Below are positions 1-64,000 of a DNA stretch of 64,000 bases, piece by piece. Position numbers and translations under genes: made by a program. Under the pieces are notes generated by a model that saw only the letters and a list, made by a program, of their open reading frames with translations, searched no databases and was not told the DNA's origin. Every line of letters begins with the position of its first letter. The stretch's first letter is position 1. Origin of the DNA: a bacterium (GTDB lineage: Bacteria; Planctomycetota; UBA1135; GCA-002686595); assembly GCA_030428395.1 (NCBI GenBank), contig JAUIDW010000002.1:1-64000 (forward strand), written 5' to 3'.

Positions 1-1
1 C

Positions 2-1303
2 CGGCTCGAGCGGGACGGCGCGATCGCGGTCACCGGCGCGTTCCTCGACGCGCACGGAGAGCCGCTCCGCGACGCCTGGAGCGACGAGGCCCTGCGGGCG
101 GTGCGCGCGGCGTTCCCCCTGCTGATCGTCCGCGGCGGGCTCGCCTACGGCAACGAGAGCCTGCGCTCCGCGCCCGCCGACCTGCGCGAGGGGCGCGCCG
201 GCGAGCTCGACCGCGACACGCGCGAGCGCATCCGGGCGCTGTACCGCGGCTTCCTCGACTCGCGCGGGCTCGCGCCGACCGCGGCCGCCGGGGAGCCGGA
301 CCTGGACGCGCTGGTGGAGCGCATCCGCGGGTTCGCGCGCGAGCACCTGGCCGCGGACGCGCCCGCGTGGAGCCGCCGCTCGCTGCTCGCCGGCGCGGGC
401 GGGGCCGCCGGCGCGGAGCACCGGCTGGCGATCCTGATGCTGGCCGGCGCGCTGGTCGAGGCCCGCGCGCGCGGGCACGGCGGCACCGCCGGAGGCCGCC
501 CGATCCTCGTCGTCGAGGACCCCGAGGCGCACCTGCACCCGCGGCTGCTGGCGTCCGTCTGGCGGCTGCTCGAGCTGCTCGACGTCCAGAAGATCGTCAC
601 GACGAACTCGGAGGCCTTCCTGGCCCAGGTCCCGCTCGAGGTCGTCGAGCGGCTCGAGCGCTCCGGCGAGAGCGTGCGCGGCCGCGGCCTCCGCCCGCGC
701 ACGCTGAACGCCGAGGAGCTGCGCCGCGTCAGCTACCACGTGCGCCTGCGCCGCGGCGAGGCGCTCTTCGCGCGGTGCTGGCTGCTGGTGGAGGGCGAGA
801 CGGAGTTCTGGCTGCTGCCGGGCCTGGCGCGCGAGCTGGGCCACGACCTGGCGCTCGCGGGGGTGGTGTGCGTGGAGTACGCGCAGTGCGGGGTGGCCCC
901 GCTCGTGCGGCTGGCCGACGACCTCGGCATCGCCTGGCACCTGCTGGCCGACGGCGACGAGGCCGGCGAGTCGTACGCCGCCAAGGCCCGCCGCGAGCTG
1001 CGCGGTGCGGACGACGCGGACCGCGTGACGCCGCTCCCGGCCAGCGACGTCGAGCACTACCTGTGGGAGCGCGGCTTCGCCGACGTGTTCCGCCGCGGCG
1101 CCTGGCGCAGCGAGCGCATCCGGAGCGCGCGGCGCGGCGTGGGCGCCCGCCGCACCATCCAGCGCGCCATCCAGCGCAGCTCGAAGCCGCAGCTCGCCCT
1201 GGACGTGCTCGAGCGCATCCGCGGCGGCGAGGTGGGCCCGCCGAAGCGCCTGCGGCGCGCCATCGAGGCCGCCGTCGAGCTGGCGCGGCGCGCCGGGGCC
1301 TGA
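2..1303 (+). CDS. OLD-family ATP-dependent endonuclease, C-terminal part (5' end outside window)
   Basis: The reading frame is open from base 2, so the gene begins before the window; 433 residues are visible. Seen: an ABC-type Walker B with a following acidic residue (ILVVEDPEAHLHP, about bases 502-540), a switch-like TTNSEAF shortly after, then a TOPRIM domain with the LLVEGETE glutamate motif (about 780-805) and a DGDEAG acidic motif (about 952-970). ABC ATPase plus TOPRIM is the architecture of OLD (overcoming lysogenization defect) nucleases, and the spacing resembles stand-alone YbjD-like members. Family members nick or cut DNA with TOPRIM-bound metal. No UvrD/GajB-like helicase follows, so a Gabija pair is not supported on this side; the other side cannot be seen. 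The next gene belongs to an unrelated surface-protein cluster. Confidence 0.8.
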   Translation, partial: RLERDGAIAVTGAFLDAHGEPLRDAWSDEALRAVRAAFPLLIVRGGLAYGNESLRSAPADLREGRAGELDRDTRERIRALYRGFLDSRGLAPTAAAGEPDLDALVERIRGFAREHLAADAPAWSRRSLLAGAGGAAGAEHRLAILMLAGALVEARARGHGGTAGGRPILVVEDPEAHLHPRLLASVWRLLELLDVQKIVTTNSEAFLAQVPLEVVERLERSGESVRGRGLRPRTLNAEELRRVSYHVRLRRGEALFARCWLLVEGETEFWLLPGLARELGHDLALAGVVCVEYAQCGVAPLVRLADDLGIAWHLLADGDEAGESYAAKARRELRGADDADRVTPLPASDVEHYLWERGFADVFRRGAWRSERIRSARRGVGARRTIQRAIQRSSKPQLALDVLERIRGGEVGPPKRLRRAIEAAVELARRAGA

Positions 1304-1323
1304 CGGCGGGGCGCCCGCCTCGC

Positions 1324-1441
1324 TACGGCGCAGTTCACGGCGCGCTGCGCGCTGCGCCGGATGGCCCCGGGCGCCGCGCGGCGGTGCAATCGACGCAGCC
1401 CCTCCGGATCCCGCCGCGAAACCGTACCCGGAGGTCCCGTC
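1324..1441 (+). repeat. 118-bp leader repeat, copy A
   Basis: First of three 118-bp leaders that align without gaps immediately before three paralogous genes. It contains an inverted pair GCGCAG (1328-1333) / CTGCGC (1345-1350), the invariant block GCAATCGACG followed by AGCCCCTCCGGATCC, and the ribosome binding site GGAGGT (1430-1435) six bases before the ATG. Shared length and sequence suggest a common promoter/leader copied with the gene. The hairpin could instead end upstream transcription. Confidence 0.75.
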
Positions 1442-2641
1442 ATGAAACCGCTTCGCACGCGCCACGCCGCGCTCTGCGGCGCGCTCCTCTTCGGCGTGCT
1501 CGGCCTGTTCCAGTCCGTCCGCAGCCACCAGGTGCTGCAGGGGCTGACCGGCGAGCAGCTCGACATCCTCGGACACATGAGCGTCGTGTACCTCGACGAC
1601 GGCAGCGGCACCCCGCGCAAGACGATCCAGTTCTCGGGCGTCAACGTGCGCATCGTGAACGGCCTGGGCGCGACCAACGGCTACCCGGCGGACCCCGAGA
1701 GCGTCGACCCGATGCTCACGGCGACCAACGGGCTCGGCAACCTGATCGTCGGCTACAACGAGCTCCTCGGCGGCGACGTCCGCACGGGCTCGCACAACCT
1801 CGTCACCGGCTTCTCCAACGAGTACGCGGGCTTCGGCGGCCTGATCGCCGGCCGCAACAACGCCATCGACGGCCCCTGCTCGACGGTCACGGGCGGCTAC
1901 CTGAACACCGCGACCGGCGACGGCTCGTCGGTCGTCGGCGGCACGATCAACACGGCCAGCGGCTTCGGCGCGGTGGCCGTGGGCGGCGCGTCGAACGAGG
2001 CCTCCGGCCCGTCGTCGGTCGCCGGCGGCGGCTACCAGAACGTGGTCGCGGGCAGCTACGCCACGATCACCGGCGGGCGCGCGCACACGGCCGAGGGCTA
2101 CTGCGCGAGCGTCTCGGGCGGCCGGAACAACGCGGCCGGCGGCATGTACGCGTCGGTCGGCGGCGGCTACGAGAACGTCGCCGCCGGCGAGTCCTCCTCG
2201 GTCGCCGGCGGCTACCAGGGCGCCGCGGAGGGCAACTACGCCGCGCTGCTGGGCGGGTTCGGCAACGAGTCCTCGGGCTACTGTGCGGCGATCGTGGGTG
2301 GCCAGAGCAACCTGGCGCTGGGCTCCTACTCCGCGATCGCGGGCGGCTACGGCAACGACACCCTGATCGCCTCGCAGTACGGCTTCGTCGGCGGCGGCAA
2401 CAACAACACCGCCGAGGCGTACTACGGGGCCGTCCTCGGCGGCCGGTACAACACGGCGAGCGGATACGCCGCCGCCGTCCTGGGGGGCCGGCTCAACACG
2501 GGCTCGGGCAGCCACGCCATCGTCGCGGGCGGCTACGACAACGAGGCCGGGGGGCAGTACTCCGGCGTCTCGGGCGGCTACGGCAGGACGGTCAGCGGCG
2601 TCTACGACTGGCAGGCCGGCGCCCTGTTCCAGGACTCCTGA
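1442..2641 (+). CDS. Secreted glycine-rich beta-roll repeat surface protein, paralogue A
   Basis: A 399-aa protein: signal peptide (residues 1-28, cleavage likely after VRS), a non-repeat head (about 29-105) nearly identical in paralogues B and C, then about 16-residue repeats of the form S-x-V-x-GG-x-x-N-x-A-S-G to about residue 380, and a closing YDWQAGALFQDS. The repeat resembles the Hep_Hag/YadA-head type, which folds as a stacked beta-roll in trimeric adhesins, but no coiled-coil stalk or membrane anchor is present, so the adhesin label is only an analogy. Start chosen at the ATG six bases after GGAGGT; an upstream in-frame start at 1361 would place the leader repeat inside the protein and remove the signal peptide. 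Probably exported to the cell surface. Confidence 0.8.
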   Translation: MKPLRTRHAALCGALLFGVLGLFQSVRSHQVLQGLTGEQLDILGHMSVVYLDDGSGTPRKTIQFSGVNVRIVNGLGATNGYPADPESVDPMLTATNGLGNLIVGYNELLGGDVRTGSHNLVTGFSNEYAGFGGLIAGRNNAIDGPCSTVTGGYLNTATGDGSSVVGGTINTASGFGAVAVGGASNEASGPSSVAGGGYQNVVAGSYATITGGRAHTAEGYCASVSGGRNNAAGGMYASVGGGYENVAAGESSSVAGGYQGAAEGNYAALLGGFGNESSGYCAAIVGGQSNLALGSYSAIAGGYGNDTLIASQYGFVGGGNNNTAEAYYGAVLGGRYNTASGYAAAVLGGRLNTGSGSHAIVAGGYDNEAGGQYSGVSGGYGRTVSGVYDWQAGALFQDS

Positions 2642-2704
2642 GCCGACACGCCGTGGCGCGCGGCGGAGCGGGCGGCGTCCGGGGGTCCGTCCCCCGCCGC
2701 CCGG

Positions 2705-2822
2705 TACGGCGCAGTTCGCCGCGCGCTGCGCGCTCGGCCGGATGGCCGGGGGCGCCCGGGGAAGTTGCAATCGACGGAGCCCCTCCGGATCCCGCCGCGA
2801 ATCCCTACCCGGAGGTCCCGTG
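2705..2822 (+). repeat. 118-bp leader repeat, copy B
   Basis: Second ungapped copy of the leader. The inverted pair is GCGCAG (2709-2714) / CTGCGC (2726-2731); the ribosome binding site is again GGAGGT. It is closer to copy C than to copy A: both share GGAAGTTGCAATCGACG and CCGCGAATCCCTACC, where A differs. Confidence 0.75.
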
Positions 2823-3791
2823 ATGAAGTCCCTTCCCACGCGCCACGCCGCGCTCTGCGGCGCGCTCCTCCTCGGCGTGCTCGGCCTGGTCCAGTCCGTC
2901 CGCAGCCACCAGGTGCTGCAGGGGCTGACGGGCGAGCAGCTGGACGTCCTCGGCCACATGAGCGTGGTCTGGCTCGACGACGGCACCGGCACGCTGCGCA
3001 AGACGATCCGCGTCACCGGCGTGAACCTGCAGATCGTCAACGGGCTCGGCGCGACCAACGGCTACCCCGCGGACCCCGGAAGCGTCGACCCGGCGCTGAC
3101 CGACACCAACGGCCTGGGCAACCTGATCGTCGGCTACGGCGAGCTCGGCGGGACCGACGTGCGCACGGGCTCGCACAACGTCGTCACCGGGCTGTGGAAC
3201 AGCCACGGGAGCTTCGGCGGTCTGGTCGCGGGTCGCCTGAACCGGATCGACGGACCCTGCTCGACCGTCGCGGGCGGGACGAGCAACGCCGCGAGCGGCC
3301 TGGCCGCCTCCGTGGCCGGCGGGCTGTTCAACTCGGCCAGCGGCCCCGACTCGACCGTCTCCGGCGGGGCCGGCAACGACGCGCAGGCGCCGGGCTCGGC
3401 GGTCAGCGGCGGACTGGGCAACCGGGCCGAGGGGGACTACTCCGCGCTCGCAGGCGGGCGCCTCAACACGGCCACGGGCTTCGGCGCCGCGGTAGCCGGC
3501 GGCTACCAGGTGGCCTCCGTCGGCGACTACGCCTCGGTCCTCGGAGGGGAAGGCAACGCCGCCACCGGCTACTGCGCGGTCGTCCTCGGCGGCCAGAACA
3601 ACCAGGCGCTCGGCTCCCACTCCGCGATCGCGGGCGGCTGGAGCAACCTGAGCTCGGGCAGCGACGCGTCCGTCGCGGGCGGGTACGACAACGAGGCCGC
3701 GGGTCCGTACTCCGTCGTCAGCGGCGGCAGCACCCGAACGGTCAGCGCCACCTACGACTGGCGGGCGGGCGCCCTGTTCCAGGACGACTGA
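2823..3791 (+). CDS. Secreted glycine-rich beta-roll repeat surface protein, paralogue B
   Basis: A 322-aa paralogue of the gene before it, with the same signal peptide and head (residues 1 to about 105) and the same terminal YDWRAGALFQDD cap, but fewer repeat units in the middle (about 106-305). Differences between paralogues therefore lie mostly in the number and sequence of the 16-residue units, as expected if units are gained and lost by recombination. The head region is nearly identical to paralogue C. It is preceded by the shared leader and followed 27 bases after the stop by the next leader copy, so each gene probably carries its own promoter. Function unknown; exported surface protein is an inference from signal peptide and repeats. 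Confidence 0.8.
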   Translation: MKSLPTRHAALCGALLLGVLGLVQSVRSHQVLQGLTGEQLDVLGHMSVVWLDDGTGTLRKTIRVTGVNLQIVNGLGATNGYPADPGSVDPALTDTNGLGNLIVGYGELGGTDVRTGSHNVVTGLWNSHGSFGGLVAGRLNRIDGPCSTVAGGTSNAASGLAASVAGGLFNSASGPDSTVSGGAGNDAQAPGSAVSGGLGNRAEGDYSALAGGRLNTATGFGAAVAGGYQVASVGDYASVLGGEGNAATGYCAVVLGGQNNQALGSHSAIAGGWSNLSSGSDASVAGGYDNEAAGPYSVVSGGSTRTVSATYDWRAGALFQDD

Positions 3792-3818
3792 GACCGGGCG
3801 TCGCCCGCCGGGCCGCCC

Positions 3819-3936
3819 TACGGCGCAGTTCGACGCGCGCTGCGCGCTCGGCCGCATGGCCGGGGGCGCGCAGGGAAGTTGCAATCGACGTAGCCCCTCC
3901 GGATCCTGCCGCGAATCCCTACCCGGAGGTCCCGTC
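3819..3936 (+). repeat. 118-bp leader repeat, copy C
   Basis: Third ungapped copy, with inverted pair GCGCAG (3823-3828) / CTGCGC (3840-3845) and GGAGGT before the ATG. No further copy is seen after paralogue C, so the cassette count is three. Confidence 0.75.
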
Positions 3937-5235
3937 ATGAAGCCCCTTCCCACGCGCCACGCCGCGCTCTGCGGCGCGCTCCTCCTCGGCGTGCTCGGTC
4001 TGGTCCAGTCCGTCCGCAGCCACCAGGTGCTGCAGGGGCTGACGGGCGAGCAGCTCGACCTCCTCGGCCACATGAGCGTCGTCTGGCTCGACGACGGCAC
4101 CGGGACGCTGCGCAAGACGATCCGCGTCACCGGCGTGAACCTGCAGATCGTCAACGGCCTCGGCGCGACCAACGGCTACCCCGCGGACCCCGGAAGCGTC
4201 GACCCGGCGCTGACCGACACCAACGGCCTGGGCAACCTGATCGTCGGCTACGGCGAGCTCCTGCCCGGGGACGACCGCACGGGCTCGCACAACGTCGTGA
4301 CGGGCTACGCGAACGACTACAGCGGCTTCGGCGGGCTGGTCGCGGGCCTCGGGAACACGGTCGCGGGCCCCTGCTCCTCGGTGACGGGTGGCTCCGTGAA
4401 CACCGCGAGCGGCGAGGGCGCCTGCGTCGCGGGCGGCCTGCTGAACACCTCGAGCGGCCTGGCGACCACCGTCGCCGGCGGCTCGGGCAACACCGCGAGC
4501 GGCCTCGCGGCGCACGTCTCCGGCGGCTCGGCGAACGCAGCGACGGCGTCGTACGCGGTGGTCGGCGGCGGCGCCGAGAACGTCGCGGGGGGCAGTTCCG
4601 CGGTCGTCGCCGGCGGCCAGCGCAACGTGGCGCTCGGCGACCACTCGACGATCGCGGGGGGCACCGACAACGACACGACGGGCGGCGCGCTCTACAGCTT
4701 CATCGGGGGCGGCCAGGAGAACACGACCAGCGGTGGCTTCTACGGCACGGTCCTCGGCGGGCTCTACAACACGTCCGACTCCTTCGCGAGCTCGATCCTC
4801 GGCGGGCGCAACAACGTGGCGTCCGGCAGCCAGTCCGCCCTCGTCGGTGGCTTCGGCAACGAGGCCGCGGGAGACTACTCGGTCGTGGGCGGCGGCAGCG
4901 TCAACCTGGCCCAGGGGCTGTACTCGACCATCGCCGGAGGCCGCTACAACGACACCGTGACCGAGTCGTTCTGGGCCTTCGTCGGAGGCGGCCGCGAGAA
5001 CACGACCGAGGCGGACTACTGCGCGGTCCTCGGCGGCCGGCTGAACACCTCGACGGGGTCCGGAGCCGCGGTCCTGGGGGGCCAGCTCAACACGGCCTCG
5101 GGCAGCGACGCCACCGTGTCGGGCGGCTACGACAACGAGGCCGCGGGCCTGTACTCCTCCGTGAGCGGCGGCTACGGGGACAGCGTCAGCGGCACCTACG
5201 ACTGGCGCGCGGGCGCCCTGTTCCAGGACTCGTGA
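3937..5235 (+). CDS. Secreted glycine-rich beta-roll repeat surface protein, paralogue C
   Basis: A 432-aa protein and the longest of the three paralogues. Signal peptide and head match paralogue B almost residue for residue (LTGEQLDLLGHMSVVWLDDGTGT against LDVLGHMSVVWLDDG). The central array carries more 16-residue GG-x-x-N-x-A-S-G units plus two longer inserts containing FIGGGQENTT and FVGGGRENTT; paralogue A has a similar FVGGGNNNT unit. The C-terminal YDWRAGALFQDS cap is conserved. No sortase, autotransporter, PEP-CTERM or Por sorting signal is recognised, so how it is held at the surface is unknown. Confidence 0.8.
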   Translation: MKPLPTRHAALCGALLLGVLGLVQSVRSHQVLQGLTGEQLDLLGHMSVVWLDDGTGTLRKTIRVTGVNLQIVNGLGATNGYPADPGSVDPALTDTNGLGNLIVGYGELLPGDDRTGSHNVVTGYANDYSGFGGLVAGLGNTVAGPCSSVTGGSVNTASGEGACVAGGLLNTSSGLATTVAGGSGNTASGLAAHVSGGSANAATASYAVVGGGAENVAGGSSAVVAGGQRNVALGDHSTIAGGTDNDTTGGALYSFIGGGQENTTSGGFYGTVLGGLYNTSDSFASSILGGRNNVASGSQSALVGGFGNEAAGDYSVVGGGSVNLAQGLYSTIAGGRYNDTVTESFWAFVGGGRENTTEADYCAVLGGRLNTSTGSGAAVLGGQLNTASGSDATVSGGYDNEAAGLYSSVSGGYGDSVSGTYDWRAGALFQDS

Positions 5236-5323
5236 GCGCGGCGACGCGCGGCGGCGCGCTGGACGCCGCCGCGCGAGCGGCCTATCGTCCCGGGCTCCCG
5301 GGCAGGTGCCCCGGGCCTCACCC

Positions 5324-6238
5324 GTGATCACGCGCACCGACATGCCGTGGGGCGCCGTCGCGCGCAGCTACGCGACCCACCTCGCGTGGATGACCGCCTT
5401 CGCGGCGAGCGTGGTCCTGGCGTACCGCGCGGGCCTCCGGGAGATCTCCGTCCCGCTCGCCATCCCGACCTTGCTCGGGACGGCGCTGTCCATCCTGCTC
5501 GGCTTCAGCACCAACGCCGCGTACGCCCGCTGGTGGGAGGCGCGCAAGCTCTGGGGGGCGATCATCAACGACTCGCGCTCCCTGGCGCGGCAGGTCCTCG
5601 GCCTGTTCGACACCGACGCGAAGGGTCCGGACCCCGCGGCGCCGACGGAGCTGCAGCGCGAGCTGGTGCACCGGCAGATCGCCTGGTGCTGGGCGCTGAA
5701 CCGCGCCCTCCGCGGCCAGGATCCGCTGCCGGCCGTCCGCGGCCTCGTGCCGGACGCCGAGCTGGCTGCCCTCGAGCCGCGCTCGAACCGCCACGCGGCG
5801 CTGCTCGTCACCCAGGCGGAGCGCCTGCGGGACGCCCACCGCGCCGGGCACCTCGAGCTGTTCGCCCTGCTGTCGCTCGACGAGACCCTGTCGCGCTTCA
5901 GCAACCACATGGGGGCCTGCGAGCGCATCAAGAAGACCGTCTTCCCGACCCCCTTCGGCGCCTACATCCGCCTGGCGCTGAACCTGTTCCTGGTGCTGCT
6001 GCCGTTCGGGCTCGTCGAGCACGTCGGCTGGATCGCGGTGCCGATCACGGTCGTGGTGGTGACGATCTTCGTCCTGCTCGAGCGCACGGCGCGCGCGCTG
6101 CAGGACCCCTTCGAGGGGCGCTCGACCGACACGCCGATGGACGCCTGCTGCCGGACGATCGAGATCGACCTGCGCCAGCAGCTCGGCGAGACCGACGTGC
6201 CGCCGCCGCTGCTGCCGGTCGACGGCGTGCTCATGTAG
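5324..6238 (+). CDS. Bestrophin-family (UPF0187/YneE-like) chloride channel protein
   Basis: A 304-aa protein from the GTG at 5324; an earlier in-frame GTG at 5306 would add six residues. Seen: an N-terminal hydrophobic helix (WMTAFAASVVLAYRAG), the family stretch LGFSTNAAYARWWEARKLWGAI, and two C-terminal membrane segments (about residues 210-255) followed by LQDPFEGR...TDTPMD, where bestrophins have the conserved NPFG/DPF and DxP motif. Bacterial bestrophins form pentameric anion or cation channels in the inner membrane. It faces the GFA-domain gene tail to tail with about 20 bases between them, so they are not co-transcribed. Confidence 0.85.
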   Translation: MITRTDMPWGAVARSYATHLAWMTAFAASVVLAYRAGLREISVPLAIPTLLGTALSILLGFSTNAAYARWWEARKLWGAIINDSRSLARQVLGLFDTDAKGPDPAAPTELQRELVHRQIAWCWALNRALRGQDPLPAVRGLVPDAELAALEPRSNRHAALLVTQAERLRDAHRAGHLELFALLSLDETLSRFSNHMGACERIKKTVFPTPFGAYIRLALNLFLVLLPFGLVEHVGWIAVPITVVVVTIFVLLERTARALQDPFEGRSTDTPMDACCRTIEIDLRQQLGETDVPPPLLPVDGVLM

Positions 6239-6257
6239 GCACGCGCGCCCGCCGGAC

Positions 6258-6674
6258 CTAGCCGTCGGGCAGCTCGTCGTGGCGCGGCAGGCCGCCCGTG
6301 TCGCGGAACCATGGGGCGCGGCTGCCCCAGAAGATGTTCTGCGCGGGCGACGCGCCCGGGTCGTCCTCGAGCGTGCCGGCGGGCACCACCCAGTAGCGGC
6401 CGGTCGAGGACAGCGCGGGCAGCGAGGAGCCGCAGCGGCTGCAGAACGCGGTCGGGAAGCGCGGCTCGGCCTCCAGGGTCCACGTGCGCACCCGGTCCTC
6501 GCCCCGCGTCCAGGCGAGGTCGGCGGGGCGCACGAACAGGTTGGCCGCGTGGGCGCTGCCGGTGAACTTGCGGCAGCGCGAGCAGTGGCAGTACTGGAAC
6601 CCCAGGACCTCGCCGGTCAGCGCGTACTCGACCGCCCCGCAGAGGCAGCGGCCGCGGACCGCGCCGGCGCTCAC
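6258..6674 (-). CDS. GFA-domain zinc protein (glutathione-dependent formaldehyde-activating-like)
   Basis: A 138-aa single-domain protein, GTG start. Cysteines follow the GFA pattern: GRCLCGAVEY near the N-terminus, YCHCSRCRKFTGS, and a distal FCSRCGSSL, which together make the two zinc sites of the fold. The start is the only one that keeps the first zinc motif close to the terminus, as usual for the family. Despite the name, most members have no proven formaldehyde activity; assignment to the fold is secure, substrate is not. It lies 28 bases after the coiled-coil membrane gene on the same strand and could be read with it. Confidence 0.85.
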   Translation of the reverse strand: MSAGAVRGRCLCGAVEYALTGEVLGFQYCHCSRCRKFTGSAHAANLFVRPADLAWTRGEDRVRTWTLEAEPRFPTAFCSRCGSSLPALSSTGRYWVVPAGTLEDDPGASPAQNIFWGSRAPWFRDTGGLPRHDELPDG

Positions 6675-6702
6675 GCCGCGCCTCCCCTGCGCGCCGGCCG
6701 GC

Positions 6703-7398
6703 TCACTTGCCGCCCACCCGCGCCGCGTAGGTCTCGTACTGCTGCGCGCTCAGGAACGCGGCGACCTCGGCCAGGTGCTGCTCGCGGTCGGCGACCTTCC
6801 GCTCGCCGAGGAGCTCGGGGTCCTCGCCCGCCTCCCAGCGCCGCACGAGCTCGGCCTCGCGCTCGTACTGCACCAGCAGCGCCGAGCGCATGCGGTCGGA
6901 CTGGTAGGGCGACAGCCCGAGCCACTCCTCGACCTTCGGCATGGTCTCGTCCAGGCGCTCGAGGCGCCGCTCCTGCTGCGAGCGCACCTTGGCGACGGCC
7001 TCCTCGTGGCGGATCTCCGAGAGCGTCTCGGCGACGCGCTCCTTGAAGACCGGGGCGGCGTCCCCCGCACCCTCGTCCGGTCGCGCGCGTGCGGCGACCG
7101 CCGCGCGCAGCTCCGCGCGCAGCGCCTCGAGCTCCTCGACCGTCGCCAGGCCCGCGGTCGCGGGCGCCCGTGCGTCGGGCGCGGGGCGCGCCTCGAGCAG
7201 CGCCAGCCGCTCGCGCAGGTCGCGGTTCTCCGACGCGAGCGCGTCGAGCCGCGCGCGCAGCTCCGCGTTCGGGGCGGCGCGGGCGAGCGCGGGCGGGTCC
7301 CGCTCCGGACCCGGTGCCCCCCGCCCGCTCAGCGCGGCCAGGAGCGCCACGCCGCCGAGCAGCAGCGCGAGGGTCGCCATCCCCAGGGCGGCTCGCAT
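6703..7398 (-). CDS. Membrane-anchored coiled-coil protein of unknown function
   Basis: A 231-aa protein with one N-terminal membrane helix (residues 5-24), an Ala/Arg/Leu-rich coiled coil (about 42-72, repeated LRARLDALASENRDLRERL), a short linker, and a helical, charged C-terminal half (about 110-231) with LSPYQSDRMRSALL and LSAQQYETYAARV. Those two stretches vaguely resemble the LTxxQ helices of Spy/CpxP-type periplasmic proteins, but not enough to name it. Predicted to be bound to the inner membrane with the helical domain in the periplasm. It diverges from the OPT transporter gene, with 128 bases between starts. No enzyme motif recognised. Confidence 0.6.
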   Translation of the reverse strand: MRAALGMATLALLLGGVALLAALSGRGAPGPERDPPALARAAPNAELRARLDALASENRDLRERLALLEARPAPDARAPATAGLATVEELEALRAELRAAVAARARPDEGAGDAAPVFKERVAETLSEIRHEEAVAKVRSQQERRLERLDETMPKVEEWLGLSPYQSDRMRSALLVQYEREAELVRRWEAGEDPELLGERKVADREQHLAEVAAFLSAQQYETYAARVGGK

Positions 7399-7526
7399 GG
7401 TCCCGACATCCTAGCGCCGGGCGCGCGCGCGGTCTCCGCGCGGCGCGGCCCGCGAGCCTCCGCCGGCGCGGAGGGCGCGCCGGCCGAGCGCGTTTGGTAG
7501 AAGGTCCCGCCGCCCGGAGGCGCCGC

Positions 7527-9286
<1,760 letters not shown>

Positions 9287-9290
<4 letters not shown>

Positions 9291-9814
9291 GGCTCCTCGG
9301 CTCGGTGCTGCTCGCCGTCGGGTTCCTGGCGGGCGCGTACGTCGCCGTGTCGCGGGTCGACGCGGTGTCCTGGCTGCCCTACGGGGTCTGCGCCGCCGTC
9401 ATGGTCGCCGGGATGGTCCTGCTGCGGCTGGCGCGGGCGGCCGAGCTCGAGGCCGCCGGCGACAAGCACGCCGAGGACATGGCCGTGCTGCAGAGCAGCC
9501 TGGCGGCGCTGATCGAGAAGGTCCGCCTGCTCGAGAGCGCGCGCGAGGACGAGGACCAGCTCGCCGTTCACGGGCGCATCGACGCCGAGCTGATGGAGGA
9601 CGTCAACACGTTCGTCGAGGCGCGCGAGAGCATGATCCCGCGCCTGGGGATGCAGCGCTACGCCGACGTCATGTCCCCCTTCGCGAACGGCGAGCGCCTC
9701 CTGAACCGCGCCTGGTCCGCCTCCGCCGACGGCTACGTCGACGAGGTGCGCAGCTGCATCACGAGCGCGCGCCTCGAGCTGGAGAAGGCCGCCGAGCTGC
9801 TGGCCGGCGCCTGA
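9287..9814 (+). CDS. Small two-helix membrane protein coupled to the OPT transporter
   Basis: A 175-aa protein whose GTG start overlaps the transporter stop in a GTGA arrangement. Two membrane helices (about residues 4-22 and 30-48) are followed by a charged, helical cytoplasmic or periplasmic tail (about 52-175) with AELEAAGDKHAEDMAVLQSS and a helix ending ARLELEKAAELLAG. No known domain recognised. Strict overlap suggests an accessory subunit or a stability partner of the transporter. The GTG is chosen because it gives an immediate signal-anchor-like helix; upstream sequence in this frame is a shadow of the transporter. Confidence 0.65.
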
Positions 9815-9909
9815 CCCGGCGGCCGCGCGCTCGAGCTCCGCCACGGGTCCGCGCCCGCTGCGGAGACGGCCGTAGAGCATCCCGCGGACTCCGCCGCTAG
9901 CGTTTCGGC

Positions 9910-10698
9910 ATGAAGACCATCCGACCCCTCCCCCTGCTCGTCCCCGCCGCCCTGCTGTTCGCCGCCTGCGCGAGCGCCCCAGCGCCGGACGGCGCTTTCG
10001 TATCGGACCCGGACAGCGGCGCCGCGCCGGGAGCGACCTGGTCCGGCGAGCTGCGCTCCTGGGGCACGCTGCGCGAGGCGCTGCGCGACGGACGGGTCGA
10101 GGCCCGCGTCGCCGTCGCGGACGCGGTCGGCCCGGACACGCACGCGCTCGGCGCCCTGGCGGACCTCCGCGGCGAGGTCACGGTGGCCGACGGCGTCGCG
10201 TGGATCTCCGAGGGCGACGCCGCCGGCTGCCGCACGACGCGCGGCGCGCCGGGCGACGCCCGCGCCACCGTGCTGTTCGCGACGGACGTCCCCGCGTGGA
10301 CCGACCTGGCCGTCGAGGAGGCCGTCGACCCGTCCGAGCTGGACGCCTACGTGAAGCGCCGCGCCGACGAGCTCGGCCTCGACACGTCGCGCCCGTTCCC
10401 GTTCCGCGTCGAGGGTGGCCTGGTCGAGGTGAAGCTGCACGTGATCGCCGGCGCCTGCCCGATGCGCGCCCGCATGCTCGGCGAGGCGCCCGAGCCGCCG
10501 CCGTTCGAGCTCGCCCTGGACGCGGTCGACGGCCGCCTGGTCGGCTTCCACGCCGAGGACAGCGCCGGCGAGCTGTGCCACGCGAGCTCGCGCGTCCACG
10601 CCCACGTCCTGCTCGAGCGCGACGGCCAGCCGCTGACCGGCCACGTGGAGTGGGCCGGCCTGGCGCCCGGCGCCGTGCTGCGGCTGCCCCGGCCCTGA
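9910..10698 (+). CDS. Exported acetolactate-decarboxylase-like lipoprotein
   Basis: A 262-aa protein with a lipoprotein signal (LLFAACAS, Cys about residue 20). The remainder matches the acetolactate decarboxylase fold: GTLREAL early, ALGALADLRGEVTVADG where the enzymes have the GLG...LDGE strand, and a C-terminal HAHVLLERDG...TGHVEW. The HxH plus GH spacing corresponds to the three zinc histidines of AlsD/BudA. Those enzymes are cytoplasmic and make acetoin from 2-acetolactate; an exported, lipid-anchored copy without alsS nearby argues for a different substrate or a non-enzymatic role. Active-site Glu and Arg were not placed with confidence. Monocistronic by context. Confidence 0.55.
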   Translation: MKTIRPLPLLVPAALLFAACASAPAPDGAFVSDPDSGAAPGATWSGELRSWGTLREALRDGRVEARVAVADAVGPDTHALGALADLRGEVTVADGVAWISEGDAAGCRTTRGAPGDARATVLFATDVPAWTDLAVEEAVDPSELDAYVKRRADELGLDTSRPFPFRVEGGLVEVKLHVIAGACPMRARMLGEAPEPPPFELALDAVDGRLVGFHAEDSAGELCHASSRVHAHVLLERDGQPLTGHVEWAGLAPGAVLRLPRP

Positions 10699-10865
10699 GG
10701 CGCCCCCGCGCCGGCGCGCGGGGCTCCCGGGGCGGCGCGGGAGCATCCGGCACCGCGCGGGCGTAGACTCGTGCGCGCGGCCCCCGCCGCACTCCGACTG
10801 CGCACGGGCGCGCGCGACGCGCGCCGGTCCGGCGGAGCCCGCAGCCCAGGACCCCGGGAGACCCC

Positions 10866-11111
10866 ATGGAGATCGTCTACTTCCTCGTGATCGGCGCCGT
10901 CGTCGGCTGGCTCGCGGGGCAGATCGTGAAGGGCCGCGGCTTCGGCCTGCTCGGCAACATGGTCGTCGGCGTCGTGGGCGCCGTCCTCGGCGGCTTCCTG
11001 TTCCGCCAGCTCGGCCTGGGCAGCGGGGACGGGCTGCTCGGCGTGCTGCTCGTGTCGCTGGTCGGGGCCATCGTCCTGCTCGCGATCGTCAGCGTGGTCA
11101 AGAAGGCGTAG
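10866..11111 (+). CDS. GlsB/YeaQ/YmgE-family small membrane protein
   Basis: An 81-aa protein, almost entirely three hydrophobic helices: an N-terminal GAVVGWLAGQIVKGRGFG, a central GNMVVGVVGAVLGGFLF, and a C-terminal LLVSLVGAIVLLAIV ending VVKKA. This is the full length and signature of the transglycosylase-associated/YeaQ family, found in many bacteria as a stress-induced inner-membrane protein of unclear function. The name transglycosylase-associated is historical and gives no activity. The ATG is the only sensible start; an imperfect GGGAG lies about seven bases before it. It is followed by an Omp85-like gene 23 bases later on the same strand, which may be co-transcribed. Confidence 0.9.
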   Translation: MEIVYFLVIGAVVGWLAGQIVKGRGFGLLGNMVVGVVGAVLGGFLFRQLGLGSGDGLLGVLLVSLVGAIVLLAIVSVVKKA

Positions 11112-11134
11112 CGCCGGCCACCGCCCCCGCGACC

Positions 11135-12436
11135 GTGGAGGCCGCTCGCGAGACCGCCGGCGCGCCCGGCGCCCCGCGCCCGCCGAAGCGCGCCCGACCC
11201 CGAGCCCTGGCGCCCGCGATCGGAAGCGCGCTCCTGCTGCTCGCGGCGGCGTGCCGTACGCCGGAGCGGCCCGCGGAGCCCCGGCCGGAGCCGGCCGAGG
11301 CGCCCCGGCGCCCCCGCGCGGTCGTGCGCGACGTCCTGCTCGCGACCGGGGAGGTCGTCGGCCTCCCGTCGCCCCAGGACATCGACCTCGGCAGCGGGCT
11401 CGACGCCGCCGGGGACGTCGCCCGGGCGCCCCGCAAGGACGGGGAGGCCGAGGGCGACGACGAGGACGACGGCGGGCGCTGGCTCGTCGCGCCCATCCCG
11501 TTCGTCGACCCCACCATCGGATACGGGCTGGCCCTGGGCGGCGCGTACCTGTGGAAGCTCGACGAGGGCTCGCCCCCGTCCACGCTCGGCGGCGGCGGCC
11601 TGTACTCGGAGAACGGCAGCTACGGCGGGGCGCTCGGCTTCAAGGGCTACCTCGACGACGACCGCTTCCGCGTCGCCACGGGCGTCGTCGCGACCCGGCT
11701 GAACTTCGACCTGAGCACGGACGCGGGCGCGATCCCGCTGCGCGAGAACATCGTGGGGTTCGCCGCGGAGCTGCTGGTGCGCGTCGGCGAGCGCGTGTAC
11801 GCCGGTCCGCAGGTGCTGATGACCGGCATCGACACCGACGTGAAGCGCGTCGGGGACCAGGGCGTCCTCCCCGACGACGAGCTGGACACGTTCAACGTCG
11901 CCCTCGGCGGCCGCGTCCAGCGCGACACGCGCGACAGCACGTTCTACCCGCGCAGCGGCTCGTTCGCCGACGCACAGCTGCGCGTGTTCGACCCCGCCCT
12001 GGGCAGCCCCTTCGCCTACCGGGTCCTGCCGGCCTCCTACGACCTGTTCCTCAGCTCCAGCGAGAAGGGCGTCGTCGCCCTCCGCGCGGCCGGACGCTTC
12101 GCGTTCGGGGACGTCCCGTTCTACGGCGAGAGCTTCTTCGGCGCCGGCGGCGACCTGCGGGGCTATCCGGTGGGCGACTACCAGGACAACGTGCTCCTGG
12201 CCGGCCAGGCGGAGTACCGGCGCGAGCTGGTCGGGCGGCTCGGGGCCGTGGCCTTCGCAGGCGTGGGGACCGTCGCGGACGACCTCGAGGGCCTCGACGA
12301 CGCGACCGCCCTCCCGAGCCTCGGCCTCGGCCTGCGCTTCACCCTCGAGGAGAAGAACCACGTCAACTTCCGCATCGACGTGGCCTGGGGCCGCGACGAC
12401 GCCGTGGTCTACCTCGGCGTCGGCGAGGCCTTCTGA
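11135..12436 (+). CDS. BamA/TamA-type (Omp85) outer-membrane beta-barrel lipoprotein
   Basis: A 433-aa protein, GTG start. After a basic N-terminus there is a hydrophobic segment ending LLLLAAAC (lipobox Cys about residue 40), a Pro/Glu-rich linker, an acidic stretch DDEDDGG, then a barrel domain (about 110-433) starting PFVDPTIGYGLALGGAYLW. The late motif GAGGDLRGYPVG matches the VRGF/LRGF lid loop of Omp85 proteins, and the end (GLGLRFTLEEK...RIDVAWG) is a typical last pair of strands. No POTRA domains fit in the short N-terminus. Members assemble or export outer-membrane proteins or lipids; a barrel-only, lipidated form has no assigned role. Confidence 0.75.
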   Translation: MEAARETAGAPGAPRPPKRARPRALAPAIGSALLLLAAACRTPERPAEPRPEPAEAPRRPRAVVRDVLLATGEVVGLPSPQDIDLGSGLDAAGDVARAPRKDGEAEGDDEDDGGRWLVAPIPFVDPTIGYGLALGGAYLWKLDEGSPPSTLGGGGLYSENGSYGGALGFKGYLDDDRFRVATGVVATRLNFDLSTDAGAIPLRENIVGFAAELLVRVGERVYAGPQVLMTGIDTDVKRVGDQGVLPDDELDTFNVALGGRVQRDTRDSTFYPRSGSFADAQLRVFDPALGSPFAYRVLPASYDLFLSSSEKGVVALRAAGRFAFGDVPFYGESFFGAGGDLRGYPVGDYQDNVLLAGQAEYRRELVGRLGAVAFAGVGTVADDLEGLDDATALPSLGLGLRFTLEEKNHVNFRIDVAWGRDDAVVYLGVGEAF

Positions 12437-12448
12437 GCGGCGCGGAGC

Positions 12449-13645
12449 CTAGGCGCCCCCGGAGTCGTCCCCGGGCGCGGGCTCCGGCTGACCCTCGGCC
12501 GCCGGCGGCGGCTCGGGCGCCGGCGGCGGCGGGAGCTCGGGGAGGTCGATGCCCAGGGGCGCCATGCGCAGGACCTCGCCGGTGGCGGCGACGACCTCCA
12601 CGGTGAAGCCGCGCGCGGCCATGGCCAGCGGGTACGGCCAGCGGCGTCGCAGCGTCAGGGCGTGGTCGGTGGCCGTGACGACGTGGATGCTGCCGCCGAT
12701 GCGGTCGGTGCCGTCGTCGCCCAGGGCGTCGTTCATCGCCTCCGCGCGCAGGATGGCCGCGACGCCGCGCGTCACCTCCTGGCCCTCCCGGGCGCCGAGC
12801 AGCGCTTCCGCGTCCTCCTCGTCGGGATCCGCCTCGGGGAGCGGCTGGCCGTCCTCGTCGAGCAGGGTCTTCCGGCGGATGGTCACCTCGACGCTGCGCA
12901 CGTAGAGCACCTCGGTCAGCACGACCAGGTACACGTTCCCGGTGATCGGGTCGGCCACGAGCGGCAGGTTCTTGCGGTGCTCGGCGCGCAGCTGGTACCC
13001 GCCGCCGGCCTCCTCGACCGTGGGCTCCAGCAGCTGGTCGATCATGGCGTCGAGCGACAGCGAGTACACCTCGGCCTCGCCGGTCTGGACGCTGACGGCG
13101 ATGCGGTCCGAGGTGGCCGGGCCCTCGATCAGCGGGGCGACCTCGATCGGCAGGAAGGGCTCCAGGTCGGAGGTGTCCACGGTCATGCTGCCCAGCGTGC
13201 GCAGGCCGATGATGCGGTGCCGCGCGGGCGCGCGGTCGGCGCGGTAGATCGACTCCCCGTCCGCGCCGGCCTCCACCCGCTGCCCGGTGTCGGCCGTGTG
13301 CGTCCACGTCGGGCGCGCGCGGTACTCCGCGTCGAGGTCCGCGAGCACCTGCAGCGACTTCCAGCGCGGCGTGGCCGTGGTCCGCAGGCCGCCCGCGGTC
13401 CGCGCCGACCCGAAGTCGGGGGGCGCCGACAGCGCCAGGAGATCGCCGACGTACACGTCCTCGGTCAGCGGGAGGATCGGCACGCGCCCCAGGTCCTGAA
13501 CCGCGTTCGACCACTGCTGGGCGAAGACGATGCGCGAGGACACGGGCCGCCCGAGGGCGGTCTCGTCCTCGGGGGCCGAGGAGCATGCGGTGGCCAGCGC
13601 CAGTGCGAGCAGCAGCGGGCCGCGGATCGAGCGGTCGTGGACCAT
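12449..13645 (-). CDS. Exported lipoprotein of unknown function, paralogue of the N-terminal half of the next porin
   Basis: A 398-aa protein, ATG after AGGAGA. Signal peptide with lipobox (LATACSS, Cys about residue 21). The body begins WSNAVQDLGRVPILPLTEDVYVGDLLALS and continues through SVQTGEAEVYSLSLDAMIDQLL, NLPLVADPITGNVYLVVLTEV and a closing LTLRRRWPYPLAMAARGFTVEV. Each of these segments has a counterpart in the N-terminal half of the gene immediately upstream (13767-16010), so this is a stand-alone copy of that domain. The C-terminal tail is Pro/Glu-rich. No known family recognised. It lies convergent to the Omp85 gene with 12 bases between stops and follows the porin fusion by 121 bases on the same strand. 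Confidence 0.6.
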   Translation of the reverse strand: MVHDRSIRGPLLLALALATACSSAPEDETALGRPVSSRIVFAQQWSNAVQDLGRVPILPLTEDVYVGDLLALSAPPDFGSARTAGGLRTTATPRWKSLQVLADLDAEYRARPTWTHTADTGQRVEAGADGESIYRADRAPARHRIIGLRTLGSMTVDTSDLEPFLPIEVAPLIEGPATSDRIAVSVQTGEAEVYSLSLDAMIDQLLEPTVEEAGGGYQLRAEHRKNLPLVADPITGNVYLVVLTEVLYVRSVEVTIRRKTLLDEDGQPLPEADPDEEDAEALLGAREGQEVTRGVAAILRAEAMNDALGDDGTDRIGGSIHVVTATDHALTLRRRWPYPLAMAARGFTVEVVAATGEVLRMAPLGIDLPELPPPPAPEPPPAAEGQPEPAPGDDSGGA

Positions 13646-13766
13646 CGTGAAGTCTCCTGGGAAGGACCCTGCGCGTCCAAGCGTGCCGCGCGCGGGCGGT
13701 GGACGCCAGTCCGAGCCGGGCTCGATCTGCAGCCCGCGGCGCCGCCGGGGACGACGGGCGCCGCGC

Positions 13767-16010
13767 TCAGAACGTCAGCTGGAGGCGGGCCTGGACGATG
13801 TGCTCGACGTCGAAGCCCTCCGGGTGTGCGGCGACGTAGTTCACCATGAAGCGCACGTTGCCGTTGAGGTACCAGTTCATGCCCAGGGTCCAGTCGTGCA
13901 GGGCCCCCCCGTCGACGTCCCCCGAGTCCAGGTCCAGGTAGGAGTACCGCGTCGCGAGCTCGAGCGCCCCGGCCCCGCCCTGCCCCAGGGGCCGGTCCGG
14001 GACGACGGTGCCGAAGGCGCCGACGCGCGCGCGGTACGAGCGGTGCTCGCCGGTGAGGACGTAGCTGCCCATCAGGTAGGCGGCGAAGAAGCTCGAGTCG
14101 GCCACGCCCGAGCCGCCGTCCACGGCCGCGACGATCGCCTCGCTCTGCAGGGACAGCGAGTCCATGACGGCCCCGAGCTCCAGCCCCACCCGCACGTCGC
14201 GGTCCGCGTCGAAGAGCCCCGTGTCCGCCAGGACCTGGGCCTGGCCCGACTCCGGCCGCTGGAAGAAGCGCAGCCCGTCGTCGTCGGGCACGCGCACCGT
14301 GGTCGAGCCGCCCACGTGCAGCACGCGGCGACCGTCGTCCGCCAGGATCGGCGCGCCCGTCACGCGGCCGGTCAGGCCGTAGCCGTCCGAGACGTCCAGG
14401 TTGTCGTTCGCGTTGCGGTAGAACCCGAGCGCCGCGGTCATCCGCCGGTCCTCCGTGAACCGCCGGGTGAGCATGACGCCGAGGTTGCGGCGCTCGACGA
14501 AGGCGTCGGTCAGCGACCGCTCCATGAACGTGATGTCGTTGCTCGAGGTCGTCTCCTCGAGGCCGAACGGCTCCTTGAAGTACCCCGCCCGGATCCCGCC
14601 GACCCCGGGGACGTTGCGCACCCCGACGAAGACGTTGCGGAAGTTGGCGTAGTCGAAGTTGAGGCTCTCGTCGCCGATCAGGTCGACGTCCGACAGGTTG
14701 AGCCACAGGTTGAAGTCGAGCTCCTTGTACACGCCCCCCAGCTCGAGGAACGCGCGCCGGACGTTCAGGCCGGGGTCGGGGTCCCCGAAGGCGGCGACGA
14801 TGTCGTCGTCCTCGCTGAACGCGGCGGCGTCCAGGTGGAGGCGGCCGCCCAGCACCAAAGTCAGGTCCCCGCCGAGGGTGTCGAGGCGCGGGCCGTAGTC
14901 CCAGTACAGGCGCGTCTCGCGCAGCTCCTCGAGCGTGCGCACGCGCCGCGCCGCCCCGCGCCGGCGCTCCTCCAGCACCTCGGACTCCTCGCCCTTCTGC
15001 TCGGCGACGTCGACGATCTCGAACGGCGGTAGCTCCACGCCGATGGGCGCCGAGCGCAGCACCTCGCCGGTGGCCACGTCGACCTCGAGCGTCAGCCCGC
15101 GGACCCCGATGGCGAGGGGCGCGTTCCACGTCCGCCGCACGGTCAGGGCGTCGTCGGTGACGGCGACGAACTCGAACGCGCCGTCGACCCGGTCGGCCCG
15201 GGCCGACCCCGCCAGCGTCGCGTTCAGCTCTCGCGCGCGGCGGGCGGCCGCGCGGGCCGACTCCCCGTCGAGCACGCCTCCGCTCCCCGCCGCGCCCCGC
15301 CGGCGCACGAGCAGGTCCGCCTCTCGCAGGAGCATCGCCTCGGAGACCACGACCAGGTAGGCCCGGCCGGTCGCGGGGTTCGCGGCGAGGCCCAGGTCCT
15401 GCCGGTGGCGCGGGGCGAGGAGCGGGCGCCCCGCTCCGGCGGGGTCGGCGGGCAGCAGGAGCTGCGCCAGCAGCTCGTCCACCGGCACGCCCACGGTCCG
15501 GGCGTCCGCCACCTGCAGCGAGAGGTCGAGGTCCTCGGGCCGTTCCCCCGCTTCGAGCAGCGGCGCGAGCTCGAGCGCCGGGAAGGCGCCGAGGCCCTCG
15601 CTCTCGACCGCGATCGACGCCCCCGGTCGCAGCGAGACGGTGCCCGCGCGCAGCGACTCCTCGAGCGCCGGGGCTGCCAGGGTGGTCCAGCGGGCGTGCG
15701 CGCGCGCGGCGAGGGCGTCGGCGACGCCCGCCCCGCCCGGCTCCGGGGGCTCGGAGAGCAGGAACACGTCCCCCACCCCGACGTCGCCGCTCGGCGGCAG
15801 GACGGGGTAGCGCCCGACGTCCTGGATCGCCTGCGCCCACCCGCCCCGAGCCCCTCCGGGGGCCGCGGCCGCGGGGCGCGCGCCGTCGTCGGGCGCCATC
15901 CCCCGGCAGGCGGCCAGCACGACGAGGCCTGCGAGACCGGCGAGCGCGGGACGCGCCGCCACCGGCGCCGGCCCGGATCGGGACCGGGTCAGCCGCGCGG
16001 CGCGGACCAT
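13767..16010 (-). CDS. Exported fusion protein: unknown lipoprotein-type domain plus OprP/OprO-like porin barrel
   Basis: A 747-aa protein with a hydrophobic leader ending LVVLAAC (lipobox). Residues about 50-350 parallel the whole neighbouring lipoprotein: WAQAIQDVGRYPVLPPSGDVGVGDVFLLS, AANPATGRAYLVVVSEA, LTVRRTWNAPLAIGVRGLTLEVD. From about residue 375 a phosphate-selective-porin-like domain follows: LDTLGGDLTLVLGGRLHLDA, VRRAFLELGG, then IRAGYFKEPFGLEETTSSND, the strongest OprP mark, and a C-terminal strand ending in Phe (VQARLQLTF), as in barrel proteins needing a C-terminal aromatic for BAM. Start at 16010 is chosen because it gives the signal peptide; sequence before it lacks protein character. 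The fusion is unusual. Confidence 0.7.
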   Translation of the reverse strand: MVRAARLTRSRSGPAPVAARPALAGLAGLVVLAACRGMAPDDGARPAAAAPGGARGGWAQAIQDVGRYPVLPPSGDVGVGDVFLLSEPPEPGGAGVADALAARAHARWTTLAAPALEESLRAGTVSLRPGASIAVESEGLGAFPALELAPLLEAGERPEDLDLSLQVADARTVGVPVDELLAQLLLPADPAGAGRPLLAPRHRQDLGLAANPATGRAYLVVVSEAMLLREADLLVRRRGAAGSGGVLDGESARAAARRARELNATLAGSARADRVDGAFEFVAVTDDALTVRRTWNAPLAIGVRGLTLEVDVATGEVLRSAPIGVELPPFEIVDVAEQKGEESEVLEERRRGAARRVRTLEELRETRLYWDYGPRLDTLGGDLTLVLGGRLHLDAAAFSEDDDIVAAFGDPDPGLNVRRAFLELGGVYKELDFNLWLNLSDVDLIGDESLNFDYANFRNVFVGVRNVPGVGGIRAGYFKEPFGLEETTSSNDITFMERSLTDAFVERRNLGVMLTRRFTEDRRMTAALGFYRNANDNLDVSDGYGLTGRVTGAPILADDGRRVLHVGGSTTVRVPDDDGLRFFQRPESGQAQVLADTGLFDADRDVRVGLELGAVMDSLSLQSEAIVAAVDGGSGVADSSFFAAYLMGSYVLTGEHRSYRARVGAFGTVVPDRPLGQGGAGALELATRYSYLDLDSGDVDGGALHDWTLGMNWYLNGNVRFMVNYVAAHPEGFDVEHIVQARLQLTF

Positions 16011-16254
16011 GCGAGCGAGGAGCTGGAGCGGGCGGCCATGGAAGCGCTCCGCAGGGTGGGCCGTGCGGCGAGAGAGCGCAAGGGAGAGCCTGCGCCGTCG
16101 CCCGGCGCGAAGCGGGCGACCGCGCACCGCGGCGAGCCGCGCGCGCGGCTCTCCGGCCGCCCCCGCCCGCGGCGCATCCCGCTTGCGCTCTCCCCCCGGT
16201 CGCGCAGGATGGGCGGTCCGGGCCGGATGGGCGGCGCCGGAGAAGGAGGAAGCC

Positions 16255-17364
16255 ATGGCCAGCCTGAAGGAGAAGGTCCGCGCCGAGGGCGCGGGGAACA
16301 TCCGCAACCTCGTGTTCGAGGGCGGCGGCGTCTGGGGCATCGCCTACGAGGGCGCGCTGCTCGAGCTCTCCGAGCTCGGGCTGCTCGACGACGTGAAGCG
16401 CGTGGCCGGAGCCTCGGCCGGCGCGATCACCGCCGCCCTGCTCGCCGTCGGGTACACGCCCCAGGACCTGGGCCAGCTGCTGCGCCGCACGGACTTCTCG
16501 GACTTCACCGACGACAGCTTCGGGTACGCGCGCGACACCGCCCGCCTCCTCACCGAGTACGGCTGGTACAAGGGCGACGCGTTCCGCAAGTGGATCCGCA
16601 AGCAGATCCGCGCCCAGATGATCGCGGTCAGCGAGCGCGCCGGCGTGTCGAACCCGCCCACGCGGCCGCGCCTGTCCGAGCTGCGCGCGTGGCAGGGCAA
16701 GCTGGCGCGGAAGGGCGTCCACCTGCCCGAGTTCTTCGCCGTCGCCTCCAACCTGAGCCAGCAGAAGCGCGAGACGTACTGCGCGAGCACGACGCCGAAG
16801 CTGTACCTCGAGGAGGCGGTGCGCGGCTCGATGAGCATCCCGCTGTTCTTCGCCTGCACCCGCGGCGAGCGCAGCGGCAAGCAGCGGGACGTGATCGTCG
16901 ACGGGGGGCTGACCTGGAACTACCCGGTCAACCTGTTCGACCGCGAGCGCTACGTCGAGGACGCGGTCCACGGCCTGCCCATCTCGTACGCGACGCGCGC
17001 CGACGAGGTGTTCAACACCGAGACGCTCGGCTTCCGCCTCGACACGACGGGCGAGCTGCAGGCCAACCTGAAGGACTGGCGCAACGAGCCGGCCGACATC
17101 GACAACGTCGTCCAGTACGGCTGGGCGCTGGTCACGTTCATCCGCGCCATCGCCAACAAGGTCCACCTGCACCAGAACGACTGGAGCCGCACGGTGTTCG
17201 TCGACGTGGGCGAGGACATCGGCTTCACCGACTTCGACCTCACGAGCGAGCAGCAGGACTTCCTGAGCGCCGCGGGCCGCCGGGGCGTGCGCAAGTACTT
17301 CGAGTGGCGCAGCGGCAAGGCGGGCCAGCGCGAGCGGGAGCGCATCCACGCGGCCATGGCGTGA
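16255..17364 (+). CDS. Patatin-like phospholipase/acyl hydrolase
   Basis: A 369-aa protein, ATG after AAGGAGGA (16243-16250). It has the full patatin catalytic set: oxyanion-hole motif FEGGGVWGIAYEG (about residues 21-33), nucleophile elbow GASAG with Ser54, and catalytic Asp in VDGG (Asp216). Between them lies a long insert (about 70-190) with basic helices, probably the lid. No signal peptide, so it acts in the cytoplasm or at the inner membrane, cleaving acyl chains from phospholipids or other lipids. The upstream in-frame extension is Arg/Ala-rich and is not taken as coding. It diverges from the porin fusion and is followed by a strong bidirectional terminator. Confidence 0.88.
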   Translation: MASLKEKVRAEGAGNIRNLVFEGGGVWGIAYEGALLELSELGLLDDVKRVAGASAGAITAALLAVGYTPQDLGQLLRRTDFSDFTDDSFGYARDTARLLTEYGWYKGDAFRKWIRKQIRAQMIAVSERAGVSNPPTRPRLSELRAWQGKLARKGVHLPEFFAVASNLSQQKRETYCASTTPKLYLEEAVRGSMSIPLFFACTRGERSGKQRDVIVDGGLTWNYPVNLFDRERYVEDAVHGLPISYATRADEVFNTETLGFRLDTTGELQANLKDWRNEPADIDNVVQYGWALVTFIRAIANKVHLHQNDWSRTVFVDVGEDIGFTDFDLTSEQQDFLSAAGRRGVRKYFEWRSGKAGQRERERIHAAMA

Positions 17365-17413
17365 GCCGCGAGCCCGGAACGGAACGGGCCGACCAACCGG
17401 TCCCGGACGTGCC

Positions 17414-17449
17414 GCGGGCCCGGCCCCCCCTCGGGGGAGCCGGGCCCGC
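17414..17449. terminator. Strong bidirectional hairpin terminator
   Basis: Perfect 11-bp stem GCGGGCCCGGC (17414-17424) / GCCGGGCCCGC (17439-17449), extended inward by C5/G5 pairing. It lies between the stops of the patatin gene (plus) and the subtilase gene (minus), so it can serve both. No clear T-run follows, as is common in very G+C-rich genomes. Confidence 0.75.
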
Positions 17450-17473
17450 GTCTGTCGGGGAGACCGGTCGACC

Positions 17474-19855
17474 TCAGAGGGTCGTGCCGACCAGCTCGAC
17501 GTCGTCCACGTCCCCGCGCTCGTTGTTGCGGTTGGCGTTGGTGCGGAAGCGGATGGCGAGGTTCGGGTTGTTCGCCGCGTCCGCGCCCAGCGAGAAGGTC
17601 TGGAAGGACCAGCTCGTGGAGCGCGTCGTCTCGACCGCGACCCAGCTGGAACCGTTCCAGTACTCGACGAACAGGAACTCGTTCGACTCCATGCCGCGCG
17701 TGCGGCGGGCGTAGCTGAGCTCGATCGTGTCGTAGCCGACCGTGCTCACCGAGCGCTGGATCCACGACGTGCGGCGGATCCGCGCGCCGTAGGTGCCGCC
17801 CTGGTCCGCGGCGGACGAGACCTGCGGGTTGCCGCTCGTCGTCCAGCCGCCGCCGGAGAAGTTGCCGCTCTCGAAGCCGTCGGCGAAGATCACCTCGACC
17901 TGGCCGCCCGGCGTGCCCTGGGGCGTCGCCGAGGCTTCCGCGGAGTTGCCCGACTCGTTGCCCGAGTCGTCCTCGGCCGTCACGACGTAGTAGTACGTCG
18001 TGCCGTTGCTGACCGCGTCGTCGGTGTAGGCGCTGGCGCCGATCAGGCCCGAGACGTCGACGTAGCCGCCGCCGCTCGAGGTCGAGCGGTACACGCGGTA
18101 CCCCGCCAGGTCACCCTCGCCGTTGCTCGCCCAGTCCAGGCTCACGGTGGCGTCACCGGCCGTCGCCGACAGGCCCGTCGGCGCCGCCGGCGGCGTCGTG
18201 TCGGGCGTGGCCACGGGCGTGGCGCTGGCCTGCGAGGAGGCCGCGGACTCGTTGCCCGAGGTGTCCTCGGCCGTCACGACGTAGTAGTAGGTGGTGCCGT
18301 TGGAGACGGACGTGTCCGCGTAGGCGCTGGCGCCCTGGAGCCCGCCGACGGCGCTGTACGGCCCGCCGCTCGAGGTCGAGCGGTAGACGCGGTAGCCCGC
18401 CAGGTCGGTCTCGCCATTGTCGTTCCAGTCCAGGCTGACGACGCCGTCGCCGCCCGTGGCGCCGAGGCCCGTCGGGACGGCCGGGGGCGTCGTGTCGCCG
18501 GTGCCGCCGCCCTGGACCGCCGCGAAGGCGTCCAGCACGCCGCCGGTCGTCGTGACGCCGTTCATCTCCGACGTCGGGCGCACGGTGGACAGCACGCGGT
18601 CGATGACCTGCGAGTAGGTCCAGCCCGGGTTCTGGGCGTACACGAGCACCACGACGCCCGTGACGTGGGGCGTGGCCATCGACGTGCCGCCGTTCCAGAC
18701 GTAGCCGGCGTTGGCCCACGTCGAGGCGATGTCGACGCCGGGCGCGCCCAGGTCCACGGTGTTGCTGCCGTAGTTCGAGCCCCAGGTGCCCTCGAAGGCG
18801 AGGTTGTCCTGGTTGTCGATCGCCGCGACCGAGACGATGTTGTCGAGGTCGTAGCTCGAGGGGTAGTGCGGATTGACGTCGGTGTTGACGTAGCTGTTGC
18901 CCGCGGCCGCCACGAACACGTGGCCGACCGACTTCGACGCGTTGATCGCGTTGTAGAGCGAGGTCGAGAAGCCGCCGCCGCCCCAGCTGTTGTTGGACAC
19001 CTTGATGCCCATGTCCGTGCAGTACTCGACCGCCAGGATCGCGTCAGAGGTGAACCCGCCCTGGGGGCCGAGGAAGCGCAGCGGCACGATCTTGCTGGCC
19101 CAGGCGACGCCCGCGACGCCGATGCCGTTGTTCGCCACGGCGCCGTGGGTGCCGGCCGTGTGCGAGCCGTGCCCCTCCGCGTCGTCGGGGTTGTTGTCGA
19201 CGCTGTAGAAGTCCCACCCGCGGACGTCGTCGACGTAGCCGTTGCCGTCGTCGTCCACGCCGTTGCCGGCGACCTCGCCCGGGTTGGTCCAGATGTTCGC
19301 GGCGAGGTCGGGGTGGTCCCAGTCGACGCCGGTGTCGATGTTCGCCACGACGAAGCCGGCGCTGCCGGTCGTCACGTCCCACGCCTCGACGGCGTCGATG
19401 TCGGCGTCGGGGACGCCGACCCGGCCCAGGATCGTCTGGCCCGTGTTGTTGCAGCCCCACTGCAGGGAGAAGAACTGGTCGTTCGGGATCGTCTGGTCGG
19501 CCCGCTGGATCCAGTTCGGCTCGGCGTACTCGACGTGGGGCGCGAGCAGCCGCATCGCCTGCTCGACGTCCATGTCGATCTCGAGCAGCTCGAGGCGCGG
19601 GACCGACTCGAACTCGCGCAGCCGGGCGCCGCGCACGAGCTGCCGCAGCGTGGCGCGGTCGAGCGACGACGCGTCCGGCTCGAAGCGCACGAGCAGCGTC
19701 GTCGGGTCGTAGGCGATCCCCGGGTTCGACTCGAGGATCTGGATCGAGCGCTGCCGCGCCTCGCGGAGCCGCAGCTCCTGGGCGTCCTGCGCCAGCACGG
19801 GGGCGCCGAGCACGGCGAGGACGAGGCACGTACGCAGGGAGAGAGAGCGTTTCAT
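17474..19855 (-). CDS. Secreted S8 subtilisin-like protease with two Fn3 domains
   Basis: A 793-aa protein. Signal peptide (residues 1-22, cut after VLAQ or before it), a propeptide-like region (about 25-125, PTTLLVRFEPDAS), then the S8 domain with Asp174 (IDTGVDWDHPD), His229 (GHGSHTAGT), oxyanion Asn320 (AAAGN) and Ser392 (GGTSMATPH). Two Fn3 domains of about 98 residues each follow, nearly identical in sequence (DTTPPA-PTGL ... GTTYYYVVTAED). A C-terminal beta domain (about 660-793) ends in DVDDVELVG, as in MAM/CBM-like modules. Start at ATG 19855 after AAGGAG gives the signal peptide; a longer frame exists but is not needed. Extracellular protein degradation. Confidence 0.9.
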   Translation of the reverse strand: MKRSLSLRTCLVLAVLGAPVLAQDAQELRLREARQRSIQILESNPGIAYDPTTLLVRFEPDASSLDRATLRQLVRGARLREFESVPRLELLEIDMDVEQAMRLLAPHVEYAEPNWIQRADQTIPNDQFFSLQWGCNNTGQTILGRVGVPDADIDAVEAWDVTTGSAGFVVANIDTGVDWDHPDLAANIWTNPGEVAGNGVDDDGNGYVDDVRGWDFYSVDNNPDDAEGHGSHTAGTHGAVANNGIGVAGVAWASKIVPLRFLGPQGGFTSDAILAVEYCTDMGIKVSNNSWGGGGFSTSLYNAINASKSVGHVFVAAAGNSYVNTDVNPHYPSSYDLDNIVSVAAIDNQDNLAFEGTWGSNYGSNTVDLGAPGVDIASTWANAGYVWNGGTSMATPHVTGVVVLVYAQNPGWTYSQVIDRVLSTVRPTSEMNGVTTTGGVLDAFAAVQGGGTGDTTPPAVPTGLGATGGDGVVSLDWNDNGETDLAGYRVYRSTSSGGPYSAVGGLQGASAYADTSVSNGTTYYYVVTAEDTSGNESAASSQASATPVATPDTTPPAAPTGLSATAGDATVSLDWASNGEGDLAGYRVYRSTSSGGGYVDVSGLIGASAYTDDAVSNGTTYYYVVTAEDDSGNESGNSAEASATPQGTPGGQVEVIFADGFESGNFSGGGWTTSGNPQVSSAADQGGTYGARIRRTSWIQRSVSTVGYDTIELSYARRTRGMESNEFLFVEYWNGSSWVAVETTRSTSWSFQTFSLGADAANNPNLAIRFRTNANRNNERGDVDDVELVGTTL
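17930..18496 (-). repeat. Internal tandem repeat encoding two Fn3 domains
   Basis: Two consecutive units of about 294 bases in the subtilase gene, each starting at a GAC ACG ACG codon run (near 18496 and 18202 on the minus strand) and encoding DTTPPA...ATP. Conservation of stretches such as LAGYRVYRSTSSGG and VSNGTTYYYVVTAED shows a recent duplication. Confidence 0.75.
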
Positions 19856-20052
19856 GCAGGAAAACTCCTTGGGACCTGGGACAGGGCGGAAGCGCACTCC
19901 GCCGGACCCCACTCGGGGTGAGGGCGCCATGCTACGGCGGCTCGCACCCCCCGGCGGCCCCGCGCCCGCGCAGCGTGCTCGCCGCCGCGACGGCGGCCCC
20001 CCAAGTCCCTGCTCCGAAGGGGATTAGCCGGACGAGGCCCGGCGCGCGGCGC

Positions 20053-20640
20053 TCAGGGGGCCGCGAACGCGAGCAGCTCCTCGCGGAGCTCCTCCGAGAG
20101 GGGCCCGTAGTGCCGCCACAGGACCCGGCCGTCCTGGTCCAGGAGCGCCGTGAAGGGCACGGTGGCGAGCTCCGCGAGCGGCACCTCGCGGGCGTCGGTC
20201 AGCGTGTACACGGGGAAGGGTCGGCCAGCGGATTCGTGGCCCGGGACTCCGTCCGGTGGGTCCATCCACAGTCCGAGTACGGGGACGGAGGCGCGCTGGA
20301 AGGGCTCCACGAGCCGTTCCCATTCCGGGAACGCGAGCGGGCAGGCGGAGCACTGGTCGGCGAAGACGAGCAGCAGCGTGGCCCACTCCTCGAACTCGAC
20401 GGCCCGGATCGTGCCGTCCGCGGCCCGCAGGTGGAACGGCCGGAGCTCGTCCCCCACCTCGAGGCGCGCGCGCTCGGGGGCGTTCTCGCTCGCGGGACGG
20501 GGCGCGGCCGCCGCCAGCTCGGCGGCCAGCGCGCGGTTGCGGACCGAGAGGAGGACGACCTGCGCGGCGAGCACCGCGCAGGCGACCGCGAGGAACAGGG
20601 TGAAGCCACGACGCGGCGCTGGCTGATCCGGAGGGCTCAC
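20053..20640 (-). CDS. Membrane-anchored thioredoxin-fold (AhpC-TSA/TlpA-like) protein
   Basis: A 195-aa protein. An N-terminal membrane helix (about residues 12-35, FTLFLAVACAVLAAQVVLL) is followed by a short coiled stretch and a redoxin domain (about 65-195): LEVGDELRPFHLRAADG, LLLVFADQCSACPLAFPEW with a CSAC redox motif, and VPFTALLDQDGRVLWRHYG, which contains the cis-Pro loop and the end strand. The GTG at 20640 is chosen because it puts the helix near the terminus; no clear ribosome binding site is seen, and in-frame starts farther upstream would add Arg-rich sequence. Probably a periplasm-facing thiol reductase or peroxidase-like protein. Divergent from the small secreted protein. Confidence 0.75.
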   Translation of the reverse strand: MSPPDQPAPRRGFTLFLAVACAVLAAQVVLLSVRNRALAAELAAAAPRPASENAPERARLEVGDELRPFHLRAADGTIRAVEFEEWATLLLVFADQCSACPLAFPEWERLVEPFQRASVPVLGLWMDPPDGVPGHESAGRPFPVYTLTDAREVPLAELATVPFTALLDQDGRVLWRHYGPLSEELREELLAFAAP

Positions 20641-20812
20641 GCCGCGCAGGATACCCCGGGCGGCGCCCGCGCGCGCGGGGGGCGAGCCGCGGAGCCTCCC
20701 TTGACGGATCTCGCCCGGACCCCTCCGATGGCGTGGCGTGACGCGGAGTGGCGCGCTGCGAGCGCCCGCTCGCACGCCACCCGCGCGCTCCGAGACCATG
20801 GAAGGACGGATC

Positions 20813-21088
20813 ATGAAGCGACTCCAGGGACTCTTCGCCGGTGCTCTCGTGCTGGCCTGTGCGTTCGGCATGCTCACGATCGGCGCCCCCGCCGCCCTCG
20901 CCGGCCCCGGCAACGGCAACGGCAACGGGAATGGCAACGGCAACGGAGGAGGCAACGGCGGTGGCGGCGACTGCCCCTGCGAGGAGGTCATCAGCCCCGC
21001 GCCGGGCGTCGTCTGCACCCTCGACTGGTGCGTCGAGTTCGTGCCGGGCGCCTACGAGTGCGGCTACACCTGCACGCTGCCCCTGTAG
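20813..21088 (+). CDS. Small secreted Gly-Asn repeat, cysteine-rich protein
   Basis: A 91-aa protein, ATG 20813 after GGAAGGA (20800-20806). Signal peptide (residues 1-30, cut near ALA-GP), then a low-complexity run of Gly-Asn dipeptides ending in glycines (about 31-51), then a compact C-terminal domain with six cysteines: CPC, CTLDWC and CGYTC. The even, closely spaced cysteines suggest disulfides or a small metal site outside the cell. No family recognised. An alternative start at 20798 would add MEGRI. The next gene is 209 bases downstream on the same strand and probably independent. Confidence 0.7.
   Translation: MKRLQGLFAGALVLACAFGMLTIGAPAALAGPGNGNGNGNGNGNGGGNGGGGDCPCEEVISPAPGVVCTLDWCVEFVPGAYECGYTCTLPL
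20909..20958 (+). repeat. Hexanucleotide repeat GGCAAC in the small secreted protein gene
   Basis: A run of GGCAAC units, with a GGGAAT variant, encodes the Gly-Asn linker. The unit is six bases, so gain or loss changes linker length without shifting the frame. Confidence 0.7.
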
Positions 21089-21297
21089 GTCCGGACGCGG
21101 CCGGGCTCCTCGTCCAGCGAGGGGCCCCGGAGCTGCTCGAGGAGGGTCCCGGCGCGCCGCGCCGGGGCCCTCCGTCGCGTTCCGGGGGACGGAGGAATTC
21201 CGGATCTACCTGACAGGACACCGGGGGCGGCGTCGCGTGGGGAGGCGAGCCCGGGGGACCGGGCGACCTCGCTATCCCATCCCGACGGAGAACCGCC

Positions 21298-22773
21298 ATG
21301 CACGCCACCCCCAACTCGTTCCTCGCCCGCGCGCCCCGCGCGCTGATCGCCCTCGCCGCCGTGTCCGCCCTGAGCGGCCTCGCCGGCGCCCAGACGACCT
21401 GGTTCGTCGACGACGACGGCCCGGGCGACCCGTTCCCGGGCGTCTCGGTCCCCGGCAACCCCGCCTTCTCGGACCCCGCCGAGGACGGCACCGCCGCGCA
21501 CCCGTTCGACGACGTGTACAAGGCCGTGGACGTCGCCGCGCACGGGGACACGGTCCTCGTCCTGCCCTCGAACGTGATCGGCTTCTACGCCCTGACGAGC
21601 CCGCTCGACCTGCTGGGCAAGGCCGTCACGGTGAAGAGCACGAACGGCCCGCTGGTCACGGCCCTGGACGGCACCGGCATCCCCGGCACCTCCGGCGTGC
21701 TCATCGACTCGGGCGAGGGGCCGGACACCGTGCTCGAGGGCTTCACCCTGCAGGGCTTCGACCGCGGCTCGAGCTCCGGCGCGAGCGGCGGCGCCCTGTT
21801 CGTCTCCGGCGCGTCGCCGACGATCCGCGGCTGCCGCTTCGTCGGCAACCACGCCCACGCGGGCGGCGGGCTGTTCCTGTCGGCCTCGGCCGCCACGGTG
21901 GAGGACTGCGAGTTCCTGGACAACTCGGCGACCCACCAGGGCGGCGGGCTGTTCTCGGCCTCCGGCAGCTCCGACGTCCTGCGCTGCACGTTCGAGGGCA
22001 ACGAGGCGAGCTACGGCGCGGGCGCGCTGTTCCGCACGAACGCCGCCGACCTGGTGGAGATCGTCGAGTGCGCCTTCCTCGACAACGAGTCCCTCGTCGG
22101 CTACGGCGGCGCCTTCGCCAAGTTCGACCAGGGCGCGCTGGACGTCGTGCGCTGCTCGTTCGCCGGGAACGTCGCGGCGGCCACCGGCGGCGCCGCGCAG
22201 GTGCACGGACCCGGCCTGTTCCGCGAGTGCCGCTTCGTCGGCAACACCGCGGTGAGCGGCACGGTCATGGCCAGCCTCGGCGGCACCGGCGCGGCCGGCA
22301 CGGTCCTCGTGCTCGGCTCGACCTTCACGCAGAACACCGGCGGCGCGGTCACCGAGTCCGGCGGCCAGATGGTCCTGCGCAACAGCATCGCCTGGGCCGA
22401 CGCCCCGTTCGAGATCGGCAGCGGCGTCACGGTCGCCCACAGCGACGTGCTGGGCGGCTGGGCCGGCACCGGCAACCTCGACGCCGACCCGCAGTTCCTC
22501 GACCCCTGGGGCCCCGACGGCCTGATCGGGACGCTGGACGACGACCTGTCGCTGGCGATCACCTCGCCCTGCATCGACGCCGGCGACACCCTGGCCCTGA
22601 GCGGCGCCGCCCGCCCCGTCGACTTCGCCGGCAACCCCCGCGCGATCGACGCACCGGGCACCGCCGACACCGGCGTCACGTCCCTCTGGGTGACCACCGA
22701 CATGGGCGCCTTCGAGTTCGCCCCCCCCACCCCCTGCGGCACGCGCGTCTTCCAGACCACGCGCCGCCCCTGA
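21298..22773 (+). CDS. Secreted right-handed beta-helix protein (choice-of-anchor Q type)
   Basis: A 491-aa protein with a signal peptide (residues 1-31, cut near LAGAQ). The start of the mature protein is WFVDDDGPGDPFPG, an opening often seen in planctomycete surface proteins, followed by HPFDDVYKAVDVAAHGDTVLVLP, which begins a parallel beta-helix. Repeated short strands of the kind IRGCRFVGNHA, VEDCEFLDNSA, LRCTFEGNEA, ECAFLDNES follow, and the end (PCIDAGD...VDFAGNPRAID...DMGAFEF) matches the choice-of-anchor Q C-terminal module. No catalytic residues of a pectate lyase are evident. Likely a secreted or surface carbohydrate-binding or structural protein. Confidence 0.8.
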   Translation: MHATPNSFLARAPRALIALAAVSALSGLAGAQTTWFVDDDGPGDPFPGVSVPGNPAFSDPAEDGTAAHPFDDVYKAVDVAAHGDTVLVLPSNVIGFYALTSPLDLLGKAVTVKSTNGPLVTALDGTGIPGTSGVLIDSGEGPDTVLEGFTLQGFDRGSSSGASGGALFVSGASPTIRGCRFVGNHAHAGGGLFLSASAATVEDCEFLDNSATHQGGGLFSASGSSDVLRCTFEGNEASYGAGALFRTNAADLVEIVECAFLDNESLVGYGGAFAKFDQGALDVVRCSFAGNVAAATGGAAQVHGPGLFRECRFVGNTAVSGTVMASLGGTGAAGTVLVLGSTFTQNTGGAVTESGGQMVLRNSIAWADAPFEIGSGVTVAHSDVLGGWAGTGNLDADPQFLDPWGPDGLIGTLDDDLSLAITSPCIDAGDTLALSGAARPVDFAGNPRAIDAPGTADTGVTSLWVTTDMGAFEFAPPTPCGTRVFQTTRRP

Positions 22774-22800
22774 CCCCGAGCCCCCCGCTCACGTCGGGAT

Positions 22801-22837
22801 GGAGCCCCCTCCGCGCCAGACGGCCGGTGGGGGCTCC
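22801..22837. terminator. Hairpin between convergent genes
   Basis: A perfect 9-bp stem GGAGCCCCC (22801-22809) / GGGGGCTCC (22829-22837) with a 19-base loop, between the stops of the beta-helix gene and the threonylcarbamoyl-AMP synthase gene. No T-run. Likely a bidirectional terminator. Confidence 0.5.
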
Positions 22838-22874
22838 GCTGCGTCCCGCGAGGGAGGACGGGAGCTCCCGGTCG

Positions 22875-22910
22875 AGCGCAGCCGCGCGGGGGAGCGCAAC
22901 CGCGCGGGGG
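22875..22910. repeat. Two tandem 18-bp units
   Basis: Two copies of AGCGCRRCCGCGCGGGGG (22875-22892 and 22893-22910), differing at one base, with the first bases of a third copy following at 22911. They sit just outside the end of the minus-strand synthase gene. No function assigned. Confidence 0.5.
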
Positions 22911-22918
22911 AGCGCGGA

Positions 22919-23866
22919 TCAGCGCGCGGCGGCGCGGCGCAGGCGGTCGTTGATCGCGCGGCCGAGGCCCTCGTCGGGGACCGGTTCGGCGAGCAGGAGG
23001 TCGGCGCCGGCGGCGTCGAGCTCGCGCAGGGCGGCGAAGAGCGTGCGGGCGGCCTCGGACAGGTCGCCGGTGGGCGAGAGCACGCGGCAGGCGTGCGCGG
23101 CGCGCGGCTGGCGGAAGGCCAGCACGCCCAGGCACCGGCCGGCGTGGCGCGCGAGCAGGTCGTCGAGCGCGCCCAGCTCGAGCGGCGTGCGCGGCGCGTA
23201 GTGCGAGGCCAGGCCGCCCGGCGCGACGGGCGCGGGGCCGGCGGCCGCGGGGACGAGCGGGCCGACGACCTGCTCCAGCGCCTCGAGGGGGACGCCGCCG
23301 GGGCGGTGCAGCACGGCGCGCCCGTCCTGCCAGCCGACGATCGTGCTCTCGACGCCGACCGGGCACGGCCCGCCGTCGAGGACGTGGGCGACGGCGTCGC
23401 CGAGGCCCTCGACCACGTGCGCCGGCGTCGTCGGGCTGATCGCGCCGAAGGGGTTCGCGCTGGGCGCGGCCAGCGGGAACTCGAGCGCGTCGAGCAGGCG
23501 CTGCGTCAGCGCGTGCGCGGGGTGGCGCACGGCGACGGTGTCGAGCCCGCTGGTGACGACGTCGGGCACCGCGGCGGCGCGCGGCAGGACCAGCGTCAGC
23601 GGGCCCGGCCAGAAGGCGCGCGCGAGCTCCGCGGCCGCCGGCGGGACCTCGCGGGCGACGTCGCCCACCGCCGCGAACCCGCGCACGTGCACGATCAGCG
23701 GGTCGAAGGACGGCCGGCGCTTGGCCGCGAAGATGCGCAGGCACGCCTCCACGTCGAGCGCGTTCGCGGCCAGGCCGTACACGGTCTCGGTCGGGATCGC
23801 GACCAGCTCCCCCGCCCGCAGCCGCCGGGCCGCGTCCTCGACGCTCGTGCCGACGCGCGCGCCCAT
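22919..23866 (-). CDS. tsaC: L-threonylcarbamoyladenylate synthase (Sua5/TsaC, long form)
   Basis: A 315-aa protein that makes threonylcarbamoyl-AMP from threonine, bicarbonate and ATP for the t6A37 modification of ANN-decoding tRNAs. The N-terminal YrdC domain (about 1-200) shows GELVAIPTETVYGLAANA, KRRPSFDPLIVHV, FWPGPLTLVLPR, and APSANPFGAISPTTPAHV; the linker has the conserved VESTIVGW and RPGGV, and the C-terminal Sua5 domain (about 215-315) begins ASHYAPRTPLEL. Presence of the second domain makes it Sua5-type instead of short TsaC. Cytoplasmic, essential in most bacteria. It diverges from the kinase gene with 95 bases between starts. Confidence 0.93.
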   Translation of the reverse strand: MGARVGTSVEDAARRLRAGELVAIPTETVYGLAANALDVEACLRIFAAKRRPSFDPLIVHVRGFAAVGDVAREVPPAAAELARAFWPGPLTLVLPRAAAVPDVVTSGLDTVAVRHPAHALTQRLLDALEFPLAAPSANPFGAISPTTPAHVVEGLGDAVAHVLDGGPCPVGVESTIVGWQDGRAVLHRPGGVPLEALEQVVGPLVPAAAGPAPVAPGGLASHYAPRTPLELGALDDLLARHAGRCLGVLAFRQPRAAHACRVLSPTGDLSEAARTLFAALRELDAAGADLLLAEPVPDEGLGRAINDRLRRAAAR

Positions 23867-23961
23867 GGGACGGACAGCCTGGCGGCCCCGCCCCCCCAGT
23901 CAAGCGCCGCCGACCGGGACCGGCGCCGGGGGGCACGGCGCGTCGGGCTAGACTCGATGGC

Positions 23962-26900
23962 GTGACCGTCCGGGAACCCGATCCGTCGCGGCTGGCGCGC
24001 GCGCGCGACCTGTTCGAGGGCGCCTCCGAGCTGCCCGCCGGGCCCGAGCGCGAGGCGTACCTCGCGCGCGGCTGCGGCGCGGACCGCGCGCTGCGGGCGG
24101 AGGTGGACTCGCTGCTGGGCTCGCTCGCGCGCGCGGGGGACTTCCTGGAGGACTCCGTGCTCGACCCCGCCGGCGCGTTCTGGATCGGCCGCCGGATCGG
24201 CGGGTACGAGATCGTGGGTTTGCTCGGCCGCGGCGGCGTCGGCCTGGTGTTCGAGGCGCTGCAGGACCGCCCGCGGCGCACGGTGGCGCTGAAGATCCTG
24301 CGCCCGGAGGTGGCCGACGCGGCCGTGCGCCGGCGCTTCGAGGTCGAGGCCGAGCTGCTCGGCGCGCTGCGCCACGAGGGCATCGCCCGCGTGCACGCCG
24401 CCGGGACGGTGGAGACCGACCTCGGCCCGCAGTCGTTCCTGGCGATGGAGCGCGTCGAGGGCCGCCCGCTGCTCGACCACGCGCGCGCGCACGGGCTCGG
24501 AACGCGCGAGAAGGTCGCGCTGATCGAGCGCACCTGCGCCGCCGTCCAGCACGCGCACGAGCGCGGCGTCGTGCACCGCGACCTGAAGCCCGGCAACGTG
24601 CTCGTCGAGGCCTCGGGGCAGCCCAAGGTGCTGGACTTCGGCGTGGCGCGCGCGGTCGGCGCGGACCTCGACGTCGGCACCGTGGTCACCGCCGCCGGGC
24701 AGATCCTCGGCACGGTCGCCTACATGAGCCCGGAGCAGGCGCGCGGCGAGTCGGAGCGCGTCGACGTGCGCGCCGACGTCCACGCCCTGGGCGTGATGCT
24801 GTACGAGCTGCTGGCGGACCGCCTGCCGCTGCCGGTCTCGGGCAAGCCCCTGGCGGAGGCGATCCGGTGCCTGAGCGAGGACGACCCGACCCCGCTCTCC
24901 GAGGCCGCCCCGGGCGTGCCGGGCGACCTCGCGACCGTCGTCGGCAAGGCCATCGAGCGCGACGCCGCGCGGCGGTACGCCTCGGTGGCCGACCTGGCCG
25001 AGGACCTGCGGCGCTTCCTGCGGGACGAGCCGGTCCGCGCGCGGCCGCCCTCGACGCTGTACCAGCTGCGCAAGCTGACGCGCCGGCACCGCGGGCTGTT
25101 CGCCGGCCTGGCGCTCGTCTTCCTGCTGCTGGCCGCCGGGGTCGTGACCGCGACGCTGGGCCAGCTGCGCGAGCAGCGCCTGCGCCTGTGGGCCGAGCGC
25201 TCGCGCGGCGAGGCCGAGCGCGCCCTGGCGCTGTCGGACTTCGACGCCTACGCCGCGAACCTGGCCGTGGCCGAGGCCGCGCTGGCGGCGGCCGACGTCG
25301 TCAGCGCGCGCAGGCGCCTCGGCGAGGACCGCCCGGGCCCCCGCGGCTGGGAGTGGACGCACCTGCGGCGGCGGCTCGACCGCAGCGAGGTGCTGGTCGA
25401 CAACGGCACGGGCATCGAGTCCATGGGGCTCACCGCCGACGGTGCGATCGCGGTGACCGGGGGCACGGACCGCAGCGTGCGCGCCTGGCGGCTGGCCGAC
25501 GGCGAGCTGCTCTGGGAGCGCGAGCTGGGCCGCAGCTTCACCGTGCGCGGCCTCGCCGTCGACCCGCGCGGCGAGGTCGTCGCCGCCGCGCGCGGGTCGT
25601 GGTTCGCCGGGCGCGGCGGCTACGGGCCGATCGAGCTCTTGGACCTGGCCGACGGCTCGCCGCGCGGGCGGCTCGAGGGCCACGGGGACGTGGTGCAGGC
25701 GCTGGCGTTCCACCCCGCGCGCCCCCTGCTCGTCTCCGCCTCGAGCGACGGCACGGTGCGCCTGTGGGACGTCCCCGCGGCGCAGCCGCTCGGGATCCTG
25801 GCCGACCACGCGCTGGACGCCTACGACGTGGCCTTCTCGCCCGACGGCCGGCTGCTCGCGTCGGTCGGCTGGGACGGGCGCGTGCACGTGATCGACGTCG
25901 GCAGCTGGCGCGTCGCGCGGACGTTCGACGCCGGCGAGCGGATCGTCTGCGTGGGCTGGTCCCCCGACGCCGAGCGGATCGCGTGCGGCACGTGGAACGG
26001 CCGCCTGGTGGTCTTCGACCGCGCGAGCGGCGCGCGCACCTTCCTCGAGGACCGCCACGCGAAGCCCGCGCACGCCGTGGTGTTCTCCGCGGACGGCCGC
26101 ACGCTGCTGTCCGGCGGGGCGGACGACGTCCTCCAGCTCCACGACCTGCCGCGCGGGACGACCCGCGCGACGTTCCTCGGCTCGACCGGCGTGGTCACGG
26201 AGATCCTGTACGAGCAGCCGGCGGGGACCGTGCTCTCCGCGGGCCTCGACGGGCGCGTCCGCCGCTGGAGCGCGCGCACGCAGGACGTGCCGGTGCTGGC
26301 GACCCACGAGGCCTGGGTCTACGCGGTGTCGCTCGGCGCCGACGGCCGCACGCTCGCCTCCGCCGGCCCGACGGCGAAGGGCGCGCCCGGCTGGGCCCAC
26401 GTGCAGCTGGTCGACCTGGAGACGGGCGCGCCGGGCGTGCGGATCGCCGTCGAGGGCGAGTCCACGGTCTGGAGCTGCGAGGCGGCCCCGGACTCGGCGC
26501 GCCTCGTCACCGCGGGGACCGACACCGGCGCCGTCGTGTGGGACGCGGCGACGGGCGAACGCCTGGTCGAGCTGCCGCACGAGGCCGCCCTGCGGCGCGC
26601 GGTGTTCGACCCGACGGGGCGGCGCGTCGCCACGAGCAGTCACGACCGCACCGTGCGGGTCTGGGACTCGCGCACGGGCGAGCTCGTGCTGCCGCCGCTG
26701 GTCTGGGAGGGGCGCCGCCCGTTCGGCCTGCGCTTCTCGCCCGACGGCGCGCGGCTGGCGGCGACGTACTACGGCGGCGGCGTGGCCCTGTGGGACGCCC
26801 GCGACGGCGCGCTCCTCGCGGGGCGGACGGGCCCGCACGTCGCCGACGTGTACGTCGCGCGCTTCGCGCCCGACGGGCGCACGCTCGTCACGGCCGGGAA

Positions 26901-27726
26901 GGACCGCCGCGTCCAGCGCTGGGACGGCGAGACGCTGCTGCCGCAGGGCCCGACGCTGCACTGCACCGCCCTGGTGCACGACGCCGCCTTCCTGCCCGAC
27001 GGCTCGCGCCTGTTCGTCGGGACGGAGGCCGGGCTGCTGCACGTGTTCGAGACGGAGGGCTGGCGCGAGGTCCTGACCCTGCACGGCCACCAGGCCGCGG
27101 TCCGCGCCATCGCCGTCGACGCGCGCGGGCGCTTCGTCTACACCGGCGGCGCCGACGGCGCGGTGCGCGCCTGGGACGGCGGCGCGCCGGAGGAGCGCCG
27201 CGTCGACGAGCTGTTCGGGCAGCTCGTGCTGGCGGACGACGTGGCCGCGGCCGTCCGGGCCGACGCCGCCCTCGACGCGGGGGCGCGCGAGCGCGCGCTC
27301 GCGCTCGTCGACGCGCGCCGCCTCGCGCCGGATGCACTGCTGGCGCGGGCGCTCGCGGCGGCGCGCGACCCCGAGCTGCGCGCGCGGGACCGCGACGCGG
27401 CGATCCGCCGCGCGCGCGCCGCGCTGGAGGCGCTCCCGGAGGAGCCCGACGGGTGGAACGCGCTGGGCGCGCTGCTCCACGGGGCGGGTGAGCTCGACGC
27501 CGCCCTCGACGCGCTCGAGCGCGGCGCCGCGCTGCGGGACGGGGACCCGTGGAACCGCGCCCTCGTGGCGCTCGTCCTCGCGACGCGCGGCGAGGACCGC
27601 GCGGCGCGCCGCGAGCTCGGGCGCGTGCGCGCCCGGCTGGACGAGGAGGACGGCGGCGCGCGGGACGCCGCGCTGCTCGCGACGCTGCGCGCGGCCGAGC
27701 GCGCGCTCGCGGGCGAGCGGCGCTGA
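23962..27726 (+). CDS. Membrane Ser/Thr protein kinase with WD40 propeller and TPR-like tail
   Basis: A 1254-aa protein, GTG start. Residues 10-55 form the small helical region often seen before such kinases (ARDLFEGASELP...ALRAEVDSLLGS). The kinase domain (about 81-340) has the glycine loop LLGRGGVGLVFE, Lys111, catalytic HRDLKPGN (Asp207), DFG (225-227) and GTVAYMSPEQARGE. A single membrane helix lies at about 377-398 and is followed by a WD40 array (about 470-1075) with repeated S-x-DGTVRLWD-type ends, then a TPR-like helical tail (about 1085-1254). All key kinase residues are present. Probably a membrane signalling receptor with the propeller as sensor or scaffold. It meets the ECF sigma gene tail to tail with three bases between stops. 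Confidence 0.92.
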   Translation: MTVREPDPSRLARARDLFEGASELPAGPEREAYLARGCGADRALRAEVDSLLGSLARAGDFLEDSVLDPAGAFWIGRRIGGYEIVGLLGRGGVGLVFEALQDRPRRTVALKILRPEVADAAVRRRFEVEAELLGALRHEGIARVHAAGTVETDLGPQSFLAMERVEGRPLLDHARAHGLGTREKVALIERTCAAVQHAHERGVVHRDLKPGNVLVEASGQPKVLDFGVARAVGADLDVGTVVTAAGQILGTVAYMSPEQARGESERVDVRADVHALGVMLYELLADRLPLPVSGKPLAEAIRCLSEDDPTPLSEAAPGVPGDLATVVGKAIERDAARRYASVADLAEDLRRFLRDEPVRARPPSTLYQLRKLTRRHRGLFAGLALVFLLLAAGVVTATLGQLREQRLRLWAERSRGEAERALALSDFDAYAANLAVAEAALAAADVVSARRRLGEDRPGPRGWEWTHLRRRLDRSEVLVDNGTGIESMGLTADGAIAVTGGTDRSVRAWRLADGELLWERELGRSFTVRGLAVDPRGEVVAAARGSWFAGRGGYGPIELLDLADGSPRGRLEGHGDVVQALAFHPARPLLVSASSDGTVRLWDVPAAQPLGILADHALDAYDVAFSPDGRLLASVGWDGRVHVIDVGSWRVARTFDAGERIVCVGWSPDAERIACGTWNGRLVVFDRASGARTFLEDRHAKPAHAVVFSADGRTLLSGGADDVLQLHDLPRGTTRATFLGSTGVVTEILYEQPAGTVLSAGLDGRVRRWSARTQDVPVLATHEAWVYAVSLGADGRTLASAGPTAKGAPGWAHVQLVDLETGAPGVRIAVEGESTVWSCEAAPDSARLVTAGTDTGAVVWDAATGERLVELPHEAALRRAVFDPTGRRVATSSHDRTVRVWDSRTGELVLPPLVWEGRRPFGLRFSPDGARLAATYYGGGVALWDARDGALLAGRTGPHVADVYVARFAPDGRTLVTAGKDRRVQRWDGETLLPQGPTLHCTALVHDAAFLPDGSRLFVGTEAGLLHVFETEGWREVLTLHGHQAAVRAIAVDARGRFVYTGGADGAVRAWDGGAPEERRVDELFGQLVLADDVAAAVRADAALDAGARERALALVDARRLAPDALLARALAAARDPELRARDRDAAIRRARAALEALPEEPDGWNALGALLHGAGELDAALDALERGAALRDGDPWNRALVALVLATRGEDRAARRELGRVRARLDEEDGGARDAALLATLRAAERALAGERR

Positions 27727-27729
27727 GGG

Positions 27730-28332
27730 CTAGCCGGCGGCCTCCTCCAGGTCGCGGTAGAGCCAGGCCCTGGCGAACTGGAAGCTGCGCCGGACGGCGC
27801 GCTCGCTGACGCCGAGCACCTCGGCGACCTCCGCGTGGGTCTGGTCGGCGAAGAAGCGCAGCTCGACCACGCGCGCCGCCTGCTCGTCGACCGCGGCCAG
27901 GCGCTCGAGCGCCTCGTCGAGGGCCACCAGGTCCGTGGGGACGCCGCCCGCCTCCACCTGCACGCCGCTGAGCGACTCGCGCCCGTGGCTGCCCTGCAGG
28001 CGGCTGGCCCGGGCGCGCGCGGCGTCCACCAGGATGCGGCGCATCAGGCGACCGGCGATGGCGAAGAAGTGCGCGCGGCCGCGCCAGGTGACGTCGCGCT
28101 GCTGGACCAGCCGCAGGAAGGCCTCGTGGACGATGGCCGTGGGCTGCAGCGTGTGGTCGCCGCGCTCCCGCTGCAGGTGGCGGCGCCCGAGCGCCTTCAG
28201 GTCCTCGTAGACCGCCCCCACCAGCCGGTCGAGCGCGCCGTCCTCGCCGCTCTCGACCGACCGCAGGATGCGCGTGACCTCGCCGTCGTCGCCGCCGGCG
28301 CCGCGCCCGTGGGTGTCCTGCCCCGGTTCCAT
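27730..28332 (-). CDS. ECF-type RNA polymerase sigma-70 factor (TIGR02999-like)
   Basis: A 200-aa sigma factor. Region 2 (about 25-95) contains LVGAVYEDLKALGRRHLQRERGDHTLQPTAIVHEAFLRL, the signature of the ECF branch that accompanies Ser/Thr kinases, and RAHFFAIAGRLMRRILVDAARARA. Region 4 (about 140-195) holds a helix-turn-helix: RFFADQTHAEVAEVLGVSERAVRRSFQFARAWLYR. No anti-sigma gene is seen; members of this group are thought to be controlled by the neighbouring kinase. Here the two are convergent, three bases apart, which is unlike the usual same-strand order. Upstream of its start is a 212-base gap shared with the divergent lipoprotein operon. Confidence 0.9.
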   Translation of the reverse strand: MEPGQDTHGRGAGGDDGEVTRILRSVESGEDGALDRLVGAVYEDLKALGRRHLQRERGDHTLQPTAIVHEAFLRLVQQRDVTWRGRAHFFAIAGRLMRRILVDAARARASRLQGSHGRESLSGVQVEAGGVPTDLVALDEALERLAAVDEQAARVVELRFFADQTHAEVAEVLGVSERAVRRSFQFARAWLYRDLEEAAG

Positions 28333-28544
28333 CCGTCCGCGCGCCCGGCGTCCGGGCGCCCTCCACCTTCCATGCTAGCCCGCGCCCCGGCACCGGGCGC
28401 GCCGCCCGCCGCGGCGTCGGCGTCGGTGGAGCGGCTTTTCGGGAGAAAGCCGGCCGCCCGCGCCGGCGCCGCCCGCGTCCCCCACCGAGAGGTCGCCGCG
28501 GCGCGACCCGACGCACCGCGGACCCCCACCCCCGAGAACGCACG

Positions 28545-29747
28545 ATGCCCCGCCTGGCACGGAACCTGATCCGCCTGGGAGCCCTGACCGGCCCCCTCGT
28601 CCTCGCCGCGTCCTGCGGCGGCGAGGCGCGCAGCTCCGCCGCGCAGGCCGGGTCCGCCGCTCCCGGCGTCGCGCGGGCCGCCGGGGCCGAGGCACCGCCC
28701 GCGGCCGGGCGCGCGTCGTCGCCGGCCGCGCTCGAGGAGACGCCGCTGCCCTCGCACCGGCGGCTGCGCGCCTTCCTGCCCGAGGAGCTGCCGGGCTTCG
28801 GCGTCGCGCACCTCGAGTCCGACCACCGCGAGCGCGAGCGCCAGGCCGTCGCGCGCGGGCGCTACCAGGCCGGGCTGACGCAGTTCCGCAACGCGGTCGA
28901 GATCGAGATCTCCTACAGCGCCGGCCGCGGCTACAACCCCTACGAGAGCCTCTTCCGCGCCGGCCTGGGCGACCGCACGAAGATCGCGGGCTTCGAGGCC
29001 GTGCGGGACGAGAGCGAGTTTCGCGGCGCGAAGCGCCAGGAGATCTACCTGCGCCTGTCGCCGCGGCTCTGGATCCAGGCCAGCGGGCCCGGGACGTTCG
29101 AGGAGCTCCGCGACGCGGTCCAGACCGTCGACCTGCAGGCCCTGGCGACGCAGGCCGAGGACGGGAGCCTGTTCGAGGAGTCCGAGGTCGACCGCATCGC
29201 GCGCCTGCTGCTCGACGGCGAGGCCCTGGCCGCGCTCCTGCCCGCGCGCATCGGGCCGCTCGAGGCGCGCCCGACGGGCGGCAACGTGTTCCGCGAGGCC
29301 GAGCCGATGCACAGCCGCGCGACGGCCTTCTACGGCTCGGGCAGCCTGACGCTGCACGACTACGCCGACCCGCGCGTGGCGGCGAGCGTGGACCTCGCCG
29401 GGCCCCGGCTCGAGGAGCTGGGCCGGATGATGGGCCGCAGCGACTACGCGGTCGAGCCGCAGCCGCTGGCGGTCGCCGGCGGCGAGGGCACCTGGGCGGT
29501 GCTCCGGCCCGGCCAGGGACAGGCGCCCTACCTCGTCCTCCACCTCACCCGCGGCCGCCTCGTGGCGGAGTACACCGGCGCCTTCGCCGAGCGCAGCGAG
29601 GTGGACGCCTCGATGCCCGACGACGTCCAGGCGGCCGTGCGCGCCGCCGACGAGCGCAAGGGCGCGGGAGCCTTCTCCACGGTCGAGGAGCAGCGCGACG
29701 CGGTGCTCGCGGCCTTCGAAGCGATCCACCTCGACGAAACCCCCTGA
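28545..29747 (+). CDS. Exported lipoprotein of unknown function, first gene of a four-gene envelope run
   Basis: A 400-aa protein. Lipoprotein signal with LVLAASC (Cys about residue 25), an Ala/Gly-rich linker, then an alpha/beta-looking body: LRAFLPEELPGFGVAHLES, QFRNAVEIEISYSAGRGYNPYESLF, ETINSIDE-free middle, IARLLLDGEALAALLPARIGPLEARPTGGNVFREAEPM and a repeat-like LGRMMGRSDYAVEPQPLAV. Two similar segments begin FLPEELPGFGVA and LLPARIGPLEAR, hinting at an internal duplication. No known family recognised. It is followed after 14 bases by a CsgG-like gene and is probably co-transcribed with it and the two giant genes beyond. Confidence 0.6.
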   Translation: MPRLARNLIRLGALTGPLVLAASCGGEARSSAAQAGSAAPGVARAAGAEAPPAAGRASSPAALEETPLPSHRRLRAFLPEELPGFGVAHLESDHRERERQAVARGRYQAGLTQFRNAVEIEISYSAGRGYNPYESLFRAGLGDRTKIAGFEAVRDESEFRGAKRQEIYLRLSPRLWIQASGPGTFEELRDAVQTVDLQALATQAEDGSLFEESEVDRIARLLLDGEALAALLPARIGPLEARPTGGNVFREAEPMHSRATAFYGSGSLTLHDYADPRVAASVDLAGPRLEELGRMMGRSDYAVEPQPLAVAGGEGTWAVLRPGQGQAPYLVLHLTRGRLVAEYTGAFAERSEVDASMPDDVQAAVRAADERKGAGAFSTVEEQRDAVLAAFEAIHLDETP

Positions 29748-29761
29748 ACCAGGAAGCACCG

Positions 29762-30679
29762 ATGAACCGCCGATTCCAGCCCCTCGCCGCCCTCGCCCTG
29801 GCGGCGCTCGCCGCCTGCCAGACGACGAGCGAGTCCGCCGGCAAGAACGAGCTCGCGACCCACGTGGGCACGTACTCGCCCCCCCCGCCGGGCCTGGTCC
29901 GGCCGCGCGTCGGCGTCCCGCCGATGGGCGTGGCCAGCGACGCCTCCGCCGGCATGGAGGTGCTGGCGGCCGATCAGCTGTCGACGCTGCTCGTGCGCAC
30001 CGACCGCTTCGAGGTCGTCGAGCGCAGCCAGCTGCAGAGCCTGCTCGACGAGCAGGACCTCGAGGGCATCGTGGCCGAGGGCGAGCTCGCCCGCCCGGCC
30101 CAGGTCCGTGGCGTGGACTACCTGCTGCTCGGCAAGGTGACCAACCTGCGCACCAAGGCCACCCGGACCGGCTCGAACGCCGGCCTGGGGCAGATCATCA
30201 ACTTCGCGGCCGGCGAGGTCACCGGCGGCGTGGGCGCCATGGACTTCGACTCCGAGAAGGTCGAGATGCGCGTCGACTGCGGCGTCGACCTGCGGCTGGT
30301 CGACCCGACCACGGGGACGGTCCTCGACGCCGCCCTGTCGGAGTACACGCGCACCGACACGGCCAGCGCGTTCGGCGTCCAGGTGCTCGGCGTCGGCGCC
30401 GACGCCAGCGCCGAGATCGAGATGAGCGACGACGACCGCGGCCTGATCCTGCGCCTCGCGCTCGACGACGCCGTCCGCAAGATGCTGCCCACGCTGGACC
30501 GCAAGCTGCTGGCGCGCTCGCGCGACCTGCAGGAGGCCCCGGCGACGGCCGCGACGGCGACCCCCGACGCGACGCCCGCGTCGACGTCGAGCGCGGTCGC
30601 GTTCTGCGTCAAGTGCGGCACGCAGGCCGCGAAGGACGCGGCGTTCTGCGGCGGCTGCGGCGCCAAGCTCGGGAGCTGA
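29762..30679 (+). CDS. CsgG-like lipoprotein with C-terminal zinc ribbon
   Basis: A 305-aa protein. Signal with lipobox (LALAALAACQ, Cys about residue 20). The body (about 35-255) matches the CsgG/penicillin-binding-activator B fold: ADQLSTLLVRTDRFEVVERSQLQSLLDEQDLEGIV, RGVDYLLLGKVTNL and DLRLVDPTTGTVLDA. CsgG proteins form an outer-membrane secretion pore in curli systems, though most distant homologues are not curli exporters. After an Ala/Thr/Pro linker the last 25 residues form a C4 zinc ribbon: FCVKCGTQ...FCGGCGAKL. Such ribbons are normally cytoplasmic, so its presence on a lipoprotein is odd. Spaced 14 bases after the previous gene and 6 before the next. Confidence 0.75.
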   Translation: MNRRFQPLAALALAALAACQTTSESAGKNELATHVGTYSPPPPGLVRPRVGVPPMGVASDASAGMEVLAADQLSTLLVRTDRFEVVERSQLQSLLDEQDLEGIVAEGELARPAQVRGVDYLLLGKVTNLRTKATRTGSNAGLGQIINFAAGEVTGGVGAMDFDSEKVEMRVDCGVDLRLVDPTTGTVLDAALSEYTRTDTASAFGVQVLGVGADASAEIEMSDDDRGLILRLALDDAVRKMLPTLDRKLLARSRDLQEAPATAATATPDATPASTSSAVAFCVKCGTQAAKDAAFCGGCGAKLGS

Positions 30680-30685
30680 CCCGCC

Positions 30686-33166
30686 ATGAAGCGCCTCCTG
30701 ATCGCGACCGCCGTCCTGGCGTCGACCGCCTCGCCCCGCGCCGTCCCGCAGGAGGCCGCGCCTCCTCCGGACGAGGCGGCCGCGATCCTGCAGGAGGCGC
30801 AGAGCGGCCTCCGGCTCCTGAACCGGTTGAGCGACGCTCTGCCCCGGGAGCCGCTCGAGCCCGCGGACCTCGTGGACCACGTGCTCGGGGGCCGGGGTGG
30901 CGACGCCGAGGGGCTGGCGCAGTGGGTCGCGAGCTCCGTCGGCTGGCTCCCGTACCGGGGCGCCCTGCGCGGTCCGCGCGGGGTCCTGATCGAGCGCAGG
31001 GGCAACAGCCTCGACCAGAGCCTGCTCCTGGGCGCGAGCCTGGCCGAGCTCGGCCTCGAGGTGCGCCTGGCCCGCGCCGAGCTGGACGAGCCCACCGCGA
31101 CCGCGATGCACGCGGCCCTCGCGTCGGCCGAGGCCGCGCGCACCGGTGCGACGGAGGACGCCGGGGACGCCGAGCAGCGCGGGGCGCGGGAGCTGACGCG
31201 CGCCGCGGAGATCCTCGGCGTCGATCGAGAGGTGCTGCGCGCAGCGCACGAGGCGCTGACGATCCAGGCCCAGGAATGCCTGGAGCGCGTCGTGCCCACC
31301 ACTCTCCGGCAGACCCGCGAGCTCCGCGCGCTGCTGGCGGAGGGTGGCGTCGTCGCGGAGGCCGCGCCCGAGGCCCTGCGCGCGGAGGAGGTGCAGGCGC
31401 TGCGCGACCACTGGTGGGTCCAGGCACGCGAGGAGGACGGGAGCTGGAGCGACTTCGACCCCCTCGCGCTGCGGTCGGGGCTGGGGCTCGCGGTCGAGCC
31501 CGCCGCGACCTGCGCGATCGACGAGCTGCCGGCGGAGTGGCGGCACCTGTTGCGCTTGCGCGTGGTCGCCGAGCAGCTGGGCCCCGAGGGTCGGCGCACA
31601 CACGTCGCGCTGGCGCAGGAGTTCGCCGCGGACACGCTTGCCGGGAGCTACTTCTCCCTGGCCTTCCGCCCCATGCACCCCGAGCAGCGCGAGGCTCCGG
31701 GGCCGGGCGAGGAGGACTCCGGCGCGGCGCTGCTGCGCTTCGCCGCGGCGGAGTCCGAGTGGCTGCCGGTCCTCAGCACGGTCGACCACCTCGGTCGTGC
31801 GCGGTCGGAGCACCAGTCCTCGATCCGCACCGACGGCACGCTCGACGAGGAGCCGGACCTGGACACGAGCACGCGCAAGGTGGGCAGCGCGATCGCGGCC
31901 CTGGGGCCGGCCGGCGAGGCCTCCGAGTCGGAGCTCACGGCCGTCTGGATCGAGTACGAGCTCGTCGCTCCCGGTCGTCGACCCGAGGTCGTCCAGCGCA
32001 GCCTGTTCGACCTGCTGGGAGAGGCGCGGCGCCGCTCCGGAGCGGTCGGCGCGTTCGAGGTGGACGTGGATCTGGCCGCCGCCCGGGGCCTGGCCCTCTC
32101 GGGCCAGTCCCAGGTGCTGCCGGCGACCTGCGCGCTCTCGGCGGACTTCGCGTTCCGCCTCGACCTCTTCAACCGCATCCGCAACCAGCGCGTGCTCGTC
32201 CAGCTCGCGAGCGACATCGTGGAGGGCAACGCCACGGGCCTCGCGGACGCCGCCGCGGAGCTCGCGTCCCCGCCCCTGGACCTGGTCGCGCTGGCGCAGA
32301 TGCGCCTCGGCGCGGGGCGCTTCTCGGACCGCGTGTTCCTCGGGAGCACGAACCTGTTCGCGAACCACTTCCAGCCGGTCGCGGTGTCGCCCGAGCGCCG
32401 CCGCGCGCTGCGCGAGCGCGGCCTGCAGGCCGAGGTCGTCTACGCCCGCGCGATCGACATCGTGGCCAACCCGGTCGGCGTCCTCGCGACGTCCGGGGAG
32501 GAGAGCTCCGTCTCGGCGTGGGACGTGCGGCTGGAGCAGGGCGTCCTCGACACCGTCCTCGAGACGGTCGCCCTGCCCGACCTCGGCTCCGGGGCCACCT
32601 CCGCCGGGGACGGTCGGGACGCCGTGCACAACACCTCCACCTGGATGGAGCGCCACCCCGCCGCGGGGTGGAACGTGGTCGTTCCCGGAGCGGAGCTGGA
32701 CGTCGCGGAGAGCGACATGCGCGCCCGGGCCGCCGAGGCGCTCGAGCGCGGCCACGTCGCGGTGCTCCCGGGTGGTGAGCCGGACGGCGACGCCGCGGCG
32801 GGCCCGGGCTGCTGGTGGAGCGTGGAGGCCGCGACGGGCCGCACGCTCGGCATCGGGCCGCGGGGCTGGGGGCAGACCATGCTCGAGGCCGCGGAGACCG
32901 AGGCCGAGATCGCGATCAAGAACATCGAGGGGATGCGCCGCTTCTTCGCCACGAAGGGCTGCCTCTTCTTCCAGCTCACCGTGCGCGTCGCGATCGGCAT
33001 CAACATCGGCGCGTTGACGGGAGCCCTGGGCGGCATGACGGGCCACCCCGTCACGAGCGCGACGATCATGGGCTACGGCATGGCCTACCTCGCGGACAAG
33101 GGCATCACGGGCGCCTTCGCCCAGCTCATCCAGTACTCCTGCCAGTACCTCGTGGCCGTCGCGTGA
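30686..33166 (+). CDS. 826-aa exported protein with degenerate transglutaminase-like region
   Basis: Signal-like N-terminus (MKRLLIATAVLASTASPRAV; short and weakly hydrophobic). Residues about 75-135 (WVASSVGWLPYRGALRGPRGVLIERRGNSLDQSLLLGASLAELGLEVRLARAEL) look like the core helices of a transglutaminase-like fold, but the position of the catalytic Cys reads NSLDQ, so it is probably inactive. A second related-looking stretch is DHWWVQAREEDGSWSDFDPLAL (about 235-260), which corresponds to the usual H-W-V...W...D strand. The middle is not recognised. The C-terminus has two hydrophobic helices (about 775-826) separated by GMTGHPVTSATIMGYG. The stop overlaps the next gene start (GTGA). Function unknown. 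Confidence 0.6.
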   Translation: MKRLLIATAVLASTASPRAVPQEAAPPPDEAAAILQEAQSGLRLLNRLSDALPREPLEPADLVDHVLGGRGGDAEGLAQWVASSVGWLPYRGALRGPRGVLIERRGNSLDQSLLLGASLAELGLEVRLARAELDEPTATAMHAALASAEAARTGATEDAGDAEQRGARELTRAAEILGVDREVLRAAHEALTIQAQECLERVVPTTLRQTRELRALLAEGGVVAEAAPEALRAEEVQALRDHWWVQAREEDGSWSDFDPLALRSGLGLAVEPAATCAIDELPAEWRHLLRLRVVAEQLGPEGRRTHVALAQEFAADTLAGSYFSLAFRPMHPEQREAPGPGEEDSGAALLRFAAAESEWLPVLSTVDHLGRARSEHQSSIRTDGTLDEEPDLDTSTRKVGSAIAALGPAGEASESELTAVWIEYELVAPGRRPEVVQRSLFDLLGEARRRSGAVGAFEVDVDLAAARGLALSGQSQVLPATCALSADFAFRLDLFNRIRNQRVLVQLASDIVEGNATGLADAAAELASPPLDLVALAQMRLGAGRFSDRVFLGSTNLFANHFQPVAVSPERRRALRERGLQAEVVYARAIDIVANPVGVLATSGEESSVSAWDVRLEQGVLDTVLETVALPDLGSGATSAGDGRDAVHNTSTWMERHPAAGWNVVVPGAELDVAESDMRARAAEALERGHVAVLPGGEPDGDAAAGPGCWWSVEAATGRTLGIGPRGWGQTMLEAAETEAEIAIKNIEGMRRFFATKGCLFFQLTVRVAIGINIGALTGALGGMTGHPVTSATIMGYGMAYLADKGITGAFAQLIQYSCQYLVAVA

Positions 33167-36100
33167 GCGCGAGCCTGCTCCTCTCCCTGGGCCTGGTCCT
33201 GGGACCCGCGCTCCGGGGGCCCCTCGCCGCGGAGCCGCCGGCGCAGGAGGTGCTCCTGACCGCCGACCGGGCGGGCGCCGTCGCGCCGTGCCGGACGTGC
33301 CCCTCGAGCGAGGCGCTCGGCGGCGCCGGCCGGCTCGGGACGGTCGTGCGCGAGCAGCGCGACGCGGGCCCCGTGCTGCTGGTGGACGCCGGCAACGCGT
33401 TCTTCGGCTCGGCGGACGCGCGGGGCGAGCCCGGCGCGGCCGTGCGCGCGCTGTACGACGCGCTGGGCTACGACGCGGTCAACGTGTCGTGGCGCGACTT
33501 CCGCCACGGGCTCGCGGCGACGCGCGCGCTGCTCGCGGGCGCGGGCTTCGCGGCGGTGTCCGCGAACCTGCGCGACGCCGCGGGCCAGCCGCTGTTCGAG
33601 CCGTTCGCGCTGGTGGAGTGCGGCGGCGAGGTCGTCGCCGTCGTCGGCCTGACGCTCGCGCCGCCGGGCCTGGAGTACCTGCCCCACCTGCGGCGCCAGC
33701 TCGAGGGCGTCGCCGTGGCGGAGCCGCTCGCGGCCCTGGACGAGGTCCTGCCGGCCGCGCGCGCCGCGTCGGACCGCGTGGTGCTGCTGGCCTACGCCGA
33801 CCGCGAGCTGCTGGCCGCCGTCCGCGCGCGCTTCGGCGCGCAGCTCGACGCCGTCGCCGTGGGCGGGCTGCGGCCCGGCGAGGTCGAGGCGAGCGGACCG
33901 CCCCCCTGCGCCGCGTCGACGGCGAAGGGCCACCACGTGACGCGGCTGCCGCTCGCGGGCGGGGCGGCCGAGCTGCTGGAGCTCGGGTCGGCCGTCGCCG
34001 CGGACCCGGAGGTCGAGGCGCTGCTGGCGGACGACCTCGCGCCGGGGACGCTCGTGGTCGCCCCGGAGGCGCCGCGCCCGCTGGAGGACGGCGCGGACCT
34101 CACCGCGGGCGGCCCGCGCACGGTGTCCGTGCGCAGCGGCGAGCCGGGCTTCGGGGGCGGCCTGGTGCTCACCGTGTCGTCGGTCGAGAGGCGCGCGTCC
34201 TGGCTGGGCGCGGACCCGCCGCCGGGGTCCGCGTGGCTCGTGCTCGGGCTCGAGGTCGAGAACGACCTGCCCGCGTCGCTCGCGTACGACTCCGCCCGCG
34301 GCGCCGGGGAGGCGCTGCTGGTCGTCCAGCGGCAGAAGCTCTTCCTGCTCTGCGGCCCCGACGCGCGCGCGGTCGTCCCCGCGGCGTTCCCGGAGTCCGC
34401 GGGCCCGGTCGACGACGCCGTCCTCCCGGCCCGCTTCGTCCTGCGGCGCCTCGGCGAGGCGCGCGCGGGCGAGGTCGCCTTCGCCGTCCCCGAGCGTGCG
34501 CTCGCCGCCGGACCGCTGCAGCTGCACCTGCACCACGACGAGGTCCCGCCGGCGCGCGTGGACCTGCGCGGCGCGGTGCCGGCGGACGCGCTGGAGGCCG
34601 CGGCCGCGACCGCCTACGTCGAGCTCGCGGCGCCCGCCGTGGCGTTCCCCGACGAGGTCGCGGGGCGCGCGCCGCCGGCCGGCGCCCGCTGGGTCGCGGT
34701 CGAGCTGCGCGGGCGCAGCCGGCGGAGCGGTCCCGCCTTCTACCTCGAGGCGCCCACGCACCTCGAGCTGCTGGTGGACGGCCAGCACGCACGCCCGGCC
34801 GAGCCGGGCCTCGGCACGCTGCCCGCGGAGCCGGTCTTCCTGCCCGGGCGGTTCACCGGCGGCCAGGCGGTGTTCCTGGCCCCGCGCGAGTCCCGCTCGC
34901 TCGAGCTGTCGTGCGCCTTCCCCCTGCTGCAGCTCGGCGACGGCGAGTCGCTCGCGCCCGAGCTGCTGCGCCTGCCGCTCGAGGGCGAGCCCGTCGAGGT
35001 CGGCGGCGAGCACGCCGTCGCCGCGTTCGAGGACGGCCCGCTGGCCCTCGCCGTGATCGGCGCGGAGCGCCGCCGGGAGGTCGGCGCGCTGCGCGCGGAC
35101 GAGGGGCGCGCGCTCGTCGTGCTGGACTGCCGCGTGAAGGCGCGCGAGGAGGGCGGCCTCTACGCGCCCTCGGGACGCTTCGCGCTTCCCGACGCGCGCC
35201 CCGTGGCCGTCCTGGGCGCGGCGGACCTGCCGCTCGCCGAGCCCTTCCTCGTCCCCGCCGGCGGGCGGCGCGCGTTCCGCGTCGTCCTGGACGCGCCCGG
35301 GGCCGTCGGCGGTCCCGTCGACGTGGCCTACGCCGGCATCACGGCGAGCCCGACGCTGTCGCTCGAGCTCGCCGAGGCCCCCGACGCGCAACCGCTCGCG
35401 GAGGCCGCGGACGCGGAGGCCCGGGACGCGGAGCGCGCGGACGAGGAGGCCGAGGTCGCGCGCGAGCAGCCCGCCGGCGAGGCGACCGCGCCCGCGCTCG
35501 GGGCTGCCTGGCGCGCGCACGCGACGCCGCCGCGCGAGCCGCGCTGGCGCGCCGAGCCGGGAGGGCTCGACGTCGACCCCGCGCCCGTCTCCGCGGACGG
35601 CCTCGCGATGGACGTCGTCGCGGCGTCCTTCGTCACCGAGTCCGCCGCGCGCACGGCGCCGGCAGGGACCGTCTTCCTCGAGCTCGAGGTCTCGCTGGCC
35701 CTGGCCGCGGACGCGCCGCGCCTGGAGCTCCCGAAACTGCTGGACGCCTTCTCGGTCGTGCGCGACCGGCGCGTCGCGGTCGAGCCCGTCGACCTGCGGA
35801 GCGAGGGCTTCCTGCCACGCGCGCTCGAGCTCGAGCCCGGCGCCGCGGTCCAGGGGCGCGTGCTCTTCCCTTTCCCCCGCGGCGCGCTCGACTCCGCCTC
35901 GCTCGAGCTGGTCCCCCCGGGGCGCACCGCCCTGCACGTGCCGGTGCTCGAACCCGCGGCGCCCCCGCCCGCGCCCTTCGCCGAGGCGGGCAACCGGGCC
36001 TTCCACCTCGAGCTGCTGGGGTTCGCCGCCGAGGACGAGCTCGGCCGGCGCAAGCCGGGCGCGGGCAACGTCTTCGTCGCCGCCGACCTGCGCGCCCGGA

Positions 36101-38796
36101 ACGTCCTGGCCGGCGCGAGCCTGCCGGCCGGGCGCGCGCGCTGGCACGGCGCGCTGGACCGCATGCTCGTCGTGGTCGACGACCTCTGGCCGTTCGAGGC
36201 GCGGAAGTCGGACCCGACCGACTTCCCCCACGACGTCGAGCTCCTGCCGACGGAGGTCCTCGGCGGCCGCGTCGTGTTCGAGGTCCCGCGCGAGATGCTG
36301 TCCGCGGCGCGCTCGGTCGAGCTCGTCTGCGGCTTCGAGCCGGCCGCGATCCCCGGCGGCGGGATCGTCCGGCCGCCGCCGACCCGGTTCGTGCTGGACG
36401 GCGCGCGCGCGCCGGCCGAGCTCCCCGACGCGGTGCACCGCCTCGACGACGTGGACTGCGCGGTCCTCGTCCGGGCGCTGGAGCGACCGGAGACCTTCCG
36501 CGGGTACTCGCTGGGCGCGAAGCACGCTTGGTGGACCGCCGAGGTGTGGCTGCGCGCTCCCCCCGACCGCGGCCTCGTGGTCGACCCCGCGCGGCGCCTC
36601 ACGCTGCTCGACGCGACGGGGGAGACGCACGCCCTCCACTCCGCGACGTGGCAGCGAGCCCTCACGCCGTCCGTCGCGGGGCGCCCGTTCTGGATGCCCG
36701 CGGGGTCCACGCGCACGTTCACGGCCGCGTTCCGCGTGCCGGCCGAGGTCGAGGAGGCGGCGCTGGTCCACCGCGGCCTGCTGCACGTGGGCGCGCTGCC
36801 GTTCCGGGCCGGGAGCGCCGCGGCCGTGCCGGCGGCGGACCCGCGGCGCTCCACGACCGGGCAGGTCGTGTACGACGAGGCGCTCGAGCCGCGCGGGCTC
36901 GACGGCGTCGGGCTGCGCCCGGAGCAGGTCAACCGCGCCATCGACCGCGGGCGCGACTTCCTGTGGGCGGACGTGCAGGCGGGCATGCGCAAGGGCGAGA
37001 TCGGCGACGCGCCCCACGTGTACCCATCGCTGCTCGCGCTGGTGCACTGCGGGGCGCACGAGCGCTACCCCGAGCTCGACGCCGCCCTGCGGCGCTGGCT
37101 CGAGCGCCAGCGGCCCGCGAAGCTGGGGGTCTACCGGCTCGCGCTCCTCGCGATGACGGTCGACGCCCTCGGGGACGCTTCCCTCGAGCCGCAGTTCGAG
37201 GACGCGCTGCGCTGCCTCGTCGAGGGCCAGGGTCCGGGCGGGAGCTGGTCGTACTACCCGACCTACGCGCCGTGGCTCCTGCCGGAGCCGGACGCGTCGG
37301 CGGAGGACGCGGGACCGGCGTCGCTCGTGACGGTCGAGGGCGGTGAACCGCCGCAGCAGGACACCGGCGAGCAGCCGCTGCAGCGCACCCAGTCGTGGCA
37401 CGCGAACAAGGACGGCGACAACTCCGTGTCGCAGTTCGCCATCCTCGGGCTGATGGCCGCGGAGCGCCACGGCCGGATCCTCGACCCGGAGGCCTGGCGC
37501 GGCGTGCTCCGGACGTTCGGCGACCGGCAGGTCGTCGGCCGCGCGCACCACGGCGGCTGGGGCTACACCACGAACACGCCCTACGGGAGCATGACCTGCG
37601 CGGGGATCTGCAGCACGGCGATCGCGCTGCGGCGCTTCGACCCGACCGCGGATCCGCGCGCCGACCTGCGGATCCGCGACGGCCTCGCCTGGCTCGACCG
37701 CAACTGGACGGTCGAGGAGAACCCCGGGAAGGACGACGACTGGCGGTACTACTACCTGTACGGGCTCGAGCGCGTGGGGCGCGTCCTCGACCTCGAGTTC
37801 CTGGGCGGCCACGAGTGGTACCCCGAGGGCGCGCGGTTCCTGGTGGACGCACAGCGCGGGGACGGCTCGTGGGCCGGCACCGGCGGCGAGACGGCGCCGA
37901 TCGCGACGAGCTTCGCGCTGCTCTTCCTGACGCGCGCCACGGAGTCCCTCGAGCTGGAGGAGCCCGAGGAGCCGGCGGGGCCCGGCGAGCTGCGCACGCG
38001 CGTCGAGCAGCCGCCCGGACCCGACCGCGTCTACCTGGTGCTCGACGCCTCCGGCTCGATGCTCTCCGCGCTCGGCGGCCAGCCGAAGTTCGACCTGGCC
38101 CGCGAGGCCGTGCGCGCGTTCGCCGCGGCGCTGCCCGACGGCGTCCCGCTCGCGCTGCGCGCCTACGGCCACCGCAAGCGAGCGATCGAGGAGGGCGCCG
38201 CCGAGGACACCGAGCTCGTGCTGCCCCTCGCCGCGCTCGACCGGGCGCGGCTCGAGGAGGTGCTCGCGGGCCTGCGCGCGCGCGGCAAGACCCCCATCTC
38301 GCTCAGCCTCGAGCAGGCCGCGGCCGACCTGCGCGGGACGCCCGCCGACGGCGGGCGGACGCTGGTCGTGCTCCTCACCGACGGCGGCGAGGACACGCGC
38401 CGCGACCCCCTGCCGGCGGCGCGCGCCCTGGCCGAGCTCCCCGACACGCGGCTGGTGGTCGTGGGGCTCGACATCTCGCGCCCCGAGTGGACGCGCGAGC
38501 TGCAGGCCGTGGCCGAGGCCGCCGGGGGCGAGTACGTGCCCGCCGACGACGCCGCGGCCCTGGCGGCGCGCCTGGAGAGCTCGGCCGGCATGTCTACCCC
38601 CCGGTTCGAGCTGCGCGGAGCCGACGGCGAGCCCGTGGCCGCCGGCACGTTCGGCGACACGGTGGCGCTCGCGCCGGGGCCCTACACGCTGCGCTTCCAG
38701 CACCGGGGCGAGCCGGTCGAGACGGAGCTCTGGATCCACCCCGACCGCACCACGTGGGTGCGCCTCGACCCGCGCGCCGACGCGCGCCGCCCCTGA
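33163..38796 (+). CDS. Giant exported protein: UshA-like, squalene-cyclase-like and VWA domains
   Basis: A 1877-aa protein; GTG 33163 overlaps the preceding stop and gives a signal peptide (LLLSLGLVLGPALRG). Residues about 25-300 resemble 5'-nucleotidase/UshA phosphoesterases (VLLVDAGNAFFGS, YDAVNVSWRDFRHG), but the metal-binding NHExD motif reads SWRDF, so it is likely inactive. A long series of beta domains follows. Residues about 1255-1595 are alpha-toroid, prenyltransferase/squalene-cyclase-like: YPSLLALVHCG, GGWGYTTNTPYGSMTCAG, DGSWAGTGGETAPIATSFALLFLTRAT. Residues about 1620-1805 form a VWA domain with an intact MIDAS (DASGSM, later TDGGED). A short jelly-roll-like tail ends the protein. 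Probably a periplasmic or surface scaffold. Confidence 0.75.
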   Translation: MSASLLLSLGLVLGPALRGPLAAEPPAQEVLLTADRAGAVAPCRTCPSSEALGGAGRLGTVVREQRDAGPVLLVDAGNAFFGSADARGEPGAAVRALYDALGYDAVNVSWRDFRHGLAATRALLAGAGFAAVSANLRDAAGQPLFEPFALVECGGEVVAVVGLTLAPPGLEYLPHLRRQLEGVAVAEPLAALDEVLPAARAASDRVVLLAYADRELLAAVRARFGAQLDAVAVGGLRPGEVEASGPPPCAASTAKGHHVTRLPLAGGAAELLELGSAVAADPEVEALLADDLAPGTLVVAPEAPRPLEDGADLTAGGPRTVSVRSGEPGFGGGLVLTVSSVERRASWLGADPPPGSAWLVLGLEVENDLPASLAYDSARGAGEALLVVQRQKLFLLCGPDARAVVPAAFPESAGPVDDAVLPARFVLRRLGEARAGEVAFAVPERALAAGPLQLHLHHDEVPPARVDLRGAVPADALEAAAATAYVELAAPAVAFPDEVAGRAPPAGARWVAVELRGRSRRSGPAFYLEAPTHLELLVDGQHARPAEPGLGTLPAEPVFLPGRFTGGQAVFLAPRESRSLELSCAFPLLQLGDGESLAPELLRLPLEGEPVEVGGEHAVAAFEDGPLALAVIGAERRREVGALRADEGRALVVLDCRVKAREEGGLYAPSGRFALPDARPVAVLGAADLPLAEPFLVPAGGRRAFRVVLDAPGAVGGPVDVAYAGITASPTLSLELAEAPDAQPLAEAADAEARDAERADEEAEVAREQPAGEATAPALGAAWRAHATPPREPRWRAEPGGLDVDPAPVSADGLAMDVVAASFVTESAARTAPAGTVFLELEVSLALAADAPRLELPKLLDAFSVVRDRRVAVEPVDLRSEGFLPRALELEPGAAVQGRVLFPFPRGALDSASLELVPPGRTALHVPVLEPAAPPPAPFAEAGNRAFHLELLGFAAEDELGRRKPGAGNVFVAADLRARNVLAGASLPAGRARWHGALDRMLVVVDDLWPFEARKSDPTDFPHDVELLPTEVLGGRVVFEVPREMLSAARSVELVCGFEPAAIPGGGIVRPPPTRFVLDGARAPAELPDAVHRLDDVDCAVLVRALERPETFRGYSLGAKHAWWTAEVWLRAPPDRGLVVDPARRLTLLDATGETHALHSATWQRALTPSVAGRPFWMPAGSTRTFTAAFRVPAEVEEAALVHRGLLHVGALPFRAGSAAAVPAADPRRSTTGQVVYDEALEPRGLDGVGLRPEQVNRAIDRGRDFLWADVQAGMRKGEIGDAPHVYPSLLALVHCGAHERYPELDAALRRWLERQRPAKLGVYRLALLAMTVDALGDASLEPQFEDALRCLVEGQGPGGSWSYYPTYAPWLLPEPDASAEDAGPASLVTVEGGEPPQQDTGEQPLQRTQSWHANKDGDNSVSQFAILGLMAAERHGRILDPEAWRGVLRTFGDRQVVGRAHHGGWGYTTNTPYGSMTCAGICSTAIALRRFDPTADPRADLRIRDGLAWLDRNWTVEENPGKDDDWRYYYLYGLERVGRVLDLEFLGGHEWYPEGARFLVDAQRGDGSWAGTGGETAPIATSFALLFLTRATESLELEEPEEPAGPGELRTRVEQPPGPDRVYLVLDASGSMLSALGGQPKFDLAREAVRAFAAALPDGVPLALRAYGHRKRAIEEGAAEDTELVLPLAALDRARLEEVLAGLRARGKTPISLSLEQAAADLRGTPADGGRTLVVLLTDGGEDTRRDPLPAARALAELPDTRLVVVGLDISRPEWTRELQAVAEAAGGEYVPADDAAALAARLESSAGMSTPRFELRGADGEPVAAGTFGDTVALAPGPYTLRFQHRGEPVETELWIHPDRTTWVRLDPRADARRP

Positions 38797-38927
38797 GGCG
38801 GGAACGTCCGCTGCCAGCCGGCGCGCGGCGCGGCCGGGCCCGGTCCGGGTTTGGTACGGTCGCCGCGACCCGGCGGGCGCCGGATCCGTCGACGCCCGTC
38901 CACCCCCCAACCCGCCCGGGAGCCCCC

Positions 38928-39857
<930 letters not shown>

Positions 39858-39881
39858 GCGAGCCGCGCGAGACGCCGCGCG

Positions 39882-40487
39882 CTACAGGGCGGCCTCGATG
39901 GCCCGGCGCAGCTCGGCCGAGCTCGGCTCGACGCCGCTCTCGAAGAACGCCACGACCTGGCCGTCCTTGCCGACCAGGTACTTGCAGAAATTCCAGCCGG
40001 GCGTCTCGCCGGTCTGCCCGGCGAGGAAGGCGTACACCGGCGACTGGCCCGCGCCCGGCTTGACCTCGCACTTCGCGAACATCGGGAAGGTCACGTCGAA
40101 GCGCTCGGTGCAGAACTGCCGGATCTGCTCGGGGTTGCCCGGCTCCTGGCCGCCGAACTCGTTGCTGGGAAAGGCCAGGACGGCGAAGCCGCGGCTCTCG
40201 AGCTCCGCGTGCAGCTCCTGCAGCCCGGCGTACTGCCGGGTGTAGCCGCACTCGCTGGCGACGTTGACGACCAGGGTGACCTGCCCGGCGTAGGCCGACA
40301 GGTCGGCGGCCTCGCCCTCGAGTGTCTCGGTCCGCAGGCCGTACAGGCCGGCGGCGGTCTCGTTCGTGGCGGAGCCGGTGGGCCCGGCGGCGGGGGCCGC
40401 GGACGGGGTCGAGCCCTCGGCGGTGCCGGGCTCGGAGCTGCAGGAGGCGGCGAGGATCAGGAGGGCGGACGGGAGCAGCAGACGCAT
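39882..40487 (-). CDS. Exported glutathione-peroxidase-like lipoprotein
   Basis: A 201-aa protein with a lipobox (LILAASC, Cys about residue 16) and a 30-residue Ala/Thr/Pro linker. The thioredoxin-fold domain (about 48-201) is clearly GPx: NVASECGYTRQYAGLQEL with peroxidatic Cys80, then FPSNEFGGQEPG with Gln114, and WNFCKYLVGKDG, where the family has a catalytic Trp. In CysGPx the usual FPCNQF has a resolving Cys; here it is Ser108, and the extra Cys in WNFCK is unusual. It reduces peroxides, probably with thioredoxin; location is periplasmic or outer membrane. It diverges from sulfatase 1, sharing a region with tandem 22-bp repeats. Confidence 0.85.
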   Translation of the reverse strand: MRLLLPSALLILAASCSSEPGTAEGSTPSAAPAAGPTGSATNETAAGLYGLRTETLEGEAADLSAYAGQVTLVVNVASECGYTRQYAGLQELHAELESRGFAVLAFPSNEFGGQEPGNPEQIRQFCTERFDVTFPMFAKCEVKPGAGQSPVYAFLAGQTGETPGWNFCKYLVGKDGQVVAFFESGVEPSSAELRRAIEAAL

Positions 40488-40544
40488 GGGGGCCTCGTGG
40501 AAGGGAACGGGGGACGCCCGGAGGTTCGACCCCCTGCGTCCAGT

Positions 40545-40589
40545 GGATGCGGCCGAGCCCGGCCGGGGGATGCGGCCGAGCCCGGCCGG
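40545..40589. repeat. Tandem 22-bp duplication in a divergent intergenic region
   Basis: Two copies of GGATGCGGCCGAGCCCGGCC plus GG (40545-40566 and 40568-40589), one base apart, between the starts of the peroxidase and the sulfatase. Each contains the inverted GGCCG/CGGCC. Possibly a regulatory site or a replication slip. Confidence 0.55.
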
Positions 40590-40640
40590 CGCCGGGGCCG
40601 GCCCTCGCCGCGGCCTCCGGCGCGGGACTACCCTGGCGCC

Positions 40641-42317
40641 ATGCCCACCCGTCGCGCCCGCTCCCTCCCGCCCGTCCGGGCCGTCCGGGCCGTCCTGCTG
40701 CTCGCGCTCGCGCCAGCGGCTGCCGGGACCCCCGTCACCACGGGCACCAACGGCACCGCTCCGCAGGCCGCGCCCGACGAGCGGCCGAACATCGTGTTCG
40801 TGTTCTCGGACGACCACGCGCCCCACGCGATCGGGGCCTACGCCCGGGACGAGGCCCAGCCGTACGGCCGGTGGCTGGCGGGCGTCGACGCGACGCCGAA
40901 CCTGGACCGCCTGGCCGCGCAGGGCGTGCGCTTCCGCCGCTCGTTCTGCACGAACTCGATCTGCGGTCCCAGCCGCGCCGTGGTGCTGACGGGCAAGCAC
41001 AGCCACGCGAACGGGTTCATGAACAACGGCAACCGCTTCGACGGCGACCAGCCGACGTTCCCGAAGCTGCTGCGCGCGGCGGGGTACCGGACGGCGATGA
41101 TCGGCAAGTGGCACCTGGGCTCGGACCCGCAGGGCTTCGACCACTGGGAGGTCCTGCCGGGCCAGGGCCAGTACTACAACCCGGTGCTCGTCTCGGCGGA
41201 GGGCCGGCGCGAGGTCGAGGGGCACTGCACCGACGTCGTCACGGACCTCTCCATCGAGTGGCTCGAGCAGCAGAAGGACTCCGACCGGCCCTTCCTGCTG
41301 ATGTGCCAGCACAAGGCCCCGCACCGCACGTGGATGCCGGCGCTGCGCCACCTGGAGCTGTGGGCCGACGAGGCGCTGCCGGAGCCGCCCACGCTGCTCG
41401 ACGACCACGCGGACGACGCCCCCGGAGCGCGGCGCCAGGAGATGACGATCCGCGACCACCTGGACCTGTTCTACGACCTGTTCGTGACGCCGCAGGCAGG
41501 CGACGCGGTCGGCACCGGCAGCTCGCTCGACGCCAGCGGCTGGCGCAACCTCGAGCGCATGACCGCCGAGCAGCGCGCGGCCTGGGACGCCCACTGGGGT
41601 CCGCGCAACGCCGCCTTCCGCGCCGCGGAGCCGGAGGGCGACGACCTCGTGCGGTGGAAGCAGCAGCGCTACCTGAAGAACTACCTGCGCTGCGTCCGCG
41701 GCGTCGACGAGAGCGTCGGGCGCATCCTCGACTGGCTCGAGGCGAACGGCCTGGCGGAGAACACGGTCGTCGTCTACTCGTCCGACCAGGGCTTCTACCT
41801 CGGCGACCACGGCTGGTACGACAAGCGCTGGATGTACGAGGAGTCGCTCGCCATGCCGCTGATCGTCCGCTGGCCGGGCCGCGCGGCGGCGGGCGCCGTG
41901 GACGATCACCTCGTCCAGAACCTCGACTACGCCCCCACCTTCCTCGAGCTGGCCGGCGTCCCCGTGCCGGAGGACGTGCAGGGGCGCTCGCTGGTGCCCC
42001 TGCTCGAGGGCCGCGCGCCGGACGACTGGCGCGACGCGATCTACTACCACTACTACGAGTACCCGAGCGTCCACATGGTCCCGCGCCACGTCGGGATCCG
42101 CACGGAGCGGTGGAAGCTGATCCACTACTACCCGTTCGACGAGTGGGAGCTCTTCGACCTCGAGCGCGACCCCGACGAGCTGCGCAACCTCTTCGGCGAC
42201 CCCGACCACGCGGAGGTCGCCGCCCACCTCGCGGTGCGCCTGGGCCGCCTGCAGGAGGCGTACGGCGACGACACGGTCACCGGGACCGTCCCGGAGTGGA
42301 TCGAGGCGTACCGCTGA
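40641..42317 (+). CDS. Type I sulfatase 1 (arylsulfatase family)
   Basis: A 558-aa secreted sulfatase. Signal-like N-terminus (about 1-30). Metal ligands DD57-58 in FVFSDDHAP; formylglycine motif CGPSR (Cys108) in FCTNSICGPSRAVVLTG; MIGKWHLG with catalytic Lys and His; and a late YSSDQGFYLGDHGWYDKRWMYEE with the Asp/Asn metal ligands and second Lys. The last part (about 480-558) matches the short C-terminal domain (WKLIHYY...ELFDLERDPDELRNL). It removes sulfate from a sulfated carbohydrate, probably from algal or animal polysaccharide, but specificity cannot be read. It faces the minus-strand sulfatases tail to tail with 25 bases between. Confidence 0.92.
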   Translation: MPTRRARSLPPVRAVRAVLLLALAPAAAGTPVTTGTNGTAPQAAPDERPNIVFVFSDDHAPHAIGAYARDEAQPYGRWLAGVDATPNLDRLAAQGVRFRRSFCTNSICGPSRAVVLTGKHSHANGFMNNGNRFDGDQPTFPKLLRAAGYRTAMIGKWHLGSDPQGFDHWEVLPGQGQYYNPVLVSAEGRREVEGHCTDVVTDLSIEWLEQQKDSDRPFLLMCQHKAPHRTWMPALRHLELWADEALPEPPTLLDDHADDAPGARRQEMTIRDHLDLFYDLFVTPQAGDAVGTGSSLDASGWRNLERMTAEQRAAWDAHWGPRNAAFRAAEPEGDDLVRWKQQRYLKNYLRCVRGVDESVGRILDWLEANGLAENTVVVYSSDQGFYLGDHGWYDKRWMYEESLAMPLIVRWPGRAAAGAVDDHLVQNLDYAPTFLELAGVPVPEDVQGRSLVPLLEGRAPDDWRDAIYYHYYEYPSVHMVPRHVGIRTERWKLIHYYPFDEWELFDLERDPDELRNLFGDPDHAEVAAHLAVRLGRLQEAYGDDTVTGTVPEWIEAYR

Positions 42318-42342
42318 CGATCGCCGCCGCGCGCGGCGCGCG

Positions 42343-44337
42343 TCACTCGACGACGAGCTCGTCGACGAAGAGCCAGGACTCGCCGCCCGCGCCCGGGTGC
42401 CACGGCGGGCAGGGGCCGACGGTGCGGGCGCGGACGCGCACGTGGCGCGCCGTCCGCGGGGCGAAGCCGGCGGCGAGCTCGCGCGTCTCCTGGGCCGGGT
42501 CCGGCTCGGGCCGTCGCTCGAAGCGCCCCACGACCTCGTAGCGGTCGCCGTCGCTCGACACGGCCAGCTCGACCTCGGCCGGCAGGAAGATCCACGCGGC
42601 CTGGTCCTGCAGGAAGCTGCACGCGACGCGCCGGATCTCGACGGGCCCGCCGAGGTCGACCGCGGCCTCGAGGCCCTCCCCGCGGTAGCCCAGCCACGTG
42701 CCGTCGGTGAAGTCCTCGGAGCCCAGGACGCCGTCGACGAGGCCGGCGGCGCCGGCGCCGACGTACTTCGGGTCCGGCTCGCGCGCGAGCGCCACGGGCC
42801 GGCCGACGGCCCGGTGCTCGACCGGCGAGGCGCGCCGGGGCGCGAGCCGCCCGACCGGGCGCACGGCCGCCCCGCGCACGCCGCGCAGGCGGTCGCCCAG
42901 CTCCCGGCGCGCGTCCGCGGCGAGCGCCTCCAGCTCGGCGACGATCGCGGGGTGCTCCGCCGCGACGTCGGTCGTCTCGCCGAGGTCGGTCGCGAGGTCG
43001 TACAGCTCGAGCCCGCACTCCCCCTGCGCGTACGGCCCGGGGTGCCCCCCGCGGCCGGGCTCGACGCCCGCGTAGGAGCGGTACTCGTGCGGGAACACGA
43101 GCTTCCACGCGTCGCGGCGGACGGCCACCAGCCGACCGCCGTAGTAGTAGAGGTAGGACCGGCGCGGCGCGGCCCCCGCGCGGCCCTCGAGCAGCGGCGT
43201 CAGGTCCACGCCGTCGATCGGCCGCGCGGGCAGCGCGGCGCCGGTCGCGGCGGCGATCGTGGGCAGCAGGTCGACCGTCGCCGCGAGCCGGTCGCACGTG
43301 CTTCCGGCAGGGACGCGCCACGGCCAGCGCACGATGCACGGGACGCGGGCGCCGCCCTCCCACATCGCGCCCTTGCCCTCGCGCAGCGGGCCGGCCGAGC
43401 CGGCGTGGTCGCCGAAGTTCAGCCAGGGGCCGTTGTCGCTGGTGAAGACCACCAGCGTGTCGTCGCGCAGCCCGTGCTCGTCCAGCGCGGCCAGGATCCG
43501 GCCCACGGACGCGTCGATCTCCGCGATCACGTCGCCGTAGGGCCCGCGCGCGCTGGCGCCCCGGAAGCGCGCGGACACGCCCAGCGGCACGTGCGGCATC
43601 GAGTAGGGCACGTACAGGAAGAACGGCCGGTCGCGGTGCTCCGCGACGAAGCGCACGGCCCGCGCGGTGGCGCGCTCGGTCAGGCGCGCCTGGTCGGCCA
43701 GCGTGCGCACGGGCTCGGCGGGCGCGTCGCCCTCGTACAGCATCAGCGTCGGGTGGCGCGCCTTGACGTGGGTCGCCTCCTCGACGTGCTCGCCGTCGTA
43801 GCCCACCGGCCACATGTCGTTCGAGTACGGCAGCCCGTGCCACTCGTCGAAGCCCTGCTGCAGCGGGAGGAACGGCTCGCGGTGACCGAGGTGCCACTTG
43901 CCGAAGATCCCCGTCGCGTAGCCGCGCGCGCGCAAGAGCTCCGCGATCGTCTCCTCGTCGGGGTGCAGCCCGGTGCGGGCGCGGGCGTCGAGGGCACCCT
44001 GCACGCTCACGCGCTCGGCGTAGCAGCCGGTCAGCAGCGAGGCGCGCGACGCGCTGCACACCGCCTGCGAGACGTGGAAGTCGGTGAAGCGCATCCCGTC
44101 GGCCGCCAGGCGGTCGAGGTGCGGCGTCGGGAGGTCGTCGGCGCCGTAGCAGCCGACGTCGCCGTAGCCCTGGTCGTCGGTGAAGAGGAGCACCACGTTC
44201 GGCGGCCGCTCGCCCGGGGGCGCGGGTCGAGCGGGCGCCGCGCACGACGCCACGAGGGCGAGCGCGACGGCCGCCGCCCCCGCGCGATCCGGGCTCCCGG
44301 CGGAGCCGGCGTCGGGCGGACGCCGGTCGCCGTTCAC
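42343..44337 (-). CDS. Type I sulfatase 2 with C-terminal discoidin-like domain
   Basis: A 664-aa lipoprotein-type sulfatase: GTG start, lipobox LALVASC (Cys about residue 32). The catalytic domain has LLFTDDQGYGDVGCYG, a CSASR formylglycine motif (Cys94) in QAVCSASRASLLTG, GIFGKWHLGHR and FTSDNGP. A Ser in place of Pro is replaced here by Ala (CxASR), a known permitted variant. After about residue 510 a beta domain follows with LVDGVLGSEDFTDGTWLGYRG and EAAVDLGG, which resembles an F5/8 discoidin-type carbohydrate-binding domain. Its GTG overlaps the stop of the third sulfatase (4 bases), so they are translationally coupled, with this gene downstream. Confidence 0.9.
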   Translation of the reverse strand: MNGDRRPPDAGSAGSPDRAGAAAVALALVASCAAPARPAPPGERPPNVVLLFTDDQGYGDVGCYGADDLPTPHLDRLAADGMRFTDFHVSQAVCSASRASLLTGCYAERVSVQGALDARARTGLHPDEETIAELLRARGYATGIFGKWHLGHREPFLPLQQGFDEWHGLPYSNDMWPVGYDGEHVEEATHVKARHPTLMLYEGDAPAEPVRTLADQARLTERATARAVRFVAEHRDRPFFLYVPYSMPHVPLGVSARFRGASARGPYGDVIAEIDASVGRILAALDEHGLRDDTLVVFTSDNGPWLNFGDHAGSAGPLREGKGAMWEGGARVPCIVRWPWRVPAGSTCDRLAATVDLLPTIAAATGAALPARPIDGVDLTPLLEGRAGAAPRRSYLYYYGGRLVAVRRDAWKLVFPHEYRSYAGVEPGRGGHPGPYAQGECGLELYDLATDLGETTDVAAEHPAIVAELEALAADARRELGDRLRGVRGAAVRPVGRLAPRRASPVEHRAVGRPVALAREPDPKYVGAGAAGLVDGVLGSEDFTDGTWLGYRGEGLEAAVDLGGPVEIRRVACSFLQDQAAWIFLPAEVELAVSSDGDRYEVVGRFERRPEPDPAQETRELAAGFAPRTARHVRVRARTVGPCPPWHPGAGGESWLFVDELVVE

Positions 44338-45929
44338 GGACGTTCCCCCGATCCCGCCGCCGGCAGCGGCGCGCGGCGGATCCGCTCGAGCAGGTCGCGC
44401 AGCTCCGCCAGCGTCTCCGGCCGCTCGCCGGCCAGGTCGCGCGTCTCGCCGGGGTCGGCCCGCAGGTCGAACAGGGCGCCGGGCGGCTCGACCACCACCG
44501 TCTCCCAGGGCCCCAGGCCGTCGGACGTCCGCCCGGGCGGGACGTACTTCCAGCGGCCGCGGCGCAGCGCCAGGCCGCGCGCCTCGTGCACCAGGTGCGG
44601 GCGCCCGAGCGGGTCCTGGCCCAGCAGCGCGTCCAGCTCGTCGCGCGCGTCGGGGAGCGCGCCGGGGGGCACGTCCGCGCCCACGAGCGCCGCGAGCGAG
44701 CGCGCCAGGTCGACCTGGCCGACCAGCGCGTCCGAGGTCCGCCCGGCCGGGACGCGCCCGGGCCAGCGCACCAGGAACGGCGTGCGCGTGCCGCCCTCGA
44801 ACAGCGAGTACTTCCCGGCGCGCCACGGCCCGCCGGGGTCGTGGTCGCCGAGCTGCTCGACGGCGCCGTCGCGGTAGCCGTCGTCCAGGACCGGGCCGTT
44901 GTCCGAGGCGAAGATCACCAGCGTGTCGTCGGCCAGCCCGCGCTCGTCGAGGAAGCGCAGCAGCCGGCCGACGCACGCGTCCAGCTGCACCATGGCGTCG
45001 CCGCGCGGGCCCTGGCCGCTGGCGCCCGCGAAGCGCGGGTGCGGCAGCCGCGGCACGTGGACGTCGTGGCTGGCGAACAGCAGGAACCAGGGCGCGGCCC
45101 CGCCGTCCCTGTCCGCGGCGCGCGCGAGGAACTCGAGCGCGCGCTCGGTGAACACGTCCGGCATGGTCTCGTCGACCCAGCGCGCGGCGCGGCCGCCGGT
45201 CATCCAGCCGATGCGCGAGACGCCGTTCACGATCGTGTCGTGGTGGCCGTGGGACCAGTCCTGGCGCAGCGTGTCGCGCGCCTCCTCCCCGCTCGGCGCG
45301 GTCCCGATCCGCTCGCCGTAGCTCACGGCGATGGGGTCCGCGGGGTCCAGCCCGACGACGCGCCCCTGCTCGAAGTACACGCACGGCACGCGGTCGCCCG
45401 TCGCCGGCATCAGGAAGTGGTAGTCGAAACCGAGGTCCCGCGGGTTCGGCGCGACCTCGCGGTTCCAGTCGTTGCCGCCGGCTCCCAGGCCCAGGTGCCA
45501 CTTGCCGACGACGCCGGTGCGGTAGCCCGCGCCCTTCAGCAGGTCGGCCAGCGTCACGTCCGCGGGGTCGATCACGAGCCCCGCGTCCCCGGACGCGACC
45601 CCCGTCCCCTCCCGGCGGAAGGCGTAGCGTCCCGTCAGCAGTGCGAAGCGCGACGGCGTGCAGGTCGCCGCGGAGCTGTGCGCGTCGGTGAAGCGCAGCC
45701 CCTCCCGCGCCAGCCGGTCGAGGTGCGGCGTCGGCGTCCGCGACCCCTCGTAGCAGCCGACGTCGCCGAACCCGACGTCGTCGGCGTACACCAGCAGGAC
45801 GTTGGGCGGGCGCTCCGACGCGGAGGCGGCGCCTTCCGGGCCCGGGGCGGCCCCGGGGGAGGTGCAAGCGGTCGGCAGGGCCAGCAGGACCAGCGTGGGG
45901 AGCGCGCGCCGCATCGGCCGGCCCAGCAT
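44334..45929 (-). CDS. Type I sulfatase 3
   Basis: A 531-aa protein, ATG 45929 after AGGGGG; ATG 45914 is also in frame and gives the shorter MRRALP start. Signal ends in LALPTAC, a lipobox. Catalytic marks: LLVYADDVGFGDVGCY, CTPSR formylglycine motif (Cys90) in AATCTPSRFALLTGR, GVVGKWHLGLG and FASDNGPVLDDGY. The C-terminal part (about 430-531) ends in LRADPGETRDLAGERPETL, as in arylsulfatase A-like enzymes. First gene of the minus-strand sulfatase pair; stop and next start overlap. Removes sulfate esters in the periplasm or outside. No maturase gene is in the window, so a formylglycine-generating enzyme must be elsewhere. Confidence 0.9.
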   Translation of the reverse strand: MLGRPMRRALPTLVLLALPTACTSPGAAPGPEGAASASERPPNVLLVYADDVGFGDVGCYEGSRTPTPHLDRLAREGLRFTDAHSSAATCTPSRFALLTGRYAFRREGTGVASGDAGLVIDPADVTLADLLKGAGYRTGVVGKWHLGLGAGGNDWNREVAPNPRDLGFDYHFLMPATGDRVPCVYFEQGRVVGLDPADPIAVSYGERIGTAPSGEEARDTLRQDWSHGHHDTIVNGVSRIGWMTGGRAARWVDETMPDVFTERALEFLARAADRDGGAAPWFLLFASHDVHVPRLPHPRFAGASGQGPRGDAMVQLDACVGRLLRFLDERGLADDTLVIFASDNGPVLDDGYRDGAVEQLGDHDPGGPWRAGKYSLFEGGTRTPFLVRWPGRVPAGRTSDALVGQVDLARSLAALVGADVPPGALPDARDELDALLGQDPLGRPHLVHEARGLALRRGRWKYVPPGRTSDGLGPWETVVVEPPGALFDLRADPGETRDLAGERPETLAELRDLLERIRRAPLPAAGSGERP

Positions 45930-46051
45930 AGCGGCCCCCTGCCGGCTCGGGCGAGGACCGCCGGCCATCGCGCGCCCCCGGGATGCCGCCTGGACGGACG
46001 ATCCGGGCTCGTCTGCCCGGCGAGCTCCCGGAGCCCTCCGCCAGGCAGGGC

Positions 46052-46726
46052 CTACGCACCGCGGGGTGTCTCGGTCGAGGCGAGCAGCCCGTGCCGGCGC
46101 CAGCCGCGGGTGAGCAGCCAGGTGCGCGCCAGCGCGGTCGGGGGCCTGGCGGGGGTCGTCGCCGATCGCCGCGGCGCCGTCTTCCAGCCGTCGAACGTGG
46201 GAGCGGAGGAGCAGGGGTCCACGCCCCAGACCCGCACCCCGTGCCGGCGGCAGTTCTGGAGCACGTACAGGAGCGCGTTGCGCACCTCGCGCGGCGTGCG
46301 CAGCACCCGGTCGTGGTAGCGGTCCGCGAAGACGGTTCCCTTCCGACCCCACAGCCGGTTCAGGCCGCGCGCGATCCGCACGCACAGCCCCTGGATCCCG
46401 CGCGCGATCCGGTCTCGGTCTGACCCCTCGACGAGCAGGTGCACGTGGTTCGACTGGACCGAGTACTCCACGATCCGGAACCCGCGCCGCTCGCACCCGC
46501 GCGCGAGGCTCCGCACCAGGACGGCGTACGGCGCCGGCCGCCGGAGGCTGGCGAACCCCTGGCGCAGCCTCAGCGTGACGTGCAGCGGGAACCGGTGCCG
46601 GAACTCCGCGCGGGGTCGATGCGGGACCCGCGACCGGCGCGTGCGCGGCCGCCCCGCCCCCGGCCGGTACCCTCCCCAAGAACGACGATCCAGCCGCAGC
46701 TGCTCGAGCTTCCTTCGTCTCGTCAT
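46052..46726 (-). CDS. REP-associated tyrosine transposase (RAYT, IS200-like Y1)
   Basis: A 224-aa protein. The N-terminus carries GGYRPGAGRPR, common to RAYTs. The HUH metal-binding pair is NHVHLLVE (His94, His96), and the single catalytic Tyr is Tyr154 in ALLYVLQNCRRHG, which is the order and spacing of the IS200/IS605 Y1 transposase domain. RAYTs act on REP palindromes and are not usually mobile by themselves. The ATG at 46726 gives the usual family N-terminus. Upstream of the start are four copies of an 11-bp element in alternating orientation, the expected place for a target. Domestication or activity cannot be judged. Confidence 0.88.
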   Translation of the reverse strand: MTRRRKLEQLRLDRRSWGGYRPGAGRPRTRRSRVPHRPRAEFRHRFPLHVTLRLRQGFASLRRPAPYAVLVRSLARGCERRGFRIVEYSVQSNHVHLLVEGSDRDRIARGIQGLCVRIARGLNRLWGRKGTVFADRYHDRVLRTPREVRNALLYVLQNCRRHGVRVWGVDPCSSAPTFDGWKTAPRRSATTPARPPTALARTWLLTRGWRRHGLLASTETPRGA

Positions 46727-46761
46727 GCACGGAGGACTGCCCGGAACGCGATGGGTTGCGC

Positions 46762-46958
46762 ATCGAGTCGGGAATCCTGATCTCTGCCCGAATCGAGTCG
46801 TGAGCCACGCTCGTGGTGTCCTCCCCGACCGGGATTCCTGCCGCGGGCAGAGATGCAGCCGGGGGGATCTCTGCCCCATTCGAGAGGGCCAGGCACTGGC
46901 GCCGGCTCGCCGGGACACCTCCCGTTCGTTCGAGGGACTTCCCCGGCGGGCAGAGATC
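46762..46958. repeat. Candidate REP/BIME-like array: four alternating 11-bp elements
   Basis: The element GATCTCTGCCC and its complement occur four times in alternating orientation: 46779-46789 (plus), 46844-46854 (minus, one base shifted), 46866-46876 (plus), 46948-46958 (minus). Pairs could form 11-bp stems. Two minus-oriented copies are followed by a GGATTC after two or three bases. The direct repeat ATCGAGTCG (46762-46770 and 46792-46800) flanks the first copy. Location beside a RAYT supports a REP-type role. A canonical GTAG head was not seen. Confidence 0.6.
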
Positions 46959-47012
46959 CGCGGATTCGCCGGAGCGGATGGACGTCTCCCGGCACCCCGC
47001 TGTCGCCACGGC

Positions 47013-48350
47013 ATGATCGCCTTGTTCGTGCTCCTGATTCAGCTGGCCGCCGCGGGGCGGGTCGATCGGTCCGAGATGCTCCCCTACGCGTGTCGGAGCA
47101 TCTGGCCGTTCGGGAGTGCGGTGGCCGTGTGCGGGGACGTGGATGGCGACGGAGTCGATGAGTTCGCCGTGAGCACCCCGCGCCCGGTCCGCGTGACACG
47201 GGGGCGCGTTCAGCTGTTCTCCGGGGCCGAGGGGCGCGAGCTCAGGAGCTGGTCGGGCATCCAGAGCGACGGACTGTTCGGCCTGGCCCTGGTCGCGGCC
47301 GACCTCGACGGCGACGAACGCCGCGAGCTGCTGGTCGGCGAGCCCTGGCCGGGCCGGGTCGTCGCGTTCGCCACGGGCAGCGGGCGGGAGGTCCTGCAGC
47401 TCCGGAGCGGCCTCCGCAACGAGGACTTCGGCTGGAGCCTCGACGCCGGGGACGTCACGGGCGACGGCTCGCCTGAGGTGGTGGTCGGCGGACCCTCGGC
47501 CGACGAGGGCAGGGGGATCGTCTACGTGTTCGCGCGCACGGGCCGCCTGCTGGCGTGCCTTCAGGGCGAGCGCTCCGGCGACCGCTTCGGATGGAGCGTG
47601 GACGCCAGGGCGGACTTCGATGGGGACGGCGCCAGCGACATCGTCGTCGGAGCGCCTCGCGCGGATGGCGCGGGGGCAGTGATCGCCCACTCCGTGGCGC
47701 GCGCGACCACGCTCGCGCGGTGGAGCGGGGAGAGCGCCGGGGAGGGCTTCGGGTTCTCCGTCTGCACCCTGGTGGACGCCAGCGGGGACGGGATCCCGGA
47801 CCTCGCGATCGGCGCGCCCTGGCGCGACGGGGAGCACGGCCAGGAGGGCGCCGTCACCTTGTTCTCGGGCGCCGGCTGGAAGTCGCTTCGCCTCCTCACC
47901 GGGCACCAGCCCGGACCTCCCACCGGCCACCGAGGGTGCTCGTGGTCGTCCATGCGGTTCGGTCACACACTCCACGAGCTGCCCGACGTCGACGGAGACT
48001 GCCGCTCCGACCTGGCCGTGGCCGCCGTGGGGGGCTACGGCCAGTGGGGATGTACGGCGGGCTGGGTGGCGATCGTGTCCTGCGGCTCGGGCGTCAGGCT
48101 ACGGGTCCTGTCCGGGTCGAGTCCGATCTGACAGTTCGGGGCGGCGCTGGACGCCTTCGAGGACTCCTCCGGCGCGGGCGTGTACCCCGCGCTGGTCGTC
48201 GGGGGGCCGGGGGGGATCACCCTCAGCGGCGTCCCCCCGATGGTCGATCGGCGAGGAGTCCTCGACGGAGCGCGGCTCGGCCGTGTCGAGGCGGACGTCC
48301 ATTCGTGGCGTCCGATCGGCGCGCCCCAGCTGTCGGGCTACGTCCGCTAG
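47013..48350 (+). pseudogene. FG-GAP/integrin-alpha repeat protein broken by in-frame TGA
   Basis: The frame runs from ATG 47013 to TAG 48348-48350, interrupted by one TGA at 48129-48131. Before it, 372 residues contain a signal peptide (MIALFVLLIQLAAAG) and six FG-GAP units with the calcium-type DxDGDG motif, such as FGSAVAVCGDVDGDGVDEFAVS and FGWSLDAGDVTGDGSPEVVVG. Directly after the TGA the same frame continues for 72 residues starting QFGAALDAFEDSSGAG and PALVVGGPGG, which is a seventh FG-GAP unit. So one point mutation separates a whole gene. TGA is used as a true stop by most neighbours, so recoding is unlikely. Codon use is less G+C-rich than around it. Secreted or surface beta-propeller if it were intact. 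Confidence 0.75.
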
Positions 48351-48467
48351 CCCTGCGGCCGTGGCTCAGCGACGGCAACGAGGTCCGTCCTCCCAGCAGT
48401 CTCGACGATCAAGCCCCCGTGACCCGGATCGCGGGCTCGGGGTGAACGAGCTGCCCGGGAACGACAC

Positions 48468-49232
48468 CTAGCGCTTCGCGCGCGGGTGCAGCCAGCCCGC
48501 GAACACCCGCGTGAGCCAGGGCAGCACGAACCAGACCATCGTCGCCACCGAGACGACGAGGGAGACCAGGACCCGCAGCGGACCGGGCAGGTCGGCCAGG
48601 AGCGGGCCGAGGATCGCGTTCAGCACGAGCACGGTCGGGTACAGCCCGAGCAGCACGAGCGCGGCGGTCTTGTAGCGCGCGGGCATCCCGGGCGCGCCGT
48701 CGCCGGACAGGGTGAACCAGCGCTCCATCCCGGCCAGGGACAGCACGCGCTCGCGGCACACGTCGATCGCGTCGAGCCCCTCGAGCCAGCGCGCCCGCTC
48801 GTCCGAGGCCAGCCAGCGGTCGAGGCCGTCCTGGGAGTCGAAGTGGGAGATCGCGATATACTCCGGCCGCCCCTCGCCCGGCCGCAGGATCGTGGTGCCG
48901 TGGCTGCCGGGGAACGCCGACGAGGCGCGCGCGATCCCGTCGAGCCAGGCCTCGTAGTCCGGCTCGCGGCCGGGCCGGATCTCGCGGGCGAACACGGTCG
49001 CCACCGGCGCCGCGAGAGCGGCGCCCCCGGATGCCGTCGCCCTCGACTCGCTCGATCCGGGCTGGCTCGACCCGCTCGACCCGGCTCCAGCCGGAGCGGT
49101 CGCGGTGCCCGCGGTCCCGGTCGGAGCGGTCCCGGGCGCGTCGGACCCCTGCCCCGCGCCGGCGGTCGGGACCTCCTCGGGCGCGCCGGGCCGAGCCGGG
49201 ACGGGGGTGGTGTTCGGGGGGTGTCGGGTCAT
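48468..49232 (-). CDS. Antibiotic-biosynthesis-monooxygenase-like domain protein with C-terminal membrane helices
   Basis: A 254-aa protein. The first 75 residues are low-complexity Ala/Gly/Thr/Ser. An ABM-type ferredoxin-like domain follows (about 78-175): ATVFAREIRPGREPDYEAWLDGIARASSAFPGSHGTTILRP, PEYIAISHFDSQDGLDRWLASDERARWL. The C-terminus holds two membrane helices (about 187-210 and 222-243) with YKTAALVLLGLYPTVLVLNAIL and VLVSLVVSVATMVWFVLPWL. The start at ATG 49232 could instead be farther in, near the domain, since the leading segment is not needed. It diverges from the TetR regulator, sharing its 160-base promoter region, which may place it under the same control. Confidence 0.75.
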   Translation of the reverse strand: MTRHPPNTTPVPARPGAPEEVPTAGAGQGSDAPGTAPTGTAGTATAPAGAGSSGSSQPGSSESRATASGGAALAAPVATVFAREIRPGREPDYEAWLDGIARASSAFPGSHGTTILRPGEGRPEYIAISHFDSQDGLDRWLASDERARWLEGLDAIDVCRERVLSLAGMERWFTLSGDGAPGMPARYKTAALVLLGLYPTVLVLNAILGPLLADLPGPLRVLVSLVVSVATMVWFVLPWLTRVFAGWLHPRAKR

Positions 49233-49366
49233 GTCGTGTCCTGGGAGGCGTGCCCGCTCCGGGCCGCGGAGGCCCCCTCGTGGGCCGCCGGGGACCGGGG
49301 CTCAACCCGCGGCCTCGGGGCGGCGCGCGGCTCCGGCAGGAGAATCCGAGCCCGGCGTTGCATTCC

Positions 49367-49381
49367 TAGACGACCGGTCTA
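49367..49381. promoter_or_regulatory. Palindromic operator for the TetR/NemR-like regulator
   Basis: TAGACGACCGGTCTA: half-sites TAGAC and GTCTA separated by five bases, ending 11 bases before the regulator ATG. The half-sites resemble those described for NemR-type operators (from memory). Position over the start region suggests autorepression. Confidence 0.65.
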
Positions 49382-49392
49382 CTCTCTGGCCC

Positions 49393-49983
49393 ATGGCCCG
49401 ACCCCGCCGCAGCGAAGGCGTCCGCGAGCGCCTCCTCGAGGAGGGCGTGGCGTCCCTGGTGCGCCACGGCTACCACGGCACCGGCCTGCAGGAGGTGCTC
49501 GAGCGCGCCGCGGTCCCGAAGGGCTCGTTCTACCACTACTTCCGCAGCAAGGAGGACTTCGCCGCGGAGGCGATCCGCCGCTACGCGAGCTGCCTCGCGG
49601 ACGAGCTCTCGGCCGCCGTCGAGGGGGCCTCCGACCCCCTGGTCGGGCTGCGCCGGTTCTTCCGCGCGCAGGTGACCGAGCTGGCGTCCGCCGGCTACGT
49701 GGGCGGCTGCCTGGTGGCGAACCTCGGCGCCGAGCTGGAGGAGAACGACGCCTGCCGCGACGTCCTGCGCAGCTCGCTGCTGGCCTACCGCGACGGGCTC
49801 CGCGCCGCCCTCGACGCCTGCCGCGAGCGGGGCCTGCTGCGCGACGACCTGCCGGCCCGGGACATGGCCGACCTGCTCGTGGCCGCCTGGGAGGGCGCCG
49901 TCATCCGCTCGAAGATCGAGCGCTCGCCGCGGCCCATGCGCCAGTGCCTCGCCCAGCTCCTCGACGGCTACTTCCGCCCCTGA
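49393..49983 (+). CDS. TetR/AcrR-family transcriptional regulator (NemR-like)
   Basis: A 196-aa repressor. The N-terminal helix-turn-helix (about 8-52) reads RERLLEEGVASLVRHGYHGTGLQEVLERAAVPKGSFYHYFRSKEDF, with the family GSFYHYF recognition helix end. The C-terminal domain has GYVGGCLVANLGAELEEND, the GCL-x-N-GAE signature of the NemR/AcuR group, and ends in a dimer helix. Members sense electrophiles or aldehydes, often through cysteine. The ATG 49393 is chosen for the usual short N-terminus. It leads a same-strand run with an SnoaL-like protein, a 4-OT tautomerase and a nitroreductase, and diverges from the ABM gene. It probably regulates both sides. Confidence 0.85.
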   Translation: MARPRRSEGVRERLLEEGVASLVRHGYHGTGLQEVLERAAVPKGSFYHYFRSKEDFAAEAIRRYASCLADELSAAVEGASDPLVGLRRFFRAQVTELASAGYVGGCLVANLGAELEENDACRDVLRSSLLAYRDGLRAALDACRERGLLRDDLPARDMADLLVAAWEGAVIRSKIERSPRPMRQCLAQLLDGYFRP

Positions 49984-50069
49984 CCCCCCGGGTCCCGTCC
50001 GGACCCACCCGTTCCCCCATGACGCCGACATCCGATCGCCCCCCCGGCGCGAACCCCGCCGGGAGCCCC

Positions 50070-50468
50070 ATGAACGACGCGCAGTACGACTTCGCCGGAG
50101 TGCTCGCCCTCCTGCGCGACTACTACGACGGCCTGTGGCGCTGCGACGTGGAGCTCCTGCGGCGGGTGTTCTCGCCCGGCGCGCTGTACGCGACCCCGGC
50201 GCCGGACGGGCTGCTCGAGCTCTCCATGGACGAGTACCTGCCGCGCGTGGCCGCGCGCACGCCGCCGGCCGAGGCGGGCACGCCCTACGGCTACGCGGTC
50301 GACTCCGTGGACTTCGCCGGCCCCGACACCGCCATGGCGCGCCTGCGCTGCTCGCTCTTCGGCAACGACTACACCGACTTCCTCTCGCTGGTGCGCGTGG
50401 ACGGGGCCTGGCGCATCCAGGCCAAGGTGTTCCACGGCGAGCCCCACGCGCTGGCCCGGGGGGCCTGA
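50070..50468 (+). CDS. SnoaL/NTF2-like (putative lumazine-binding) small protein
   Basis: A 132-aa protein with the cone-shaped NTF2-like fold: FAGVLALLRDYYDGLWRCDVELLRRVFSPGALYATPAPDG near the N-terminus and MARLRCSLFGNDYTDFLSLVRVDGAWRIQAKVFHGEP at the end. This order is typical of SnoaL-like/lumazine-binding-like proteins that host small organic molecules; the reaction is not known. The ATG at 50070 after GGGAG is preferred; an in-frame ATG at 50019 would add 17 residues. It lies 86 bases after the regulator and one base before the tautomerase, so it is likely translated with it. Confidence 0.75.
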   Translation: MNDAQYDFAGVLALLRDYYDGLWRCDVELLRRVFSPGALYATPAPDGLLELSMDEYLPRVAARTPPAEAGTPYGYAVDSVDFAGPDTAMARLRCSLFGNDYTDFLSLVRVDGAWRIQAKVFHGEPHALARGA

Positions 50469-50469
50469 C

Positions 50470-50688
50470 ATGCCCTACGTCCACGTCCGCGTCACCCGCG
50501 AGGGCGACACGTCCCCCACCGCCAAGGCCGCGGTCATCGCCGGCGTGACGCGCGTGCTCCAGGAGGTGCTCGGCAAGGACCCCGCCACGACCTTCGTCGT
50601 GATCGAGGAGGTCGAGCTCGAGAGCTGGGGCATCGGCGGCCTGCCGGTCGAGGAGCACCGCCGCCGCGCCCGCGCGGCGGACGCCTGA
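50470..50688 (+). CDS. 4-oxalocrotonate tautomerase family protein
   Basis: A 72-aa protein whose first residue after Met is Pro, the catalytic base of the family (MPYVHVRVTREG). Other marks are the basic residues in VTREGD, helix SPTAKAAVIAGVTRVLQEVLGKDP, and TTFVVIEEVELESWGIGG, which is typical of the longer 4-OT members. It tautomerises enol/keto forms or acts as a hydratase on unsaturated acids. Starts one base after the SnoaL-like stop. Forms a small hexamer or dimer in the cytoplasm. Together with the nitroreductase it fits a detoxification or aromatic-product role. Confidence 0.93.
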   Translation: MPYVHVRVTREGDTSPTAKAAVIAGVTRVLQEVLGKDPATTFVVIEEVELESWGIGGLPVEEHRRRARAADA

Positions 50689-50786
50689 TCGCCCCCGCAC
50701 CGTCCACCCGACCCGTCCCGGCGACCCGCCCCGGGCCGCCCCTCCCCTCCCCCGATCCCCACCGACCCGCAGAACCGGACCCATCC

Positions 50787-51395
50787 ATGGACGTCTTCGA
50801 AGCCATCCGCGCCCGCCGCGCCGTCAAGCAGTTCGACCCCGAGCACCGGCTGACCGACGAGCAGGTCACGCAGCTGCTCGACGCAGCCATGCAGGCCCCC
50901 ACCTCGTTCAACATCCAGCACTGGCGCTTCGTCGTCGTGCGCGACCCGGAGCTGCGCAAGGAGATCCGCGCGCACGGCAACGACCAGGCGCAGATGACGG
51001 ACGCCTCGCTCCTGGTCCTGATGACCGCCGACGTGAAGGCGTGGCAGAAGGAGCCGCAGCGCTACTGGCGCAACGCGCCGCCCGAGGTCGCCGAGCTGCT
51101 GGTCAACTGGATGGGCCCGTTCCACGAGGGCAAGCCCGAGCTCCAGCGCGACGAGGCGCAGCGCTCGATCGGCATGGCCATGCAGACCCTGATGCTGGCG
51201 GCCGTGGGCATGGGCCTCGACTCCTGCCCCATGATCGGCTTCGACCACGAGGCGGTCGCGAAGCTCGTGCGCCTGCCCGCCGACCACTGCATCGGACCCA
51301 TGGTCGCCATCGGCAAGGGCACCAAGAAGCCCTGGCCGAAGCCGGGCCAGCTGCCGATGTCCGAGGTCGTGATCACCGACCGCTTCCCGGCCTGA
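50787..51395 (+). CDS. Nitroreductase-family flavoprotein
   Basis: A 202-aa FMN-dependent reductase. The N-terminus MDVFEAIRARRAVKQFDPEH has the family R-x-S/A-V-K-x-F FMN-binding motif, followed by LLDAAMQAPTSFNIQHWRFVVV, with the Ser/Asn FMN contacts, and a C-terminal IGFDHEAVAKLVRLPAD and VAIGKGTKKPWPK basic loop that holds FMN phosphate. Uses NAD(P)H to reduce nitro groups, quinones or enals; the substrate is not known. It lies 98 bases after the tautomerase in the same direction, so a promoter of its own is possible; in NemR-type circuits such reductases are the regulated target. Cytoplasmic. Confidence 0.92.
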   Translation: MDVFEAIRARRAVKQFDPEHRLTDEQVTQLLDAAMQAPTSFNIQHWRFVVVRDPELRKEIRAHGNDQAQMTDASLLVLMTADVKAWQKEPQRYWRNAPPEVAELLVNWMGPFHEGKPELQRDEAQRSIGMAMQTLMLAAVGMGLDSCPMIGFDHEAVAKLVRLPADHCIGPMVAIGKGTKKPWPKPGQLPMSEVVITDRFPA

Positions 51396-51673
51396 CGGCG
51401 GGGCTCACCGCGGCGGCTCGCGCTCCCCGCCCGGTGGCCCGTCCCCGCCCCTCCGCGACCCGGCGTCCCGTCGGCGGGACCGCGGAGTCCCGCCCGGTCG
51501 CCTTCCGGCAACGGGGCGCCGCGCCGCCGTGCGCAGCGTGATCCCGGATCCCCGGCCGCTCGGGTTGCGAACCCGCGCGCGTTCCGCCATGGTCACGACC
51601 CGCCCTGCGTCGTGGGCGTTCCGTCCGGCGTGGACGGACGCGGGCAGGGCCGTACGGAGGAGGAGGAGACACC

Positions 51674-52240
51674 ATGAAGTTCGTCGCGACGGTCACGCTG
51701 TGCCTGCTGACCGTCTCCTGCAGGTCGTTCGAGTACAAGACGGTCGAGGAGGGCTCGACCAGGCGGTCCGTCGCGGTTCTGCGGAACATCGACGACATCT
51801 TCCCGATGTACGCGATCACCAACGACATCGACATCAGCCTGAAGCCGGGGGCCGATGGCTCGTTCGATGCCGATGTCGCGGCGAATCTGAAGCAGCAGTT
51901 CAACCAGCTGTACGACCGGCTCGACAACCTGAACGCCCAGGTCCGCAACATCCTGGTGCTCTGCTACACCACCTACGTGAACACCGAGCTGGACAGCGGC
52001 CTCGACGCGGACAAGCGGCGCGAAGCTCGCGGCCGCTGGATCCAGCTGGTCAGCGCGATCCAGGGCATCTCGTTCAAGGTGCGCGTCGTGACGACGATCG
52101 CTTCCTCCGCGGCGTCCAGCGACGACCCCGACAAGTTCAAGGCGGCCCTCGAGGCAGCGGTCGCGCTGCTCGATCAGAACGAGAACGACCTCAAGGCCGC
52201 GCTGCAGAGCTTCACGAGCGGCTCGGGGGCAATCTTCTAG
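51674..52240 (+). CDS. Small exported lipoprotein of unknown function
   Basis: A 188-aa protein, ATG after AGGAGGAGGAG (an exceptionally long purine-rich ribosome binding region). Signal with lipobox (LLTVSC, Cys about residue 16). The mature part starts RSFEYKTVEEGSTRR, then an acidic Ile/Asp region (NDIDISLKPGADG), and helices with LKQQFNQLYDRLDNLNAQVRNILVLCY and EAAVALLDQNENDLKAALQSF. No known family. Codon use is visibly less G+C-biased than neighbours (AAG, AAC, ATC mixed with GAT and TTC), which may hint at transfer. A strong hairpin terminator follows 15 bases after the stop. Confidence 0.6.
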   Translation: MKFVATVTLCLLTVSCRSFEYKTVEEGSTRRSVAVLRNIDDIFPMYAITNDIDISLKPGADGSFDADVAANLKQQFNQLYDRLDNLNAQVRNILVLCYTTYVNTELDSGLDADKRREARGRWIQLVSAIQGISFKVRVVTTIASSAASSDDPDKFKAALEAAVALLDQNENDLKAALQSFTSGSGAIF

Positions 52241-52255
52241 CCGCCACGCTGCCGA

Positions 52256-52282
52256 GGCCGAGGCCCACCCCGGGCCTCGGCC
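52256..52282. terminator. Strong hairpin terminator between convergent genes
   Basis: Perfect 11-bp stem GGCCGAGGCCC (52256-52266) / GGGCCTCGGCC (52272-52282), loop ACCCC. It lies between the lipoprotein stop and the stop of the minus-strand secreted protein, so it can serve both. Confidence 0.75.
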
Positions 52283-52321
52283 TGGGCGCCCCGCCCTCCG
52301 CGATACGGCGACGCGCGCGGC

Positions 52322-53011
52322 TCAACGAGCCGAGCGGGGAGCCGCACGCGGCGCGTGCCGGCGGCGGGCCGGCGGGTGCGCGCGCAGCGGGCTCGGCACC
52401 ACGATCGCGCCCGGCGCCCCGCCCGGGAGGGGCAGCACGAGCGAGGGGACGGCGACGGGAGCCGGGCAGGTGCCGACGCCGGCGGGCGCGCGGGCCATCC
52501 ACGTGCGGAAGCCGATGCGCCAGCCGCAGTCCAGGTAGCAGCCGGGGCCGTCGAGGAAGAGCTCCTCGGCGTAGTTCGCGGGCCCGAGGCTCGGGTGCAG
52601 GTAGCTGCCGACGAGGTCGAGGCCGCTGCCGTTGCCCTCGGCCTCGAGCACGAAGGTGTCGCCGGCCGCGAGCACCAGCCCGGCGGAACAGGCGTCGAAC
52701 ACCGGGCGCTCCAGGCCGGCGGTCGTCTTCGTGTACAGCGCGGACCACAGCACGGGCCCGACGCTCCAGCCGTCGCCGGATCGCAGGCGCAGCTCGACCT
52801 GGGAGCCGAGGGGCCCGACCACGGTCACCTCGAAGGCGTCGAGCACGCCGCCGACGCCCGCGCGGACCTGCTGTTGCCAGACGTTGCCCGGGTACGTGTG
52901 GAACCAGGCGTTCGAGGCGGGGCTGACCTGGTCGAGCGCCCCGGGGGAGGCCGGGGCCGGGCTCGCCAGGGCGGCGACGATCACGAGCGGGACGAGGGTG
53001 CGGGAGAGCAT
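52322..53011 (-). CDS. Secreted beta-rich protein of unknown function
   Basis: A 229-aa protein with a signal peptide (residues 1-22, cut near PAPAS). The body contains WFHTYPGNVWQQQVRAGVGGVLDAFEVTVVG, VELRLRSGDGWS, VLWSALYTKTTAGLERPVFD and YLHPSLGPANYAEELFLDGPG, which read as a beta-sandwich with aromatic surface residues, then GWRIGFRTWMAR. The tail has a hydrophobic Pro/Gly stretch (VPSLVLPLPGGAPGAIVVPSP) and a basic end (ARRRHAPRAAP), which is faintly like a C-terminal sorting signal but lacks a known PEP-CTERM motif. No family recognised. Convergent with the small lipoprotein gene across a hairpin terminator. Confidence 0.55.
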   Translation of the reverse strand: MLSRTLVPLVIVAALASPAPASPGALDQVSPASNAWFHTYPGNVWQQQVRAGVGGVLDAFEVTVVGPLGSQVELRLRSGDGWSVGPVLWSALYTKTTAGLERPVFDACSAGLVLAAGDTFVLEAEGNGSGLDLVGSYLHPSLGPANYAEELFLDGPGCYLDCGWRIGFRTWMARAPAGVGTCPAPVAVPSLVLPLPGGAPGAIVVPSPLRAHPPARRRHAPRAAPRSAR

Positions 53012-53158
53012 CGGGCTCCTCCTGGGTCGGGGACGGGGTGAGGGAGTCGTTTCCCACCCCCGTGCGCCCCCGCCGCGGGAGCCGCCAGGATTCGGGAGAA
53101 TCCGCGGGGCCGCGGCCGCCCCGCACCGGGCGCCCGCGCGAGCGGCCGGAAGGCGCCG

Positions 53159-54874
53159 TCAGTCCTCGTGGACGAACGGCCGGTACTCGGGGAACCACAT
53201 CGCGCCGGCCACGTTCTGCTCGAGGTCGTCGAGCTGCGCGGGGTCCGCGTGGCCCTCCTCCACGGCGCGGCGGATCACGGCGCAGGCGACCGCGTGGGAG
53301 ATCTCCCGCGCGCGCTCGAGCGGCGGGAACAGCGCGCCCTCGGCGAGGTCGCCGGGGCTGGTCCACTCCGCCAGCCCGCGCGCCGCGGCCAGGAACATGC
53401 CGTCGGTGACGCGCCGCGCGCTCCCGGCCCACGCGCCCAGCCCGACGCCGGGAAACACGTAGCTGTTGTTGCACTGGCCGATCCGGACGCGGCGCCCGGC
53501 GACCTCGACGGGCTCGAACGGGCTCCCGGTCGCGACCAGGGCCCGGCCGTCGGTCCAGGCCAGCGCGTCCGCCGGCGTGCACTCCACCTGCGAGGTGGGG
53601 TTGGAGAGCGGCAGGATCACCGGCCGCTCCACCTCGGCCGCCACGGCGCGGACGACCTCCTCGGTGAAGAGCCCCGGCGTCGCCGAGGTGCCGATCAGCA
53701 CCGTCGGCCGCACGTGGCGCGCGGTCTCCAGCAGCGGGATCCCGCCGGCGCGCGCCACGTCCCAGTCCGCGACCTCCTCGGCCGGCCGCGCGAAGGTCTG
53801 CTTGAAGGCCTCGAGGCGCGGTCGCCCGTCAACGACCAGCCCCTTGCGGTCGACCATCCAGATGCGCGCGCGGGCCTCGCGCTCGCCGAGCCCCTCGTCG
53901 ACCAGGGCGGCGACCAGCAGCCGCGCGATGCCCTGGGCCGAGGCGCCGGCCCCGGCCAGCAGCACGCGCTGGTCGCGCAGCGCCCCGCCCGTGACGCGGA
54001 GGGCGGCGAGCAGCGCCGCGAGCGTCACCGCGGCGGTGCCCTGGATGTCGTCGTTGAAGGTCGGCAGCCGGTCGCGGAAGCGCTCGAGCTGCGTCAGCGC
54101 GTTCTCCTTGAGGAAGTCCTCCCACTGGAGGATCGCGCCGGGGTACACCTCGTCGACGGCGTCGACGAACTCGTCGACCATGGCCTGGTACTCCTCGCCG
54201 CGCACGCGCGGCTGGCGCACGCCGAGGTACAGGGGGTCGGCCAGGCGCTCCTCGTTGTCGGTGCCCACGTCCAGCATGACCGGGACCGTCGTCTGCGGCG
54301 GCAGGCCCGCGCAGAGCGTGTACAGGCACAGCTTGCCGATCGGGATCCCCATCCCGCCGGCGCCCTGGTCGCCGAGGCCGAGGATGCGCTCGCCGTCGGT
54401 GACGACGAGGACCGAGGGGCGCTCCCCGTGCCAGTTCGCGAGGACCTCGCGGATGCGCCCGCGGTGGCGCAGCGTCACGTAGAGCCCGCGCGCGCGCCGG
54501 TAGAGGTGCGAGAACCGCTGGCAGGCCTCGCCCACGACCGGCGTGTAGACGATCGGCATCATCTCGTCGATGTGCTCGTGCAGGAGCCGGAAGAAGAGCA
54601 CCTCGTTGCGGTCGTGGAGCGCCGCCAGGTACACGTGCTTGCCGATCCGGCTGCCGGTCGCGCAGAAGTTCTCGTAGGCGCGCTCGAGCTGCTGCTCCAT
54701 CGTGCAGAGCGCCGGCGGCAGCAGGCCGAGCAGCCCCAGCGCCTCGCGCTCGTCGAGTGGGAAGGCCGAGCCCTTGTTGGTCAGCGGGTCCAGGATCAGC
54801 GCGCGCCCGCGGTTCCGGACGCGGACGGGCGCGTCGGAACGGGGGCGCTCGGCGAGGTTCGAGGTCTGCGGCAC
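53159..54874 (-). CDS. maeA: NAD(P)-dependent malic enzyme
   Basis: A 571-aa enzyme, GTG start after GAGGAGG. It oxidatively decarboxylates malate to pyruvate. Motifs: MMPIVYTPVVGEACQRFSHLYRRARGLY (substrate-binding region with catalytic Tyr), VVTDGERILGLGDQGAGGMGIPIGKL, DVGTDNEERLADPLYLG and FNDDIQGTAAVTLAAL with the divalent-metal Asp residues, then a Rossmann fold with LLAGAGASAQGIARLL. Length and the DPLYLG motif match the larger maeA-type NAD-linked enzymes. Cytoplasmic. It diverges from the ATP-grasp-like gene over a 206-base gap. Confidence 0.95.
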   Translation of the reverse strand: MPQTSNLAERPRSDAPVRVRNRGRALILDPLTNKGSAFPLDEREALGLLGLLPPALCTMEQQLERAYENFCATGSRIGKHVYLAALHDRNEVLFFRLLHEHIDEMMPIVYTPVVGEACQRFSHLYRRARGLYVTLRHRGRIREVLANWHGERPSVLVVTDGERILGLGDQGAGGMGIPIGKLCLYTLCAGLPPQTTVPVMLDVGTDNEERLADPLYLGVRQPRVRGEEYQAMVDEFVDAVDEVYPGAILQWEDFLKENALTQLERFRDRLPTFNDDIQGTAAVTLAALLAALRVTGGALRDQRVLLAGAGASAQGIARLLVAALVDEGLGEREARARIWMVDRKGLVVDGRPRLEAFKQTFARPAEEVADWDVARAGGIPLLETARHVRPTVLIGTSATPGLFTEEVVRAVAAEVERPVILPLSNPTSQVECTPADALAWTDGRALVATGSPFEPVEVAGRRVRIGQCNNSYVFPGVGLGAWAGSARRVTDGMFLAAARGLAEWTSPGDLAEGALFPPLERAREISHAVACAVIRRAVEEGHADPAQLDDLEQNVAGAMWFPEYRPFVHED

Positions 54875-55080
54875 GGGGGGTTCCTCCTCGAGGGTGGGGG
54901 TCCTCCCGAGCGTAGCGCCGGCGCGGGACCGGCCGCCGTGCGCCGATCTGCGTAGGGGCGACCGTCCTCGTTCGCAGGTCCTCGCCCGGCTCCCCCGCCG
55001 GGGCGGGGCCGGCCCTCGCCGGCCCGCGTTCCAGAGCCTAGGATCCGGCGCAATCGCCGGAGTGCCCCGAGGAGAGCCCC

Positions 55081-56019
55081 ATGCCGATCATCGAGCGCGA
55101 CCCGTGGCGGATGCAGTACTTCGAGGGCGCGAGGTGCCCCGACGACGTCGTCATCCCCACCGACGACGAGCACGCCTACGAGCTCTATCCCGAGCACCGC
55201 TGGATCTACAACAAGCTGCAGATCTGCGACTCGCAGTCGCTCCCCAGCGCTCCGCACGGCGTGCCTCCGCACGAGTTCCCGGTGTTCAGCAAGCCGATCT
55301 ACAACATGCAGGGCATGGGGGTCGGCGGGGCGACCTACGCCTCGGCCGAGGATCTGGAGCAGAACCTGACGGCCGGGCACATGTGGATGCCCCGCCTGGA
55401 GGGCGAGCACGTCTCGACCGACGCCGTGGTGCTCGGCGGCGAGGCCCAGTGGTGGCGCCACACCATCGGCGAGACGCTCGGGGACGGCGTGTTCGACTAC
55501 TGGACCGTGCTGGCCGAGGACCGCCCGGAGCTCGAGGCCTACTGCGGCGCCTGGATGCGCCGGAACCTGCGCGGCTACAGCGGCGCGGTCAACCTGGAGA
55601 CCATCGGCGGCAAGCTGATCGAGGTGCACCTGCGCTTCGCGGACCAGTGGCCCGACCTGTACGGCGCGGGGTGGCTGGACTCGATCGTCGAGCTGTACGT
55701 GCGCAGGCGCTGGCGCTACGCAGACGACGACCGGCGCGACGGGTGGAGCGTGGTCCTGTTCGGCGCCCACGGCGTGGCGTACGAGCCGCCGCCCGACCGG
55801 CTCCAGGAGGAGATCCGCGCGCGGCCGGGCATCTCCAGCCTGCAGATCACGTTCCACCCCGACCTGCCGCCCGACCAGCACGCGATGCCGCCGGGTGGGT
55901 TCCGCCTGGCCGTGATCAACTGCCGCGACCTCGAGGCCGGGCTGAAGGCCCGCGAGGACCTGGCGCTGGCGTTCTGGTCGACCGCGCCGCTGGGCCGCGG
56001 CCGCAGGGCGCGGAGCTGA
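55081..56019 (+). CDS. ATP-grasp-like protein of unknown function
   Basis: A 312-aa protein, ATG after GGAGAG. Not closely recognised, but several features recall ATP-grasp ligases: FPVFSKPIYNMQGMGVGG looks like the Lys-Pro and glycine loop, STDAVVLGGEAQWWRHT like the purine-binding strand, and NLETIGGKLIEVHLRFADQWPDLYG like the metal-binding ExN strand, although the order is loose and metal ligands cannot be assigned with certainty. No signal peptide. It is followed five bases later by the CocE-type hydrolase in the same direction, which could act on the same compound. A second, clear ATP-grasp protein lies opposite beyond the hydrolase. Confidence 0.45.
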   Translation: MPIIERDPWRMQYFEGARCPDDVVIPTDDEHAYELYPEHRWIYNKLQICDSQSLPSAPHGVPPHEFPVFSKPIYNMQGMGVGGATYASAEDLEQNLTAGHMWMPRLEGEHVSTDAVVLGGEAQWWRHTIGETLGDGVFDYWTVLAEDRPELEAYCGAWMRRNLRGYSGAVNLETIGGKLIEVHLRFADQWPDLYGAGWLDSIVELYVRRRWRYADDDRRDGWSVVLFGAHGVAYEPPPDRLQEEIRARPGISSLQITFHPDLPPDQHAMPPGGFRLAVINCRDLEAGLKAREDLALAFWSTAPLGRGRRARS

Positions 56020-56024
56020 CCGCG

Positions 56025-58070
56025 GTGCCCGCCCGCCTCCGCGAGGACCTCCCGCGCGCCGTCCGGGAGCTCGAGAACGTCTTCGTCCCGGCCGCCGACG
56101 GCTGCCGGCTCGCGGCGCGCATCTGGCTGCCCGAGGGGGCGGAGTCGGAGCCCGTGCCGGCGATCGTGGAGGCCCTGCCCTACCGCAAGCGCGACTTCAT
56201 GCGCCGCCGCGACGAGCAGATGCACCGGTACTACGCGGCGCACGGCTACGCCTCGGTGCGCCTGGACCTGCGCGGCTCGGGCGACTCCGACGGGCTGCTC
56301 GAGGACGAGTACCTGCCCCAGGAGACGGCGGACGTGGCCCACGTGATCGGCTGGCTCGCCGAGCAGCCCTGGTGCAGCGGCAGCGTCGGCATGACCGGGA
56401 TCTCCTGGGGCGGCTTCAACTCGCTGCAGGTCGCCGCCGCCCGGCCGCCGGCGCTGAAGGCCATCATCACGCTGTGCGCCAGCGACGACCGCTACGCGGA
56501 CGACGCGCACTACATGGGCGGCCTGCTGCTGAACGAGAACCAGATCTGGGGCACCGTGCTGTTCGCGCTGAACGCGCTGCCGCCCGACCCCGAGATCGTC
56601 GGCGACCGCTGGCGCGCGCTGTGGCGCCAGCGGCTGGAGGCCAACCGCCCCTTCCCCGGGGTGTGGCTGCGCCACCCGCGCCGCGACGACTACTGGAGGT
56701 CGGGCTCGGTGTGCGAGGACTGGTCCAGCATCCGCTGCCCGGTGTACGCCATCGGCGGCTGGGCGGACGGCTACAGCAACTCCGTCGCGCGGCTGCTCGC
56801 GGGGCTGCAGGTGCCGCGCAAGGGCCTGATCGGCCCCTGGGCCCACACGTTCCCCCACAACGGCGTGCCCGGGCCCGCGATCGGGTACCTGCAGGAGGCG
56901 CTGCGCTGGTGGGACCACTGGCTCAAGGGCGTCGACACCGGGATCCTCGACGGGCCGCAGCTGCGCGTCTGGATGCAGGAGAGCGTGACGCCCGAGCCGT
57001 TCCACGAGGAGCGCGCGGGGCGCTGGGTCGCCGAGCCGGGCTGGCCGAGCCCGCGGCTGCGGCCGCGCACGCTGCACCTCGGCGCGACCGGGTCGCTGTC
57101 GGGCGAGCCCGGGGAGCCGGCCGCGCTGGACGTCTGCTCGCCCCAGACGACGGGCCTCGCCGGCGGGGACTGGTGCGGGTTCGGCAACGAGGGCGAGGCG
57201 CCGCTCGACCAGCGCCTCGACGACGGGCGCTCGCTCGTGTTCGACACGGCGCCGCTCGAGGAGCCGCTCGAGATCCTCGGAACCACCGAGGTGGTCCTGC
57301 GCCTCGCATCCGACCGCCCGGTGGCCCTGGTGGCCCTGCGCCTGAACGACGTCGCCCCCGACGGGACCTCGGCGCGGGTCACGTTCGGCCTCAAGAACCT
57401 CGCGCACCGCACGGGGCACGCCGAACCCGAGCCGCTGGAGCCCGGCCGGACGTACGACGTCCCCGTGCGCCTGAACGACATCGCCCACCGGTTCCCCCGC
57501 GGCCACGTGATCCGGCTGGCGATCTCCACGTGCTACTGGCCGATGGCGTGGCCCTCGCCGGAGCGCGTGACGCTCACGATCCACACGGGCGGGAGTTCCG
57601 TCACCCTGCCCGTGCGGCCGCCGGACCCCGCCGACGCCGCGCTGCCCCCGTTCGCGCCCCCCGAGGCGGCCGGGCCGACGTCCAGCCAGACGCCGCTGAA
57701 GCCGCCGCACTTCCGCCGCACCACCGAGCGCGACCTCACCACCCACCACGTCCTCCACCGCCTCATCAGCGAGGGCGGGGACCTGGAGGTCGCCGCGGAG
57801 GCGCGCATCGAGGAGATCGACCTGGACCTCGGACACACGGTCGAGCGCCGCTTCACCATCGGCGAGAGCGACCCGCTGACGGCCCGCACCGAGATCCGCG
57901 AGCACATCACCATGCGGCGCGGCGACTGGCGCATCGCGGTGCACGCCACGACGGAGCTGACGTGCGACCGCGACGCGTTCCGGCTGCGGGCGCGGCTGGA
58001 GGCGCGCGAGGGCGAGCAGGTCGCCTTCGACCGCGAGTGGGACGAGCGCATCCCCCGCGACCTGGTCTGA
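56025..58070 (+). CDS. CocE/NonD-family hydrolase (X-Pro dipeptidyl-peptidase-like)
   Basis: A 681-aa protein, GTG start five bases after the previous stop. The N-terminal alpha/beta-hydrolase (about 20-330) has the nucleophile elbow GISWGG (Ser in GMTGISWGGFNSL), YRKRDFMRRRDEQ, the Asp in VYAIGGWADGYSN, and a His in GPWAHTFPHNG. The PepX-C-terminal jelly-roll domain (about 380-560) follows with LEILGTTEVVLRLASDRPVALVALRLNDVAPDGT and LNDIAHRFPRGHVIRLAIS. Such enzymes hydrolyse esters, amides or proline-terminated peptides. The extra C-terminal region (about 575-681) is unlike standard CocE. No signal peptide is seen, so it is probably cytoplasmic. Likely co-transcribed with the ATP-grasp-like gene. 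Confidence 0.88.
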   Translation: MPARLREDLPRAVRELENVFVPAADGCRLAARIWLPEGAESEPVPAIVEALPYRKRDFMRRRDEQMHRYYAAHGYASVRLDLRGSGDSDGLLEDEYLPQETADVAHVIGWLAEQPWCSGSVGMTGISWGGFNSLQVAAARPPALKAIITLCASDDRYADDAHYMGGLLLNENQIWGTVLFALNALPPDPEIVGDRWRALWRQRLEANRPFPGVWLRHPRRDDYWRSGSVCEDWSSIRCPVYAIGGWADGYSNSVARLLAGLQVPRKGLIGPWAHTFPHNGVPGPAIGYLQEALRWWDHWLKGVDTGILDGPQLRVWMQESVTPEPFHEERAGRWVAEPGWPSPRLRPRTLHLGATGSLSGEPGEPAALDVCSPQTTGLAGGDWCGFGNEGEAPLDQRLDDGRSLVFDTAPLEEPLEILGTTEVVLRLASDRPVALVALRLNDVAPDGTSARVTFGLKNLAHRTGHAEPEPLEPGRTYDVPVRLNDIAHRFPRGHVIRLAISTCYWPMAWPSPERVTLTIHTGGSSVTLPVRPPDPADAALPPFAPPEAAGPTSSQTPLKPPHFRRTTERDLTTHHVLHRLISEGGDLEVAAEARIEEIDLDLGHTVERRFTIGESDPLTARTEIREHITMRRGDWRIAVHATTELTCDRDAFRLRARLEAREGEQVAFDREWDERIPRDLV

Positions 58071-58089
58071 GCCGGGCCGCTCTTCGAGG

Positions 58090-59127
58090 TCAGCCGCGCT
58101 CGGCCCGGCAGCGCCGCAGCGCGGCCTCCAGGACGTGCGACAGCAGCGCGGCGTGGTCCTCCCCGCGCTGCGCCGCCATGTGCGCCAGCTTGCCGTCGTG
58201 GCACCAGGCGGGGTTGGGGTTCACCTCCATCAGCTTCGGCCGTCCGCCGGCGTCGGCGCGGAAGTCGAAGCGCGCGTAGTCGCGCAGGCCGAGGCGCGCG
58301 AACAGGGTCTCGCACCGCGCCCCGAGGTCCCGCACCGCGGCCGCGTCGAGCTGCGCGCGGCGGAAGCGCACGTCGCGCCAGTACGGCGACTCCGGGTCGG
58401 TCTTCGAGTCGTAGTCCAGCAGCCGCGGGAGCGCCGGGTCCAGGGCGTCGTAGTCCACCTCGAGCACCGGCAGCACGTCGAAGCCCAGGCCCGGGTTGCC
58501 GAGGATGCCGACGCTGTACTCCGCGCCCGGGAGGAACTCCTGCACCAGCAGCTCCGCCCCGACGGGCGTCCGGCGCAGCTCGGCGACGACCTCGGCGAGC
58601 TGCGCGGCGTCGTGGACCAGCGAGCGTTGCGTGATCCCCACGCTGCCGTCGCCGCGGTTGGGCTTCACGAACGCGGGGAACCCGACCTCCGGGAGGTCGT
58701 CCGCCGGGCCGAGCAGGCGCTCGTCGGGCACGGGGATCCCCAGGGACTGGGCCAGCGCGCGCACGAGGGCCTTGTCGAAGCAGAGCCCGAGCGGCACCGG
58801 GCCCGAGCCGCTGTAGGGGATCCCCAGCAGCTCGAGGTAGGCGGGCACGTGCAGCTCCTGGCGCGCGTCGTTGCGGAACCCCGTGTCGCAGAAGTTCAGC
58901 GCGAACGCGGGCGGGTCGGCCCGCAGGCTCTCCAGCAGGGCGCCGTGGTCGCGGCGGAACTCGAACGCGTGCCCCGCCAGCTTCTCCAGCGCCGCGCGCA
59001 GCCGCTCGACCTGGTCGTGGTCGTCCGCCGTGAACCGGCCCCCGGGCTTGGACCGGTCCGGCAGGTCGGGATCGCCGAGCAGCACCGCGATCGGCGCTCC
59101 CGGCCAGTCGTGCGAGCGCGCGGCCAT
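58090..59127 (-). CDS. D-Ala-D-Ala ligase-like ATP-grasp enzyme
   Basis: A 345-aa protein. N-terminal domain starts APIAVLLGDPDLPD; the centre has LGIPYSGSGPVPLGLCFDKALVRALAQ, the usual Gly-x-Pro-Tyr-x-Gly-Ser pre-domain; then VGFPAFVKPNRGDGSVGIT (ATP-binding Lys and glycine loop), VQEFLPGAEYSVGI, and the metal-binding LMEVNPNPAWCHDG at the end. This is the ligase fold used by Ddl, but the pattern of the region around the D-Ala contacts is not that of a housekeeping Ddl, so it may link other amino acids. Convergent with the CocE-type gene (20 bases between stops). Cytoplasmic. Confidence 0.8.
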   Translation of the reverse strand: MAARSHDWPGAPIAVLLGDPDLPDRSKPGGRFTADDHDQVERLRAALEKLAGHAFEFRRDHGALLESLRADPPAFALNFCDTGFRNDARQELHVPAYLELLGIPYSGSGPVPLGLCFDKALVRALAQSLGIPVPDERLLGPADDLPEVGFPAFVKPNRGDGSVGITQRSLVHDAAQLAEVVAELRRTPVGAELLVQEFLPGAEYSVGILGNPGLGFDVLPVLEVDYDALDPALPRLLDYDSKTDPESPYWRDVRFRRAQLDAAAVRDLGARCETLFARLGLRDYARFDFRADAGGRPKLMEVNPNPAWCHDGKLAHMAAQRGEDHAALLSHVLEAALRRCRAERG

Positions 59128-59239
59128 CGGCGCCAGTCTACGGCTCCGCGCGCGGCGGGCCGCGCGCCGACTCCGCGGAAGGGCGACGGCCGCGCGCGGG
59201 CGCCGCTCGGTCGCGGGGTCGCGAGTTCGGGGCCCGGGA

Positions 59240-60712
59240 CTACCGGCGCTGCATCTGCTCGATGGGCCGGCTCAGCCCCAGCTGCCGGAGGATCTCGGGG
59301 TCCTCCTCGCCCACCGCCGAGGCGGCGTGGCAGCGGAAGCAGTCCTGCGTCAGCACCTGCCCGTCGGCGGTCTCGTGGTCGCCGGCGTGGCAGCGGAAGC
59401 AGCCCGGGGACTGCTCCGAGTGGCCGCGGTTGTCCGGGTACGTGCCCCAGGTCACGCCCAGCTCGGGGAAGACGTTGCGCGCCCAGAGCCCGGCGAGCAC
59501 GCGCCCGGCCTCCTCGACGTCCCCGGCGCGGGAGGCGAGCACGTCGGGGTGCTGCGCGCGGTAGTAGTCGGCGAGCGCCGCCGGGATGCCGCGCTGCGCC
59601 TCCTCGGCGCTGGGCCAGTCCCGGCGCAGGAGCTCCAGGCCCTGCTGCTTCAGGAAGGGCAGGCTGGACGAGACCAGCCCGAAGGTCAGCGCGAGGTCGA
59701 CGGCGCGGTCCGGCGACTGGAACGCGTGGGCGGCGCGGTTGTGGCAGTCGATGCACGACATCGTGACGCGCTCGGCGTCCGCGAAGCTCGCCGGGTCCAC
59801 GCCCTCGCGGACGTACGTGCGGCGCTCCCCGGTCTCCGTGTCGTGGTACTCGACGAGGGGGACGTCCTGGCGCGCGGGGTCGGTGGCGACGAAGCGGATC
59901 TCCACCCCCGGCGTGGCGTGCGCCCCGTGGATCCCGCCCATGTGCGTCCCGCCCACGTGCAGGGTCAGGACCGTCGTCTCGGGCGTGTTGGCCTCGTCCT
60001 CCGCGTAGGCGCGGTGGACCTGCAGCTTCAGGGCCGCCGGACGCTCCGTCCAGTGGCAGCGCTCGCAGGTCTCCGAGCTGGGCACCATCTTGCCGGAGGC
60101 GATGCCGGAGGGGATCGGCCGCGCGACCCGGCCGGTCAGCACCTGCAGGAGCTGCCGCGTGCCCTGCATCTTGCTGTCGATCCAGCCCTCGACCCCGGTG
60201 CCCACGTGGCAGTCGACGCACTGCAGGCCCGCGTGGGCGCCCGGGTCGAAGGCCGCCGACTCGGGCGCCATGACGTGGCACGAGCCGCAGAACTCCGTGG
60301 TCTCCATGTGGTGCACCGCGCGCGCGGTCACCTGCGTCCCGACGATCAGGTTGAAGACCCCGACGACCAGCACGAACACCAGCAGGCGCCGCAGGGCGAG
60401 CCGCCGGTCGTCGACGCTCGCCGCCACGCGCGCGCGCAGGCGGGCCCGCGCGCGCCACAGCCCCAGGGGCGTGAGGACGAGGCCGAGGAGCAGCACCGCT
60501 GGCACGACGCCGAACAGGGCCAGGCCGATGTAGGGGTTCTCCTCGCCGTGCTCGAGGCGCACCGGGACCACGACCAGCCAGGTCACGAAGGCGGTCACGA
60601 TCAGCCCGAGCCCGAGCTGCGAGAGCCAGTGCGCGGTGACCAGCGCGAGCACCGGTCGGTTGCGGGGAGGGCTCGCGCGCTCCGCCGCCGGCGGTTCGTC
60701 CGGGGGGGCCAT
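59240..60712 (-). CDS. Membrane-bound six-haem cytochrome c (NapC/NirT-like)
   Basis: A 490-aa protein, ATG 60712 (a TTG four codons upstream also fits). Three hydrophobic segments at the N-terminus (about 25-50, 60-85 and 115-135) are followed by a periplasmic domain with six CXXCH haem sites: CGSCH, CVDCH, CERCH, CIDCH, CFRCH and CFRCH. The first two are close, as in NapC/NirT quinol oxidases (HMETTEFCGSCHVM, CVDCHVGTG), while the last two are in a separate C-terminal unit. Likely takes electrons from quinol and passes them to a periplasmic reductase or other cytochrome. No partner gene is seen in the window. It runs in the same direction as the operon to its right, 114 bases away. Confidence 0.85.
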   Translation of the reverse strand: MAPPDEPPAAERASPPRNRPVLALVTAHWLSQLGLGLIVTAFVTWLVVVPVRLEHGEENPYIGLALFGVVPAVLLLGLVLTPLGLWRARARLRARVAASVDDRRLALRRLLVFVLVVGVFNLIVGTQVTARAVHHMETTEFCGSCHVMAPESAAFDPGAHAGLQCVDCHVGTGVEGWIDSKMQGTRQLLQVLTGRVARPIPSGIASGKMVPSSETCERCHWTERPAALKLQVHRAYAEDEANTPETTVLTLHVGGTHMGGIHGAHATPGVEIRFVATDPARQDVPLVEYHDTETGERRTYVREGVDPASFADAERVTMSCIDCHNRAAHAFQSPDRAVDLALTFGLVSSSLPFLKQQGLELLRRDWPSAEEAQRGIPAALADYYRAQHPDVLASRAGDVEEAGRVLAGLWARNVFPELGVTWGTYPDNRGHSEQSPGCFRCHAGDHETADGQVLTQDCFRCHAASAVGEEDPEILRQLGLSRPIEQMQRR

Positions 60713-60826
60713 GGCGCCGCGCAATCTACACGATCACCGCCGTCGTGGGCCGCGCGTCCCCGCACGGGCCCGTCGCCCGGCGCCGGGCCGGGTCGCGGGC
60801 CGGGTCGAGCGCCGCGCGCGCGGGCC

Positions 60827-62149
60827 TCAGCCGCGCGGGAGCTTGCGGAACCCGCTCTCCATCAGCTCGACGAGCTGGTCGATCTCGGCCTCCCCCATCG
60901 CCGTCGACAGCGCCGCGGAGCAGGTGTTGATCATCATCGCCCCGCCGTCGAACAGGTGGTCGAGCATCGTCTTCAGCCGGGCGTTCTCCTCCGGTCCCAT
61001 GAACGCCTCGCGGTAGTCGCGGGGCACCGTCGGCTTGAAGTGCACGCGGAACATGGAGCCGCCCCCGGCGACGCAGGCCCGCGCGCCGGTGCGCTCGATC
61101 GCGGCCTCGATCCCGGCCACGGCCCGCGCCTGGAGCCCGTTCAGCCGTGCGATCGCGGCCTCGTCGAAGAGCCGCATCGCGGTCATGCCGGCGACCATCG
61201 TGACCGGGTTGGCCGAGAAGGTGCCGGAGTGCGGGAACAGCACGGGCTCGCGCAGCGGGTTCATGACGTCCATGACGTCCGCGCGGCCGGCGATCGCCCC
61301 CACCGGGAAGCCGCCGCCGCTGGCCTTGCCCACCGCCGTCAGGTCGGGGCGCACGCCGGGGTACCAGGACTGCGCCCCGGCGAATTCCGAGCGGAAGGTG
61401 ACGACCTCGTCGAACACCAGCAGCACGTCGTTCGCCTGCGTCCAGTCGCGCAGCGCCTGCACGAACTCCGCGTCCGCGGGCTGGAGGCCGACGCGGTGCG
61501 GCATCGGGTCGAGCAGCACGCAGGCCAGCTCGTCGGCGACCTCGTCGAGCAGCTCGCGCGCCCGGTCCGGCTGGTTGAACGGGATGACGACGACGTCGAC
61601 GAGCGCGTTCTTCGGCGTCCCGCGGGCGACGGGGACGCTGTGCGGCCGCAGCGGGTCGCCCCAGGTCTCCGGCCGCGCGGTCTGGCTGACCTCGGCGTAG
61701 TCGTACAGGCCGTGGTAGGCGCCCTCGATCTTGGCGATCTTCGGGCGGCCGGTGAAGGCGCGCGAGGCCTTCAGCATGCCCATCACCGCCTCCGTCCCGG
61801 AGTTGACGAAGCGCAGCTTCTCGAAGGACGGGCAGCGCGAGCACAGGTACTCCGCGTACTCGACCTCGACCTCCGTGGCGAGCGCGAAGGCCGACCCGCG
61901 CGCGAGCTGCGCGGTGACCGCGGCGACGACCTCGGGGTGGGCGTGCCCGTGGACGAGCGACGCCATGTTGTTGGAGAAGTCGACCCGCGTGACCCCCTCG
62001 ATGTCCGTCACGCGGCAGCCGGAGGCGTGGTCGGCGTAGAGCGGGTGCGGCGAGCGCAGCACCGTGTTGCGGCTGACGCCGCCGGGGAGGGTCCGCATCG
62101 CGCGCTCGTAGAGCGCGGCGCTCTTCGACGTCAGCCCGGAGAGGCTCAT
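60827..62149 (-). CDS. Class III aminotransferase (glutamate-semialdehyde-aminomutase-like), catabolic context
   Basis: A 440-aa PLP enzyme. Family marks: NMASLVHGHAHPEVVAAV, FVNSGTEAVMGMLKASRAFTG, IEGAYHGLYDYA, LLVFDEVVTFRSEF with the Asp that contacts the PLP ring, GKASGGGFPVGAIAG with the Schiff-base Lys, and FPHSGTFSANPVTMVAG. Closest in kind to HemL, but HemL is a heme-synthesis enzyme and this gene is in an operon with a CoA-transferase and an aminomutase, starting two bases after ScoB. A transaminase for a beta-amino acid, as in the beta-phenylalanine aminotransferases of this same subfamily, fits better. That is inference from context. Confidence 0.8.
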   Translation of the reverse strand: MSLSGLTSKSAALYERAMRTLPGGVSRNTVLRSPHPLYADHASGCRVTDIEGVTRVDFSNNMASLVHGHAHPEVVAAVTAQLARGSAFALATEVEVEYAEYLCSRCPSFEKLRFVNSGTEAVMGMLKASRAFTGRPKIAKIEGAYHGLYDYAEVSQTARPETWGDPLRPHSVPVARGTPKNALVDVVVIPFNQPDRARELLDEVADELACVLLDPMPHRVGLQPADAEFVQALRDWTQANDVLLVFDEVVTFRSEFAGAQSWYPGVRPDLTAVGKASGGGFPVGAIAGRADVMDVMNPLREPVLFPHSGTFSANPVTMVAGMTAMRLFDEAAIARLNGLQARAVAGIEAAIERTGARACVAGGGSMFRVHFKPTVPRDYREAFMGPEENARLKTMLDHLFDGGAMMINTCSAALSTAMGEAEIDQLVELMESGFRKLPRG

Positions 62150-62151
62150 GG

Positions 62152-62823
62152 CTACGGCTGGGGTTGGGGTTCGCGGATCGGCAGCAGCGGCGCACCGGTC
62201 CGCTCGCGGACGTACGCCTCGTCGACGCCGGGGGCCAGCTCGACGAGCCGGAAACCCTCCGCGGTCACGTCGACGACCGCCAGGTCGGTGTAGACGCGGT
62301 CGACGATCCCGCGCCCGGTCAACGGGAAGGTGCAGGCCTCGACGAGCTTGGGGTCGCCGTTCTTCGTCACGTGCTGCGTGACGACGTAGATCGCCTTGAC
62401 GCCGGCCACGAGGTCCATCGCGCCGCCGACGGCGGGGATCGCGTCGGGCCCGCCCACCGACCAGTTGGCGAGGTCGCCGTTGCCGGCCACCTGCAGGGCG
62501 CCCAGCACGCACAGGTCGAGGTGCCCGCCGCGGATCATCGTGAAGCTGTCGGCGTGGTGGAAGTACGCGGCGCCGGGCAAGGCCGTGACGCGCTTCTTGC
62601 CGGCGTTGATGAGCTCCGGCTCGCCGCCGCCCTCCTCGGGCGAGGGCCCCATGCCGAGCAGCCCGTTCTCCGTGTGGTAGACGAGCTCGCGCCCCTCGGG
62701 CACGTAGCGCGCGACCAGCTCGGGGATGCCGATGCCCAGGTTGACGTAGCTGCCGTCGGGGATGTCGAGCGCGACTCGCCGGGCCATCTCCTCGCGGCTC
62801 CAGCCGGTTGCCTCGGTGCTCAC
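62152..62823 (-). CDS. scoB: 3-oxoacid CoA-transferase subunit B
   Basis: A 223-aa subunit, GTG start overlapping the stop of subunit A (GTGA). Marks: NLGIGIPELVARYVPEGRELVYHTENGLLGMGPSP, where the Glu of the ENG motif is the catalytic carboxylate that forms the CoA thioester, then INAGKKRVTALPGAAYFHHADSFTMIRGGHLDLCVLGALQV and GPDAIPAVGGAMDLVAGVK. The family moves CoA between a carboxylate donor such as succinyl-CoA and a 3-oxo acid. The stop is only two bases from the aminotransferase ATG. Cytoplasmic; forms a complex with ScoA. Confidence 0.93.
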   Translation of the reverse strand: MSTEATGWSREEMARRVALDIPDGSYVNLGIGIPELVARYVPEGRELVYHTENGLLGMGPSPEEGGGEPELINAGKKRVTALPGAAYFHHADSFTMIRGGHLDLCVLGALQVAGNGDLANWSVGGPDAIPAVGGAMDLVAGVKAIYVVTQHVTKNGDPKLVEACTFPLTGRGIVDRVYTDLAVVDVTAEGFRLVELAPGVDEAYVRERTGAPLLPIREPQPQP

Positions 62824-63530
62824 GGGTAGGACTCTCCTCGAGCGACCAGCTCGGACTCGTGGGCGGGGTGCGGGACGTGCACGACGCCCTGGACGAAGAT
62901 CCCGGGCGTGACGACCGCCTCGGGGTCCAGGCCGCCGGGCTCGACGATCTCGGCCACCTGGACGACCGTGCGCTTGCCCGCCGTCGCCATGATGGGCGCG
63001 AAGTTGCGCGCGGTCTTGTTGTACACGACGTTGCCGTAGCGGTCGGCGACGCGCCCCTTGATGAAGGCGAAGTCCGCCGTCAGGCCGTGCTCGAGGACGT
63101 ACTCGCGGCCGTCGAACGTGCGGTGCTCCTTGCCCTCGGCCAGCGGCGTCCCGACCGAGGTCGGCGTGTAGAACGCGGGGATCCCGGCGCCGCCGGCGCG
63201 GATGCGCTCGGCCAGGGTGCCCTGCGGGACCAGCTCGAGCTGCGTCTTGCCGGCGCGGTACAGCACGGGGAAGACGGTCGAGTTCGTCGTGCGCGGGTAC
63301 GAGCAGATCATGCGCGCGACGCGCTCGGCCTTGATCAGCGCCGCGAGCCCGACCTCGCCGCTGCCCGTGTTGTTGTTCACCACGGTCAGGTCGCGGGCGC
63401 CCTGGTCGATCAGCGCGTGGATCAGCTCGATCGGGCTCCCGGCCTCGCCGAAGCCGCCGATCATGACCGTCGCGCCGTCGAAGACGTCCGCGACGGCCTC
63501 GGCGCAGCTCGCGATGCGCTTGTCGATCAC
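62820..63530 (-). CDS. scoA: 3-oxoacid CoA-transferase subunit A
   Basis: A 236-aa subunit. The GTG at 63530 overlaps the stop of the aminomutase (GTGA) and is preferred over the longer open frame, which has no coding character. The N-terminal glycine loop is VMIGGFGEAGSPIELIHAL, followed by VVNNNTGSGEVGLAAL, FYTPTSVGTPLAEGKE and ADFAFIKGRVADRYGNVVYNKTARNF, all typical of the SCOT/AtoD A subunit. It pairs with ScoB to transfer CoA to a 3-oxo acid; the acid cannot be told from sequence. Translationally coupled on both sides. Confidence 0.93.
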   Translation of the reverse strand: MIDKRIASCAEAVADVFDGATVMIGGFGEAGSPIELIHALIDQGARDLTVVNNNTGSGEVGLAALIKAERVARMICSYPRTTNSTVFPVLYRAGKTQLELVPQGTLAERIRAGGAGIPAFYTPTSVGTPLAEGKEHRTFDGREYVLEHGLTADFAFIKGRVADRYGNVVYNKTARNFAPIMATAGKRTVVQVAEIVEPGGLDPEAVVTPGIFVQGVVHVPHPAHESELVARGESYP

Positions 63531-64000
63531 GTCCTGGCGACCTCCCCCACGACGCGCGCGTACTCGAAGAGCCCGGCCTCGTCGAAGATCACGCGGTCCT
63601 CGTAGTCGTCGAACCAGATGGCCTCGGGGTTGCGGCCGACGATGCACACCTTGCCGCGGTCCGGCGCGGCGTGGGCGTTGCGCAGCAGCTTGAAGATCAC
63701 GACGCCGTGCTCCGTCCCGGGGACGCCGGGGATCGGCTCGTTCGTGACCGCGGCGACCTCGGTCTTGCCCTTGTAGTGGGTGATCGAGAGCCGCGCGTGC
63801 GTCTCGACGCCGGACAGGCCCTTCTGGGACTCGTTCAGGGTCCGCCAGGCCGTCTCGATCGGCACGTTGAAGGCGCGGTAGGCCACGATGTCGCGCCCGC
63901 AGAAGAAGTAGTGGTTGTTGACGCCCACCCGCTTGAGCGCCCGCTGCATGATCCGCAGGGCGTCGGGGTCGGCGTTGACGCCCTTGATGATCGGCGCCTG
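63527..64000 (-). CDS. KamA-family radical SAM aminomutase, C-terminal part (5' end beyond window)
   Basis: The frame is open to the last base of the window; about 157 residues are visible. The start of the fragment, QAPIIKGVNADPDALRIMQRALKRVGVNNHYFF, matches the KamA-family region in which a GVN motif precedes the strand that places lysine in the barrel. It continues RAFNVPIETAWRTLNESQKGLSGVETHARLSI and THYKGKTEVAAVTNEPIPGV, close to the part of lysine 2,3-aminomutase after the radical SAM core. The CX3CX2C cluster lies outside the window. KamA moves the alpha-amino group of lysine (or glutamate in EAM) to the beta carbon with PLP and SAM. Overlaps scoA by four bases. Confidence 0.75.
   Translation of the reverse strand, partial: QAPIIKGVNADPDALRIMQRALKRVGVNNHYFFCGRDIVAYRAFNVPIETAWRTLNESQKGLSGVETHARLSITHYKGKTEVAAVTNEPIPGVPGTEHGVVIFKLLRNAHAAPDRGKVCIVGRNPEAIWFDDYEDRVIFDEAGLFEYARVVGEVART

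What the first reader, a model, noticed from the sequence alone, without database searches (positions are those of the whole stretch)
1324..5235. Three repeat-protein cassettes, each behind the same 118-bp leader
Leaders at 1324-1441, 2705-2822 and 3819-3936 are all 118 bases and align without gaps, with a conserved hairpin; heads and C-terminal caps of the proteins are near-identical; the middle repeat arrays differ in length (399, 322, 432 aa). This is the layout of a gene family built by cassette duplication, where recombination in repeats may make surface variants. Leader conservation beyond the ribosome binding site suggests a shared regulator or RNA structure.
Basis: partly seen in the sequence, partly recalled or inferred. 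Interest (0 to 1): 0.65.

Follow-up and report, generated by a model that had tools for sequence, protein, structure and literature searches.

The report
Tandem secreted beta-roll repeat genes
Three neighbouring genes in an uncultured planctomycete encode secreted, corkscrew-shaped repeat proteins that arose by gene duplication, and the matching DNA in front of them is best explained as part of the copied and recently homogenised unit rather than as a special regulatory switch.

Summary
Three 118-base leaders align without gaps, in front of 399-, 322- and 432-residue proteins. The genes lie in a planctomycete MAG. Each protein has a Sec-type signal peptide, a conserved head of about 100 residues that matches no Pfam or NCBIfam model or PDB sequence, and 12, 17 or 19 coils of about 15 residues. 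Each ends in a conserved tip (YDWxAGALFQDx). The coils match the UspA1/YadA-head type of left-handed beta-roll by sequence (PDB 3pr7, profile E=5.7e-34) and by predicted fold. No autotransporter anchor was found. Relatives occur in several phyla, with patchy, variable copy number (15 of 81 family genomes, 1-11 matches each).

The leader inference fails. For copies 2 and 3, leader plus signal plus head form one 442-base block (3.2% divergence) that starts at the leader's first base and stops at codon 108; beyond it divergence is 35%. Inside that block the leader is no more conserved than neutral sites. Other family members in the genome and 60 relatives lack it. The hairpin is not more stable than shuffles, and Shine-Dalgarno occlusion is at chance or marginal level. 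Coil number changes by whole coils, but no near-identical repeats suggest ongoing switching. The kind is ordinary, with a neat mosaic pattern.

The parts
1324..1441 (+). leader A (118 nt), directly upstream of gene A
   Evidence: gapless alignment with leaders B and C
1401..1434 (+). CCTCCGG (1401-1407) and CCGGAGG (1428-1434): possible pairing over the Shine-Dalgarno site of A; equivalents 2782-2788/2809-2815 (B) and 3896-3902/3923-3929 (C)
   Evidence: sequence; predicted fold; SD occlusion not clearly beyond shuffles
1442..2641 (+). gene A, 399 aa: signal peptide (codons 1-30), head (31-131), 17 coils, C-terminal tip
1835..2572 (+). beta-roll coil array of gene A (about 15 aa per coil)
   Evidence: coil decomposition; Pfam PF21300 37.9 bits against cut-off 30
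2573..2638 (+). C-terminal coil and tip of A (GGYGRTVSGVYDWQAGALFQDS)
   Evidence: tip conserved across the family
2705..2822 (+). leader B (118 nt)
   Evidence: start of the 442-nt B/C homogenised block
2823..3791 (+). gene B, 322 aa, 12 coils (array 3216-3722, last coil and tip 3723-3788)
   Evidence: AlphaFold2 model
3819..3936 (+). leader C (118 nt)
3937..5235 (+). gene C, 432 aa, 19 coils (array 4330-5166, last coil and tip 5167-5232); contains an internally duplicated, diverged block (coils 6-10 resemble coils 12-16 and A coils 10-14)
2705..3146 (+). 5' module of B (leader + signal + head to codon 108), 3.2% diverged from the equivalent 3819-4260 of C while the rest is 35% diverged: recent duplication or gene-conversion tract
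   Evidence: change-point analysis

Best explanation
This is a tandem array of three paralogous genes for secreted beta-roll (left-handed parallel beta-solenoid) proteins of a planctomycete. Each protein is exported by Sec, has an N-terminal conserved head, and then a rigid rod of 12-19 coils of about 15 residues, capped by a conserved C-terminal tip. By fold and coil motif the rod works like the YadA/UspA1-type head of trimeric adhesins, so the most likely role is an extracellular or cell-surface binding/adhesion rod, possibly trimeric. The array grew by duplication of a unit that starts at the first base of the 118-nt leader and so carried its own upstream region. Afterwards the coil arrays diverged and gained or lost whole coils. 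The 5' module (leader, signal peptide, head) of copies B and C was homogenised recently by recombination, with a break at about codon 108. Leader similarity is therefore a by-product of shared 5' modules; each copy probably has its own promoter and ribosome-binding site, but nothing shows a special regulator. Shown: anatomy, homology, mosaic divergence, predicted fold. Inferred: export, surface location, binding role, oligomeric state, promoter in the leader, and recombination as the cause of the mosaic.
For: Anatomy and coils. Fold: Pfam PF21300 above its cut-off for A and C, and matched by 35 of 48 family members at E<=0.01; profile against PDB UspA1 3pr7 E=5.7e-34 and grass ice-binding protein 3ult 2e-7; AlphaFold2 pLDDT 97-99 over most of the array, best Foldseek hits 3pr7, BpaC 7o23, CbpF 9gh5, all from trimeric autotransporter adhesins. 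Family: 270 relatives of the head in GTDB genomes across phyla. Tandem and multi-copy in relatives, 15 of 81 family genomes with 1-11 matches, with presence/absence within genera g58 and g3. Mosaic: B/C block of 442 nt at 3.2% divergence from leader base 1 to codon 108, then 34.6%; A/B block from leader -2 to codon 123 at 13.5%, then 28.9%. Leader vs 4-fold sites B/C 5.9% vs 7.2%, p=0.76. Other lineages show tandem pairs with shared but unrelated leaders. Heptads just before the head occur in 14 of 41 genes of the mixed-phyla loci against 6 of 48 of the nearer loci, a hint of trimerisation.
Against: No experiment shows secretion, surface display, binding or trimerisation. AlphaFold2 is known to over-predict beta-solenoids for perfect repeats (PMC11795689), though here independent sequence matches to solved beta-rolls agree. 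Across five of six independent tandem pairs the last 50 leader bases are much less diverged than 4-fold sites in the head, and pooled over all six the signal codons are too (40/286 and 24/109 vs 81/188), so some real constraint, or conversion focused on the gene start, may exist. The A/B leader comparison is borderline (13.6% vs 25.9%, p=0.058).
Confidence: 0.72

Rival explanations
1. The leader is a regulatory RNA: the invariant CCTCCGG strand pairs with CCGGAGG and hides the Shine-Dalgarno site until a signal (temperature, ligand, protein) opens it, co-regulating the three genes.
For: The complement is invariant in all three copies. Predicted SD openness 0.004-0.017 is the lowest among the window's SD-bearing ORFs (others 0.04-0.50).
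Against: Shuffled upstream sequence reaches equal occlusion in 4-15% of cases. Whole-leader fold z-scores are 0.03, 0.21 and -1.27. No Rfam match. An invariant stem gives no covariation evidence. Two other family members of the same genome have more open SD sites (0.36, 0.60), and none has this leader.
Confidence: 0.1
2. The leaders and signal-peptide codons are under purifying selection at the nucleotide level (promoter, mRNA start, translation initiation), independent of gene conversion.
For: The pooled 5' minimum of divergence, clear in five of six lineages with unrelated leaders. Reduced synonymous change at bacterial gene starts is an effect I recall from the literature; the papers listed were not read for it.
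Against: In B/C the leader is as diverged as neutral sites. In G009 the 85-nt leader is identical while 17 of 30 head 4-fold sites differ, which looks more like a conversion tract, or an assembly overlap at contig ends, than graded selection.
Confidence: 0.3
3. The proteins are ice-binding proteins like the grass antifreeze beta-roll.
For: Pfam PF21300 (grass antifreeze beta roll) is above its cut-off for A and C; 3ult profile match E=2e-7.
Against: The grass ice-binding motif NXVXG/NXVXXG (PMC5744647) is nearly absent: 1, 0 and 2 instances against 9, 7 and 9 of NXAXG. UspA1 is the much stronger match by sequence and fold.
Confidence: 0.05
4. Repeat-mediated phase or antigenic variation: recombination between coils or copies switches surface variants within a population.
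For: Constant ends with variable middles; coil numbers 17, 12 and 19; whole-coil indels; a divergence breakpoint at codon 108.
Against: No near-identical repeats within or between arrays: best within-gene coil match about 75% nt, best between-gene 89% over 45 nt; Tandem Repeats Finder shows only one longer array, 45 nt by 3 copies at 77%.
Confidence: 0.12

Closest known systems
UspA1 / YadA-type head domains of trimeric autotransporter adhesins (PDB 3pr7, 3ntn, 7o23, 9gh5)
   Same: Coils of about 15 residues, beta-roll fold by sequence match and predicted structure
   Different: No YadA membrane anchor found; the protein ends in its own conserved tip; a conserved N-terminal head without a library match precedes the coils
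LbR_Ice_bind PF21300, grass antifreeze beta-roll (LpIBP, PDB 3ult)
   Same: Coil length and overall beta-roll; Pfam cut-off passed for A and C
   Different: Ice-binding NXVXG motif largely replaced by NXAXG; longer arrays; bacterial head and tip
Unnamed bacterial head-plus-beta-roll family (N-x-QIVNGLGATNG ... GNLIVGYNE ... RTGSHN) in planctomycetes, proteobacteria, Binatia and others
   Same: The window genes are members: same head, coils and, in many, the same tip
   Different: Relatives have unrelated leaders; some have N-terminal heptads before the head

Membership tests
Head-plus-beta-roll family defined by alignments A2/A3 | Conserved head motif QIVNG..AT.G ... GNLIVGY ... GSHN | tested here: met
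Head-plus-beta-roll family defined by alignments A2/A3 | C-terminal tip DWxAGxLFxx at the very end | tested here: met
Trimeric autotransporter adhesin (type Vc) | YadA-like left-handed beta-roll head | tested here: met
   (prediction and sequence only)
Trimeric autotransporter adhesin (type Vc) | C-terminal YadA membrane anchor | tested here: not met
   no Pfam anchor match at E<=1 in any of the three; proteins end at the tip
Trimeric autotransporter adhesin (type Vc) | Homotrimer | not testable with these tools
   only monomer prediction was available
Grass-type ice-binding protein (PF21300) | Pfam profile above the curated cut-off | tested here: met
   A 37.9, C 41.5 bits against 30; B 20.6, below cut-off
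Grass-type ice-binding protein (PF21300) | Repeated NXVXG/NXVXXG ice-binding motif | tested here: not met
   1, 0 and 2 instances; motif from PMC5744647
Structured cis-regulatory leader (riboswitch, thermometer) | Known RNA family, or structure beyond chance with covariation | tested here: not met
   covariation not assessable with three near-identical leaders

The most novel reading that the evidence does not exclude
A diversification system of environmental bacteria in which recombination repeatedly copies a constant 5' module (leader, signal peptide, head) between tandem genes while the coil arrays stay private, giving co-expressed surface rods of different length and binding face.
Probability: 0.15. 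Interest if true: 0.5.

Novelty: new member of a known kind. Interest (0 to 1): 0.3.

Why it matters
It identifies a widespread family of secreted beta-roll proteins whose conserved head has no library model and which lacks an autotransporter anchor, multi-copy in some planctomycetes. It also gives a clear example of why leader conservation among tandem paralogues must be measured against neutral sites of the same block before a regulator is inferred.

Tried and rejected
Rfam search of the region: no match. Sigma-70 promoter and terminator scan: no promoter found, and the one terminator-like site is at shuffle level. SD-occlusion test on the window and on the family: not family-wide and marginal against shuffles. 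Leader search in 60 family genomes: only short fragments at E 4e-5 to 9e-4, scattered over many genomes, consistent with chance in GC-rich DNA. Head against PDB sequences: no match. Phage and plasmid collections: no phage match, one weak plasmid match. The in-frame ATG 81 bases upstream in every leader was considered as an N-terminal extension and rejected: it has no SD, and by my own count from the differences they fall on first codon positions as often as on third.

Full report
Observation. The three leaders (1324-1441, 2705-2822, 3819-3936) are 118 nt each, align without gaps and end at the ATG of genes coding 399, 322 and 432 residues. In the own genome (5.8 Mb, 554 contigs) a DNA search finds the leader at these three places only; with a longer query that adds 60 coding bases, one further short, weak match appears. 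The window is the start of a 67-kb contig.

Protein anatomy. Each protein has a Sec-like signal peptide (by eye: MKxLxTRHAALCGALL...), a head of about 100 residues, an array of coils with the pattern GGxxNxAxGxxSxVx, mostly 15 residues per coil (17, 12 and 19 coils), and a terminal tip YDWxAGALFQDx. The array passes the Pfam cut-off for LbR_Ice_bind in A and C. A family profile matches UspA1 3pr7 at 5.7e-34 and the grass ice-binding protein 3ult at 2e-7. AlphaFold2 on gene B gives a beta-solenoid with pLDDT 97-99 over most of the array, and the best Foldseek hits are UspA1, BpaC and CbpF. AlphaFold2 is known to favour beta-solenoids for perfect repeats (PMC11795689), so the sequence matches carry the weight. 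The head has no Pfam, NCBIfam or PDB sequence match. No membrane anchor was found.

Family. The head finds 270 related stretches in GTDB genomes; the best 80 include planctomycetes, Armatimonadota, Binatia, proteobacteria, a Nitrosomonas and a Methylotetracoccus. In the window's own GTDB family, 15 of 81 genomes carry it, with 1-11 matches, and two genera have one species with and one without (MAG incompleteness is a caveat). Tandem or paralogous copies that share a leader occur in G009, G021, a JAQWOM MAG and Methylotetracoccus, but each lineage has its own unrelated leader. The other family members of the window's genome lack the 118-nt leader. Leaders are therefore carried along by local duplication and are not a family-wide element.

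Is the leader under special constraint? Optimal segmentation of the B/C comparison gives one block from leader base 1 to codon 108 (442 nt, 14 differences) between two strongly diverged parts. Inside the block the leader (7/118) is no more conserved than 4-fold sites (5/69; p=0.76). For A against B, the block runs from leader -2 to codon 123 at 13.5%, again continuous from leader into head. So leader and head behave as one 5' module, which the tract boundaries suggest was homogenised by recombination. One observation stays open: pooled over six independent pairs, the last 50 leader bases and the 4-fold sites of the first 30 codons are less diverged than head 4-fold sites (40/286 and 24/109 vs 81/188). 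This is compatible with general constraint at gene starts or with conversion focused there.

RNA structure. In all three copies CCTCCGG can pair with CCGGAGG over the SD site. Predicted openness is very low, but shuffled upstream sequence does as well in 4-15% of cases and the property is not shared by the family. Whole-leader folds are not clearly more stable than shuffles, and Rfam has no match. There is no positive evidence for a structured regulator.

Array evolution. Coils correspond between genes in order (A10/B8/C6 and A14/C16 at 80-89% nt). B lacks the equivalent of A coils 11-13, and C carries a second, diverged version of a five-coil block (coils 6-10 and 12-16). Changes are by whole coils, as expected for a solenoid. 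Coils within a gene are no more than about 75% alike, so there is no sign of present-day slippage or switching.

Conclusion. These are ordinary members of a widespread secreted beta-roll family, best compared with YadA-type adhesin heads in fold but not members of the trimeric autotransporters as tested. The leader similarity follows from tandem duplication plus recent homogenisation of the 5' module. A binding or adhesion role outside the cell is the most likely function, inferred only.

Noticed in passing
window 101-1303 (+): 3' part of a GajA/OLD-like nuclease gene (PADLOC GajA E=1.5e-76, OLD-like TOPRIM), whose stop lies 20 bases before leader A; the 5' end probably lies off the contig start.
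   Followed up: partly
window 5306-6238 (+): Bestrophin-type channel gene (Pfam Bestrophin_2, 8.7e-65) directly downstream of the array.
   Followed up: partly
L077 1954-7700 and L075 2-4459: A second kind of protein with the same coils but a different N-terminus (PxPGLLFPPPHDGG in L077) and a C-terminal coiled coil, also clustered in L077; possibly the inverted arrangement of stalk and beta-roll.
   Followed up: no
L049 and L053, first 85 bases of the genes' strand: Two contigs of G009 end inside an identical leader plus near-identical signal region while heads and arrays are strongly diverged; the contigs probably break at the shared 5' module.
   Followed up: partly
L139, L140, L143, L147, L148, L150 and others: Relatives outside the planctomycetes carry heptad repeats (such as ALEARVAELEALL) directly before the head, suggesting an N-terminal trimeric coiled coil.
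   Followed up: partly
L118: A head-plus-coil gene in a contig labelled Candidatus Harrisonbacteria (CPR); horizontal transfer or MAG contamination.
   Followed up: no
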